Of a stretch of 39,918 nucleotides of DNA, positions 1 through 39,918 are shown piece by piece. The translations under genes were made by a program, and so were the position numbers. The notes below the pieces were generated by a model. The model did no database searches. It saw only the letters and a list, made by a program, of their open reading frames with translations, and was not told where the DNA came from. The stretch comes from a virus. The stretch is from IMG/VR virus record IMGVR_UViG_3300002835_000442, positions 1 through 39,918 of that record; one strand, written 5' to 3'. How positions within the stretch are numbered: the stretch's first letter is position 1; the number at the start of each line of letters is the position of its first letter.

Positions 1-282
1 ATCCGTCAAATCCTGGCCGAGGTTGACCGGCGCATGGAAAAGCTGATGGGCGTTGACGAGGACGAGGAGCCGAAGAACACGGTTCGTCGGGTATTCTCGG
101 CCCCGCGGAGTTCTCGCCCTGCGCCGCAGGAGAGGGGTTCGCTGAACGCGCAGGAGCGTGTGATTGCCGAGGCGATGTTCATGGGTGGGCGCGGTGCTTT
201 GGCTCGTTCGGCCAAGGACGCTCACGATCTCTATCTTAAACAGAAGCGCGCCCTGAGTAGGGTGGTTGCGGTGGAGGACTAA
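1..282 (+). CDS. C-terminal end of a structural-region protein (scaffold candidate), partial
   Basis: The reading frame is open from the first base of the window and ends at a TAA at 280-282, so the start lies outside. The visible 93 residues are hydrophilic and charged, with an acidic patch (VDEDEEP), an Arg/Pro-rich linker and a predicted helical Lys/Arg-rich end. The next gene starts at the base after the stop. A position between portal and capsid genes and a charged helical C-terminus fit a scaffolding protein, but no family signature is visible and this is only inference. Confidence 0.7.
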   Translation: MRQILAEVDRRMEKLMGVDEDEEPKNTVRRVFSAPRSSRPAPQERGSLNAQERVIAEAMFMGGRGALARSAKDAHDLYLKQKRALSRVVAVED

Positions 283-732
283 ATGTCGGAAGATACTGAA
301 GTTCCGGCCGGCGAGTCGGATTTTGCGATGCGCGGGCGTGGTAAGAAGCCGGTCAAGAAGGGTTCTCGATCCTGGGTTCCTGCCGCGCCGTTGGGCATCA
401 AAAGCCGAGATCCTGCTGCACGATTGCGTTGGGTTTCGACCGAGTCCGCAAACATGCTGAAGAAGCGTGCCGAGGGCTGGGAAATGGCGTCAAAGAACGA
501 CGCGGTTCACGATCGCCCGAATGGCGTCGAGAGCGGTGTCGGAACTTCAGCCGGCGTGCTGGAGTACAGGGATATGGTTCTGATGAAGATCCCCGAGGAG
601 ATGGCGCGTGCGCGAGAGGACTATTATCGCGAGGCCGCGCAACAGCAACTCGCCGGATTGACGGCCAGGGCCAAGAACGACATTCGCTCCAAGACCGGGG
701 CGGTGATCGACGGCGAAATTAAGATTGATTAA
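283..732 (+). CDS. Conserved small structural-region protein of unknown function
   Basis: This 149-residue protein starts directly after the preceding stop codon, with no gap. It has a basic N-terminal third (RGRGKKPVKKGSR), a central LRWVSTESANMLKKRAEGWE segment, and a C-terminal part with LMKIPEEMARAREDYY. The pattern 'RWV...kraEGWE...vLMkiPeE' resembles a family often found beside phage capsid genes; this is from memory and was not searched. No enzyme motif is visible. Its position just before the decoration and capsid genes suggests a head-assembly role. Confidence 0.75.
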   Translation: MSEDTEVPAGESDFAMRGRGKKPVKKGSRSWVPAAPLGIKSRDPAARLRWVSTESANMLKKRAEGWEMASKNDAVHDRPNGVESGVGTSAGVLEYRDMVLMKIPEEMARAREDYYREAAQQQLAGLTARAKNDIRSKTGAVIDGEIKID

Positions 733-749
733 CCTTTCAGGAGAAATCC

Positions 750-1346
750 ATGGCTAACGCTCCGTTCGGGCTGGTTCCCGTCCGGAACATGGCTGCGGGT
801 GGTGATCTTCCGACACGCATGTACCGCGTGACGGCGAGTGGCAACACCCAGGGCCTGTTCATCGGCGATCCGGTTCGCTTCAACCCCAACGGTCTCGGCG
901 TCGCTCGTCTTTCGGCCAACGCTGCCGCCAACACCCGCTGCCTGGGTGTGGTCGCGCAGATGGTTGACGACAACGGTCGCCCGCTGACCTTCAACCAGCC
1001 GACTCGCGGCCCGTTCCTTCCTGCCGGCACGTCCGGTTGGGCGGCGGTCTACGACAGCCAGCAGATCACGTTCATCTGCCAGGCTGACGGCTCTGCGGCT
1101 GAGACGCTCATTGGTCAGTATGTGAGCCTCACGGCGACGAGCAACGGCGGCAACACCGCTGCTGGCACGTCGATCATTCAGCTTCGCGTCGCTTCGGCTG
1201 ACACTTCGGCCAAAACGTTCCAGGTTCTGGGCGTCGCGCCGACCGAAAGCCGCGGACTTGGATCGTTCGCGAGTGCGAATGCATGGGGCAACACGGACAT
1301 CGACCTTGAGGTCCGTATCGCCCTGCACTCCCTGACCTCGACCTGA
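750..1346 (+). CDS. Putative head decoration/stabilisation protein
   Basis: This 198-residue protein has a strong ribosome-binding site (AGGAG, 739-743) seven bases before the ATG. It begins MANAPFGLVPVRN and is rich in Gly, Ala, Thr and beta-branched residues, with no membrane segment and no catalytic motif. Small beta-rich proteins of this size placed immediately upstream of the major capsid gene are commonly decoration or capsid-stabilising proteins. It is co-oriented with the capsid gene with a 15-base gap. The role is assigned from position and composition only. Confidence 0.75.
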   Translation: MANAPFGLVPVRNMAAGGDLPTRMYRVTASGNTQGLFIGDPVRFNPNGLGVARLSANAAANTRCLGVVAQMVDDNGRPLTFNQPTRGPFLPAGTSGWAAVYDSQQITFICQADGSAAETLIGQYVSLTATSNGGNTAAGTSIIQLRVASADTSAKTFQVLGVAPTESRGLGSFASANAWGNTDIDLEVRIALHSLTST

Positions 1347-1361
1347 TAGGGAGGACAGAAT

Positions 1362-2252
1362 ATGACGACTGGCACTTCCAATTTCCCCGAGCTTCTTTGG
1401 CCGGGGATCAGCACCATCTGGGCAGATACCTACCGCCGGTATCCGCCGCTGTGGAACCGCTACATGATCCTGCGCCGCTCGACCAAGGCGTTTGAGAAGG
1501 AACAGGGCGTGACCGGATTCGGCCTTGTCGGGCAGAAGACGGAGTCTGCTTCGGTTCCTTACGTGGACATGCTCCAGGGCTACCAGCGTGAGTACGTCAA
1601 CCTGACCTACGGTCTGGGGACGATCATCACGAAGGAGTTGATGGAGGACGAGCAGTACAATGTCATCAACAACGTGCCGCGGATGCTCGCGGAGTCGATG
1701 CGTCAGACCGAGGAGACTGTTTCCGCCTCCGTCTTCAATCTCGGCTTCACGACCATGGCGAGTGCGGACGGGGTGTCGTTCTTCAACTCGGCGCATCCCA
1801 ACGTCCGTGGTGGCACGCAGCGCAACATCCCGGCGGTTGCCTCTGATCTCACTCAGGCGTCGCTGGAACAGGCGTACATCGACATCCACGACTACTTCGA
1901 TGACAGCGGTCTTCGGATCAACCTCATGCCTGAGAAGCTGCTGGTCGCTCCGACCAACCGTTTCGTGGCTGAGAAGATCCTTGGGACGAAGTTTGCGGTG
2001 GGTTCTGCTGACAACGACATCAACCCGATGGCGGGCCAGCTTGACCTGATCGTGAACCCGTTCCTGACCGATCCGGACGCCTGGTTCATCCTGACGAACA
2101 ACAAGAGCGGCGCAACGTTCTATCGTCGGCGGAACGCGGAAATCACTCGCGACAACGAGTTTGACACCGAGAACCTCAAGACGAAGACGACGGCGCGCTT
2201 CGCGGTTGGCGTGACCGACTGGCGACACGGGTACGGCAGCGCCGGGGCGTGA
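1362..2252 (+). CDS. Major capsid protein (HK97-fold, Mu gpT-like)
   Basis: This 296-residue protein is preceded by GGGAGG (1349-1354). The pattern is that of gpT-type major head proteins. There is an N-terminal arm with FPELLWPGISTIW, a P-loop/E-loop-like segment (GFGLVGQKTESASVPY), a central helix with ITKELMEDEQY, and a C-terminal 'LLVAPTNRFVAEKIL' then 'NPFLTDPDAWFIL' and a final 'TKTTARFAVGVTDWRHGYGS'. Length fits a capsid protein without a large delta domain. A rho-independent terminator follows 19 bases after the stop, as is typical for a highly expressed capsid gene. Confidence 0.9.
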   Translation: MTTGTSNFPELLWPGISTIWADTYRRYPPLWNRYMILRRSTKAFEKEQGVTGFGLVGQKTESASVPYVDMLQGYQREYVNLTYGLGTIITKELMEDEQYNVINNVPRMLAESMRQTEETVSASVFNLGFTTMASADGVSFFNSAHPNVRGGTQRNIPAVASDLTQASLEQAYIDIHDYFDDSGLRINLMPEKLLVAPTNRFVAEKILGTKFAVGSADNDINPMAGQLDLIVNPFLTDPDAWFILTNNKSGATFYRRRNAEITRDNEFDTENLKTKTTARFAVGVTDWRHGYGSAGA

Positions 2253-2270
2253 GAACGCCTCGATGATGGG

Positions 2271-2296
2271 AAGGGCGGCTTTCGGGTCGCCCTTTT
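2271..2296 (+). terminator. Rho-independent terminator after the capsid gene
   Basis: A perfect 7-bp stem, AAGGGCG (2271-2277) pairing with CGCCCTT (2288-2294), encloses a 10-base loop and runs into a short T tract (2293-2296). It sits 19 bases after the stop codon of the major capsid gene, before a gene that has its own promoter-like sequence. Confidence 0.75.
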
Positions 2297-2328
2297 CATT
2301 TGGGGGGTCTTCCGCGCGAGTTGGCGTC

Positions 2329-2337
2329 TGTTATGAT
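2329..2337 (+). promoter_or_regulatory. Extended -10 promoter candidate for the triplicated structural gene
   Basis: TGTTATGAT (2329-2337) is an extended -10 element (TGnTATAAT-like, one mismatch in the hexamer). No good -35 is present, as expected for extended -10 promoters. It lies after the capsid terminator and 28 bases before the next start codon, leaving room for the AAGGGA ribosome-binding site at 2351-2356. This is read from consensus only. Confidence 0.5.
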
Positions 2338-2365
2338 GCCGGCATCCTAGCAAGGGATTCCCGAC

Positions 2366-3799
2366 ATGAGCCACAAAACGCAGTTCCTTGGACCTCTGGC
2401 CTCTGGGCTGGATACTGGAGCGCCCGCGACGACGACAAAGTCGTATGCCCGCTTCACGACATGGACGCCCATTACGACGCTTGGGGTGACGGATGCTGTT
2501 GCCGCAGTTATCCCAGGAGACGCAATCCTTTCTGAAATCAACATCTGGAAGGCTGGCTCATTCGTAGGCGAAGCGGTTTTTAAGTTTGCCTCTGTTACCG
2601 GCGGGTCAAAGAACCTTGGGCAGGTCACGGTAACCGCAACAAACTCGATCTATCGCGCATACACCAATTCGACCACGGCGCAGACCACGTTGCCGTATGG
2701 ACACGCCAAGGTTTCGGCCAATCCTACGCCGATTTATTACAGTATGAACCAGAGTTCCGGCACCTTAACGGCGCTGACCTCTGCGGCGTGGATCGAGATT
2801 GTGTACACCCGTGTTGGCCTTGCCGATCGACCTGACCTGGTTGCGGCGATGAAGGCGAATGACACGACCTTCCAGGGACCGATTATCAGCGGCGCTCAGG
2901 ATGTCGGCATTCCGGCGCGGGCGAGTTTCGGCAACCTTCAGACGGTCCAGCAGGTCACGGCGGCGGCGGCTCCTGTGACGGCACAGGTTGTGGGTGTGCT
3001 ACCGTATGGCGGTCAGTTGTCCGAGATCAACTTCTACAACAAGACGACGTTGCCTGGCGATGCGTTGGTTCGATTTGCCGCGGGGACTGACGGCGACAAC
3101 CTTGGCTCCGTATCGGTGTCGGCGGCTGGCGTTTACCGCGTGGCGCTAACGACTGCGCTGCGGACCATCCCGGCGTCCGTGAACACGGGGTCGTCGCAGC
3201 CGATCCGGATGAGCATCGTGTCTGGCAACGGGTCGTTTGCCACGCTTGCCGGCGTTGCGGAGATCGTCTTCACGCGCCACGGCCAGTCCGAAGGCTATGT
3301 TGGCGTCGGTCTAAAGGAAACGACTTTCCAGGGACCGATCGGCAGCGGGCGTCTGACGGGTCAGTTTGCCAACCGCCAGGACATTGGCTGGGGTCGCCTG
3401 TCGCGGCTGACGACGCGCATCACCAGCACGAACGGAGTGGTTTCGGGGCAGTTGGTCGGGTTCATCCCGATCGGGGCTGTTCTGAACGAGATCAACTACA
3501 TCGCTGCGACTGCCGCGGCTGGGCATGCAACGGTTCGGGCGACCAATCTCCAAGGGACGTTCACGTCTGACCTTTTCGGGTCTGTCGTGGTGTCTGGCGA
3601 GGGGGTCTGGTCTGTCGTGTCTTCGACTGCGCCGGTTGCGTTTGGATATACGGGTGTGAACCGTGCGGTGTCGGGTGCAACGGCCCAGCCGGTCTACATC
3701 CACGTTGCGGCGGCGTCTGGCAGCATTGCCGCATTGAGCGGGAACGCGGCGATCGAGATCGTCTATACCCGCCTCGACCCCTCGATCTACGGAGTCTGA
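2366..3799 (+). CDS. Virion structural protein made of three tandem homologous domains
   Basis: This 477-residue protein consists of three copies of one beta-rich domain of about 155 residues. Each copy opens with an FLGPL/FQGPI motif (Phe at residues 7, 169 and 321). Each continues through an 'iP.Ga.lsEIN' motif (ILSEINIW, QLSEINFY, VLNEINYI) and closes with an EIVYTR/EIVFTR motif. It lies between the capsid and the tail adaptor, with its own promoter candidate and after a terminator, so it may be made in a different amount from the capsid. Such repeats suggest a head fibre, decoration spike or tail appendage; the exact role is not identifiable. Confidence 0.85.
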   Translation: MSHKTQFLGPLASGLDTGAPATTTKSYARFTTWTPITTLGVTDAVAAVIPGDAILSEINIWKAGSFVGEAVFKFASVTGGSKNLGQVTVTATNSIYRAYTNSTTAQTTLPYGHAKVSANPTPIYYSMNQSSGTLTALTSAAWIEIVYTRVGLADRPDLVAAMKANDTTFQGPIISGAQDVGIPARASFGNLQTVQQVTAAAAPVTAQVVGVLPYGGQLSEINFYNKTTLPGDALVRFAAGTDGDNLGSVSVSAAGVYRVALTTALRTIPASVNTGSSQPIRMSIVSGNGSFATLAGVAEIVFTRHGQSEGYVGVGLKETTFQGPIGSGRLTGQFANRQDIGWGRLSRLTTRITSTNGVVSGQLVGFIPIGAVLNEINYIAATAAAGHATVRATNLQGTFTSDLFGSVVVSGEGVWSVVSSTAPVAFGYTGVNRAVSGATAQPVYIHVAAASGSIAALSGNAAIEIVYTRLDPSIYGV

Positions 3800-3800
3800 C

Positions 3801-4145
3801 ATGGCGCGCCCGAAACAATGGACGTTTTCCCCCGTTTCAGGGGGGACGACAACTATCTACTGGCCTGTGGATACCTGGGTCTCGACGCAAGAATACGCCT
3901 TCGTCTTCCGCCAGTTGTCGGGGACTGGATCGTACATGACGGGTTGCTCTGCGTCGTGGACCATTGACCGTGTGCTTGCCAATGGCGTGGCGTCGGCTCA
4001 TTTTGTTCAGGTGACTGCGTTTTCGACTGGAATTGCCTTTACCCATGAAGATCCAGCGTCATGCTTTCGTTTGACTATCCGTACTAGCGGTGCGGCGACA
4101 GTGGACATCATGGCGATGCAGAGCGGGCCTGAGCGCGTCTTCTGA
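3801..4145 (+). CDS. Small beta-rich structural-region protein
   Basis: This 114-residue protein starts right after the previous stop and ends in an overlap with the next start (TGATG-type). It contains alternating aromatic/beta segments (TTTIYWPVDTWVSTQEYAFV, ending GAATVDIMAMQSG) and no membrane helix or catalytic motif. It could be a minor virion component or chaperone for the neighbouring appendage proteins. I do not recognise a family. Confidence 0.7.
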   Translation: MARPKQWTFSPVSGGTTTIYWPVDTWVSTQEYAFVFRQLSGTGSYMTGCSASWTIDRVLANGVASAHFVQVTAFSTGIAFTHEDPASCFRLTIRTSGAATVDIMAMQSGPERVF

Positions 4146-4588
4146 TGAGTGGTTGGACAGAGCGGAACCGGTGGCGACGGGGTCGCTGGCTTGTCGTTGA
4201 CGACGAGTCCGGGGCCGTTCTGTACAACGACCAGGTTGTCCGCCGTTGGGACGGGATGTACGTCCGCAAGGACCAGGATGAGCCGATTGATCCCCAATGG
4301 TTCATCACGTCGGAGAACGACCCGACCAATGTCCCGTTCATCCGTCCCGACGAGCCGTCGCCGCCGGCTTGCAAGACACGGTTGGCGTACCAGAGTGACG
4401 GGCCGTGGGCGCAGTCGATCGGCACGATGGTCATCGAGGAGTCGTTCGTGGTGTTCCCTGAGACCAGATCCCCTGTGCGCCCGTTCCCTGGCTACAACCT
4501 GTACGTTGGCAGTTCGGTGAACAGCATGGAGATCGGCTGCTCCTTCATCGTTTTCCCTGACGGCGGGCCGTTCCCGCCAAGGAACTGA
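4145..4588 (+). CDS. Structural-region protein of unknown function
   Basis: This 147-residue protein overlaps the preceding stop by one base, which suggests translational coupling. It is acidic with a basic start (MSGWTERNRWRRGRW), a repeated 'WDGMYVRKDQDEP...DPQWFI' pattern of short aromatic beta strands, and a Pro-rich end (FPDGGPFPPRN). The WxGxxV-type segment looks like a small beta-barrel found in phage tail components, but that is impression only. It is packed between structural genes with two-base gaps. Confidence 0.65.
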   Translation: MSGWTERNRWRRGRWLVVDDESGAVLYNDQVVRRWDGMYVRKDQDEPIDPQWFITSENDPTNVPFIRPDEPSPPACKTRLAYQSDGPWAQSIGTMVIEESFVVFPETRSPVRPFPGYNLYVGSSVNSMEIGCSFIVFPDGGPFPPRN

Positions 4589-4590
4589 CC

Positions 4591-5196
4591 ATGGCACAGC
4601 AGGACAAAGCCACGCTCAAGCAAGCGTTCCAGACCGGCCAAAGCCCGACTGGCAGCGACTTTGCCAACCTGATCGATAGCCAGTTGAACCTGGCCGAAAC
4701 GGGAGAACAAACGGTCAACGGCTCTGTCAACTACGCTGGCGGCGCAACCTTTGCATCTCTGTCTGCGGCGACTGTCGGCGGGGCTGTGGGGACGTTCACC
4801 ACGCTCAACGCTGGATCGGCTTCGATCACGACGATCACCGCGGGGACGGCGACTTTCGCGCAGATCGGGTTCTCGGCTGGTGGCACGGTGACGCAGACCG
4901 GCGAAAAGACATCTGCCGTCACGCTGAACACGTTGTGCGGCACGATCACGATGTCGAACGCGGCGCTGACCGCAGCAACCGCTGTCACGTTCGCGTTGAA
5001 GAACTCGCGGATCGGACTGGCCGACACGGTGATCACCAACATCGTCTCGTCGGCAACCTTTGGGGCGTACGCCCTGACCGTCAGCAACATTCGTGCCAAC
5101 TCGGCCCGCATCTCGCTTCACAACCTTCAGTCTGCCGGGACGTTGTCTGAGGCGGTGCAGGTCCGCTTTGCCGTTCTGAAGACCCTCGATTCGTAA
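4591..5196 (+). CDS. Tail-fibre-like protein with shared N-terminal anchoring motif
   Basis: This 201-residue protein begins with a motif KATLKQAFQTG.sPTGSDFANLIDS (residues 6-30) that recurs in the two fibre-like proteins at 13436 and 14314. The rest is a low-complexity Ala/Thr/Ser/Gly-rich beta repeat (TFASLSA, GTFTTLNAG, ASITTITAG, TATFAQIG) with about 10-residue periodicity, as in fibrous phage proteins, then a compact C-terminal domain. It probably forms a trimeric fibre or adaptor attached through the N-terminus. It sits directly before the tail adaptor gene. Confidence 0.75.
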   Translation: MAQQDKATLKQAFQTGQSPTGSDFANLIDSQLNLAETGEQTVNGSVNYAGGATFASLSAATVGGAVGTFTTLNAGSASITTITAGTATFAQIGFSAGGTVTQTGEKTSAVTLNTLCGTITMSNAALTAATAVTFALKNSRIGLADTVITNIVSSATFGAYALTVSNIRANSARISLHNLQSAGTLSEAVQVRFAVLKTLDS

Positions 5197-5205
5197 GGAT
5201 GACTG

Positions 5206-5919
5206 ATGAGTTCGCCTTATCTGACCGTCCTAGAGGTCGTTAACGAGGTTTGCGATCGCATGAATGTGCGTCGCGTCTCGGCCACAACGGCCAACCTGTT
5301 CACCCGCAACTGCGTCAACCTGATCAACGACATCGTCGAGGATCTCTGCGACTTTGGGGTCTGGAACGAGCTACAGGCGTCTGCCGCGGTGACGATGGTC
5401 AGCGGCCAGTCGATCTACAACATCCCGACAACGGCCCTGGTGACTGCCAAGCAGTACATCCACTCCGTGCAGGAGGTGTACGTCTCTGGCCGGATTGCCT
5501 CGCTTGAGCCGATCTCGGACAAGAACGAGTTCCGCCTTCTGACGCGCACGCTGTCCATGGGGACGCCGTCGCGCTACACGATCGATGGCACCGACTCCCT
5601 GGGCAACCCCCGCATCGGCTTCTTCCCGCGTCCTGGAGGCTCCTACGACGGGCAGACGGCCCATGTCAGGTTCCAGGTTCTGCCTCCGAAGTACGAGGCT
5701 GGTGCGGACGACAACGTGGTCATGCCCTTCCCTGGGCGCGTGGTCGTCGCTGGCTTGCATGCCGGCGCTGTCCTCGATGAGTCTGGCGGCGTGCAGACCG
5801 ACCAGTACAAGGCAATCCAGGCGCGGTACTTCATCCTCCGCAACAACAGCCTGGGACGGCAGACCGCGAAGACCGGCGAGTTCACCCGGTTCCAGCCTGG
5901 GATGACGACGAGGACGTAA
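5206..5919 (+). CDS. Tail adaptor (T7 gp11 tail-tubular-A-like)
   Basis: This 237-residue protein has an N-terminal helical part (LTVLEVVNEVCDRM...LINDIVEDLCDFGVWN) typical of gp11-like adaptor proteins that dock on the portal. It then has beta-rich segments with 'YNIPTTALVTAKQYIHSVQEVYV' style head-tail joining folds and a C-terminal helical region. It overlaps the nozzle gene by one base. Size, helical N-terminus and pairing with a 693-residue nozzle-like gene match the tail-tubular A/B pair of short-tailed phages. Confidence 0.75.
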   Translation: MSSPYLTVLEVVNEVCDRMNVRRVSATTANLFTRNCVNLINDIVEDLCDFGVWNELQASAAVTMVSGQSIYNIPTTALVTAKQYIHSVQEVYVSGRIASLEPISDKNEFRLLTRTLSMGTPSRYTIDGTDSLGNPRIGFFPRPGGSYDGQTAHVRFQVLPPKYEAGADDNVVMPFPGRVVVAGLHAGAVLDESGGVQTDQYKAIQARYFILRNNSLGRQTAKTGEFTRFQPGMTTRT

Positions 5920-8000
5920 TGGGCGAGCGGTTCTACGACATCGCGAAGCGGGGTCTGGCGACCAACTTCACCGAGACCGAGATCCCGGTTGACTACGCTT
6001 TGCGGTTCCGGAACCGGTTCATCAACGCTGCTGGTGGTGCAGAGAAGCGTCCCGGCTACGTTGCCCTGCCCGCGGATATCCCGACCAAGGGGACGGTGAC
6101 GGGCATCCATGAGTACGTGGACGGGGATGGCAATGAGACCCTGTTCTGCTCTGCGGACGGCGCGATCTTTCGGTACAACGGTTCGTCTGCCTGGACAGAG
6201 GTCTACGCCTTCACGACGGCTGCGCGGGTGCGGTCGATCCAGTTCTCAAACAAGCTGGTGTTCTGGAACGGCTATGACCGCCAGGTATCGATTGATAGCG
6301 TCACGGCGGACTTCCAGCGCCTTGATGCCGTCATGGAGCAGGGGTTCTGCGGGTCTGCGACCTCTGCGGCGGCGCTGACGGATGCGGACATCGCGGATTG
6401 GACGGCGCAGACCTTTGTCACGGTGGGCGACATTGTCTTCAACGCCAAGCGCGGGGCCTATGGGATCGTGACGGCTGTGACCTCTGCGCGGGTCAGCCAC
6501 ACGTCGATCTCGGCAAACGCGCAGGGCTTCGGCAACACGACGACCCCTGTCAGCGGCGGCGGGATCGGCGGCGAGCCGGTTGCCGGGGACGGATACAAGA
6601 TCTTCGACAGCATCGAGTTGAACATTGTCGAGTCTGACGGCATCAAGGACAACGTGGCGATCGTGACCTCGGCGGTTGCGACGGCTTCGGGGACGTATGT
6701 GTCCGTTTCCGCTGACCGGGTGTCGAACTGGCTGAAGACCGAGATCCGCCCCCTGGACATCGTCCACAACACGACGCGCGATGCCGGGAGCTTTGTTCAC
6801 CGGGTCGTGTCGTCGGGGATCTTTCTTTCGCCGGCAATCTCAACCATGACGGCGGGCGATACGATCGTCCTCTACAAGTCTGCGATGCCGCTGGCGTCCT
6901 ACATCCACGTCCACTTCGGGCGCGCGTGGATGGTCGATGGCCGGAACAGGCGTCTGATCGTCGCGTCTGGCGAGGACGACATTGAGGATTTCACGGTCGA
7001 TTCAGAGACGCTCGAGGCGCGCACGGTTGACATGGGGTCTCAGCAGGACGGGGCCGATGTCGTCAAGGCGCTTGAGAGCTTCCAGAACTACCTGATCGTT
7101 GGCACGGAACGGGCGATTTTCGCCTACCGCGGCACTAGCCCAACCGATCTTGCCCCCGCCGGCCTGTTCCCCCAGGGGCTTGTCGGGCCGGATGCCTTCG
7201 TGAACACCGGCAACGATGTCTCGTTCGTCGGGTATGACGGGCTGCTAAGTATCAGTCTACTGATAAACACCAATAATTTGCAGCGGGCGAACCTTTCGGA
7301 GCCGATCAAGAACACCTTGCGCGGGATTATCCGTGAGGTTGTCGCGGCCAACCCGAATGAACCTGACATTCAGGTCATCAACTACCAGCGGCGAAGCTGG
7401 GTTGTGATGAAGATCGCCAGCAAGCTGTACATCTACAACTATGCCAACTTCCTGTCGGACGACGGGCGTCTGCTGGCTGGCGCGAGTTGGTCTGACTTCG
7501 ATGGGCAGATCGGCTTGCAGCGGACCATGGCTGTGCGCGCGAACTCGGACCTCGCCTTGGGCGGCGCTGGCGGCAAGGTGTATCTGTTCGACCAGGACAC
7601 CTACACGGATGCCGGGGCGACGTATCCGACCGAATACATGACGGGTTGGTTGACGCTGGAGGAGCCGCGCAAGACCAGCCGGGTGAAGATCGGCAGTTTC
7701 ATCATCCCCAATTACCAGGTGAGCGGCGAGGTGGTATACACCATCGAGGCTACCGGGGATTTTGACATGCTGTCGTTGGATTCGGTGAGCGTCACGGCGC
7801 GCGAGGACATTGGTGGCCGTCCTGTGGGCGTCTACACGATTGGTTCGGTGCCGATCGGCACGGCGCAGACGATGGGCCAAAAGACGCCGTTGCGGTGGCG
7901 TGGGAAGTCGTTCCGGCTTTCGTTCCGGACGCAGGATTCGGCGGGGCCGGATGTGTTGGCGGGGTTCTCTGTCTACGCCGAGATACTAGGGAGACGATGA
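5919..8000 (+). CDS. Tail nozzle (T7 gp12 tail-tubular-B-like)
   Basis: This 693-residue protein carries the hallmark N-terminal nozzle motif: an NRFINAAGGAEKRPGY segment (about residues 31-46, compare the 'N..GG...RPG' motif of gp12/gp10-type nozzles). Beta-propeller-like blades follow, such as LFCSADGAIFRYNG, LVFWNGYDRQVSID, RAIFAYRGTSPTDL and SFVGYDGLLSIS. A C-terminal jelly-roll-like part ends in FSVYAEILGRR. It is located straight after the adaptor with a one-base overlap, and it forms the channel through which DNA leaves. A small AT-rich patch with a perfect palindrome lies inside at 7250-7265. Confidence 0.85.
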   Translation: MGERFYDIAKRGLATNFTETEIPVDYALRFRNRFINAAGGAEKRPGYVALPADIPTKGTVTGIHEYVDGDGNETLFCSADGAIFRYNGSSAWTEVYAFTTAARVRSIQFSNKLVFWNGYDRQVSIDSVTADFQRLDAVMEQGFCGSATSAAALTDADIADWTAQTFVTVGDIVFNAKRGAYGIVTAVTSARVSHTSISANAQGFGNTTTPVSGGGIGGEPVAGDGYKIFDSIELNIVESDGIKDNVAIVTSAVATASGTYVSVSADRVSNWLKTEIRPLDIVHNTTRDAGSFVHRVVSSGIFLSPAISTMTAGDTIVLYKSAMPLASYIHVHFGRAWMVDGRNRRLIVASGEDDIEDFTVDSETLEARTVDMGSQQDGADVVKALESFQNYLIVGTERAIFAYRGTSPTDLAPAGLFPQGLVGPDAFVNTGNDVSFVGYDGLLSISLLINTNNLQRANLSEPIKNTLRGIIREVVAANPNEPDIQVINYQRRSWVVMKIASKLYIYNYANFLSDDGRLLAGASWSDFDGQIGLQRTMAVRANSDLALGGAGGKVYLFDQDTYTDAGATYPTEYMTGWLTLEEPRKTSRVKIGSFIIPNYQVSGEVVYTIEATGDFDMLSLDSVSVTAREDIGGRPVGVYTIGSVPIGTAQTMGQKTPLRWRGKSFRLSFRTQDSAGPDVLAGFSVYAEILGRR

Positions 8001-8638
8001 TGGCTTTCGGTTTTCTGAAGGATGCGCTTGGCCTTGCGGGAGCCGCTGTCGGTGTCGGGTCGTTGTTCGGCATGGGCCGGGACAAGGGTTCCCGGCAGAT
8101 GAATGAACTGGCCAGCCGTCAGGCAGCGATTGCCGAAGCCCTGGCCAACCCCAACAGCCCGATGCTCCAACAGGCCCGCGCTCAGGCGATGGAGCAATCT
8201 CGTACGGCGCAGTTGCAAGAGCTTCGGGATTACATGAATGCAGCGCAACGCAAGGCTAGGCGGTTTCAGTCTGGTGGGCGGGCGTCGTTTTATGCGGGCA
8301 GTCCTCGGCGCGACGAGGCGATCTTTCGGGTTTTGACGGAAGCAGGGCAGAATGAAGCGGCGCGGGCTAGCCAGGCCGCACGCAACCAGTTGCTTCAATC
8401 TGCTCAGGGGTATGGCTCTGCTCTGGAAGGCTTGGGTGGCGTTGCCAATCGCCGTGCTGGCGCGCAAGAGCAGCGGATGATTGGGATTGCGAGCGGCTTG
8501 GCTGGCCTTGGCGAACTTTCTGGCCGGGTGCCGAAGGTGTTTGGACAGACCAGTCCTGTCCAGGGCAACGTGAACGAGCCGCCGGCACAGAGGCCCAGCT
8601 TTACGGTTGGCCAGCCCACGTATCAACCTTTCCGGTGA
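7997..8638 (+). CDS. Ejection (internal virion) protein candidate 1
   Basis: The start is taken at the ATG at 7997, which overlaps the nozzle stop (ATGATG) and follows an AGGGAG site at 7988-7993. The much longer reading frame opening at 7895 would run inside the nozzle gene. The 213-residue protein has a hydrophobic Gly/Ala-rich segment near the N-terminus (FLKDALGLAGAAVGVGSLFG). A long Gln/Ala/Arg-rich helical region follows (NPNSPMLQQARAQAMEQS), then a Pro-rich tail. Small helical proteins with an amphipathic or hydrophobic start after the nozzle gene match T7 gp14-like ejection proteins by position and character. Confidence 0.75.
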   Translation: MMAFGFLKDALGLAGAAVGVGSLFGMGRDKGSRQMNELASRQAAIAEALANPNSPMLQQARAQAMEQSRTAQLQELRDYMNAAQRKARRFQSGGRASFYAGSPRRDEAIFRVLTEAGQNEAARASQAARNQLLQSAQGYGSALEGLGGVANRRAGAQEQRMIGIASGLAGLGELSGRVPKVFGQTSPVQGNVNEPPAQRPSFTVGQPTYQPFR

Positions 8639-8644
8639 GGCGTC

Positions 8645-10327
8645 ATGGTTCAGCGTGCGGGACTTGATCTTGGCTCCTTTGACCTGGCCACGGGCGCGTC
8701 CGCTCCTGTCCTGACGCCCGCTGCTGTTCCGCCTCCCCCGCCGGTCCTGCCGCGTCGTGCGCCAATGGCCCCGACTGCCGCTCCTGTTGTGCCGCCTGAG
8801 CAGATTCAGCAAGCCGCTCGGGACATTCAGATGACGGTTGCCGATGCGGCAGGTGTTGGCGCGCAGAACCAGCCGCGGCCCTCGTATGCGTCCGATGCCC
8901 AGCGTCGGGCCACGGAGGTGTCGAGAATCCTCGAAAGCAAGTTGCAGGAGCGTCTGAAGCCTGACTTCGGGGACATTCTCTCGGCAAGCCTTCAGACCCT
9001 TTCTGGCCGCGGGCGCACGAACTTCGCGACGGCGTTGCGCGAGGAAGAGAGCAAGGATCTCGGACGGGCCTACAACATCGCCAACGCCCTGTCTGGTTTG
9101 CAGCGTGGTGCGGCGGCAGGAGAACTGCGTCCAGCGGATCTGCTTCGGTTTGCAGAACGCCAAGCAGAACGCGGCGATGTCAGGGTCAAGATGGTGTTGG
9201 ACCAGGTCAATCAGGCTGCGCGCGGCTTTGAGGATGAACCTTCTGCGCGCGAAAACCTGTTGTCTGCCGTCATGGAGGTGGATAGCCCAGAAAAGACGCC
9301 GGTTCAGGTGATAAAGGAAGCGGTTGAGCTTGTGCGCGCGGGTGGTTTGGCGTCAAAGCAGCCACGGGCGGCGGCAACGACAGGAACTGCTACTGGCGGC
9401 ACCGGCGGCGTGACCAAGGACGCAAATGGCATGTGGGTTGCCGCACCCGGCCAGCGGCTGACGCAGGACCAGGCGCAGTCAAATCTTTCGCGCCAGCAAG
9501 GCGACCCAACAACGGCTGACCGCATTGACCAGCGGATCAAAGAGCGCGCCATGGGCGTCGGTGGAAGGGGTGCTGATCCAGCGGATAGGTATGCCAAGGC
9601 ATACGAGGGGTCTCAGGTCGCGTTGGGCCTGATTGATCGGACCCGTGATATTCTGCGTAATAACCCGCAAGCTGTTGGAGCGGCGGGAGCATTGGGCCTG
9701 TTCGTACGCGGTGTCGAAGCCCAGGCCCGCGCCCTGATGAACACGCCGGTCCAGTTTTCGACCGGTGGCGGGAATTATCGGGACGTGGACGCCAATCTCC
9801 TTGCAAACCCGTCCGCCGCACGGGCGATTTGGGATCGCGTCACCTCCGGAACCGATCTAAAAACAGGGTTTGCCTGGCTTGATAGGGCGCCAGAAGCACA
9901 GGCAATGCGGACGAACCTGCTTCTGCTTGCATTTGCTGTGGCGCGTGCGATTGAACCCGGTGGCCGACTGTCGAACCAGGACGTGTCTGGCGTTCTGAAT
10001 GCGTTGGGTGCCGGCGGTTCTCAGATCTTTACAGACCCGCGTTCCATGGCACGGGCGCTTGATGAGGTTGAGGCGTACGTCAAGAGTTCCACGAACGCGG
10101 CATATCGGGGTGCTGTGCAGAGGTTTCCTGAGTTTGGGAAGGTCAACCCGAATGAGCCGTATCCCATGGGCGCTCCGCAGCCAGCAGCGGCCCCAACGGC
10201 AAGCCCCCAAACGGGGGCAACTTCTGCGCCTAGCGCGGCAAGGTTCAGCGAAGGTGCCATTGCGGTCAACCCAAGCACGGGGCAGAGGGTTCGATTCACC
10301 AATGGTAGATGGGAGCCGGTTCAATGA
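8645..10327 (+). CDS. Ejection (internal virion) protein candidate 2
   Basis: This 560-residue protein has a Pro/Ala-rich N-terminal 60 residues (VPPPPPVLPRRAP) and a helical central region (residues 70-200). It then has a Gly/Thr/Ala linker (TTGTATGGTGGVTKD), a second helical domain with 'AKAYEGSQVALGLIDRTRDI', and another Pro/Ala linker before a short C-terminal unit ending VRFTNGRWEPVQ. The multi-domain, linker-rich architecture and position between two other ejection-type genes support an internal virion protein delivered into the host. No lytic transglycosylase motif is evident. It overlaps the next start by four bases. Confidence 0.7.
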   Translation: MVQRAGLDLGSFDLATGASAPVLTPAAVPPPPPVLPRRAPMAPTAAPVVPPEQIQQAARDIQMTVADAAGVGAQNQPRPSYASDAQRRATEVSRILESKLQERLKPDFGDILSASLQTLSGRGRTNFATALREEESKDLGRAYNIANALSGLQRGAAAGELRPADLLRFAERQAERGDVRVKMVLDQVNQAARGFEDEPSARENLLSAVMEVDSPEKTPVQVIKEAVELVRAGGLASKQPRAAATTGTATGGTGGVTKDANGMWVAAPGQRLTQDQAQSNLSRQQGDPTTADRIDQRIKERAMGVGGRGADPADRYAKAYEGSQVALGLIDRTRDILRNNPQAVGAAGALGLFVRGVEAQARALMNTPVQFSTGGGNYRDVDANLLANPSAARAIWDRVTSGTDLKTGFAWLDRAPEAQAMRTNLLLLAFAVARAIEPGGRLSNQDVSGVLNALGAGGSQIFTDPRSMARALDEVEAYVKSSTNAAYRGAVQRFPEFGKVNPNEPYPMGAPQPAAAPTASPQTGATSAPSAARFSEGAIAVNPSTGQRVRFTNGRWEPVQ

Positions 10328-13071
10328 GTGAGCTTCCGCCTGGATTTGTCCTTGAGTCTGATCTCCCCAAGGGCTTCGTGCTTGAGTCGCCGGGACAGAC
10401 GCAACAGCCCCAGGAGGAAAGCCCTCGCGCGGCAAGCATTCGGCAAAAGATATCCGAGCTTGGTCCCGATCTTGGCCCCCCTAACTTGCGGATGCGGCCA
10501 AGTGAGTCTCGGCTGGCCATGCAGCAGCAAGCAGAGCGGCAGCGTCTCGCGCAAGAGTTGCAGTTTGAGCAGGAGGGCGTTCGCATTGGTGAGGCCCCGG
10601 TTGAGGCGCGCGTCAAGTCTGGCCTCGGCATCAGCAGGGCGCAGGGGTATCAGTCTGCCCTCGGCCCCGACTACCAGGTCCGCGAAATCAAATCTGAAGG
10701 ACCGTTGCAGGGCGAGGTCGTGTTTCGCAAGGAGGGCGAGCAGGGATGGACGACGGTTCGCGACCCCTATCCGCTTCTTAGCCCGATGGATGTTGGCGCA
10801 CGCGCACGGGACATTCAGTCGCTGCGTTATACTGCGGTCCCAGAGGCGATCGGCGCTGCTGGTGGCGCACTCGGAGCGGCTTCGCGCTTGCCTGGGGTTG
10901 CAACCAAGCCATTGTTCATGGCCCCTGCGCTTGGTGGCTTGGCGAGGTTTGGCGCGGAAATGTCGCGCATGCAGGAGGGTCGCCGCCAGGGGATCATCCC
11001 GCCAGATATTTCTGACGCCGAAATCAGCGCCGTTGCATTGAACGAAGCCTTGGGCCAAGCAATTGGTGAGTTTGGCGGCGTCGCTCTTTATTCGGCATTC
11101 AAGGCCCTCCGCGGGCGCGGACTTCCTGACCTTGGCGATTTGACGCCTGATCAACTGCAAGCGGGCATTGATAGCCTTAAGCAGAAGCTCGGGCCGGAAG
11201 GGGCGAAACTGATCACGATCGGGGACATCCTCTCCGAGATTGGCCATCCTGCGGCGAGCATCTTCAAGAGCGGCGAGGAAAAGGCGGCTCGCACGTCTGG
11301 GGCGATGCTCCAGCCGGATTTCGCTAACCGCCTTGCTGCGAAGGAGCAGTTCTCAGGCCAGCAGTTGCAGCAGGTCATCCCAGAGGGTGCGACGCCGGCA
11401 CGGGTGGACGTGGAACAGCTTGGCCGTTCGGTTGAGGCCGCGGCTCCCGGCATTGAGGAGTTCGGGGCGGCGACGCGAGCAGTTCCAGGCGCTCAACCCC
11501 CATCCTCGGCGGCGAATCTTGGCGAGCGAGTTGTCCAGACGCTGCGTGACGCAGAGCGCGCTGGCCAGGAGGCAATCCAGAAGGTCTACCAGCGACTGTC
11601 TGGCACGGTTGGCGAAGTTGGCGAACTGCCGACTGCGACCGAGAAGGCGATCACAGAACTGGGCGAGGACTTTCGCACGCGGATCTTCCCGGCCCTTTCT
11701 GATGACCAGAAGAAACTGGTCACAGATGCGACACGCACGTTGTATCGGGAGACGCCGGGAACGCCAGGCGGGTTCGGCCCTGACGATGAGGTGTTCATCC
11801 CTGCTGCTGAAGGTGGTCGAGAGCTTAAGGAGATCTCCTTCCTTCAGTACCAGAAGGCCATCTCTGACATCCGGCGGGCCATTCGCCTCGGATACAAGGG
11901 CGAGTGGAGCGGCGAGCTTGGCCAGCTCGACACGCTGGAGCGGGCGCTGATCGCAGACCGCGACCGACTGCTCATGAAGACGATGGGGCCTGATGCGGTC
12001 AAGGAACTGAACGACGCTGACGCGGGCTGGGCGGCGCTGAAGAACACGTTCCGCCGCGCCAAGTTGGCCGAAGCGTTCAAGGTCAGCCCCAAACTGGCGC
12101 GTTCGGAAACCTCTGAGGACTTCCTAGGCGACCTGTCGATGGACTTCGATACGGCCCAGGCGGTGAAGCCGTATTTGCAGGGCCGGGAGTTGGCAGAAGT
12201 CCGCGGCATGCTCATGCTGCAACTGTCTGAGCTTGGCGTTGCCTACGGGCGTGGCCGAGAGATCCGGCAGGGCGTGTTGGAGCGGGCGATCAATGCGTCG
12301 GATTCTCCGATCGGAGTGTTCTTCAACCAGGCAGAGCGCAAGGGCCTGACCAGCGGGGCAAAGCTCCAGGAGATCCGCAAGGCCATCGGTGTTGCCGATC
12401 GCCAGGACTTCGGCTCATGGTTCGATAGCTTTTACAGCGCCAAGAACATCGGACAGGCTGATGCCTTGTATCGTCGTCTTGCGTCCAACCCTGCGAATGC
12501 CCCTGTTGCCGATGCGATCCGCTCGATGGTTCGGCAGCGTGTCTACGACGATCTCAGCACGAAGGGGTCGCAGAACGTCGCAAAAGTTCTGGACGTGGAC
12601 AAGTTTGAATCCCTCGTTCGCGATCCCCGGCAACTGCAATGGCTCGAGCGGTCTCTCGGCCCTGATTTCGCCGCGCGGCTTGGGATGGTGAGCGAGGCGA
12701 CGAGGGCGTTGTTCCCCGCCGGCCAGCGGGTCAACCTCGGCGCAGAGACGAAAGCCGCAAGCGTCACGATGGAAGCGATCCGCCGCGGCAGTCGCGCGGT
12801 TGTCGGCGTTCTCAGCCCGAAGGCCAGGGCGCTGACCTATGCCCTCAATGTCGCCAACGCAGACATGAAGCAGCGGATTGCCCGTGCGGTTCTCGACCCC
12901 GAGTATTTCACGCGGCTGATGCGCCAGTCCCGCAGCACGGCTGGTGGCCGGGTGACGGCGACAACCTTGGGCGCTGCGCTCAATGAGAATGAGTTTGGCG
13001 ATACGAACGTCTGGTGGTCTGATCTACCGGGCAAGTGGTCTGAAAATGTCTCTCGGATGATGCCTCAGTAA
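10324..13071 (+). CDS. Large ejection (internal virion) protein
   Basis: The start is set at ATG 10324 (ATGA overlap with the preceding stop, GGGAG at 10312-10316), giving 915 residues. The upstream in-frame codon at 10309 would bury the ribosome site. The first 22 residues contain a tandem repeat, LPPGFVLES then LPKGFVLES, a motif I associate with large phage internal virion proteins. The remainder is mostly long alpha-helix with Gln/Glu/Arg-rich stretches, plus one hydrophobic Gly/Ala segment (AIGAAGGALGAASRL, about residue 180). This matches T7 gp15/gp16-type ejection proteins in size, order and composition. No transglycosylase catalytic motif was recognised. Confidence 0.75.
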   Translation: MSELPPGFVLESDLPKGFVLESPGQTQQPQEESPRAASIRQKISELGPDLGPPNLRMRPSESRLAMQQQAERQRLAQELQFEQEGVRIGEAPVEARVKSGLGISRAQGYQSALGPDYQVREIKSEGPLQGEVVFRKEGEQGWTTVRDPYPLLSPMDVGARARDIQSLRYTAVPEAIGAAGGALGAASRLPGVATKPLFMAPALGGLARFGAEMSRMQEGRRQGIIPPDISDAEISAVALNEALGQAIGEFGGVALYSAFKALRGRGLPDLGDLTPDQLQAGIDSLKQKLGPEGAKLITIGDILSEIGHPAASIFKSGEEKAARTSGAMLQPDFANRLAAKEQFSGQQLQQVIPEGATPARVDVEQLGRSVEAAAPGIEEFGAATRAVPGAQPPSSAANLGERVVQTLRDAERAGQEAIQKVYQRLSGTVGEVGELPTATEKAITELGEDFRTRIFPALSDDQKKLVTDATRTLYRETPGTPGGFGPDDEVFIPAAEGGRELKEISFLQYQKAISDIRRAIRLGYKGEWSGELGQLDTLERALIADRDRLLMKTMGPDAVKELNDADAGWAALKNTFRRAKLAEAFKVSPKLARSETSEDFLGDLSMDFDTAQAVKPYLQGRELAEVRGMLMLQLSELGVAYGRGREIRQGVLERAINASDSPIGVFFNQAERKGLTSGAKLQEIRKAIGVADRQDFGSWFDSFYSAKNIGQADALYRRLASNPANAPVADAIRSMVRQRVYDDLSTKGSQNVAKVLDVDKFESLVRDPRQLQWLERSLGPDFAARLGMVSEATRALFPAGQRVNLGAETKAASVTMEAIRRGSRAVVGVLSPKARALTYALNVANADMKQRIARAVLDPEYFTRLMRQSRSTAGGRVTATTLGAALNENEFGDTNVWWSDLPGKWSENVSRMMPQ

Positions 13072-13081
13072 GGAGATTGCG

Positions 13082-13243
13082 ATGAAAAAGATGAAAGGCC
13101 CGGCCAAGGTCGAGAAGGTAATGGGCGAATACAAGCGTGGCGCCCTGCATTCCGGCAAGGGCGGTCCCGTGGTGAAGAAGCGGGGCCAGGCGATCGCCAT
13201 TGCCCTGTCGGAAGCCGGTATGACCAAGAAGCGGAGGAAGTGA
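13082..13243 (+). CDS. DUF6496-type small basic protein
   Basis: A 53-residue protein with ribosome site AAGGAG (13070-13075). It contains the family pattern 'KVMGEYKRGALHSGKGGP' followed by 'VKKRGQAIAIALSEAG' and a basic end (KKRRK). The 'RkQAIAIALSEA' core is the recognisable DUF6496 signature. The family's function is unknown. The basic character suggests DNA or RNA binding. Here it sits in the structural operon between the ejection protein and the fibres, and its stop overlaps the next start (TGATG). Confidence 0.8.
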   Translation: MKKMKGPAKVEKVMGEYKRGALHSGKGGPVVKKRGQAIAIALSEAGMTKKRRK

Positions 13244-13431
13244 TGCCCAGCCATTACGGTCACGAAAAGAGCGAGTCCAAGGCCGAGAAGAGCCGCGAGT
13301 ATGGCGGCAAGAAGGCCATGGGGTCGTGCAAGGTTGATTGCCAGTACCCGACTGGCGTGACGCCTTCGGCCAAGGTAAGCATGTCGGCGCAGAAGACGAA
13401 CCCTGCGCGGAGAAACCGCAACTACCGGTGA
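13243..13431 (+). CDS. Small Lys/Ser-rich protein of unknown function
   Basis: A 62-residue protein whose ATG overlaps the previous stop (TGATG), with AGGAAG just upstream. It begins MPSHYGHEKSESKAEKSREY and has two cysteines (SCKVDC) and a basic tail (PARRNRNYR). Small lysine-rich proteins of this kind often follow DUF6496-like genes in phages, in my recollection. It could be a packaged DNA-binding peptide, but no family is recognised. Confidence 0.7.
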   Translation: MPSHYGHEKSESKAEKSREYGGKKAMGSCKVDCQYPTGVTPSAKVSMSAQKTNPARRNRNYR

Positions 13432-13435
13432 CATC

Positions 13436-14317
13436 ATGCCCGCTCTGAGCAAATCGACGCTGAAGGCGACGTGGGTTTCTTTCTTCCAGCCTACGTCTGC
13501 CGACTTCTCAAACCTCATCGACTCCTGGACGGACTACAATCCCTCGCTGGAAGTGCTGGGGGCGTCGGTTTCCGGCGGCTCGACGGGGGTTCCCAACTTC
13601 ACAGGGCCGTCAGCGGTCAGCTTTGTCGCTGTAGGGGCGACGGGGTCTGCGCTGCTGCCAACTGGGACTGCGGCATCTGCCCGTTCCGTCCTGGAGTTGG
13701 GAACCCTCGCCACACAGAACACGGTCTCGGCGGCGAACATCGATGCGGCGTCGGTGTCTGCGGCGGCGATCGTGGACAACTCGATCACCCTGGCGAAGCT
13801 CGCGCGGGTGGGGACGAGCGGTCAGGTTCTGGTGTCGAACGGCACGGGTGCAGATGCTGCGTTTGCCTGGACCGGGCTGACCCAGCCGCCGGTTCTGTCC
13901 ACGCTGGCGACGGTCACGGCGATCACCGCGGCTATGCCCTACGACGACACGCCGCCGCTTTCGAGCGAGGGCAACGAGATCCTGACGGCGACGATCACGC
14001 CGCGCTCTGCCACGACGACGCTTGAGATCGAGGCGATCATCTACTGTGCATCGACCGCTGGGAACATCGCCATGGGCCTGTTCCAGGACGCGACGGTGAC
14101 GGCTCGGGCGGCGGCGGGGACGAGCAACACGAATCGCGCGAACGCCATGGGAAACATCGTGCTGCGGCATAGGATGACATCCGGCACGACATCCCCGACG
14201 ACGTTTCGGATACGTGCCGGCGCGGCGTCTGGCACGCTGACAATCAACGGCGAGTCGAGTGCGCGCTTGTTTGGCGGTGTGCTTGAATCGAGCCTCAAGG
14301 TGACGGAGATCGCATGA
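13436..14317 (+). CDS. Tail-fibre-like protein with shared N-terminal anchoring motif
   Basis: This 293-residue protein begins with KSTLKATWVSFFQPTSADF then NLIDSWTDYN, the same N-terminal motif as the downstream protein and a looser version of the one at 4591. The middle has typical fibre repeats (LGTLATQNTVSAANIDAASV, NSITLAKLARVGTSGQVLVS). The C-terminal about 130 residues form a compact beta domain rich in Ala/Thr/Gly. The fibre motif 'GtlAtqntVs...sItlaKla.vgtsgqvLvsnGtgad' is common in phage fibres. It overlaps the next gene by four bases (ATGA). Confidence 0.8.
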   Translation: MPALSKSTLKATWVSFFQPTSADFSNLIDSWTDYNPSLEVLGASVSGGSTGVPNFTGPSAVSFVAVGATGSALLPTGTAASARSVLELGTLATQNTVSAANIDAASVSAAAIVDNSITLAKLARVGTSGQVLVSNGTGADAAFAWTGLTQPPVLSTLATVTAITAAMPYDDTPPLSSEGNEILTATITPRSATTTLEIEAIIYCASTAGNIAMGLFQDATVTARAAAGTSNTNRANAMGNIVLRHRMTSGTTSPTTFRIRAGAASGTLTINGESSARLFGGVLESSLKVTEIA

Positions 14318-15093
14318 CCGCCCTGTCCAAAGCGACGCTGAAGAACATCTGGCGCGCGGGGTTCCAGCCGAAGGCGTCGGACTTTGCCAACCTGATCGAC
14401 TCCTGGACCGACTATAACCAGTCGCTTGAGAACCTGTCACAGTCGGTGTCTGCCGGCACGACGGGCGTGGCGTTGTTTGAGCCTGGGTCTGTCGTGACGT
14501 TCGTGGCGGCTTCTGCGGCTGCTATCGCTGGCGTGCCACTATATTCAGGGATCTTTAGCGCCGCTCAAACGGCCCCAGTTGGGGCCAATATGGTATATGC
14601 GCAAACCAGCGCTGCCGGAGGTCCAATTTTCAATCTCTTGGCCGTTGGGGGGGCAGGGTCAAACCTTGCAATAACCAACACCAATTTAACGACATACCAG
14701 GGGTCTGCGGGCGTCACTTTTGGCAATTTTTTAAATGCGCGACTTTACAGCGGAACGCCCTCGTCTCAATTGCCAGTACCGGCCAACAGAACTGTGTATT
14801 CATTCCTGGCCTATGCCTATGGAGACTCCCAATTATTGCCGGGGGCTGGCTACAGGGCGCGCACAATAGCAGCCACATCAGCCGTTCCAAACATTGAGCT
14901 TCAGTTCTTCGTTGGAGATTCCGTTAATAACTTTTCTTCTGGCGATCAGCAGCTTCGGGTTCGCCGCGGGGCGATCAACTTCCAGCCCAAATCCGCCGCT
15001 CCTGCCTCCCCCGCAGAGGGCGACGTGTACTACGACAGCGTGCTGCAAAAGCTGCGCTGCTACAACGGCACGATCTGGAACGACCTTTTCTGA
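14314..15093 (+). CDS. Tail-fibre/receptor-binding protein candidate with swapped central domain
   Basis: This 259-residue protein shares its first about 50 residues with the preceding gene (FQPKASDF, NLIDSWTDYNQSLENL, SVSAGTTGV). It ends with the widespread fibre tip-adaptor motif SPAEGDVYYDSVLQKLR then CYNGTIWNDL. The central part (about 14530-14960) is clearly richer in A and T and uses different codons from both flanks, as expected of a horizontally exchanged receptor-binding domain. Order within the genome (last fibre before the lysis genes) is typical. Confidence 0.8.
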   Translation: MTALSKATLKNIWRAGFQPKASDFANLIDSWTDYNQSLENLSQSVSAGTTGVALFEPGSVVTFVAASAAAIAGVPLYSGIFSAAQTAPVGANMVYAQTSAAGGPIFNLLAVGGAGSNLAITNTNLTTYQGSAGVTFGNFLNARLYSGTPSSQLPVPANRTVYSFLAYAYGDSQLLPGAGYRARTIAATSAVPNIELQFFVGDSVNNFSSGDQQLRVRRGAINFQPKSAAPASPAEGDVYYDSVLQKLRCYNGTIWNDLF

Positions 15094-15100
15094 GGACGCC

Positions 15101-15346
15101 ATGCCCGAAGTTGACCGTGACCTTGGTCGCCTGGAAGGGCGGCTAGACGAGTTCATAGAGGCCAGGGTGGCGCGCGACAAGCGCACCGACGAGCGGTTCG
15201 ACCGCCTGGAAGCCAAGGTGCAAAGCCTTCTCGACGCCGCCAACATGGGCAAGGGCGCGTGGTGGATCAGCGTCAAGATCGGCGGAATGATCATGACCGT
15301 CATGGCCGCTCTGGCCTACCTCGTAGAAAAGATCCGGTGGCATTGA
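15101..15346 (+). CDS. Small membrane-anchored coiled-coil protein (lysis accessory candidate)
   Basis: The start at 15101 follows a GAGG site (15092-15095); the longer frame opening at 14894 lies inside the fibre gene. The 81-residue protein has a charged coiled-coil N-terminus (residues 4-45, RLEGRLDEFIEARV, then RFDRLEAKVQSLL). It has one transmembrane helix near the C-terminus (ISVKIGGMIMTVMAALAYLV). This organisation resembles XhlA-type haemolysin/holin-accessory proteins. It overlaps the holin start by one base (TGATG), supporting coupled expression in lysis. Confidence 0.7.
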   Translation: MPEVDRDLGRLEGRLDEFIEARVARDKRTDERFDRLEAKVQSLLDAANMGKGAWWISVKIGGMIMTVMAALAYLVEKIRWH

Positions 15347-15750
15347 TGCTGGCAGCAATCCTCCCCGTCCTCGGCCCGATCCTCGGCCAGGTGGCTAAAT
15401 CGGTCTTCCCGAATGCGGAGGACGAGATCCGGCGGCTTGAGATCCAAGCGCGCTTGCAGGAGGCCCTGATCGCCAATCAGGCGCAGATCGAGGCTGCGGC
15501 GACGCAGGTCATCCAGGCTGAAATTGCCGGCGAGTCCTGGCTGCAAAAGAACTGGCGACCGATCACGATGTTGGTCTTCCTGGCGCTGATCGTCGGCAAA
15601 TGGCTGGCGTGGACTGCGCCAGGCATCAGCGAAGCCCTGGAGCTGCGACTGCTGGGGCTGATCGAGATCGGCCTCGGTGGATACGTGATTGGCCGATCGG
15701 TCGAGAAGGTAGCCCCAGCGATTGCACAGGCGCTCAGTAAGACCAAATGA
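15346..15750 (+). CDS. Holin (3-TM type)
   Basis: A 134-residue protein starting at the ATG inside TGATG (15344-15348). It has an N-terminal hydrophobic segment (MLAAILPVLGPILGQVAKSV), a charged Gln/Ala helix (residues 24-58), and the conserved SWLQKNWRPITMLVFLALIV motif entering the second membrane helix. A third hydrophobic helix follows (LRLLGLIEIGLGGYVIG). The 'GESWLqrnWRPitMlvF' motif is the signature of 3-TM phage holins. It would make membrane lesions that release the endolysin encoded on the opposite strand; the two 3' ends overlap by 17 bases. Confidence 0.85.
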   Translation: MLAAILPVLGPILGQVAKSVFPNAEDEIRRLEIQARLQEALIANQAQIEAAATQVIQAEIAGESWLQKNWRPITMLVFLALIVGKWLAWTAPGISEALELRLLGLIEIGLGGYVIGRSVEKVAPAIAQALSKTK

Positions 15751-16105
15751 CCCGCAGGGTGTCGCGGGTATCTACGTGGATGAACCGCTTGTCGTGCGGG
15801 CCGGTCTGAGCAATGCCGATTCCGCGGAACCCGCAAGCGATGGCCCTGGCGACGACCTCGTAGGCGTCCTCGCCAGAACAGAGGATGTCAGCCGCTTTCC
15901 CCTTTGCATGCCATCCAGGGGCCGGTTTCGAGGCCTCTGAGGGGTGGGAATGATGCCGGTAGGCCGAAGATAGCCTGACCGGCCTTCCCAGCATCTCCCG
16001 CAAGTTGTCGAGGCGCGCGAGGAAGTCTGGGTCCATTTTGCAGTACCCGGTGCGCGAGCATTCAAGCTCCCGTCGCGAGAAGTAGCGGCTCATTTTAGCA
16101 TCCAT
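15734..16105 (-). CDS. Endolysin, peptidase M15 family (D-Ala-D-Ala peptidase-like)
   Basis: This 123-residue protein has the M15 zinc-peptidase pattern: SSAYRHHSH (residues 46-54), GWHAKGKAAD with the zinc ligands His66 and Asp73, and RFIHVDTR with His110. It would cleave peptidoglycan peptides. The start at 16105 is supported by AGGAGG located 8 bases upstream; an internal Met (16093) is the alternative. No signal peptide is visible, so it depends on the holin. It lies on the minus strand at the distal end of the early operon, convergent with the holin, which is unusual for a lysis pair. Confidence 0.9.
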   Translation of the reverse strand: MDAKMSRYFSRRELECSRTGYCKMDPDFLARLDNLREMLGRPVRLSSAYRHHSHPSEASKPAPGWHAKGKAADILCSGEDAYEVVARAIACGFRGIGIAQTGPHDKRFIHVDTRDTLRVIWSY

Positions 16106-16338
16106 ACCCTTAGTCCTCCTTCCTGTCGCTCGACGTGAAACTCATGGCCCTTGCGCCTCATGCGCCTGAGAGCAAACCATAGCCGCGGCCGCGAGGTCCC
16201 GGTTACGAGGAAAGATTGTCCCGGCCGGAGCAAAGGCCACGCGCAGAAAACGCGACCCTTGCCCCGCGGGATGATCTTAGACTGCCGCGGCTCTTTCGAG
16301 CTTGCCGGCGGCGTTGAGAGCGGTCGTTTGGACGACAT
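16090..16338 (-). CDS. Small basic protein, start uncertain
   Basis: The frame allows 82 residues from an ATG at 16338, but that start overlaps the preceding gene by 62 bases. The well-ordered part begins at IIPRGKGRVFCAWPLL just after the preceding stop and runs to the end (GHEFHVERQEGGLRVWMLK), about 60 residues. An ATC/ATT or TTG start near 16275 would fit better with operon spacing. The 'LRPGQSFLV..., R..L...lrRmrrKGheF.....egGlRVW' pattern looks like a small phage protein with a two-helix and hairpin fold. Function is unknown. Confidence 0.6.
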   Translation of the reverse strand: MSSKRPLSTPPASSKEPRQSKIIPRGKGRVFCAWPLLRPGQSFLVTGTSRPRLWFALRRMRRKGHEFHVERQEGGLRVWMLK

Positions 16339-16537
16339 CGTCGGCGCTCATCTTGGCAATCAGTCGCAGCGTGGCCGTAGCATACGCGACCGGGTGCGAT
16401 TTGGCCACCACATCCCAGGCGTCCTTCGGCTCCACAGTCGGAACCGGCGCGACGATCTTGCGCGGACGCCCCCGCTTCTTCTTCTCCTTGACCGGCTCCG
16501 TGACTTCGGTCCGGTTCTCAATTGCAAAGTCGCTCAT
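16277..16537 (-). CDS. AT-hook-containing protein of unknown function
   Basis: This 86-residue protein starts in an ATGA overlap with the upstream gene. It contains a classical AT-hook, KKKRGRPRKI (about residues 19-28), whose RGRP core binds the minor groove of AT-rich DNA. A helical segment follows (YATATLRLIAKMSADDVVQT). It is in the recombination/replication operon, so a DNA-architectural role is plausible. No family recognised beyond the motif. Confidence 0.75.
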   Translation of the reverse strand: MSDFAIENRTEVTEPVKEKKKRGRPRKIVAPVPTVEPKDAWDVVAKSHPVAYATATLRLIAKMSADDVVQTTALNAAGKLERAAAV

Positions 16538-16854
16538 ATCTTGCCCCTTTTGTTGGCTGACATTGTCTGCCAGGCGTCGATCACTCGTTCGCGCCAGGCT
16601 CGTTCGTGCCGCAGCTTCTCTGCTGCGATGAAGGTCTGCCGCTTCTCCTCCAGGGCTTGCCTGTACCTGTCGCTGGCATAGGCTTCGGCCTCTCGGTCTG
16701 CGGCGCGTGGGAGTTCTGACTTCAGGTATTCATGCGCGTACACCGTTTTCAAGAGTTCCGCTGCGTAGTCGGCGTCGGCGCGGGCGATCGCAGCTTTGTC
16801 GCCCAGCCGTTCCAGAGCGTCGAGGTGGCGCTCCACATCCTCCTCGCTGATCAT
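16534..16854 (-). CDS. Conserved helical protein in the recombination operon
   Basis: This 106-residue, almost entirely helical and highly charged protein starts at an ATG overlapping the SSB-like stop (TGATG). It opens MISEEDVERHLDALERLGDK and ends AWRERVIDAWQTMSANKRGK. Proteins with this 'isEeDvE.al..L......A.A.a.......lk..ya' pattern are frequent beside phage SSB/recombination genes. I recall no assigned function. Position suggests a partner of the SSB-like or Erf proteins. Confidence 0.75.
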   Translation of the reverse strand: MISEEDVERHLDALERLGDKAAIARADADYAAELLKTVYAHEYLKSELPRAADREAEAYASDRYRQALEEKRQTFIAAEKLRHERAWRERVIDAWQTMSANKRGKI

Positions 16855-17099
16855 CAGAAGGGAACGTCGTCATCGAGTTCGCTTGCCGCAGGGCTATTGG
16901 TCCTGGACGGGGCCTCGTCCCGCTGCTTCGGCTCCATCAGGGCAATCTGCACCTTCCCCTCTTTCGAGGCGACCGGGACGTAGTCAAGGTAGAGCGTGTA
17001 GCCCGTCCCCTTCTTGCTCCGGAACGCGGTGCCAATCCTTGTCCAGTAGGTCTTCCCGTTGCGGCCTTCCTGGCCGTGCAGGGCATCAAGCCTGTCCAT
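16854..17099 (-). CDS. SSB-like protein with acidic DDDVPF tail
   Basis: This 81-residue protein has a short beta-strand core (KTYWTRIGTAFRSKKGTG, then YTLYLDYVPVA) that resembles half an OB-fold. It ends in an acidic linker and DDDVPF, which is the partner-recruiting C-terminal tail of bacterial SSB (consensus DDDIPF). It is shorter than normal SSBs (about 115 residues or more), so it may bind ssDNA weakly or instead mimic the SSB tail to recruit host replication proteins. It is placed two genes from Erf, with AAGGAA as ribosome site. Confidence 0.7.
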   Translation of the reverse strand: MDRLDALHGQEGRNGKTYWTRIGTAFRSKKGTGYTLYLDYVPVASKEGKVQIALMEPKQRDEAPSRTNSPAASELDDDVPF

Positions 17100-17436
17100 T
17101 GTCTTTCCTTTCCATGCGCCGCTTGAGCATCGTTGCCCCAGCCGAATCGAGGATGCTGATCGTCTCGTCCGACCAGTTCATCACGACGACCTTGATATCT
17201 TCGTCCGTGAGGTTGGCGTCTGCGTGTCGGTTGAGGAAGGCAACCAGCATCTGAGTCAGATCCTCCCTGATGTGGTTCTCCCGCTCAACCAGGGCTTCCT
17301 TCATGCGGTCGATCTCGTCCAACGCCGCTTGCACGGCGCGCAGGCAGAGCCGATCAACGACTGGGAGGTTGGTGGCATCGTACTTCGTCCGCATGGTCGC
17401 GGCGATGCTTTCAACCATGTCGAGGCTCTCCTTCAC
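17086..17436 (-). CDS. Helical protein of unknown function in recombination operon
   Basis: This 116-residue protein starts at a GTG that overlaps the Erf stop (GTGA) with GGAGG seven bases upstream. It has helical charged segments (LCLRAVQAALDEIDRMKEAL, then ENHIREDLTQMLVAFLNRHA) and an acidic turn (NLTDEDIKVVVMNW). No catalytic motif is visible. It overlaps the SSB-like start by 14 bases. Confidence 0.7.
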   Translation of the reverse strand: MKESLDMVESIAATMRTKYDATNLPVVDRLCLRAVQAALDEIDRMKEALVERENHIREDLTQMLVAFLNRHADANLTDEDIKVVVMNWSDETISILDSAGATMLKRRMERKDNGQA

Positions 17437-18074
17437 GGCTGCACCTCCAGTTCCGCCAGGCGATCGTCCTTGGCCTTCATGATGGCGGCGTAGCCCTCCT
17501 CGCTCGCCTTCTTGATCTCCAGGAGGATGACCTTCTCCCTGAGCAGGATCTCCGCGATATCAGTTGCAAGGGCTGCGTCGAGGATGGCCGTGCGGATGCG
17601 CTTGAACTCGTCCCGCACAGACGGCTTTGCGGGCGCTTGCGGCGGGCGATCCTTGACGGTCTGGACCGTGTTGCCATCGGCGGCGTTGGCGTCATCGTCC
17701 TCCTCGGCAGCGAGACCGAAGAAGCTCGCCACCTGATACCGGCGGGCGAAGGTGATCACGCTGCCCATCTCCTGCATCTTGGCAACGCGCGCCTGGTCGA
17801 GCGGCATGCAGGTCGAGATCATGCCCCCCGCCGAGTGCATGAGCCGCAGACACATGACCATGCCCTCTGGGCTGCGCTCCAGCGTCTGCGTCATCGACAA
17901 CCCATTGTCAGACAGCGGTTTGCGGATGCCGTCGAGGATCGCATCCAACGTGGCATAAGCGAACTTGTACGCACCCCGATCGCTCTTGACGGAGACCTCC
18001 CGGTTCTTGGTCGGGTTCGACATGCTGCCCTGGGCCTTGGCGAGGGCGGCGTAGAGTGCTGCTTCGGGGTTCAT
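17433..18074 (-). CDS. erf: Erf-family single-strand annealing protein
   Basis: This 213-residue protein contains the ERF superfamily signatures: YKFAYATLDAILDGIRKPLS (about residues 37-56), a hydrophobic beta region, and MGSVITFARRYQVASFFGL followed by an acidic AAEEDDDAN stretch. Erf proteins anneal complementary single strands during recombination-dependent replication. The ATG at 18074 overlaps the exonuclease stop (TGATG) with AGGAGAG upstream. Its C-terminal helical tail likely contacts partners. Exonuclease directly upstream and SSB-like protein downstream complete a Red-like module. Confidence 0.9.
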   Translation of the reverse strand: MNPEAALYAALAKAQGSMSNPTKNREVSVKSDRGAYKFAYATLDAILDGIRKPLSDNGLSMTQTLERSPEGMVMCLRLMHSAGGMISTCMPLDQARVAKMQEMGSVITFARRYQVASFFGLAAEEDDDANAADGNTVQTVKDRPPQAPAKPSVRDEFKRIRTAILDAALATDIAEILLREKVILLEIKKASEEGYAAIMKAKDDRLAELEVQP

Positions 18075-18856
18075 CACGCGCTCTCCTTGATGGTGGCCGC
18101 GCCACGCTTGTTGCGGGTGAGGCTGATGCCGTGACCGGTCGCCGCTTTCACGTCAGCGCCAACCAGGGCCTTGATGCCGGAAGCGGCGGTGTCGAACGCC
18201 TTGGCCGCGGCCTTGTTCGCCAGCCAATCGGCAGCGCAACTGGCCCATTCGTTGTTCCCGGTCATGCTGACCACACGGAACGGCTCGGGAGGGGCCACGT
18301 TGGGCGGCGCGTCGGACGGCGGGATGCGGTAGGTGACGCACTCCCAGAAGTCCGCCTCAACCTCCATCAACTTCGCCGCATACTCGTCGTTGAACTCGAT
18401 CTCGGCGTAGTCGTACTCGTTGCCAGAGATGACCGACAGGAACGCCTTGCGACGCCCGGTGACGATCATGCTGTGGTGCAACTGAGGCTGATACTTGGCG
18501 ATCGTGTCGGCCATCGAGAAGCGCGCGTTGACGTGCTTGGCCTCGACAATCGCGTCCTCCAGCAGACCGTCAGGCGTGCATGCCATCCAGCCGTTAGCGT
18601 GGACGATGCGCTCCTGCTGGCCGGTCAGGGTCCAACCGGTCTTGATTGAAAACCAGGCGAGGTTGAACGGCTCGGTGAACGTGCCGAGTTGGACCGGGAA
18701 CACGTCGTCCAAGCTTTCCGGCGCCGCCGCTCCGGTCTTAACCTTCCACAGGTCGAGGCGCTGCTGCGCGGTCCCACCCATGATGATATTTGCGTCGGAC
18801 GCGCCCAGATATTTGCGACGCTCCTCATGCCACTCAGAAGTTTTCGGCGTATTCAT
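18074..18856 (-). CDS. YqaJ/lambda-Exo-type alkaline exonuclease
   Basis: This 260-residue protein has the YqaJ layout: W9..ERR..YLGASD at the start, an LGTFTEPFNLAWF motif with Glu62, the catalytic CTPDGLL (Asp96) and IVEAKH (Glu105, Lys107), and the YQPQLHHSM helix (Tyr122, Gln123, Gln125). The Asp-Glu-Lys set is the PD-(D/E)xK core. It would resect double-stranded ends to give 3' single strands for the Erf protein. Start ATG 18856 has GGAGGA upstream and lies in a 23-base overlap with the loader-like gene. Confidence 0.9.
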   Translation of the reverse strand: MNTPKTSEWHEERRKYLGASDANIIMGGTAQQRLDLWKVKTGAAAPESLDDVFPVQLGTFTEPFNLAWFSIKTGWTLTGQQERIVHANGWMACTPDGLLEDAIVEAKHVNARFSMADTIAKYQPQLHHSMIVTGRRKAFLSVISGNEYDYAEIEFNDEYAAKLMEVEADFWECVTYRIPPSDAPPNVAPPEPFRVVSMTGNNEWASCAADWLANKAAAKAFDTAASGIKALVGADVKAATGHGISLTRNKRGAATIKESA

Positions 18857-19526
18857 CAGCTTTATCCTCCACGGTTAGCTGTGAGGATTGCTCTGTATCA
18901 TCATTTCCGTCGGCTTGTACACGGGAAAATGTCGGCAAGCGTGAAAAAGCTGGGCCGGCGACGCACCTCCTGCGCGTCAACAGGCGATCTCGCGCAGAAA
19001 GCCAATGGCGCTTGTCGATCGGCAGGTACGATGGCGCGGTATTCCCTTTGAAGATATCCGCGATTGCCGCGTCCCAGGCCCGGTATGCGATCCCGTCAAC
19101 GCCAGGCGTCAGGCAGGACCAGAACTCCTGCTCGGTGGCGTCGAGCCTCCGCGCCGCTTCTTCGATGCGATGCTGGTGATGCTCCCGCGTGCGCTCGATG
19201 ATGCGGTTGCGAAGGGCGTGGGCGGTCTTGTTCTTGATCATCCACGCTGCCGCCGCAGGATCAACTGCCGTCTCCTGCTCTGGCTCCTGCATGGCGTCTG
19301 GCTCGTCCAGCCACCGCTGCTGGTTCAGCCAGGTGCCGCCGTGGGCGATGAATTGCGGATCGGTCCCACGCTTCGCCGCGGCATAGCGTTTTGCGCCCTC
19401 CACGATGACGCTGGGCGCGATCTTCATGCGCTTGGTGACCTTCTCCCATGATTTCTCGGCTGCGCCTCGCCCGACCCTGCGCGGGTACACGGCCCAAAAG
19501 TCCGCGAATGTTGGCTCTGCGGTCAT
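18834..19526 (-). CDS. Replication organiser / helicase-loader-like protein
   Basis: The start is set at ATG 19526 because GGGGAG lies seven bases upstream; the longer GTG start at 19547 is less likely. This gives 230 residues. The N-terminal domain shows 'FADFWAVYPRRVGRGAAEKSW...I..GAKRYA...FIAHGGTWLNQQRW', the pattern of phage replisome organisers and DnaT/helicase-loader N-terminal domains. A second helical domain follows. The ATGA overlap with the preceding gene suggests coupling. It would load the host helicase on the phage origin. Family assignment is from motif memory only. Confidence 0.75.
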   Translation of the reverse strand: MTAEPTFADFWAVYPRRVGRGAAEKSWEKVTKRMKIAPSVIVEGAKRYAAAKRGTDPQFIAHGGTWLNQQRWLDEPDAMQEPEQETAVDPAAAAWMIKNKTAHALRNRIIERTREHHQHRIEEAARRLDATEQEFWSCLTPGVDGIAYRAWDAAIADIFKGNTAPSYLPIDKRHWLSARDRLLTRRRCVAGPAFSRLPTFSRVQADGNDDTEQSSQLTVEDKADEYAENF

Positions 19527-19798
19527 CCGCTTGCTCCCCAAGACCACTCTGTTGGCCCATAAAACCGTGGCGGGCTTTGCAGCGGATCATCTCCGCACAT
19601 GGCCACGATCTCCAAGCTGCCGTATGCGTCTGCGAAGTCGGCCCCCTTGCGGATCATGCGCCAGGCTGTGAAATGCCCGCGCAGTCCAGGAACCTCTGCG
19701 ATCAGATCTCCGATGTGGTGCGGGTTGAAGCGCCGCTTGTCATCGAAGGATCGCTTCTTGGCAGAAAAGTCCCTGCTCCTGACCTTTGTAAGCCTCAT
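19523..19798 (-). CDS. Small protein of unknown function before the loader gene
   Basis: The start at 19798 (MRLTKVRSRD) is chosen because GGAGGAA is five bases upstream; an earlier in-frame ATG (19810) overlaps the ribosome site. The 91-residue protein is basic at the N-terminus (SAKKRSFDDKRRF) and ends with aromatic/Gly residues (GPTEWSWGASG). It contains 'GLRGHFTAWRMIRKG'. No family recognised. It overlaps the loader start by four bases, so it may regulate or assist the loader. Confidence 0.65.
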   Translation of the reverse strand: MRLTKVRSRDFSAKKRSFDDKRRFNPHHIGDLIAEVPGLRGHFTAWRMIRKGADFADAYGSLEIVAMCGDDPLQSPPRFYGPTEWSWGASG

Positions 19799-19809
19799 TG
19801 ATTCCTCCA

Positions 19810-20514
19810 TCAGTTCTCTGGCGTGTCAAACAAACTGCCGGTCTTCACCGGACGCTTGGCACGCACTCTGGGCGGACAGTTATGCCCATCCCAGCATTGG
19901 GCCATTACGCCGGCCAATCGCCCGGTCTCGTTGTGGTGCCGCGCGATGTCGGTGCTATCCACAGACGCGAAAGGATACCCGCTTTTCGCCATCCGCATCC
20001 CCCGCAGCATGTGGAGCCACGTGGGGGACGGTCCTCCGTTGCACAACTGGGTGAACACGTCATCCATTCGTATCCGCCATTTTTCATCGCCGACTGTGGC
20101 GTATTCTCCGGACGATCCAATGCAAACCCTGTCAAAGCGGTCGCAGAGCCGTAGCAAGCGGGGGATCGATTCATGCACATGCCATACCGGAGCGCCCGCT
20201 CGCGGCCCATGCGGCCATTGCCTGATGAGTTCGTCGTTCTCCTCCTCTGTGCCTTCGATCACGTCAGGGATGACTGCCCAGGTCGTGCGATACTCCAGCC
20301 ACCGCTCGCACCAGGCGTAGTACCCTGTCCAGTCCGTCCCCTTGCCCGATCGCCACGCCGAAAATGCTCCGTTGTCGAGCATGACGCTTTGGCCAATTTC
20401 GTGGCACACCTCAACCTGCCGCGGGTCTGCGAAACTGACGCAGAAGTTGCGCCCAGCAAGCTGATAGATGACGTGATGGGGTGTGATGGGCGTCCCGTGG
20501 TAGTGAACCGTCAC
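19810..20514 (-). CDS. TGT/DpdA-like transglycosylase (putative 7-deazaguanine DNA-insertion enzyme)
   Basis: GTG 20514 is preferred (GTGA overlap, GGAGG five bases upstream), giving 234 residues; a longer GTG start exists at 20526. The order of motifs parallels tRNA-guanine transglycosylase: SVMLDNGAFSAW (Asp47, like 'TDSGGFQVF'), WAVIPDVI (Asp84), VCIGSSGEYATVG (residues 130-142, like 'GGLAVGE') and FASVDSTDIARHHN (Asp186/Asp189, like the nucleophile region). DpdA is the TGT paralogue that swaps guanine in phage DNA for 7-deazaguanines. The zinc Cys triad of tRNA TGT is not obvious, as in some phage DpdA. Coupling to a YhhQ-like transporter strongly supports the role. Confidence 0.7.
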   Translation of the reverse strand: MTVHYHGTPITPHHVIYQLAGRNFCVSFADPRQVEVCHEIGQSVMLDNGAFSAWRSGKGTDWTGYYAWCERWLEYRTTWAVIPDVIEGTEEENDELIRQWPHGPRAGAPVWHVHESIPRLLRLCDRFDRVCIGSSGEYATVGDEKWRIRMDDVFTQLCNGGPSPTWLHMLRGMRMAKSGYPFASVDSTDIARHHNETGRLAGVMAQCWDGHNCPPRVRAKRPVKTGSLFDTPEN

Positions 20515-21011
20515 ACCCGCCTCCACAGGAAGTATGCCACGACAACCGCGCCAGCCATTTTCGCGACCAACATGATCGTGAGGGTGACCGGGTTGATTGC
20601 GGCTAGGCCGAATGCGATGCCTGAGAACAATACGGTGTCCACGGGGACGCTGGCCGCGCTTGATAGCAGGATGCGCTTTCCGAGAGGCGCATTTGTCCAG
20701 CGGAAGATGGCGTAGTCGATCATCTCAGACGCAAGGAACGCTATTGCGCTAGCAGTTGCAATTCGTGGGTCGCTCGTCAGGTAACTCAGCCCCATCCCAA
20801 TGGCTATCGGCACGAAAATGGCCCTATCTCCGATCTCGCGGTGAGCGAGGTCGCGCAGCACCAGCCATAGCCCGACGATGATAGATAGGGGATGCCAGAC
20901 ATAGCTTGTCCCCGGCACCGGCAGGACGCCGATGTATCCAAACAGCCAATTCGTGAGCGGCATCGCCGCGATGTACACGACGGTCCACTTGATTTGCGCG
21001 AGCTTGCTCAT
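20511..21011 (-). CDS. YhhQ/VUT-family queuosine-precursor transporter
   Basis: This 166-residue protein is almost entirely hydrophobic with about six membrane helices. It carries the VUT/YhhQ pattern: LVLRDLAHREIGDRAIFVP (Arg53-Asp54), SAIAFLASEMIDYAIF (Glu96, Asp99), and ASVPVDTVLFSGIAF. This family imports preQ0/preQ1. It would feed the TGT-like enzyme encoded by the next gene, with which it overlaps by four bases (GTGA). Start ATG 21011 overlaps the preceding stop (ATGA) and has GGAGCGG upstream. Confidence 0.85.
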   Translation of the reverse strand: MSKLAQIKWTVVYIAAMPLTNWLFGYIGVLPVPGTSYVWHPLSIIVGLWLVLRDLAHREIGDRAIFVPIAIGMGLSYLTSDPRIATASAIAFLASEMIDYAIFRWTNAPLGKRILLSSAASVPVDTVLFSGIAFGLAAINPVTLTIMLVAKMAGAVVVAYFLWRRV

Positions 21012-21274
21012 CGATATCCGCTCCTTTGTCTTGCCTCAATTTCGAGGGGGTGATTTTCATAGCCATGAAGGAAAAGCCACCACAGATACCGCGCCGAGAA
21101 CCCCCACGGGCCGTATCGCTCGATCTGCTCCAGGTGGACCTCTTCATGCGCGACGAGCCCGTGGTCCGGTGGCCACGTCGCGTAATACGCGATGCGCCAG
21201 GGCATCGTGATCGCCGCGTAGCCGGTGGCGCGCAGCCACCAGCGGATCGGCAGCGGGGCGGGGCGGTGGGTCAT
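21008..21274 (-). CDS. HExxH mini-protein (putative small metallopeptidase)
   Basis: The start at ATG 21274 is chosen for its GGAGG site and ATGA overlap; the 88-residue protein contains LVAHEEVHLEQIERYG, an HExxH zinc-binding motif (about residues 43-47). A possible third ligand lies in NHPLEIEAR. Two hydrophobic segments (WLRATGYAAITMPW and SARYLWWLFLHGY) suggest membrane association. Small HExxH proteins occur in phages; a function is not established. It is four bases from the transporter and could act in the same operon unit. Confidence 0.75.
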   Translation of the reverse strand: MTHRPAPLPIRWWLRATGYAAITMPWRIAYYATWPPDHGLVAHEEVHLEQIERYGPWGFSARYLWWLFLHGYENHPLEIEARQRSGYR

Positions 21275-21612
21275 GGCTTGGCCTCCAGCGCGGCGCGCAG
21301 ATTCTCCTCCCAATACTCCCAGCCCTTTCCGGCCGGGTCATAGGTATCGGAATCCTCGTAGTCGATGAGTGCCTGTGCTGCTGCGCGTATGGTCTCCAGC
21401 ACCTCGACGCGGGCGCGCAGCCGCTCGGCCTCCTGACAGGAAACGGTCCCGCGCACGCAGTTGACGGTGAGCGCGCCGGGTTGCGCCAGGACGACGCTCG
21501 ACTCGACCAGAGCGCGGAGACGAATGATTTCGTCGGCGGCACGATCGACTATAGATCTGTCGATCTGCCACTCCTCTGCGTATTCGCGCAAACGCTCCAC
21601 GATGTCGCTCAT
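21271..21612 (-). CDS. Paralogous coiled-coil micro-protein (copy A)
   Basis: Start ATG 21612 (MSDIVERLREYAEEW) has AGGAGG eight bases upstream; the longer frame to 21903 is a shadow of the neighbours. The 113 residues include a coiled coil with QEAERLRARVEVLETI and the C-terminus RAALEAKP. Copies at 21609 and 22024 share the MS.DIV..LR start and the 'AAEIERLRARVE' motif. No enzyme motif. Stop overlaps the next start, within the recurrent GGAGGCCAAGCCATGA junction. Confidence 0.75.
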   Translation of the reverse strand: MSDIVERLREYAEEWQIDRSIVDRAADEIIRLRALVESSVVLAQPGALTVNCVRGTVSCQEAERLRARVEVLETIRAAAQALIDYEDSDTYDPAGKGWEYWEENLRAALEAKP

Positions 21613-21872
21613 AGCTTGGCCTCCTCCTGCCTGAAATCGCAAGCCGCCTCCATCTCCGCTCTCATCCTCGCGTTGATGGCCTCGACGCGCGCGCAACGCT
21701 CGGCGAAATCGAGGGCGGCGACGCTTAATTGATCGCTCACATCGCGCAGCACCTCGACGCGGGCGCGCAGCCGCTCGATCTCGGCGGCGGCGTCGTGGTG
21801 AAGCGCGATGTGACACCACCCCGTTGTGACCTCTGATGGAGCGCGCAGACGCTTGACGATATCGTCGCTCAT
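21609..21872 (-). CDS. Paralogous coiled-coil micro-protein (copy B)
   Basis: This 87-residue protein opens MSDDIVKRLRAPSEV and contains DAAAEIERLRARVEVLRD, the same module as its neighbours, then a helical tail (CARVEAINARMRAEM). It starts in an ATGA overlap with the 52-residue gene upstream. It has a charged coiled-coil character and likely oligomerises, perhaps with the other copies. No known family. Confidence 0.7.
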   Translation of the reverse strand: MSDDIVKRLRAPSEVTTGWCHIALHHDAAAEIERLRARVEVLRDVSDQLSVAALDFAERCARVEAINARMRAEMEAACDFRQEEAKL

Positions 21873-22027
21873 GGCTCATCTCCCGCATCTGGCCCACAGT
21901 CATCAGCCTCAGACTTTCTCTCTACGATCTTCAAGATGTTAAGGAGATGTCCGGTTGTCAGGGGAATCGACCCATTTCGTTTTACCGATTCCTGCATCAC
22001 CTCGATTAGACGCTCTAAGTCGCTCAT
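21869..22027 (-). CDS. Small helical protein in the paralogue cluster
   Basis: A 52-residue frame from ATG 22027 to TGA 21869, MSDLERLIEVMQESVKRN... then an LLNILKIVERK helix and an acidic tail ending AGDEP. The start has GGAGG seven bases upstream, in the recurring junction sequence, and overlaps the preceding stop; its own stop overlaps copy B's start (ATGA). The tight packing and ribosome site make it a real gene although short. Confidence 0.65.
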   Translation of the reverse strand: MSDLERLIEVMQESVKRNGSIPLTTGHLLNILKIVERKSEADDCGPDAGDEP

Positions 22028-22245
22028 GGCTTGGCCTCCAGTGCGGCGCGGGCGCGGTCTCTAGCGGACAATCGGGTGGGTGGATAGTCGAGACGCCCGA
22101 TGAATCTCATTTCGCGTTCCAAGTGTTCGACACGGGCGCGGAGGCGCTCGATCTCGGCGGCGGCTTCGCCGAACAAACCGACACGTCCAAAGTCCGTCAT
22201 AAGATCTGGCGGGACGCGCAGTTTCTTTACGATATCTCCGCTCAT
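22024..22245 (-). CDS. Paralogous coiled-coil micro-protein (copy C)
   Basis: A 73-residue protein starting MSGDIVKKLRVPPDL, with GEAAAEIERLRARVEHLER and the C-terminus RARAALEAKP, matching copies A and B closely at both ends. It has GGAGG upstream in the same junction context and overlaps the genes on both sides by four bases. The variable stretch lies between the two conserved modules. Confidence 0.75.
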   Translation of the reverse strand: MSGDIVKKLRVPPDLMTDFGRVGLFGEAAAEIERLRARVEHLEREMRFIGRLDYPPTRLSARDRARAALEAKP

Positions 22246-22676
22246 GGCTTGGCCTCCTCGATGACGATGCCGACGCGCCGCATCTGTGCCAGCCTCGCGC
22301 GCCAGATCTTGCGCTGCTGCTCTTCTCGCTCCTCTTGTTGAGGGAACGATATGCCCGCCCGCTTTGCCAGAGGGTCGTTCAAGATCAAGTCAATCAGGCG
22401 CTGATCGAGCGCAGGGTCTGATTGGCAGTCCTCGTAAAGAACGACGGGAAAAATCGCGACCACCTCGCCCTCGTCGGAGGCGTAGACGATTTCGTAATCG
22501 CCGCGCGCTAATCCCTGTAGCAGCTTGCGATGATTGCGCGTGCGCCTCTCAAGCTCGGAGCGCAAATCCCCGATTTCCTCGCACATGCGGGCGCGGAGCA
22601 TCATCTCCGAGACCATTCCGGTCTGGTGGTCGGGATGCTCCATGGCGCGTTCGTGCCACGTTTTGATTTCGGTCAT
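22242..22676 (-). CDS. Charged helical protein of unknown function
   Basis: This 144-residue protein opens MTEIKTWHERAMEHPDH and has a long helical region (EIGDLRSELERRTRNHRKLL), an acidic beta segment (DYEIVYASDEGEVVAIFPVV) and a Glu/Gln/Arg-rich end that finishes EEAKP, again fed by the recurring junction. The stop overlaps copy C's start. The 'TWHERAMEHPDHQTGMVSE..M..R..CEEI.DLR' start resembles phage proteins next to coiled-coil micro-genes. Function unknown. Confidence 0.7.
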   Translation of the reverse strand: MTEIKTWHERAMEHPDHQTGMVSEMMLRARMCEEIGDLRSELERRTRNHRKLLQGLARGDYEIVYASDEGEVVAIFPVVLYEDCQSDPALDQRLIDLILNDPLAKRAGISFPQQEEREEQQRKIWRARLAQMRRVGIVIEEAKP

Positions 22677-22852
22677 CGTCCATCCTCCTTCTCCACAAGG
22701 GCAAGCCCAGCCTCATCCGCGGCGTGCATCCACCGCCAAGCCAGACCCAGCCACACCTCACGCTCGGCGGGCCTCAGTTCCTTCCAGGAGCGGCCCCCAT
22801 GCTCTCGACAGTTATTGGCGACCATCGCAGCCGCCAGCCTCTCAGCACTCAT
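22673..22852 (-). CDS. Small helical protein of unknown function
   Basis: A 59-residue frame from ATG 22852 to TGA 22673. It begins MSAERLAAAMVANNCREHGG and contains RSWKELRPAEREVW and LAWRWMHAADEAG, a compact helical fold. Its ATG overlaps the stop of the HTH gene upstream (ATGA) and its own stop overlaps the next start, so it belongs to the coupled chain. No family is recognised. Confidence 0.65.
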   Translation of the reverse strand: MSAERLAAAMVANNCREHGGRSWKELRPAEREVWLGLAWRWMHAADEAGLALVEKEDGR

Positions 22853-23037
22853 TTCAGAACCTCCGGATCAATGATCACCCCATGACCAGCCGCCAGCTTC
22901 AGCGCCTGGAGATGTCTGCGCGCCGGCAACTTGCCTCGCGCCAGCCAATTGTGGACCGCCTGTGGCGTCACGCCGAAAGCGCGAGCCGTCTCGGCTCCGC
23001 CGCCCAGCATCAAGATGAGTTCACGCAGCGTTGTCAT
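22849..23037 (-). CDS. YdaS/Cro-like HTH DNA-binding protein
   Basis: The start is ATG 23037 (overlapping the preceding stop), not the longer frame to 23088. The 62-residue protein is a single helix-turn-helix: ELILMLGGGAETARAFGV, then TPQAVHNWLARGKLPARR, with the recognition helix in 'TPQAVHNWLARG' and a following helix. This pattern is that of YdaS-type Cro-like antitoxin/regulators. It could regulate the leftward operon; its target is unknown. Confidence 0.8.
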   Translation of the reverse strand: MTTLRELILMLGGGAETARAFGVTPQAVHNWLARGKLPARRHLQALKLAAGHGVIIDPEVLK

Positions 23038-23120
23038 TCGGCCAGCCCCAGGGCAACCAGCGCGCCGGCTATAATGATTGCGATCCACACGAAAATACGC
23101 ACGGCATCAATCTTTCGCAT
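23034..23120 (-). CDS. Transmembrane micropeptide (28 aa)
   Basis: A 28-residue frame, MRKIDAVRIFVWIAIIIA then GALVALGLAE, with a single membrane helix and a positively charged N-terminus. GGAGG lies six bases before the ATG. It overlaps the preceding and following genes. It could insert in the inner membrane, but its role is unknown. Confidence 0.65.
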   Translation of the reverse strand: MRKIDAVRIFVWIAIIIAGALVALGLAE

Positions 23121-23349
23121 TGTCTCCTCCGTCAACGGTAGGTTTAGTGTGCATCGGTTCAGGCATCCAGTCAACCTCTGGCGTCCATCGGCACTCGGCG
23201 GCGATGACGACGTGGTTTTTCGGGGTGCGAATCTTATGCTCGGCAATGGCGTATCGGCACGCGGCCTGGGTATCGAACCATTGGTTGAAGCCGAAGCAGG
23301 GGCGCCCCAGGGCGAGGGGCGCGCAGAAGACGATCGCGAGCTTAATCAT
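23107..23349 (-). CDS. Small secreted or membrane protein
   Basis: An 80-residue protein with a hydrophobic N-terminus (MIKLAIVFCAPLALG), possibly a signal sequence, followed by a Cys-containing, Trp-rich domain (FNQWFDTQAACRYAIAEHK and ECRWTPEVDWMPEP). It may be exported. The 'aCr.ai.e' and 'CrwtpEvDwmp' pattern is one I associate with phage orphan proteins. It starts 10 bases after the preceding stop and overlaps the 28-residue gene. Confidence 0.65.
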   Translation of the reverse strand: MIKLAIVFCAPLALGRPCFGFNQWFDTQAACRYAIAEHKIRTPKNHVVIAAECRWTPEVDWMPEPMHTKPTVDGGDNAKD

Positions 23350-23359
23350 GCGATGGCCC

Positions 23360-23638
23360 TCAGGGTTGCTGGCTGCGGAGGCGTTCGTTCTCTGCTTTCA
23401 GCCGCTCAATCTCGGCCTTCAACGCCTTCATGTCCTGGATCTGCTTTGGGAGAGGTTCTCCCGCCCGTATACGCCGGAAGTCGGCAGCGTCAACGAGCCA
23501 GCGTCCGAGAATCTTGCGGGCAGGCAGCGCGCCTCGCTTGATGGCGAGATACACAGATCCATGCTCCATGTGCAGCTCGCGAGCTATATCGCTGATGGTG
23601 TACGGGGCGTTTTCGTCGCGGTCTCGGTCAAACTCCAT
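23360..23638 (-). CDS. Excisionase/MerR-like HTH protein with coiled-coil tail
   Basis: Start ATG 23638 is set by GGAGGA just upstream. The 92 residues comprise a winged-helix-like HTH (PYTISDIARELHMEHGSVYL, with RGALPARKILGRWLVDAADF) followed by a leucine-zipper-like coil (MKALKAEIERLKAENERLRS). This combination suggests a dimeric transcription factor. It lies directly downstream of a small intergenic region with three TTGCAA palindromes, a likely operator. Confidence 0.8.
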   Translation of the reverse strand: MEFDRDRDENAPYTISDIARELHMEHGSVYLAIKRGALPARKILGRWLVDAADFRRIRAGEPLPKQIQDMKALKAEIERLKAENERLRSQQP

Positions 23639-23648
23639 CGGTTCCTCC

Positions 23649-23698
23649 GGTTGCAACTGGTTTCAATCTATTTGCAATCAAGTCGTTGGTTGCAATCA
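23649..23698. promoter_or_regulatory. Three TTGCAA palindromes, operator candidate
   Basis: The self-complementary hexamer TTGCAA occurs at 23651-23656, 23672-23677 and 23690-23695, spaced 21 and 18 bases apart, in the 57-base gap between the HNH gene and the HTH/coiled-coil gene; two copies continue as TTGCAATCA. The local sequence is also AT-richer than its surroundings. Autoregulation by the HTH protein is inferred. Confidence 0.45.
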
Positions 23699-24208
23699 GG
23701 ACTTGCGCCAATCGATCTCGTCGCTGTTGCCTTTGCCAAGGTTGCACGCCGCGCACAGCACTTGCAGGTTGTCGATCGACAACTCTAGGTGCGGGAACCG
23801 AGATCTTGGCTTGATGTGATCGACGTGCATTTTGACCGCTCCCCCAGGTGTCGCGCCGCAAACAGCGCATTGCCGGCCATACTTCTTGAGCGCCATGTAC
23901 CGGACTTGAAGCCATTCAGGGCTATCGTAGAAACCCTTTGGCTTGACCTTCTTTGGCTTCTTCCCCCGAAACTGATTGCGAAGTGATCGGCTTGGATCTG
24001 CGTAGTCAGCTATCGCCGCCCAGTCGACCCAGAGCGGATTCATCTTCACCACCGAGTCAGGCAGGTTCCACCGCTTCTTGCAGACCTCCGCGAGCAACCT
24101 CTGATCCTTCGCAAACCGGCCGGCGATCTCTTGATCGTATCCCGCCCTCTCCAGACTGGTGATGATCCGATAACGGCTCTCGACCAGCCTGCCCTTCAGC
24201 CTCTTCAT
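23696..24208 (-). CDS. HNH endonuclease
   Basis: This 170-residue protein contains a zinc HNH module: CAVCGATPGGAVKMHVDHI, with Cys114, Cys117 and the catalytic His131, then KPRSRFPHLELSIDNLQV (Asn147) and LCAACNLGKGN (Cys152, Cys155, Asn156). It ends DEIDWRKS. An upstream helical region precedes the nuclease domain. Start at 24208 is supported by GAGGG nine bases upstream; a longer GTG start at 24319, overlapping a possible small gene's stop, cannot be excluded. It may act in packaging, replication or as a homing-type nuclease. Confidence 0.85.
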   Translation of the reverse strand: MKRLKGRLVESRYRIITSLERAGYDQEIAGRFAKDQRLLAEVCKKRWNLPDSVVKMNPLWVDWAAIADYADPSRSLRNQFRGKKPKKVKPKGFYDSPEWLQVRYMALKKYGRQCAVCGATPGGAVKMHVDHIKPRSRFPHLELSIDNLQVLCAACNLGKGNSDEIDWRKS

Positions 24209-24248
24209 CTTCCTAAACCCTCTATTCGGTTGGTGAGCGGACGCAGTT

Positions 24249-24270
24249 AGCCTCTTGTCTTGAAGAGGCT
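24249..24270 (-). other. Hairpin in the leader of the HNH gene
   Basis: A perfect 8-bp stem (AGCCTCTT 24249-24256, AAGAGGCT 24263-24270) closes a 6-base loop 41 bases before the HNH start. There is no T tract on either strand, so it is not a standard terminator. It may be an mRNA structure that affects HNH translation or marks a processing site. Confidence 0.5.
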
Positions 24271-24315
24271 TCTGCTTATTCGGTCGGAGCCGCATCAGCA
24301 GATCGAAACGGGAAC

Positions 24316-24417
24316 TCACTTTTCATGAGCGGGCAGGTTGGCGGTACTCCCTTTGCTCCCCGTAGCCTTGTCTTTCGACACCAGCGGGCGACCACGCAAC
24401 CTCTCGATAAGCTGCAT
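24316..24417 (-). CDS. Possible 33-residue peptide
   Basis: A short frame from ATG 24417, MQLIERLRGRPLVSKDKATG then a Lys/Ser-rich end finishing NLPAHEK. It stops at TGA 24316-24318, which overlaps a GTG that could start the HNH frame (GTGA). No good ribosome site is visible. Reported because the stretch between the zinc-finger gene and the HNH gene is otherwise empty. Confidence 0.35.
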   Translation of the reverse strand: MQLIERLRGRPLVSKDKATGSKGSTANLPAHEK

Positions 24418-24430
24418 GGTTCGTCGGATC

Positions 24431-24571
24431 TCAATCCATCACTTCCCCGGCAGACCCTCTCGGGCGGCACAGGGTGATCCCGCATTCCTGCTGTTTGACC
24501 CAAAGGCGCAGAGCGGAGCCGGCGGACGGCCATCCTTGCAGGGCTAAGGACACGGGTGTAGAACACCGCAT
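24431..24571 (-). CDS. Possible 46-residue small protein
   Basis: Frame from ATG 24571, MRCSTPVSLALQGWPSAGSA, then LRLWVKQQECGITLCRPRG and an end SAGEVMD. An AGGG lies seven bases before the start. It sits 13 bases ahead of the 33-residue frame in the same orientation. Composition is plausible for a protein but no family is known and a chance frame is possible. Confidence 0.35.
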   Translation of the reverse strand: MRCSTPVSLALQGWPSAGSALRLWVKQQECGITLCRPRGSAGEVMD

Positions 24572-24634
24572 GACCAAGCCCTGTCAGGCTATGGTCCACG
24601 ACGTTGGAGGCTGGATACCTCGCATCGTCAGGGA

Positions 24635-24657
24635 GCCGGGGGTTGCTCGCCCCCGGC
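24635..24657 (-). terminator. GC-rich hairpin after the zinc-finger gene
   Basis: A perfect 8-bp GC stem (GCCGGGGG 24635-24642 with CCCCCGGC 24650-24657) with a 7-base loop lies 15 bases beyond the stop of the minus-strand zinc-finger gene. It lacks a T tract, so it could attenuate or stabilise transcripts rather than terminate in the standard way. Confidence 0.4.
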
Positions 24658-24672
24658 ACCCACACACCAGCA

Positions 24673-24870
24673 CTATTCGCCGGCTGAGTCAACATCCCCT
24701 CTGCCTCGGCATCGATCGCACCGCTCCCACCGGACGATCCATCGCTCCGACGTGGAGCCAGACGGCCGCGGGCAGGACTCGATGTGTCGCACCATGCCGT
24801 CACCCTCGCAGGTGGGGCATACCGAGTGCCTGGACAGCGGGGCGGGCGCGGGCGGCTCGTTTGAGTTCAT
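24673..24870 (-). CDS. DnaJ-type zinc-finger small protein
   Basis: A 65-residue protein with two Cys pairs of the DnaJ central type: SVCPTCEGDGMVRHIES and WERCDRCRGRGDVDSAG (CxxCxGxG twice), separated by a linker. It should bind one or two zinc ions. Start ATG 24870 is supported by GGAGGAG six bases upstream, though this means a 71-base overlap with the DnaA-like gene. Possible roles are protein-protein contact or nucleic-acid binding; function unknown. Confidence 0.75.
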   Translation of the reverse strand: MNSNEPPAPAPLSRHSVCPTCEGDGMVRHIESCPRPSGSTSERWIVRWERCDRCRGRGDVDSAGE

Positions 24871-25123
24871 CGTACTCCTCCAGGGTTCCCGCACGCTTGG
24901 CCAGTTGGACCGCCGAGTTGTGTCTGGCGCGGCCCAGGTAGGCGGCGATCGTCGTTGTGGACCAGGTGCGGATGCAATCGTACAGCAGCCCAGCGGCAGC
25001 GGCGCGGGCGCGGCGGAGATTGCCGTCTCGACGCATGCCCAGGAGGTCATCCAAGCGCACGTCGTAGTGCGCCTGGACAACGTCGAGGATTGCGTCAGCG
25101 GCTTGCTGCTCAGGCGACCGCAC
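24800..25123 (-). CDS. Stand-alone DnaA domain IV-like DNA-binding protein
   Basis: Start GTG 25123 (GAGG six bases upstream) is preferred over ATG 25153, giving 107 residues. The core ILDVVQAHYDVRLDDLLGMR, then RRARAAAAGLLYDCIRTWST and IAAYLGRARHNSAVQLAKRA, aligns by pattern with DnaA domain IV: 'vA..y.v...dL...kR...v..aRq.amyL.re.t..s...IG..fg.RdHstV..a'. The ATPase domains are absent. It could bind DnaA boxes at a phage or host origin. It overlaps the flanking genes on both sides. Confidence 0.75.
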   Translation of the reverse strand: MRSPEQQAADAILDVVQAHYDVRLDDLLGMRRDGNLRRARAAAAGLLYDCIRTWSTTTIAAYLGRARHNSAVQLAKRAGTLEEYDELKRAARARPAVQALGMPHLRG

Positions 25124-25373
25124 GGTCAGCCTCGCGGGCGCGGGCGATCGCATCCCGGCGGTTCGCGACCTCGGTGAGCAACAGGTTGGCGATCGCTTCC
25201 ATGTCGGCGGACTCGATCGACAGGTCGAGGTCACCGATCTTCAGGTGACCGTAGGTCGCGTGGTATTCGGCCGCGCCGGGCCGCACCGCTTCCTTGGGCG
25301 TCCAGCTCCAGGTGACGCGCGGCTCGCCATAGTAGCGGCCGTGAGCGTGAACGCGGATCTGTTTCTCGGTCAT
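25110..25373 (-). CDS. Small protein of unknown function
   Basis: An 87-residue protein with a strong AAAGGAGGAA ribosome site. It has a beta-rich first half (KQIRVHAHGRYYGEPRVTWS, HATYGHLKIGDLDLSIE) and a helical end (MEAIANLLLTEVANRRDAIA). No catalytic motif. It follows an intergenic hairpin at 25405-25454, so expression may be tuned there. Confidence 0.7.
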   Translation of the reverse strand: MTEKQIRVHAHGRYYGEPRVTWSWTPKEAVRPGAAEYHATYGHLKIGDLDLSIESADMEAIANLLLTEVANRRDAIARAREADRAVA

Positions 25374-25404
25374 CGTAGGTTCCTCCTTTGGGGCCAGGCC
25401 AATC

Positions 25405-25454
25405 CTGACGCACCCTGCTGCCGCCCGCGGACGAGCGGTAGCCGGCTGCGTCAG
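25405..25454 (-). promoter_or_regulatory. Long imperfect intergenic hairpin
   Basis: CTGACGCA (25405-25412) pairs with TGCGTCAG (25447-25454), and inside it GCTGCCG pairs with CGGTAGC (one G-U), separated by symmetrical 4-base bulges with a 12-base loop. It covers the gap between two minus-strand genes and includes the stop of the first. There is no T tract, so an RNA processing, stability or attenuation element is more likely than a terminator. Confidence 0.5.
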
Positions 25455-25669
25455 ACCGGGTCGGGATAGTCGCCCTGGCCCGAGTAGCAGCCGCGGTCGC
25501 GCCATTGTTCGGCCTCGCGATCTTCCATCTCCCATTGAATATCCGACGCGCGCGACAATTCGGCGCTGGTCGGGTTGTAGGGCGCTTCGGACGCGCTGCA
25601 ATGCCGCTCCCAGAGGAAGGCGATCTCGCGATCGCGCAGCGTCTTCAGGTACTTCTGATATTCGGTCAT
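25451..25669 (-). CDS. Acidic helical small protein
   Basis: Start ATG 25669 chosen for GGGAG six bases upstream; in-frame starts at 25684 (GTG) and 25675 (ATG) lie upstream. The 72-residue protein is helical and charged (MTEYQKYLKTLRDREIAF, SDIQWEMEDREAEQWRDRG) with an acidic end (GDYPDPV). The strong negative charge could suggest a DNA mimic or inhibitor, as in anti-restriction proteins, but no family is recognised. Confidence 0.65.
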   Translation of the reverse strand: MTEYQKYLKTLRDREIAFLWERHCSASEAPYNPTSAELSRASDIQWEMEDREAEQWRDRGCYSGQGDYPDPV

Positions 25670-25680
25670 ATCCATCTCCC

Positions 25681-25866
25681 TCACGCATCCATCTCAATAT
25701 CGAGAGCCAGCCAGCGCCCGTTGACCGCATCCCAGCGCCGCCCGAGCTTGACGCGCAGCCGATCCCTGTGGGCGATCTCGGCCTGGGTAACGATCCCATG
25801 CACGCTGCCGACCAGCATGCAGATGCGGGTTTCAATGTTTTGCAGGGACTTTTCGTCGGTCGTCAT
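25681..25866 (-). CDS. Small helical protein of unknown function
   Basis: A 61-residue protein with GGAGGA four bases before the ATG. It opens MTTDEKSLQNIETRICMLVG and continues VHGIVTQAEIAHRDRLRVKL, a helical hairpin pattern, with an end WLALDIEMDA. It lies 12 bases from the next gene. No motif beyond amphipathic helices. Confidence 0.65.
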   Translation of the reverse strand: MTTDEKSLQNIETRICMLVGSVHGIVTQAEIAHRDRLRVKLGRRWDAVNGRWLALDIEMDA

Positions 25867-25878
25867 GCTTTCCTCCGT

Positions 25879-26124
25879 TCAGTACTTGACCATGTCGGCG
25901 ATCGGGCATGACGTGCGCGTGCCATCGTCCCACGCGACCATCGCCAGCGTCGTGTCGATCGGCCACAGGATCGTCCCGTGGCTCGCGCCGACGACCGGCA
26001 AGCCGTCGTCATCCTCGCCCACGACGACGCCGTTAACCGCGACATACGCGCCGACGAAAAGCCCCGCGGCCACGAGCGCATCGTTGGCCTCGATTTTGTT
26101 GTCCCAGGTATTCGCTTCGTTCAT
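25879..26124 (-). CDS. Acidic beta-rich small protein
   Basis: Start ATG 26124 has GGAGG five bases upstream; the longer frame to 26181 covers the promoter candidate. The 81-residue protein has small beta repeats (VGAYVAVNGVVVGEDDDGLP, TLAMVAWDDGTRTSCPIADM) resembling a short SH3-like barrel. It is the first gene after a terminator/promoter pair, so it may lead a transcription unit. Function unknown. Confidence 0.65.
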   Translation of the reverse strand: MNEANTWDNKIEANDALVAAGLFVGAYVAVNGVVVGEDDDGLPVVGASHGTILWPIDTTLAMVAWDDGTRTSCPIADMVKY

Positions 26125-26145
26125 GTCGTCCTCCGTTGTGAATGT

Positions 26146-26177
26146 CGCATAGGCCCATATCGCCCTGTTCGCGTCAA
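26146..26177 (-). promoter_or_regulatory. Sigma70-like promoter candidate (minus strand)
   Basis: On the minus strand TTGACG (26177-26172) is followed 20 bases later by TATGCG (26151-26146), inside the shared string TTGACGCG...CTATGC that is also present at 27732-27761. The spacing is long for sigma70, but the AT-rich block just upstream and the terminator hairpin before it support a real start point for the gene at 26124. Confidence 0.4.
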
Positions 26178-26381
26178 ACATTATTTCGGCCCCAAGAGAG
26201 AAAATCCCCCATTATTCCCCTAATATCATCAGCCCCAGCGGCGCTTGCGCGAAATAGGGCAATATGTCTGCGTCAGCGGCGCGGTCGCGAGGGGCCATTG
26301 CGACCAGGTCGAGGGTAGGGGCGGTGCCGGCGCGCGGCTCGCATGCGTGACCAGGCGGCTCGGCCAGGCCGGAAGGGTAAG

Positions 26382-26401
26382 GGGGAGGCTTGCGCCTCCC
26401 C
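26382..26401 (-). terminator. GC-rich hairpin after the 24-residue peptide gene
   Basis: GGGGAGGC (26382-26389) pairs with GCCTCCCC (26394-26401) around a TTGC loop, six bases beyond the TAG of the minus-strand micropeptide gene. The tail on the minus strand is TTACCCTTCC, a weak T tract, so the terminator may be partial. Confidence 0.5.
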
Positions 26402-26406
26402 TCCCC

Positions 26407-26481
26407 CTAGTGTGCGATCAGCGAACCGATGATGATGATGGCGATGGCCAAGGCGATAAGTTCGAGCGTCGCGCGGATCAT
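26407..26481 (-). CDS. Transmembrane micropeptide (24 aa)
   Basis: A 24-residue frame from ATG 26481, MIRATLELIALAIAIIII then GSLIAH, which is one membrane helix. Its start overlaps the preceding stop (ATGA), and a hairpin follows its own stop. It is the smallest of three membrane micropeptides in this operon. Confidence 0.6.
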   Translation of the reverse strand: MIRATLELIALAIAIIIIGSLIAH

Positions 26482-26903
26482 CGGAACCAGCGATCAGCGA
26501 TGCGAAGCCCAAAGCATTCGGTAGCCTTGGCGACGACCCGATCACGATAGCCGCCCATGTCGCGCGGCATGTTCCAGTAGGCTTCGATAGCTTCTGAGAT
26601 ATACCGACATGCCGCCGCGCGGTACTCAACGGGTTCATACTGGCATGCCACGAAGTCCCAGTCGCGACCATTCCACGTCAAGCGATTGGTTCCGCGCGGT
26701 AGCGATGCGTCAATCACGCCCGTGATCTGCAGATAGGCCAGCATCTTTCGAGCTTCCCGCAGGTTGCGATAATGCATCCGACAATCGGCGCGATACGCAG
26801 CTACCGCGTCGGCATAATCCGCCGCTCTTGGCCCATTGCGACGGCGGATGAAAACCGACAATGCATGAAGACGTTCTTGATGCTGATACGGTCTCGGCTT
26901 CAT
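26478..26903 (-). CDS. Basic helical protein of unknown function
   Basis: A 141-residue, Arg- and Tyr-rich protein with GGAGG five bases before the ATG. Segments include MKPRPYQHQERLHALSVFIR, AYRADCRMHYRNLREARKML and ISEAIEAYWNMPRDM. No catalytic motif is visible. It may bind nucleic acid. It is coupled to the 24-residue membrane peptide gene downstream. Confidence 0.7.
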   Translation of the reverse strand: MKPRPYQHQERLHALSVFIRRRNGPRAADYADAVAAYRADCRMHYRNLREARKMLAYLQITGVIDASLPRGTNRLTWNGRDWDFVACQYEPVEYRAAACRYISEAIEAYWNMPRDMGGYRDRVVAKATECFGLRIADRWFR

Positions 26904-26904
26904 G

Positions 26905-27138
26905 TCAGCCTCCAGACGTCACGAACAGAACGACGCAACGACCGTTCGGGCGTATGTCGATAATGTCGCCAGAGTCATGGACCTCGCAACGCTGACCGGT
27001 TAACCCCGCCCAGGCTTTCGCGCGGCGCACGATCATGCGGCGGCTAGCGTTGTCGGGTATGTCGAGGGTGTCGCGCTTGACCCAGGAATAATTCGCCTCG
27101 TTCCCGAAAGTGTCGGTCAGTTCCAAGTTATACGTCAT
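26905..27138 (-). CDS. Small beta/alpha protein of unknown function
   Basis: The start at ATG 27138 has GGAGG five bases upstream; the ATG at 27141 is too close. The 77-residue protein reads MTYNLELTDTFGNEANYSWV, then NASRRMIVRRAKAWAGLTG, and ends RPNGRCVVLFVTSGG. A mixed beta-alpha-beta fold is likely. Two tandem hairpins lie directly upstream and may control it. Confidence 0.65.
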   Translation of the reverse strand: MTYNLELTDTFGNEANYSWVKRDTLDIPDNASRRMIVRRAKAWAGLTGQRCEVHDSGDIIDIRPNGRCVVLFVTSGG

Positions 27139-27162
27139 CATATCCTCCGTTAGCCTCTTCAG

Positions 27163-27197
27163 GCGCCGCGTGACGGCGCGACGGGGCATTGCCCCGT
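27163..27197. promoter_or_regulatory. Two tandem hairpins in a short intergenic region
   Basis: GCGCCG (27163-27168) pairs with CGGCGC (27174-27179), and ACGGGGC (27181-27187) pairs with GCCCCGT (27191-27197) with a 3-base loop. Both lie between two minus-strand genes. The second is followed by TTT on the plus strand only, so on the transcribed strand these are more likely stability or attenuation structures. Confidence 0.45.
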
Positions 27198-27208
27198 TTC
27201 GGCTTACC

Positions 27209-27598
27209 TTATCCCTTGCGTGCAAACATGTTTTCGAGCGCGGCAATGAACGCGTCGCATTGCTCGCCATCGCGTTCTGTCGCGGCCGCATATTGATGCC
27301 GCATCGCTTCGGCCAGACCGTCGATGTAGGCAAGCGCTACCGTCCAGCGATCAGTCTGGTACTCGGCGCAATGATCGTCTTCGTCTTCGCCAGCGACCAC
27401 GACCGTAAAACGCGGTCCGGGTATTTCACGCGCGTCTGGGTCTTCCCGATCTACCCAAACGACCACCCTGCCCATGGACGACGAGTAAGCGATGAAATGC
27501 GGACAGCTATCGTTTCGGTAGCTCACGTCAACCCAGGCCTCGGGAATGCGAGGCATTTCGAGCGGGTTCATGTGAGGGAAGGCTTCGAGATACGACAT
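27209..27598 (-). CDS. Acidic protein of unknown function near the operon start
   Basis: A 129-residue acidic protein with GGAGG upstream. It opens MSYLEAFPHMNPLEMPRIPE, has a beta-rich centre (MGRVVVWVDREDPDAREIPG and FTVVVAGEDEDDHCAEYQ) and ends with a helix (EQCDAFIAALENMFARKG). The acidic, solvent-exposed character is shared by many early phage effectors, but no family is recognised. Confidence 0.7.
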   Translation of the reverse strand: MSYLEAFPHMNPLEMPRIPEAWVDVSYRNDSCPHFIAYSSSMGRVVVWVDREDPDAREIPGPRFTVVVAGEDEDDHCAEYQTDRWTVALAYIDGLAEAMRHQYAAATERDGEQCDAFIAALENMFARKG

Positions 27599-27601
27599 GG
27601 T

Positions 27602-27700
27602 TCAATCCTCCGACGGGTAGATCAGGGCGAAGATGCCGACGGCCGCGACGCATGCGGCGGCGATGCAGACGATGATCGGAGTGAAGTCAAAATCGAGCAT
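27602..27700 (-). CDS. Transmembrane micropeptide (32 aa), first gene of the leftward operon
   Basis: A 32-residue frame from ATG 27700, MLDFDFTPIIVCIAAACV then AAVGIFALIYPSED, a single membrane helix with acidic ends. GGAGG is four bases before the start. It is the first gene after the promoter candidate at 27732-27761 and may be expressed earliest in infection. Confidence 0.6.
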   Translation of the reverse strand: MLDFDFTPIIVCIAAACVAAVGIFALIYPSED

Positions 27701-28283
27701 GGTTCCTCCATGGGCTAAATGCCCAAGCGGGTGCATAGCGTGAATAGGGCGAACGCGTCAATAGTGACGATGCGACGGGGACGAGATAATTTCGGCTCGG
27801 AAAAGCGAGGCCATGAAAAGAACTCCCTTCCTTTCTCCCTACATACTCACCCAGTACAGAGAGAGTGTAAGAGAGAGAGAGGGAGAGGCGAGGGAGGCGG
27901 TACAGGGCGACGCCTAGCGCGCTGCGGGTTTCGAGCGCGGCGAGCAACGTGACAGGATGGCCAAGATCACTCCGCCCTTCATCGCGTGTCTTGCGCGCGT
28001 CCGATTTCGGATTTCCGAGCCTGACGCACACACGCTCGCCATGCCCTCCCTGCGCTAGGCCATCACGGCGCGCCATCGGCATCGCTGGCCATCGTCGCCT
28101 GGCGCGGCCTGTCCGGTCGTCACGCGCAATCCTAGGCCAGCGCGCGGATGATCGGCGGCGGCGAAGGGGGAGGGGGAGAGGCGAAGATCGACGCGACAGC
28201 CCCCCCCCTACCCGGCCTTGGGGTTTTGCAAGTCAGTCTGCGCGCGCTACGTGTATGACCCCACGCTTGGGTAGGAGGCGGCT
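27701..28283. other. Divergent non-coding control region
   Basis: This 583-base region separates the leftward early operon from the rightward terminase operon; frames in it have no sensible composition. It contains the leftward promoter candidate, a 20-base pure purine run (27869-27888), a double palindrome (about 28000-28018), a run of nine C (28200-28208) and GGCGGCGGCGAAGGGGGAGG-type purine blocks. A packaging site, origin or late promoter could be here; I can see no consensus that decides. Confidence 0.55.
27732..27761 (-). promoter_or_regulatory. Sigma70-like promoter of the leftward operon
   Basis: On the minus strand TTGACG (27761-27756) is followed by an 18-base spacer and TATGCA (27737-27732), a -35 with one mismatch and a weaker -10. 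It lies 31 bases upstream of the first leftward gene. It shares the TTGACGCG...CTATGC string with the second candidate near 26.15 kb. Confidence 0.5.
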
Positions 28284-29015
28284 CTGTCGGATACAAAAAA
28301 AATAAAATACGATCAGTTCCCGGTGCCATTGCCGGCGAGCCGTTGCGAGCATTATGGGGTGAACTGGGGGCATGTGAGGTTGTTGTGGGAGTTTGGGGCG
28401 AGTGAGGGGTGGCTGTGTCGGGTGTATGCGGTGACTGAGCGGCAGATTGGTGTTAGGAGTGTTGGGTGGGATTTGGCTGGACGGGAGGCGAGCATGAGGA
28501 ACAAGGACGGTGGTGTGTTGCCTGTTGGGCGTGGTGGGGTGTGGGGGCCTGAGTCGAGTGTTGAGATGTGGATGGATTCGTTGGTTGCTGTTGGTGAGCC
28601 GCGGATAGGGGGGGTTGGTTTTCCTTTGGCTGAGATGGCCGAGGCATTGCATGGGGTTGCGAGTGGGATGCCTGTTGGTTTGGCGTGCGAGGCGGCTGGG
28701 GTTGACGCGGGGTATGCACAGGGGTTGCGGCGGGGGAATCCGCGGCTGGAGTCGTTGTTTCGGCGGGCGCGAGCGATGTCTGCGCGACCGTTGGTTGACC
28801 GGATCATGCGGAGCGAGGACTGGAAGGCTGCGGCTTGGATGCTTGAGAAGAACATGGGGCGGGAGGAGTTTCGGGCTGATGCTTCGCCTGAGAAGATGGT
28901 GATTGAGATCAATGTGAGCCGGGACGAGGGGATTGCGCGCGAGCGTGGGGTTATTGACGTGACGCCTGGAGGCGGTGATGCCCAAGTGGTCCCTGAGCTA
29001 CCAGCCAAACGATAA
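28284..29015 (+). CDS. Terminase small subunit candidate (start uncertain)
   Basis: The frame is open from 28275. AGGAGG (28273-28278) is five bases before a CTG (28284), giving 243 residues that begin LSDTKKIKYDQFPVPLPASR; the nearest standard codon is GTG 28323 (230 residues), with no ribosome site. The N-terminal part has a helix-turn-helix look (RLLWEFGASEGWLCRVYAV then TERQIGVRS); the later part is helical with MRSEDWKAAAWMLEKNM, as in DNA-binding small terminases. It directly precedes and overlaps the large subunit. The coding strand is strikingly G-rich. Confidence 0.75.
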   Translation: MSDTKKIKYDQFPVPLPASRCEHYGVNWGHVRLLWEFGASEGWLCRVYAVTERQIGVRSVGWDLAGREASMRNKDGGVLPVGRGGVWGPESSVEMWMDSLVAVGEPRIGGVGFPLAEMAEALHGVASGMPVGLACEAAGVDAGYAQGLRRGNPRLESLFRRARAMSARPLVDRIMRSEDWKAAAWMLEKNMGREEFRADASPEKMVIEINVSRDEGIARERGVIDVTPGGGDAQVVPELPAKR

Positions 29016-30477
29016 GCAGCAGATTCTGCACGCGGTAAGGGCGCGGCAGATCATGTATGGGGGTGCTGCGGGTGGCGGGAAGAGCCATGCGCTGCGGATG
29101 GACGGGTTGATTGCCTGTCTGGAGAACCCTGGGCTACAGGCCTATCTGTTTCGGCGGACGTATCCTGAGTTGAAGGACAACCACCTGATCCCGATCCAGC
29201 AGATGGGGATTCCGCCCGAGGTTGCGGTGTGGAAGGAGACGGACCGCAAGCTGACGTTTTACAACGGAGCGTTCTTGCAGTTTTGCTTTGCCGAGGATTT
29301 GGGGGACATCTTCAAGTACCAGGGCGCGGAGATGCATTGGCTGGGCATTGACGAGGCTGCGCTGTTCATGCCCGAGCAGATCAAGTTTCTGCGGACGCGG
29401 GTGCGGCTTGGGAGGTTTGAGCCGACGCAGGAGAAGATGTTCCCGCGGATCGTGATTGGGAGCAATCCTGGCGGTCCTTCGCACAACTTCTTGCGTGAGG
29501 TGTTCATCGAGCAAGCGCCTCCGATGCACATGTTCCACGATCGGACGACACAGTCGAAGAAGGCGAAGGGGTGGACGAGCGTGTACATCCCTGCGCGGAT
29601 GGACGACAACCCATACCTGGATGTTGATAGCTATGAGGGATCATTTACGGCTTTGTCAGCCGAGCGAGCCAAGGCCCTGCGAGATGGCGACTGGGATGTG
29701 GTGGCAGGGGCCGCACTCAGCATGCTGGAGCGGGGGCGGCATATGGTACGGCACTTCAAGCCACCCCGGCATTGGACACACATCATGGCTATGGACTGGG
29801 GAACAGCCAAGCCTTTCTCGATCGGCTGGTACGTGGTGAGCGAGGGGGCGGTCCTGGCGGCGAAGGATGGGTTCCCCGATGTGCGATTGCCGAAGGGGGC
29901 GATCGTGCGGTTTGCCGAGTGGTATGGGTGGTCTGGCGAGGCGGATACGGGGTGCCGGATGTCATCGAGCGAGGTGGCGCGGGAGGTGCTGAAGCTGGAG
30001 GCGGAGATGGATCTGCCGCCGATCGATGTCCGCGTTGCTGACCCGCAGATGTGGGCAAGCCAGGACGGGCCGAGTCCGCAGCAGAACATGCGATCTGCGA
30101 CGAACGGGGTGTTTATTTTGCGGCAGGGGCGAAGGGATCGGAAGGCCAACTACACCGAGGTGATCAACCGCCTTGTTGGCGAGCCGGATGAGCATGGCGT
30201 GGTGAGGCCGATGTTCTACGTCACGGCCAACTGCCGGCACTTCTGGCGCACGGTGCCTGGCCTGGTGCTGGACACGCTTGAGCCTGACAAGGGGCCGTCA
30301 ACGCGCACGCAGGAGGACCATATTTATGACGAGGTAGGGTTTGGGCTGGCGACATATTCGCGCGTGACAACCGCCCAAGATCGGTATAGGGATGAGATGC
30401 TTGAGTTGGCCTCCGAGTTCAGCGGCGGGGGCGCTTCAAGAGATCCATATGCGGTCAGGTCCAGGAGGGGACGATGA
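28978..30477 (+). CDS. terL: Terminase large subunit
   Basis: ATG 28978 is preceded by GGAGG (28968-28972), giving 499 residues. The ATPase half has a Walker A GGAAGGGKSHAL (about residues 28-39) and Walker B MHWLGIDEAALF (Asp125-Glu126). The RNase-H-like nuclease half has MAMDWGTAKPFSIGWY (Asp273), RVADPQMW and DHIYDEVGFGLATY. It pumps DNA into the prohead using ATP and cuts the concatemer. It overlaps the small subunit in the gene order typical of podovirus-like phages. Confidence 0.95.
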   Translation: MPKWSLSYQPNDKQQILHAVRARQIMYGGAAGGGKSHALRMDGLIACLENPGLQAYLFRRTYPELKDNHLIPIQQMGIPPEVAVWKETDRKLTFYNGAFLQFCFAEDLGDIFKYQGAEMHWLGIDEAALFMPEQIKFLRTRVRLGRFEPTQEKMFPRIVIGSNPGGPSHNFLREVFIEQAPPMHMFHDRTTQSKKAKGWTSVYIPARMDDNPYLDVDSYEGSFTALSAERAKALRDGDWDVVAGAALSMLERGRHMVRHFKPPRHWTHIMAMDWGTAKPFSIGWYVVSEGAVLAAKDGFPDVRLPKGAIVRFAEWYGWSGEADTGCRMSSSEVAREVLKLEAEMDLPPIDVRVADPQMWASQDGPSPQQNMRSATNGVFILRQGRRDRKANYTEVINRLVGEPDEHGVVRPMFYVTANCRHFWRTVPGLVLDTLEPDKGPSTRTQEDHIYDEVGFGLATYSRVTTAQDRYRDEMLELASEFSGGGASRDPYAVRSRRGR

Positions 30478-30833
30478 GGCGCGTGTTGTTTTCTGATGCG
30501 TTGAAGTTTGTGGACGAGCGGGAAGGCCCGTTCACAGCGTTTGACGTTGCCAAGGCGCTTGATGTGGACAGAAACCGAGCTGTCAATGTCGTCGCTCAGA
30601 TGGTTGCTAAGAAGAAAATTGCTGCGATTGGTTGGCAAACCGAAGGTCACGCCACTTGCCGGATCTACATCAGCGCAAAGGGCCTTGTTGAGGGCTACAG
30701 GTCCGAGATCCCTGACGTTGAGCGCGCGTGGCGCAAGCTGATGGGCGACCAGCGGTACACCGACTGGGTTACAAATGCTCCGCTTAACCGGCTGCTGCCG
30801 CCGCCGTCGTTGGGTCACGGGAATCAATGGTGA
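30474..30833 (+). CDS. Winged-helix-like regulatory or structural protein
   Basis: This 119-residue protein starts in an ATGA overlap with the terminase stop. It contains FTAFDVAKALDVDRNRAVNV then VAQMVAKKKIAAIGWQ, a winged-helix-like DNA-binding pattern (helix-turn-helix plus wing), and a Pro-rich end (LLPPPSLGHGNQW). It may regulate late genes or bind the packaging site. Family not known. Confidence 0.7.
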   Translation: MRRVLFSDALKFVDEREGPFTAFDVAKALDVDRNRAVNVVAQMVAKKKIAAIGWQTEGHATCRIYISAKGLVEGYRSEIPDVERAWRKLMGDQRYTDWVTNAPLNRLLPPPSLGHGNQW

Positions 30834-30836
30834 CCC

Positions 30837-31619
30837 ATGCTGCTCAATTTCTTCATTCCGAAGGGCGCTCCGCATAGGGTCGGGGAGACGCTTGCAAACG
30901 AGTTCTATGGCGCGCGTGCGGTCCACCACGGCGCTGCCCTTGCAGACAACAACATGCACTACGGTCTGCTTTACGCTGAAGGCTTGCGCGAAAAATGCGC
31001 CGAGCAAGGCAAGCGGTGGATTCACGTAGACCACGGCCACTTCAAGCGGTCGAGAGATCCGGCCCAGGCGACGGGCTATTACCGATTTTCGCCGGAAAGT
31101 CAGGCGAGCGGCTTTGTTGAGCCAACCATGCGCGATACATATCGGCTCGAAAAGCTGGTCAAAAGGGGAACAATTCTCCTCGACCGGCCGATTGCCAGCA
31201 CCGAGTCAAGGATCATTGCTTACCAGCCGCCAAGTCCGTTCATGCGCGACCATTTTGGCCTGTCGCATGACTTTGATGCGGTGTGGACGCGGGCGGCACA
31301 GCAGATGTTTCCTGAGAACGACATGCTGATCGTGCCGAAGGGGCCAAAGGACGTGGCGTTCTTTGACAAGATCTGCGCGTTTGTGTCGTTCAACAGCACG
31401 GTTGCCTTTGCGTGCATGGAGCGTGGCATCCCGGTGATGTTTACGGCCCCTATGACGTGGTTGCCGAGGAATGCGCGCGTGTGGTCCGGGGACGAGTCCG
31501 TGCGAAAGCGCGTGTTTGCGTGCATTGCCGGCAGGAACTGGACCGTGAACGAGATGGCGAACGGCGAGGCGCTGTTTCACATGATCGACAATGGCGTGAT
31601 CAAGAGGAGGGACGAATGA
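30837..31619 (+). CDS. GT-B-like glycosyltransferase candidate
   Basis: This 260-residue protein shows WIHVDHGHFKRSRD (about residues 61-74), a 'DHG.F.R' motif followed by GYYRFSPESQ, and a C-terminal FVSFNSTVAFACMERGIPVM. The S-S-T-x-A...GIPV string is the nucleotide-sugar-side pattern of GT-B/capsule glycosyltransferases. It opens the accessory cassette between terminase and portal. Substrate unknown; a role in sugar transfer is inferred from this motif and from the two glycosyltransferase genes downstream. Confidence 0.65.
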   Translation: MLLNFFIPKGAPHRVGETLANEFYGARAVHHGAALADNNMHYGLLYAEGLREKCAEQGKRWIHVDHGHFKRSRDPAQATGYYRFSPESQASGFVEPTMRDTYRLEKLVKRGTILLDRPIASTESRIIAYQPPSPFMRDHFGLSHDFDAVWTRAAQQMFPENDMLIVPKGPKDVAFFDKICAFVSFNSTVAFACMERGIPVMFTAPMTWLPRNARVWSGDESVRKRVFACIAGRNWTVNEMANGEALFHMIDNGVIKRRDE

Positions 31620-31945
31620 TCAAGGCAAAGTCGGCAAAGGCCAAGGGGCGCAAGCTGGAGCAATGGATCGTCAAGGAGCTTGAGGCGATCGGCATCCAGG
31701 CGCGGCGTCAACCAGGGTCCGGTGCGTTTGAGGCGTTTCCCCATGATGTCGAGGCTGTGTTGCCTGACGGCGGGCGGATTTTGGTCGAGGCCAAGCAGCG
31801 CAAGGACGAGGCCTGGGCAACGGGCGAACGGTGGCTTGGACAGGCGGATGTGCTGGTCGTGAGGATTGACCCTGAACCCGGTCGTCCGTCGAAAGAGCCG
31901 CGGGTGTACATGACCTGGTCCACGTTTGCGAGGTTGGTGAAATGA
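31616..31945 (+). CDS. Hjc/VRR-like PD-(D/E)xK nuclease (Holliday junction resolvase candidate)
   Basis: Start ATG 31616 (GGAGGGA upstream, overlap with preceding stop) gives 109 residues. It has AKGRKLEQWIVKELEAIG, RRQPGSGAFEAFPHDVEAVL with the catalytic Asp, and ILVEAKQRKDEAW (Glu, Lys), which is the PD-(D/E)xK arrangement of archaeal-type Hjc resolvases. It would cut branched DNA before packaging. It sits next to the terminase, as resolvases often do. Confidence 0.8.
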   Translation: MIKAKSAKAKGRKLEQWIVKELEAIGIQARRQPGSGAFEAFPHDVEAVLPDGGRILVEAKQRKDEAWATGERWLGQADVLVVRIDPEPGRPSKEPRVYMTWSTFARLVK

Positions 31946-32253
31946 CTGCAACGCAGCACATCACCCAGGCCCGCCGGCTTGGATACCTTCGCATGGCGGA
32001 CAAGCGGCGCGGATGGCGCTGCAAGCCGTTGTCTGTGCCGCAGAACATCAACCCCCTCGTACGGGAGTTGTTTGAGATCTTTAACCGGGACAAGTTCCTG
32101 ACGTTGAACCTGATCTGCGAGAAGTCTGGCCTGTCCGTGGACACGATCAGCCAATGGCGTTACGGCCATGCCCCGCAGTTGGTAAGTTTCGAGGCGGTGC
32201 TGAACTCGGTTGGGTATCAACTGGTGATCAAGCCGATGAAGAGGGGCAAATGA
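31942..32253 (+). CDS. Cro/XRE-like HTH protein
   Basis: A 103-residue protein overlapping both neighbours by four bases. Its C-terminal half contains a helix-turn-helix (LNLICEKSGLSVDTISQWRY then GHAPQLVSFEAVLNSVGY), the XRE pattern, after a basic N-terminus (GYLRMADKRRGWRCKPL). It may regulate the cassette or late genes. No ligand domain. Confidence 0.75.
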   Translation: MTATQHITQARRLGYLRMADKRRGWRCKPLSVPQNINPLVRELFEIFNRDKFLTLNLICEKSGLSVDTISQWRYGHAPQLVSFEAVLNSVGYQLVIKPMKRGK

Positions 32254-32828
32254 TCATCAACGATTTTGCAGCGCAGCATAAACTCGCGCCGCTCAAGCTG
32301 CATCTTGGGTGCGGTGCAAGAAAGCTGCCTGGGTGGGTCAACATCGACAAGTTTGATTACGACCCTGCCGACACCAGCAGAACGGGGTCTGACTATGACA
32401 TCCAGGCCGATATCTGCGACCTGCCCGTGCGGGACGGGACGGTGGATCAGATCCTTCTTGTCCATGTGGTCGAACATTTCACCCGCTGGCAGACGATCGA
32501 CAACCTGCGGCATTGGAAGAGCAAGCTCCGAGAGGGTGGGTTGCTTTTGGTCGAGATGCCTGACTTGGACAAGTGCATCGAGTGGTACTTGCGCGGGCGC
32601 GACGCTCCGCACATCGACACGAAGATCGGCCCGCAGAACATGGGCAAGACCCAGTTCTATGGGAACCAATGGGACCGGCTTGACTACGAGACCCACCGAT
32701 ACGTGTGGACCGTGAGCGAGTTCCTGCGCGAGTTGAATGCGGCTGGGTTCGTGGTCAAAGAGGCCAGCCACGACGCCAAGTTCCACCAGAAGGGGCGCGA
32801 CATGTGGATTGTCGCGAGCGTGCCATGA
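32250..32828 (+). CDS. Class I SAM-dependent methyltransferase 1
   Basis: A 192-residue protein with motif I LKLHLGCGARKLPGW, then VNIDKFDYDP (motif II acidic) and ADICDLPV...VDQILLVHVVEHFT (motif III-IV with the catalytic-side His-Glu-His). It is the usual predicted-SAM-binding core of 'methyltransferase in a glycan cluster' proteins. The start ATG overlaps the preceding stop (ATGA). It may methylate a sugar or lipid-linked intermediate. Substrate unknown. Confidence 0.85.
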   Translation: MIINDFAAQHKLAPLKLHLGCGARKLPGWVNIDKFDYDPADTSRTGSDYDIQADICDLPVRDGTVDQILLVHVVEHFTRWQTIDNLRHWKSKLREGGLLLVEMPDLDKCIEWYLRGRDAPHIDTKIGPQNMGKTQFYGNQWDRLDYETHRYVWTVSEFLRELNAAGFVVKEASHDAKFHQKGRDMWIVASVP

Positions 32829-33334
32829 GCAACCTTGAGCAGTACAAGAAGATGCACGACCAGGGGTTGTTCCCTGGCCATTCGACTGCCAAGAACTCGG
32901 AGCAGATCAAGGCCCTGATTGATCAGTACGGGGCAAAGACGCTTCTGGATTACGGCAGCGGCAAGGGCTTGCAGTACAAGGAGCAGAAGCTGCATGAGGC
33001 ATGGGGGGTTGAGATGCCCACGCTTTACGATCCCGCCGTGCCTGGGATCAACATGCTGCCGAATGCCTTCCGCGGTTTTGATGGCGTTATCTGCTGCGAT
33101 GTCCTTGAGCATTTGGAGGGCAAGGAGATTGAGGATGCCATCTTCAACTGCCGGCTCATGGCGCGGAAGTTTGCGTTCTTCTCAATCTCGACCAGGGCGG
33201 CAAAGAAGACGCTTCCGGATGGGCGTAACGCGCATCTGACCATCCGCCCTGCCGACTGGTGGCGCGGCGTGTTTGAGCAGCATGTGTTCGTTCCCACCAA
33301 AGCCCCTGTTCACCTCGTCTTCGATGGAGACTGA
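32825..33334 (+). CDS. Class I SAM-dependent methyltransferase 2
   Basis: A 169-residue protein with KTLLDYGSGKGLQYKEQKL (motif I), MPTLYDPAVPGINMLP, and VICCDVLEHLEGKEIEDAIF (motif IV-like DVLEH). It is shorter than the first methyltransferase and overlaps it by four bases. The 'DYGsGkG...yDP......d.v.C.DVLEHl' pattern matches small phage and polysaccharide methyltransferases. Substrate unknown. Confidence 0.85.
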   Translation: MSNLEQYKKMHDQGLFPGHSTAKNSEQIKALIDQYGAKTLLDYGSGKGLQYKEQKLHEAWGVEMPTLYDPAVPGINMLPNAFRGFDGVICCDVLEHLEGKEIEDAIFNCRLMARKFAFFSISTRAAKKTLPDGRNAHLTIRPADWWRGVFEQHVFVPTKAPVHLVFDGD

Positions 33335-33335
33335 C

Positions 33336-34070
33336 ATGGAACCATTCCCGTACTGGATCGGGTACGACGGGCGCGAGCGTGATGCTTTTGATGTTGCGTC
33401 GTTTTCCTGCCAACGAAAGTCGACAATTTCGTTGTACATCAGGGCCTTGAAGCACAAGGAGATGCGTGCGGCAGGGTTCTTCAACCGCGAATGGACGGTC
33501 AACAAGGACGGGACGACGATCGATGTTTTGGACGGGCGACCGTTCAGCACGGAGTTCGCCTTCACGCGGTTCTTGGTGCCGGCGCTCCAGCGGTATCAGG
33601 GGTGGGCGCTGTTCACCGACTGCGATGTCCTATGGGTGGACAACATAGCCTCGCTGTATTCGGCTGCGGACGATCAGTACGCGGTGATGGTGGTGAAGAA
33701 TACCCACGTCCCGACCAACGTGCGGAAGATGGACAGCCAGGTCCAACAGGCATACCCGCGGAAGAACTGGTCGTCCGTGGTCCTGTGGAACTGTGGGCAT
33801 CCGGACAACCGGGCGCTGACGCCAGAGGTCGTGAACACGGCCAAAGGGTCGTTCTTGCACGGGTTTGAGTGGCTTCCTGACAACAAGATCGGGGCGCTTG
33901 AGCCGGGGTGGAACTACTTGGTTGGCCATAGCTCCAGGAAGGTCAAGCCGCGGTTGTTGCACTACACCGATGGCGGGCCGTGGTTCGATCACATGAAGAA
34001 CGTGCCGTTTGCCGGCTGGTGGACGAACGAGTACGACCACATGATGCGGGTCAAGGGGAGGTTTGATTGA
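33336..34070 (+). CDS. GT8-like glycosyltransferase
   Basis: A 244-residue protein starting at ATG 33336 right after the previous stop. It has IGYDGRERDAFDVASFS, a beta-rich N-terminal Rossmann fold, and a DxD metal-binding motif ALFTDCDVLWVDN (Asp95, Asp97), then NWSSVVLWNCGHPDNRAL and LLHYTDGGPWFD. This fits GT-A enzymes of the GT8 type. It would transfer a sugar from a nucleotide donor; acceptor unknown. It overlaps the next gene at a TTG start. Confidence 0.8.
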   Translation: MEPFPYWIGYDGRERDAFDVASFSCQRKSTISLYIRALKHKEMRAAGFFNREWTVNKDGTTIDVLDGRPFSTEFAFTRFLVPALQRYQGWALFTDCDVLWVDNIASLYSAADDQYAVMVVKNTHVPTNVRKMDSQVQQAYPRKNWSSVVLWNCGHPDNRALTPEVVNTAKGSFLHGFEWLPDNKIGALEPGWNYLVGHSSRKVKPRLLHYTDGGPWFDHMKNVPFAGWWTNEYDHMMRVKGRFD

Positions 34071-36016
34071 AAGTCCTGGTTGTTACAAGCTGGTCTGACG
34101 CCGGCTATGAGCTATACGGCAAGCGGTGGCTTGAGACCGCGGCGCTGTTCTCTCCGGAGATGGAGACGTTGGTCGTCAGCGACGCAGATCTGGCCAAGGA
34201 TGAGGGGTTTGTGGCGTTCTGCGAGCGTCACAAGGACCGGGTCATGGACCCGAAAGCACCGGGCTATGACTACCGGCAGGATCTGGTCCGGTTCGCCCAC
34301 AAGGTCTTTGCCCTCAAGGTGGCGCTCAAGGCCGCGGCGGATCACGACTACTTGATGTGGCTCGACGGCGACATCGAAACCATGAAGCCTATCGATGAGG
34401 ACTTCCTTGCGAAGATCTGCCCTGCGGACAAGGACGGGGCGCTGTTGTCGCGGGTTGAGAGTGCGCCGCACCCTGAGTGTGGGTTCATGTCGTTTAACCT
34501 CCGACGCAAAGGTCGAGACTTCCTCGAGCGGTATGTTCGGCTCTACGAAGACGACAACGTGCTGAAACTCTCTGAGTTGCACGACAGCCATGCTTTCATG
34601 GCCATGCTGGTCGCCCATGTGCAGCATGCGGATTCGGTGTGGGAGGATCTCGCTCCCAAGGGAATTGGCCCACACGGCCTCGATGCCTTTGAGGCGTCGA
34701 TCCTGACCGACTATTTCGTCCACAAGAAGGGCAACCGCAAATTTGCGCTGACCAATGCCGAGCTGCTGGCCCGACTCCTGCGGGGGAGGACGGCGCGGGT
34801 TTTGCGGCCTACGCAGATGGAGGTAGTTGAGCCTGGGGAACTTGTCGTCCTCGACTGTGACATGCAGCCGGTCGAAGTCCTGGCGGCTTGCTTGCCGCTG
34901 TTGGACGGGGCGCAGATCATCTACCGCGGCTGGTACTCGTCGGACGCGCGCGGCGCGCATGTGGACACGACCCGGTTTGGCATCAACAACGTCAAGACGG
35001 ACCTGGTTGCCTTTGAAAGCATTGAGGTCTCTCCCAGCGGCGGGTTTGTCCACCTAGCCGTTGAAAAGGACTTTGAGTTCGACGCCGATCTCCCGGTTTT
35101 CCGGCACCGGCAGCTTGCGATCGCGTCGAAGGAGGAGTTGAAGGAGATCACGGCTGGGTCGTTCAGCACGAACATGGTGGTCAAGACGCAGAACTGCGTT
35201 GAGAACAGCGTTATCCAGGCCAACATCGTTGAAAACCTTGAACTCATGCCGAATTGGGTGCAGTCGATTGCTCCCCACCGCCGCAGGGCGATCATCATCT
35301 CGGCTGGACCGTCCCTTGAGATGCCGGAAACTCTGGCGGCAATCCGCAAGGAGATCCTGGACGGGGCTGTGGCGTTTTGCGTGAAGCACAGCCATGCCAA
35401 GCTCATTGCCCGCGGGATTGTCCCGTTTGGCTGCGTCCTGCTCGATCCCCGTCCCCATGAAGGGATCTCCACCCATGGCGAGGCAAGGGCGGATCTTCTG
35501 CCGGCGGCTCATCCTGGCGTCCGATACTTCCTGGCCTCGATGGTTGACCCCTCGACCACCCGCCGATTGTTGGAGACCGGTGGCAATGTCTGGGGCTGGC
35601 ACGCTGCGGTTGGCGCGGACGAAGCGTCTGTCCTTCCTAACCATCACCGGAAAATGTTGATGGGGGGGGGATCTTCTTCTGCGGGCCGTGCTATGATCCT
35701 GGCTTGGCAGTTCCTCGGGTTCTCTTCGATTGGCCTGTATGCTTTCGATTCCTGTCATCTGGACGAGACCAAGATCGACAAGAATGCGCGGCATCAGGAC
35801 GGAACGGAGAAGTACTTCGCCATGGAAGTCGGGGTCGCGGGTAACAACAAGACGTTCTGGACCGACCGAGACATCCTTTGCCAGGCGCAGGACTTCACCC
35901 GTTTCCTCAACGAAACCCCGTGGATACATTGGGACGCGCATGGACCTGGCATGGTTGCATGGCTCTGGAAGAACACGAAAGGCCGGCTTCCAAGGTTTGA
36001 GGATGCGTTTGCATGA
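34067..36016 (+). CDS. GT-A glycosyltransferase fused to a Maf/DUF115 domain
   Basis: The gene starts at TTG 34067 overlapping the preceding stop and encodes 649 residues. The N-terminal about 250 residues contain a DxD motif YLMWLDGDIETMKPID (Asp100, Asp102), like GT-A enzymes. The C-terminal 250 residues carry the Maf/DUF115 signatures AIIISAGPSLE (about 408-418), CVLLDPRP, and MGGGSSSAGRAMILAWQFLG (residues 532-551). Maf proteins attach nonulosonic acids such as pseudaminate to Ser/Thr of flagellin. The conserved glycine motif is encoded by a run of nine G (35662-35670), which may make it slippery. Confidence 0.8.
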   Translation: MKVLVVTSWSDAGYELYGKRWLETAALFSPEMETLVVSDADLAKDEGFVAFCERHKDRVMDPKAPGYDYRQDLVRFAHKVFALKVALKAAADHDYLMWLDGDIETMKPIDEDFLAKICPADKDGALLSRVESAPHPECGFMSFNLRRKGRDFLERYVRLYEDDNVLKLSELHDSHAFMAMLVAHVQHADSVWEDLAPKGIGPHGLDAFEASILTDYFVHKKGNRKFALTNAELLARLLRGRTARVLRPTQMEVVEPGELVVLDCDMQPVEVLAACLPLLDGAQIIYRGWYSSDARGAHVDTTRFGINNVKTDLVAFESIEVSPSGGFVHLAVEKDFEFDADLPVFRHRQLAIASKEELKEITAGSFSTNMVVKTQNCVENSVIQANIVENLELMPNWVQSIAPHRRRAIIISAGPSLEMPETLAAIRKEILDGAVAFCVKHSHAKLIARGIVPFGCVLLDPRPHEGISTHGEARADLLPAAHPGVRYFLASMVDPSTTRRLLETGGNVWGWHAAVGADEASVLPNHHRKMLMGGGSSSAGRAMILAWQFLGFSSIGLYAFDSCHLDETKIDKNARHQDGTEKYFAMEVGVAGNNKTFWTDRDILCQAQDFTRFLNETPWIHWDAHGPGMVAWLWKNTKGRLPRFEDAFA

Positions 36017-38172
36017 ACGACCGCAAGTGGCGTGGCGATAACGAGAAGATCAAGCGCAAGAAGCGGCAAGCTCTTTCGGCGCTGCTCGTTAACGTGGCTG
36101 AAGGTCTGGAGATGGAGGCGCGCAAAGAGATCGCGCAGATCTGCCTCACGGACTTCAACTCCGACCGCATGTCGCGGCAGGGGTGGGATGCCATGCACGC
36201 CGACTGGGTTGCGGTCTACAACCAGCAGGACGCGCCGATCAATCGCCCCTGGGAGGGCAGTTCGACCGAAAGCCTGGGTCTGCTGACTGAGGCGTGCAAC
36301 AGTTTCCAGGCCCGCGCCTACAAGGCATTCTTCCCCTCCCGTATGCCGGTTGCCGCCATCCCTGTGGGTATGCAGGGCGATGGTGCGACGGAGCGGGCCA
36401 AGCGGGTTGGCCAGTATCTGCAATGGACGCTGTTCGTTAAGGACCAGTCTTACAAGGAGGACAAGGCCGCGATGCTGTTGCGCGTGGCCGTCCACGGGTC
36501 TGACTTCTCCAAGACCTACTTCGACCCGGTGATGAACAAGATTGTCGTGCGCCCGGTGCGCGCGGAGGATCTCTACGTTCCCTACTCCGCTGGTCCGGTG
36601 AACATCGAGGACGTGACGCGCAAGACCGAGTTGATCCACCTGCCCCTGAACGAGGGACGCATTCGCGCGAGCGAGGGATACTTCCTCGTCGCTCCGGACC
36701 CCATGTTGATCGGACAGTTGCGGTCGCCCATTCAGGATCAGAACGACCAGGACACGGGCATCATACAGGTCCAGTCCGAGAGCGACGACTACGCCCAGAT
36801 CATCGAGCAGCACCGCGACCTCGACCTCGACGGGGACGGGATCGCAGAGCCGTACAAGGTCTGGGTGGATGTGACCTCTGAGGAGCTTCTGCGGATCGAG
36901 GTCCGATACGAGGTTGACGACACCGGGCGTCCGACGAATGGGCGTTTGCCGATTGAGGAATACACCCACTACCGCTTCCTGGTGAACCCTGACGGCTTCT
37001 ACGGCTTCGGCCTTGGGTTCATGCTTGGAAACGCAAACATCGCCATTAACAAGTTGCTGCGCCAGTTCATCGACGCGACGACTCTGAGCATTGCCGGCAA
37101 CATGTCCGGTTTCATCTCGGAGAGCCTGAACGTTGGTAAGGGGCCGGTGAAGATGGAGTTGGGGAGCTTCCGATCTGTATCGGCAAGCACCGACGACATC
37201 CAGAAGGGCATCAAGACGATGTCTTTCCCGGCCCCCCCGCCAACGGTCATGCAAGCGATCAGCATGCTCGAGGCGCGGGCGCAGCGCATCGGGGCCACGA
37301 CGGATGCGGTGTCTGGCGATGTGACCAAGGTTCTTCAGCCCAGTACGGTCAGCCAGTTGATCGACCAGGCGCTGATGGTCTTCACGTCGGTCCAAGAGTT
37401 CCTGCTCAACTCCTGGTCGAAGGAACTGAACAAGATATACCGGCTGAACGGTCTGTACTTCCGCGGGTACGAGGCGTTCATCACGCTGACTCCGGACGGC
37501 ACGGAGCAGAACATGGTCACGGCGGAAGACTTCATGCAGGACATGATGATCATGCCGGTGGCCGATCCGCGGCTGTCGAGCCAGCAAGCCAGGGTTCAAA
37601 AGGCGCAGTTCCTGTTTGAGTTCGCAACGAAGAACCCGCTGATCGCCAGCAACCAGGATGCCCTGCTCAAGGTGTCGCGCCGTCTCCTTGAGGAGATGGA
37701 GATTGAGCAGATCGACGCCCTGTTGCCGCGTAGTGTGGAGGAGATGCCGCCCCCGCCGCCAGATCCAAGGGCCATTGCGGAGCAGCAGAAAGCCCAGATT
37801 GAGGCGCAGAAGCTCCAGATGGAGCAGCAGAAGACGCAGCAGGAACTGGTCCTTGAGCAGCAAAAGCAACAGATCCAGGCCCAGATGGACGCGCAGCGCA
37901 TCCAGGCGGACCAGGCGTTGCAACAGATGCGGATTGAAGGCGAGCGCATGGTGGCGCAGATGCGGCTTGAGAACGACCGCATGATTGCCCAGGAGAAGCT
38001 GGCGCTTGAGCGCGAGATCCAGCAGATGAAGTTGCAGATGCAAGCGCAGATCGATCGCGAGAAACTTGCCATTGACGCTCAGACCAAGCGCGAGGAGATC
38101 CAGGCGCGGAACTCTCCCCGAGAGGTCAAGATATCGTCTGAACCGCGCGAAGTCGTGCTGAAGAGAGGATGA
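36013..38172 (+). CDS. Portal protein
   Basis: This 719-residue protein has the portal features: an N-terminal helical wing (DFNSDRMSRQGWDAMHADW), APINRPWEGSSTESLGLLTE then FQARAYKAFFPSRMPVAAIP, an HGSDFSKTYFDPVM segment, and a C-terminal Gln-rich coiled coil (residues about 590-690; EQQKAQIEAQKLQMEQQK). The length matches podovirus-type portals with a long coiled C-terminus that enters the capsid core. It overlaps the preceding gene by four bases (ATGA) and is the first head gene after the accessory cassette. Confidence 0.9.
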   Translation: MNDRKWRGDNEKIKRKKRQALSALLVNVAEGLEMEARKEIAQICLTDFNSDRMSRQGWDAMHADWVAVYNQQDAPINRPWEGSSTESLGLLTEACNSFQARAYKAFFPSRMPVAAIPVGMQGDGATERAKRVGQYLQWTLFVKDQSYKEDKAAMLLRVAVHGSDFSKTYFDPVMNKIVVRPVRAEDLYVPYSAGPVNIEDVTRKTELIHLPLNEGRIRASEGYFLVAPDPMLIGQLRSPIQDQNDQDTGIIQVQSESDDYAQIIEQHRDLDLDGDGIAEPYKVWVDVTSEELLRIEVRYEVDDTGRPTNGRLPIEEYTHYRFLVNPDGFYGFGLGFMLGNANIAINKLLRQFIDATTLSIAGNMSGFISESLNVGKGPVKMELGSFRSVSASTDDIQKGIKTMSFPAPPPTVMQAISMLEARAQRIGATTDAVSGDVTKVLQPSTVSQLIDQALMVFTSVQEFLLNSWSKELNKIYRLNGLYFRGYEAFITLTPDGTEQNMVTAEDFMQDMMIMPVADPRLSSQQARVQKAQFLFEFATKNPLIASNQDALLKVSRRLLEEMEIEQIDALLPRSVEEMPPPPPDPRAIAEQQKAQIEAQKLQMEQQKTQQELVLEQQKQQIQAQMDAQRIQADQALQQMRIEGERMVAQMRLENDRMIAQEKLALEREIQQMKLQMQAQIDREKLAIDAQTKREEIQARNSPREVKISSEPREVVLKRG

Positions 38173-38173
38173 A

Positions 38174-38605
38174 ATGCCAAAGGGCCTGACGTTTACCAAT
38201 GACTTCCTGAAGCTGTTCTTCAATGGCGGCGCGATTGCCAACATTGCGGACAACGCAGCGTCGTCGCCAATCACGAGCCTTTGGCTTGCCCTGCACACGG
38301 CTGATCCCGGTTCGGCGGGGAACCAGTCTACGAACGAGATCTCCTACACATCGTATGCTCGCGTTGGCGTGGCGCGGACTTCCGCGGCGTTTACGGTTTC
38401 GGCGCGCACGCTAAGTCTTGCCGCGCTACAGGCGTTCCCGGCCTCAACTGGAGGCGCTGCGGCATCTGCCACATTCTTCTCGGTCGGAACGGCAAGCTCT
38501 GGCACGGGGAAGATCTTGTATTCCGGCACGTTGACGCCAGGGATTTCGATCAGCAATGGCGTGACGCCGCAGATCAATTCTGGCACGATCATCACGGAAG
38601 ACTGA
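38174..38605 (+). CDS. Structural-region protein of a phage tail/fibre-associated family
   Basis: A 143-residue protein with SLWLALHTADPGSAGNQSTN then EISYTSYARVGVARTSAAFT, a pattern widespread in phage virion regions ('lalhtadPg..g.q.tnEisYt.YaRv.v.Rt') and ending in a Gly/Thr-rich beta domain. It is separated from the portal stop by a single base. It is probably a minor virion protein or tail-associated adhesin domain; the family's role is not settled. Confidence 0.75.
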   Translation: MPKGLTFTNDFLKLFFNGGAIANIADNAASSPITSLWLALHTADPGSAGNQSTNEISYTSYARVGVARTSAAFTVSARTLSLAALQAFPASTGGAAASATFFSVGTASSGTGKILYSGTLTPGISISNGVTPQINSGTIITED

Positions 38606-38606
38606 T

Positions 38607-39830
38607 ATGGCTGACAACGTCGGTATTACCCCAGGCACTGGCGCAACCGCTGCCGCCGACGAGATCGACGGCGTGCTGCACCAGCGCGTCAAGATCACGG
38701 TCGGCAGCGACGGGGTCTCGCGCGGGGACGTGGATGTCACGAACCCCATGCCGGTGCGGCAGGACGACCTGGGGTCCATCGAGCAAGCCGCAGAGCAACT
38801 CAACACCGCCGAGATCTCTACCGGCAACGACGAGCCGCTTCAGCTTGTCGGCTTGCACCCCAACTTCCCGCTGCCCATCGACACCGCGACGCCTATGCCG
38901 ATTGCGGGCATTGGGCCGATTGGAGAGCAGCGGCAGGTTGCTGTTGACGAGCGGGGCGGAGTTTTCCCTGCGGATGGCCTTGGACCGTTTTTCGTTGAGC
39001 AAGGCATAGCGGCCACGGCCCGGTACTCGCGCGCCTTTGAGTGTCGCGGGTATTCTACCATCGCGCTACATCTTCTTCAAAACGCCCTGTCATCAAACAT
39101 CGGCATCGAGCAAAGCCACGACGGCATCAACTGGGTGACAATTGGTGGCCTAAGCGTAGGGAGTTCATCCTACACAGCGACGACTAGCGGGAACTCGGCT
39201 GGGCAGTTCCTTGTCTTCCCCGCTGTTTGCAGGTTTTTCAGGGTGTTTTTCACCGCCCCGAGCGCGGTAGTCAGGTGCGCCGTGTATTTGCGCTCCGGCC
39301 CACTCATGTCTTTTGGATTCCCTATGGGGTCCATAAACATGAACCTGCAAAACGTGAATGGTGCCACCGTTGCCACCGCCGGTACTGGCATTCAGGCCAT
39401 AGGAGGGCCGACTGCTGCTGGAAGCGCTCACGGCGCTAACAACCCGGTGCAGATATCCGGTTCTGACGGAACAAACGTCCGCCGCATCCTCACGGACACC
39501 GCCGGAAACACCGCCGTCGTCGGCCACGTCACCACAGGCGCAACGCTGATCCCCGCCACATCTAATCGTGGCCCCGTTCTCGTCGGCGCTGCCGATCTGG
39601 AGCAACGCGCCCAGCGCATGGTGGTGGACGGACTGGGGCGACTGCGTATCCAGAACGAGGAAAGCGGCACCAAGGACGACGGTGTGATCGACGCTCTCAA
39701 CAACGTGGTCCGAGAGTTGAAGCTGCTGAATGCGAAGCTGACGGACCTTCCCTACTATCTCGGCATCAACTCGGTGATGCCCGACGATGACAAGGCATTC
39801 CGAGACGATCCAACCCTCTTCAACCAGTAA
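38607..39830 (+). CDS. Large beta-rich virion protein candidate
   Basis: A 407-residue protein that opens MADNVGITPGTGATAAADEI, a typical start of phage virion proteins, followed by a domain with GVLHQRVKITVGSDGVSRGD and MPVRQDDLGS. The middle (about residues 145-245, bases 39040-39340) has a different composition from the flanks and contains beta-sandwich-like strands. It ends with a helical C-terminus (VRELKLLNAKLTDLP). It may be a decoration or fibre protein between portal and capsid; exact role unknown. Confidence 0.7.
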   Translation: MADNVGITPGTGATAAADEIDGVLHQRVKITVGSDGVSRGDVDVTNPMPVRQDDLGSIEQAAEQLNTAEISTGNDEPLQLVGLHPNFPLPIDTATPMPIAGIGPIGEQRQVAVDERGGVFPADGLGPFFVEQGIAATARYSRAFECRGYSTIALHLLQNALSSNIGIEQSHDGINWVTIGGLSVGSSSYTATTSGNSAGQFLVFPAVCRFFRVFFTAPSAVVRCAVYLRSGPLMSFGFPMGSINMNLQNVNGATVATAGTGIQAIGGPTAAGSAHGANNPVQISGSDGTNVRRILTDTAGNTAVVGHVTTGATLIPATSNRGPVLVGAADLEQRAQRMVVDGLGRLRIQNEESGTKDDGVIDALNNVVRELKLLNAKLTDLPYYLGINSVMPDDDKAFRDDPTLFNQ

Positions 39831-39841
39831 CGGAGACTTCA

Positions 39842-39918
39842 ATGCTTATCCAAGGCACAACCGGCCCCGTCAACGTGGGCGATGGCGTCAACCCGCCGAT
39901 CCGTCAGGGTCGCCAGGG
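39842..39918 (+). CDS. Start of a gene cut by the window end, partial
   Basis: Starts at ATG 39842 with GGAG just upstream and runs off the window after 25 full codons. The visible start reads MLIQGTTGPVNVGDGVNPP. It looks like the beginning of another virion protein. If the sequence were closed onto base 1, the frame would not continue the gene that ends at 282, so at least some sequence is missing between the ends. Confidence 0.6.
   Translation, partial: MLIQGTTGPVNVGDGVNPPIRQGRQ

Follow-up and report, generated by a model that had tools for sequence, protein, structure and literature searches.

The question raised by this locus is how a phage with a predicted enzyme for exchanging guanine in DNA, and with a predicted transporter gene next to it, would obtain the base to be inserted. 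The window (the whole stretch of DNA analysed, 39,918 bases) is an IMG/VR record of an uncultured tailed phage, a bacterial virus, and includes terminase, portal, major head, holin, RecE-like, Erf-like and replication genes. No near match to positions 15000–39918 was found among GenBank phages. Our main reading, to which we assign a probability of about three in four, is that the two genes form a minimal phage 7-deazaguanine DNA-modification module, in which the partner of dpdA boosts or alters the precursor.

The transporter–dpdA gene pair

The genetic context of the pair was examined in the window. A gene for a short singleton DpdA of the TGT superfamily (234 aa, GTG start; minus strand, coordinates 19810–20514), predicted to exchange guanine and 7-deazaguanine in DNA, follows one for a 166-aa VUT/YhhQ (QPTR)-like membrane transporter (minus strand, 20511–21011), a predicted importer of a preQ0/preQ1-type precursor. 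Both belong to a minus-strand gene string that continues downstream into genes for a replication initiation protein (18834–19547; phrog_270, E 2.9e-25), a RecE-like/YqaJ exonuclease (18074–18856) and an Erf-like ssDNA annealing protein (17433–18077). The original prediction had noted that the biosynthesis genes for FolE, QueD, QueE and QueC were not visible, and the Pfam models QueC, PTPS/QueD, Radical_SAM and FolE indeed gave no match across the whole record, a result that holds for these 39,918 bases of a record that is perhaps incomplete. Upstream of the transporter gene, an ORF matching phrog_37302 in PHROGs (function unknown; minus strand, 21008–21313) encodes a metalloprotease-like HEEVH motif and shares 4 bases with the start of the transporter gene.

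The transporter gene has the 3′ end TTCCTGTGGAGGCGGGTGTGA, and dpdA begins at the inner GTG at 20514 on the minus strand. The transporter stop and the dpdA start thus share the 4-base overlap GTGA (20511–20514), and a GGAGG ribosome-binding site for dpdA (20520–20524) lies within the transporter gene, 5 nt 5′ of this GTG. The longest dpdA ORF starts at a GTG 12 nt earlier (20526) and encodes 238 aa. However, the 234-aa start is likelier, because most homologues start at M(T)IHYHGTP. Both minus-strand ORFs and their overlap were therefore as first described, and the proposed translational coupling looks functional because relatives place other 7-deazaguanine genes in the same slot.

The assignment of the transporter to the YhhQ-like (VUT) family was also confirmed. 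The protein has a hydrophobic membrane-protein profile and matched Pfam Vut_1 (E 1e-9; 39.4 bits, over the cut-off of 27.2) and phrog_4899 (E 8.5e-27), and a profile HMM of the phage transporters, run against Escherichia coli YhhQ with five further E. coli proteins as controls, found YhhQ alone (E 1.7e-6). YhhQ (QPTR, COG1738, TC 2.A.88) is a known preQ0/preQ1 importer of 221 aa, whereas the window protein has 166 aa and scored 25.1 bits against the NCBIfam equivalog model for queuosine-precursor transporters (TIGR00697), below its cut-off of 50.95. It is therefore called QPTR-like rather than an equivalog. VUT/YhhQ-family members of E. coli and Chlamydia differ in their substrates (PMC11130926), and it is the genomic association with dpdA that suggests a preQ0/preQ1-type precursor as the substrate in the window phage.

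Relationship of the short protein to known DpdAs

Searches with the window TGT-like protein alone matched no Pfam or NCBIfam model and no solved TGT sequence in the PDB, and the Pfam TGT model PF01702 had no match in the window record or in 36 family members. The evidence for homology was therefore drawn from PHROGs and from a family profile. The protein matched phrog_887 (queuine tRNA-ribosyltransferase) with E 5.6e-54, and a tblastn search with it matched 104 phage records. A family HMM of 36 relatives, built without the DpdAs of phages CAjan and 9g, found both of them (E 5.9e-11 and 4.4e-8, respectively), the best E among 1000 shuffled controls being ~1. The DpdA of Salmonella phage 7-11 matched the window protein with E 8.8e-35, and that of Pantoea phage MED16 matched 94 ORFs of the locus set. 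These matches uphold the placement of the 234-aa protein in the TGT/DpdA superfamily, first made from the motifs LDNGAF, VIPDV, IGSSGEY and VDSTDIARHHN, all of which are present. By its sequence, the window protein is a member of a short singleton DpdA subfamily (phrog_887) homologous to the DpdAs of 7-11, MED16, CAjan and 9g.

In the numbering of the 238-aa ORF, D51, N52, P87, D88, H116, G137, H172, D190 and S191 are invariant in 36 homologues, and D51, G53-A54-F55, H116, G137, H172, D190 and S191 are common to the window protein and the 9g and CAjan DpdAs. D51 and D190 correspond to the TGT-type catalytic aspartates (in a D-x-G-x-F and a D-S motif). H172 aligns with H196 of the 9g protein, the histidine that defines DpdA and is absent in DpdA2 (PMC6884629). 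All dPreQ0 is lost from CAjan DNA when dpdA is removed (PMC6884629).

An AlphaFold2 model of the window DpdA was a barrel (mean pLDDT 85.7), and its best VIA-align match was the archaeosine TGT 1iq8 (Z 15.5, rmsd 3.1, 213 residues). A TGT heads this ranking, but PdxJ, another TIM barrel, came close with Z 14.0, and Foldseek placed generic TIM barrels first, with no TGT among the 50 matches listed. The predicted fold is not decisive by itself.

The second VIA-align match was the Cap10–CdnD complex 9ntn (Z 15.4). TGT-family enzymes are known to have been remodelled for proteins (PMC11996544), and the window enzyme might modify a protein with 7-deazaguanine, as Cap10 does in type IV CBASS, or might act against host defences in which bases of this kind take part. 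However, the Z score of 9ntn is tied with those of ordinary TGTs, no QueC/Cap9-like partner was found beside the family and the nearest sequence relatives are DNA-linked DpdAs, making this very unlikely.

Action on host or phage tRNA, with the transporter feeding a queuosine-type modification that improves translation during infection, is a somewhat better alternative, though still improbable. VUT and TGT proteins normally serve tRNA queuosine, the top VIA-align match is a tRNA transglycosylase, and some phages with preQ0 genes and no DpdA may boost Q (PMC6884629). Against a tRNA target, the Pfam TGT model, as above, matches nothing in the window record, the DpdA histidine is invariant in the family, dpdA adjoins replication and recombination genes, and the DNA of the closest measured relatives, 7-11 and MED16, is modified. 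DNA is therefore retained as the probable target.

Partners of dpdA across the family

The surroundings of dpdA were examined in ~240 loci from two scans of viral contigs, one scan of prokaryote genomes and a few annotated phages. Clustering at 80% protein identity gave 119 clusters, or 117 without two reference phages, and a partner was defined as a pathway gene within 1.5 kb of dpdA on the same strand. A 7-deazaguanine-pathway gene adjoins dpdA in 89 of these 117 non-redundant loci (~3/4), and none was detected in 28. VUT transporters were found in 43 loci (34 with VUT alone), an 82-aa protein described below in 32 (21 alone), QueD-like proteins in 24 (16 alone) and QueE in eight; combinations comprised VUT with the 82-aa protein (nine loci), QueD-like with QueE (seven) and other mixtures (two). 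The adjacency is exclusive, as the four partner families gave no matches outside the 1.5-kb zone even though 822 of the 1,384 kb scanned (59%) lies outside it. FolE and QueC were found beside members of the dpdA family only in the two reference phages. Isolated E. coli phages of the family include vB_EcoD_Opt-719, with a transporter gene adjoining dpdA, and HK106, in which no partner was found.

VUT and QueD-like genes occurred together at none of the 117 loci against ~9 expected (Fisher p 6e-6), and QueD-like genes were seldom found with the 82-aa protein (p 0.004), kinship being handled in both tests only by the 80% clustering and a tree count. Partner labels cluster on the tree yet need 41 changes, with VUT requiring at least nine on well-supported branches alone. 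Partners have thus been exchanged repeatedly across the family. Chance or passenger adjacency was also considered for VUT and was rejected, as 18 of the 43 genes lie upstream and 25 downstream of dpdA, every one of them within 1.5 kb and sharing its strand, and the same position is occupied at other loci by different genes of the pathway.

Relatives were carried by 43 genomes, presumably as prophages, and a full QueC was encoded in 39 of them. VUT-type prophages were found in three of the four hosts without QueC but in five of the 39 with QueC (p 0.016), a comparison uncorrected for kinship and with only four QueC-less hosts, of which three are MAGs. The presence of the VUT type in QueC-less hosts fits salvage.

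The 82-aa partner belongs to phrog_37496, which has no annotated function and is not present in the window phage; examples lie at L037:9765–10010, L029:9756–10001 and L005:5774–6022. Its predicted structure (pLDDT 95.9) is a bbaabb T-fold closest to the QueF-Like archaeosine synthase (5jyx, 5k0p), with a Foldseek probability of 1.00 and a VIA-align Z of 12.3 over 82 residues (rmsd 1.5). The QueF-Like assignment comes only from this predicted structure, as a profile found no QueF among PDB sequences and Pfam gave no QueF; the length of 82 aa also sets the family apart from QueF-Like. The family has an invariant CP motif. Cys12, invariant in 13 sequences, falls at the position of the catalytic Cys21 of QueF-Like when read from the aligned ranges with no gap assumed in the first strand. 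Cys21 has been implicated in forming a thioimide with preQ0 (PMC5485725). The 82-aa protein may thus be an archaeosine-type or related enzyme.

QueD-like and QueE genes lie together beside dpdA at L130:2740–3354, L118:2349–2966, L112:5630–6313, L137:5693–6316, L144:5558–6295, L109:1211–1948 and L125:4369–5013, with no QueC or FolE nearby, and the base offered at these loci might be 7-carboxy-7-deazaguanine. Some QueD-like partners are short (~100 aa; L041:7414–7746, L061:1854–2156 and, in Caulobacter phage DMCA, L089:3720–4016); these retain LHGH and apparently lack the QueD catalytic cysteine, unlike the full-length PTPS at L080 and L081, in which a Cys precedes LHGH.

Proposed module and its relation to measured phages

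In the module that we favour, the transporter would supply the infected cell with preQ0 or a closely related compound from outside, and the short DpdA, translationally coupled to it, would swap guanines in the phage DNA for the imported base by a TGT-type exchange. Homology to proven phage DpdAs suggests that this exchange would use the D51/D190 pair and H172. The remaining pathway steps would be left to the host or environment and, as the partner in the window is an importer, the phage would therefore use precursor supplied by the medium, by neighbours or by the pool of its host. Across the family, the partner would tune how the base is supplied or which base is used, with VUT providing import, QueD-like proteins, sometimes with QueE, providing synthesis, and the QueF-Like T-fold protein converting the base to an archaeosine-like one. 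Whatever benefit the module brings to the phage is likewise predicted. A broader proposal treats the short DpdA as the constant part of a DNA-modification cassette into which interchangeable helpers plug. The helper would set whether precursor is imported, made in larger amounts or converted to a different base, and partner-bearing phages would be far more modified than the partner-less ones measured to date; the odds on this are evenly balanced.

A close known parallel to the gene pair of the window is Escherichia phage CAjan, which also has a DpdA and a YhhQ-like transporter, and its DNA modification is proven. The CAjan and window DpdAs have the catalytic residues and the H196 histidine in common. 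However, CAjan encodes full preQ0 synthesis (FolE/QueD/QueE/QueC) and a 306-aa DpdA, and its transporter gene is ~2.3 kb from dpdA, whereas the window has two genes only, directly coupled.

The singleton DpdAs of 7-11 and MED16 belong to the same short subfamily as that of the window, with full-length homology, and these phages also lack biosynthesis genes. In 7-11, 0.02% of G is dADG, and in MED16 0.13% (PMC6884629, PMC8306585). Most of the tested enzymes whose recognition sites contain G cut MED16 DNA, the exceptions being Dam-methylation-sensitive (PMC6884629, PMC8306585). The predicted protection from restriction is thus not supported by these measurements. The trace dADG of the measured, partner-less members counts against the module, as do the 28 loci with no detected partner. 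Alternatively, an active module could modify DNA at trace levels only and give no advantage against restriction. However, 7-11 and MED16 have no pathway partner detected beside dpdA, whereas the window dpdA is coupled to a transporter, and the repeated exchange of pathway partners together with the invariant active-site residues argue for selection. Activity limited to trace modification is therefore unlikely, and a module whose partner raises or changes the precursor is preferred.

DpdA-only phages formed the largest group (group 3; 76 phages) in the survey of Hutinet 2019, which called their modification status hard to predict, proposed salvage for them via host supply or uptake, and found YhhQ in some phages with no correlation with any group (PMC6884629). 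Import plus insertion as a minimal salvage system, as originally envisaged for this locus, is thus plausible, but salvage by a DpdA-only phage is not new as an idea. As far as checked, two points are new. The slot for interchangeable partners offers a testable rule for predicting which DpdA-only phages should be modified, the base involved and the hosts or media in which this should occur, and the assignment of the 82-aa protein as QueF-Like gives phrog_37496 a suggested function. A large 2023 study reportedly deals with further phage deazaguanines and may touch on partner genes.

Three further features were seen at individual loci. Two TGT-like ORFs of the family lie near each other in one phage (L039:8553–9242 and 9902–10681). 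In another, a stop splits the dpdA frame into two ORFs (L040:9923–10705), and this copy may be broken. A nucleoside 2-deoxyribosyltransferase-like gene lies directly 3′ of dpdA at L005:7118–7501 (Pfam PF05014, E 2.6e-9), L010:5799–6182 and L048:10633–11064, and perhaps represents a second base-exchange route.
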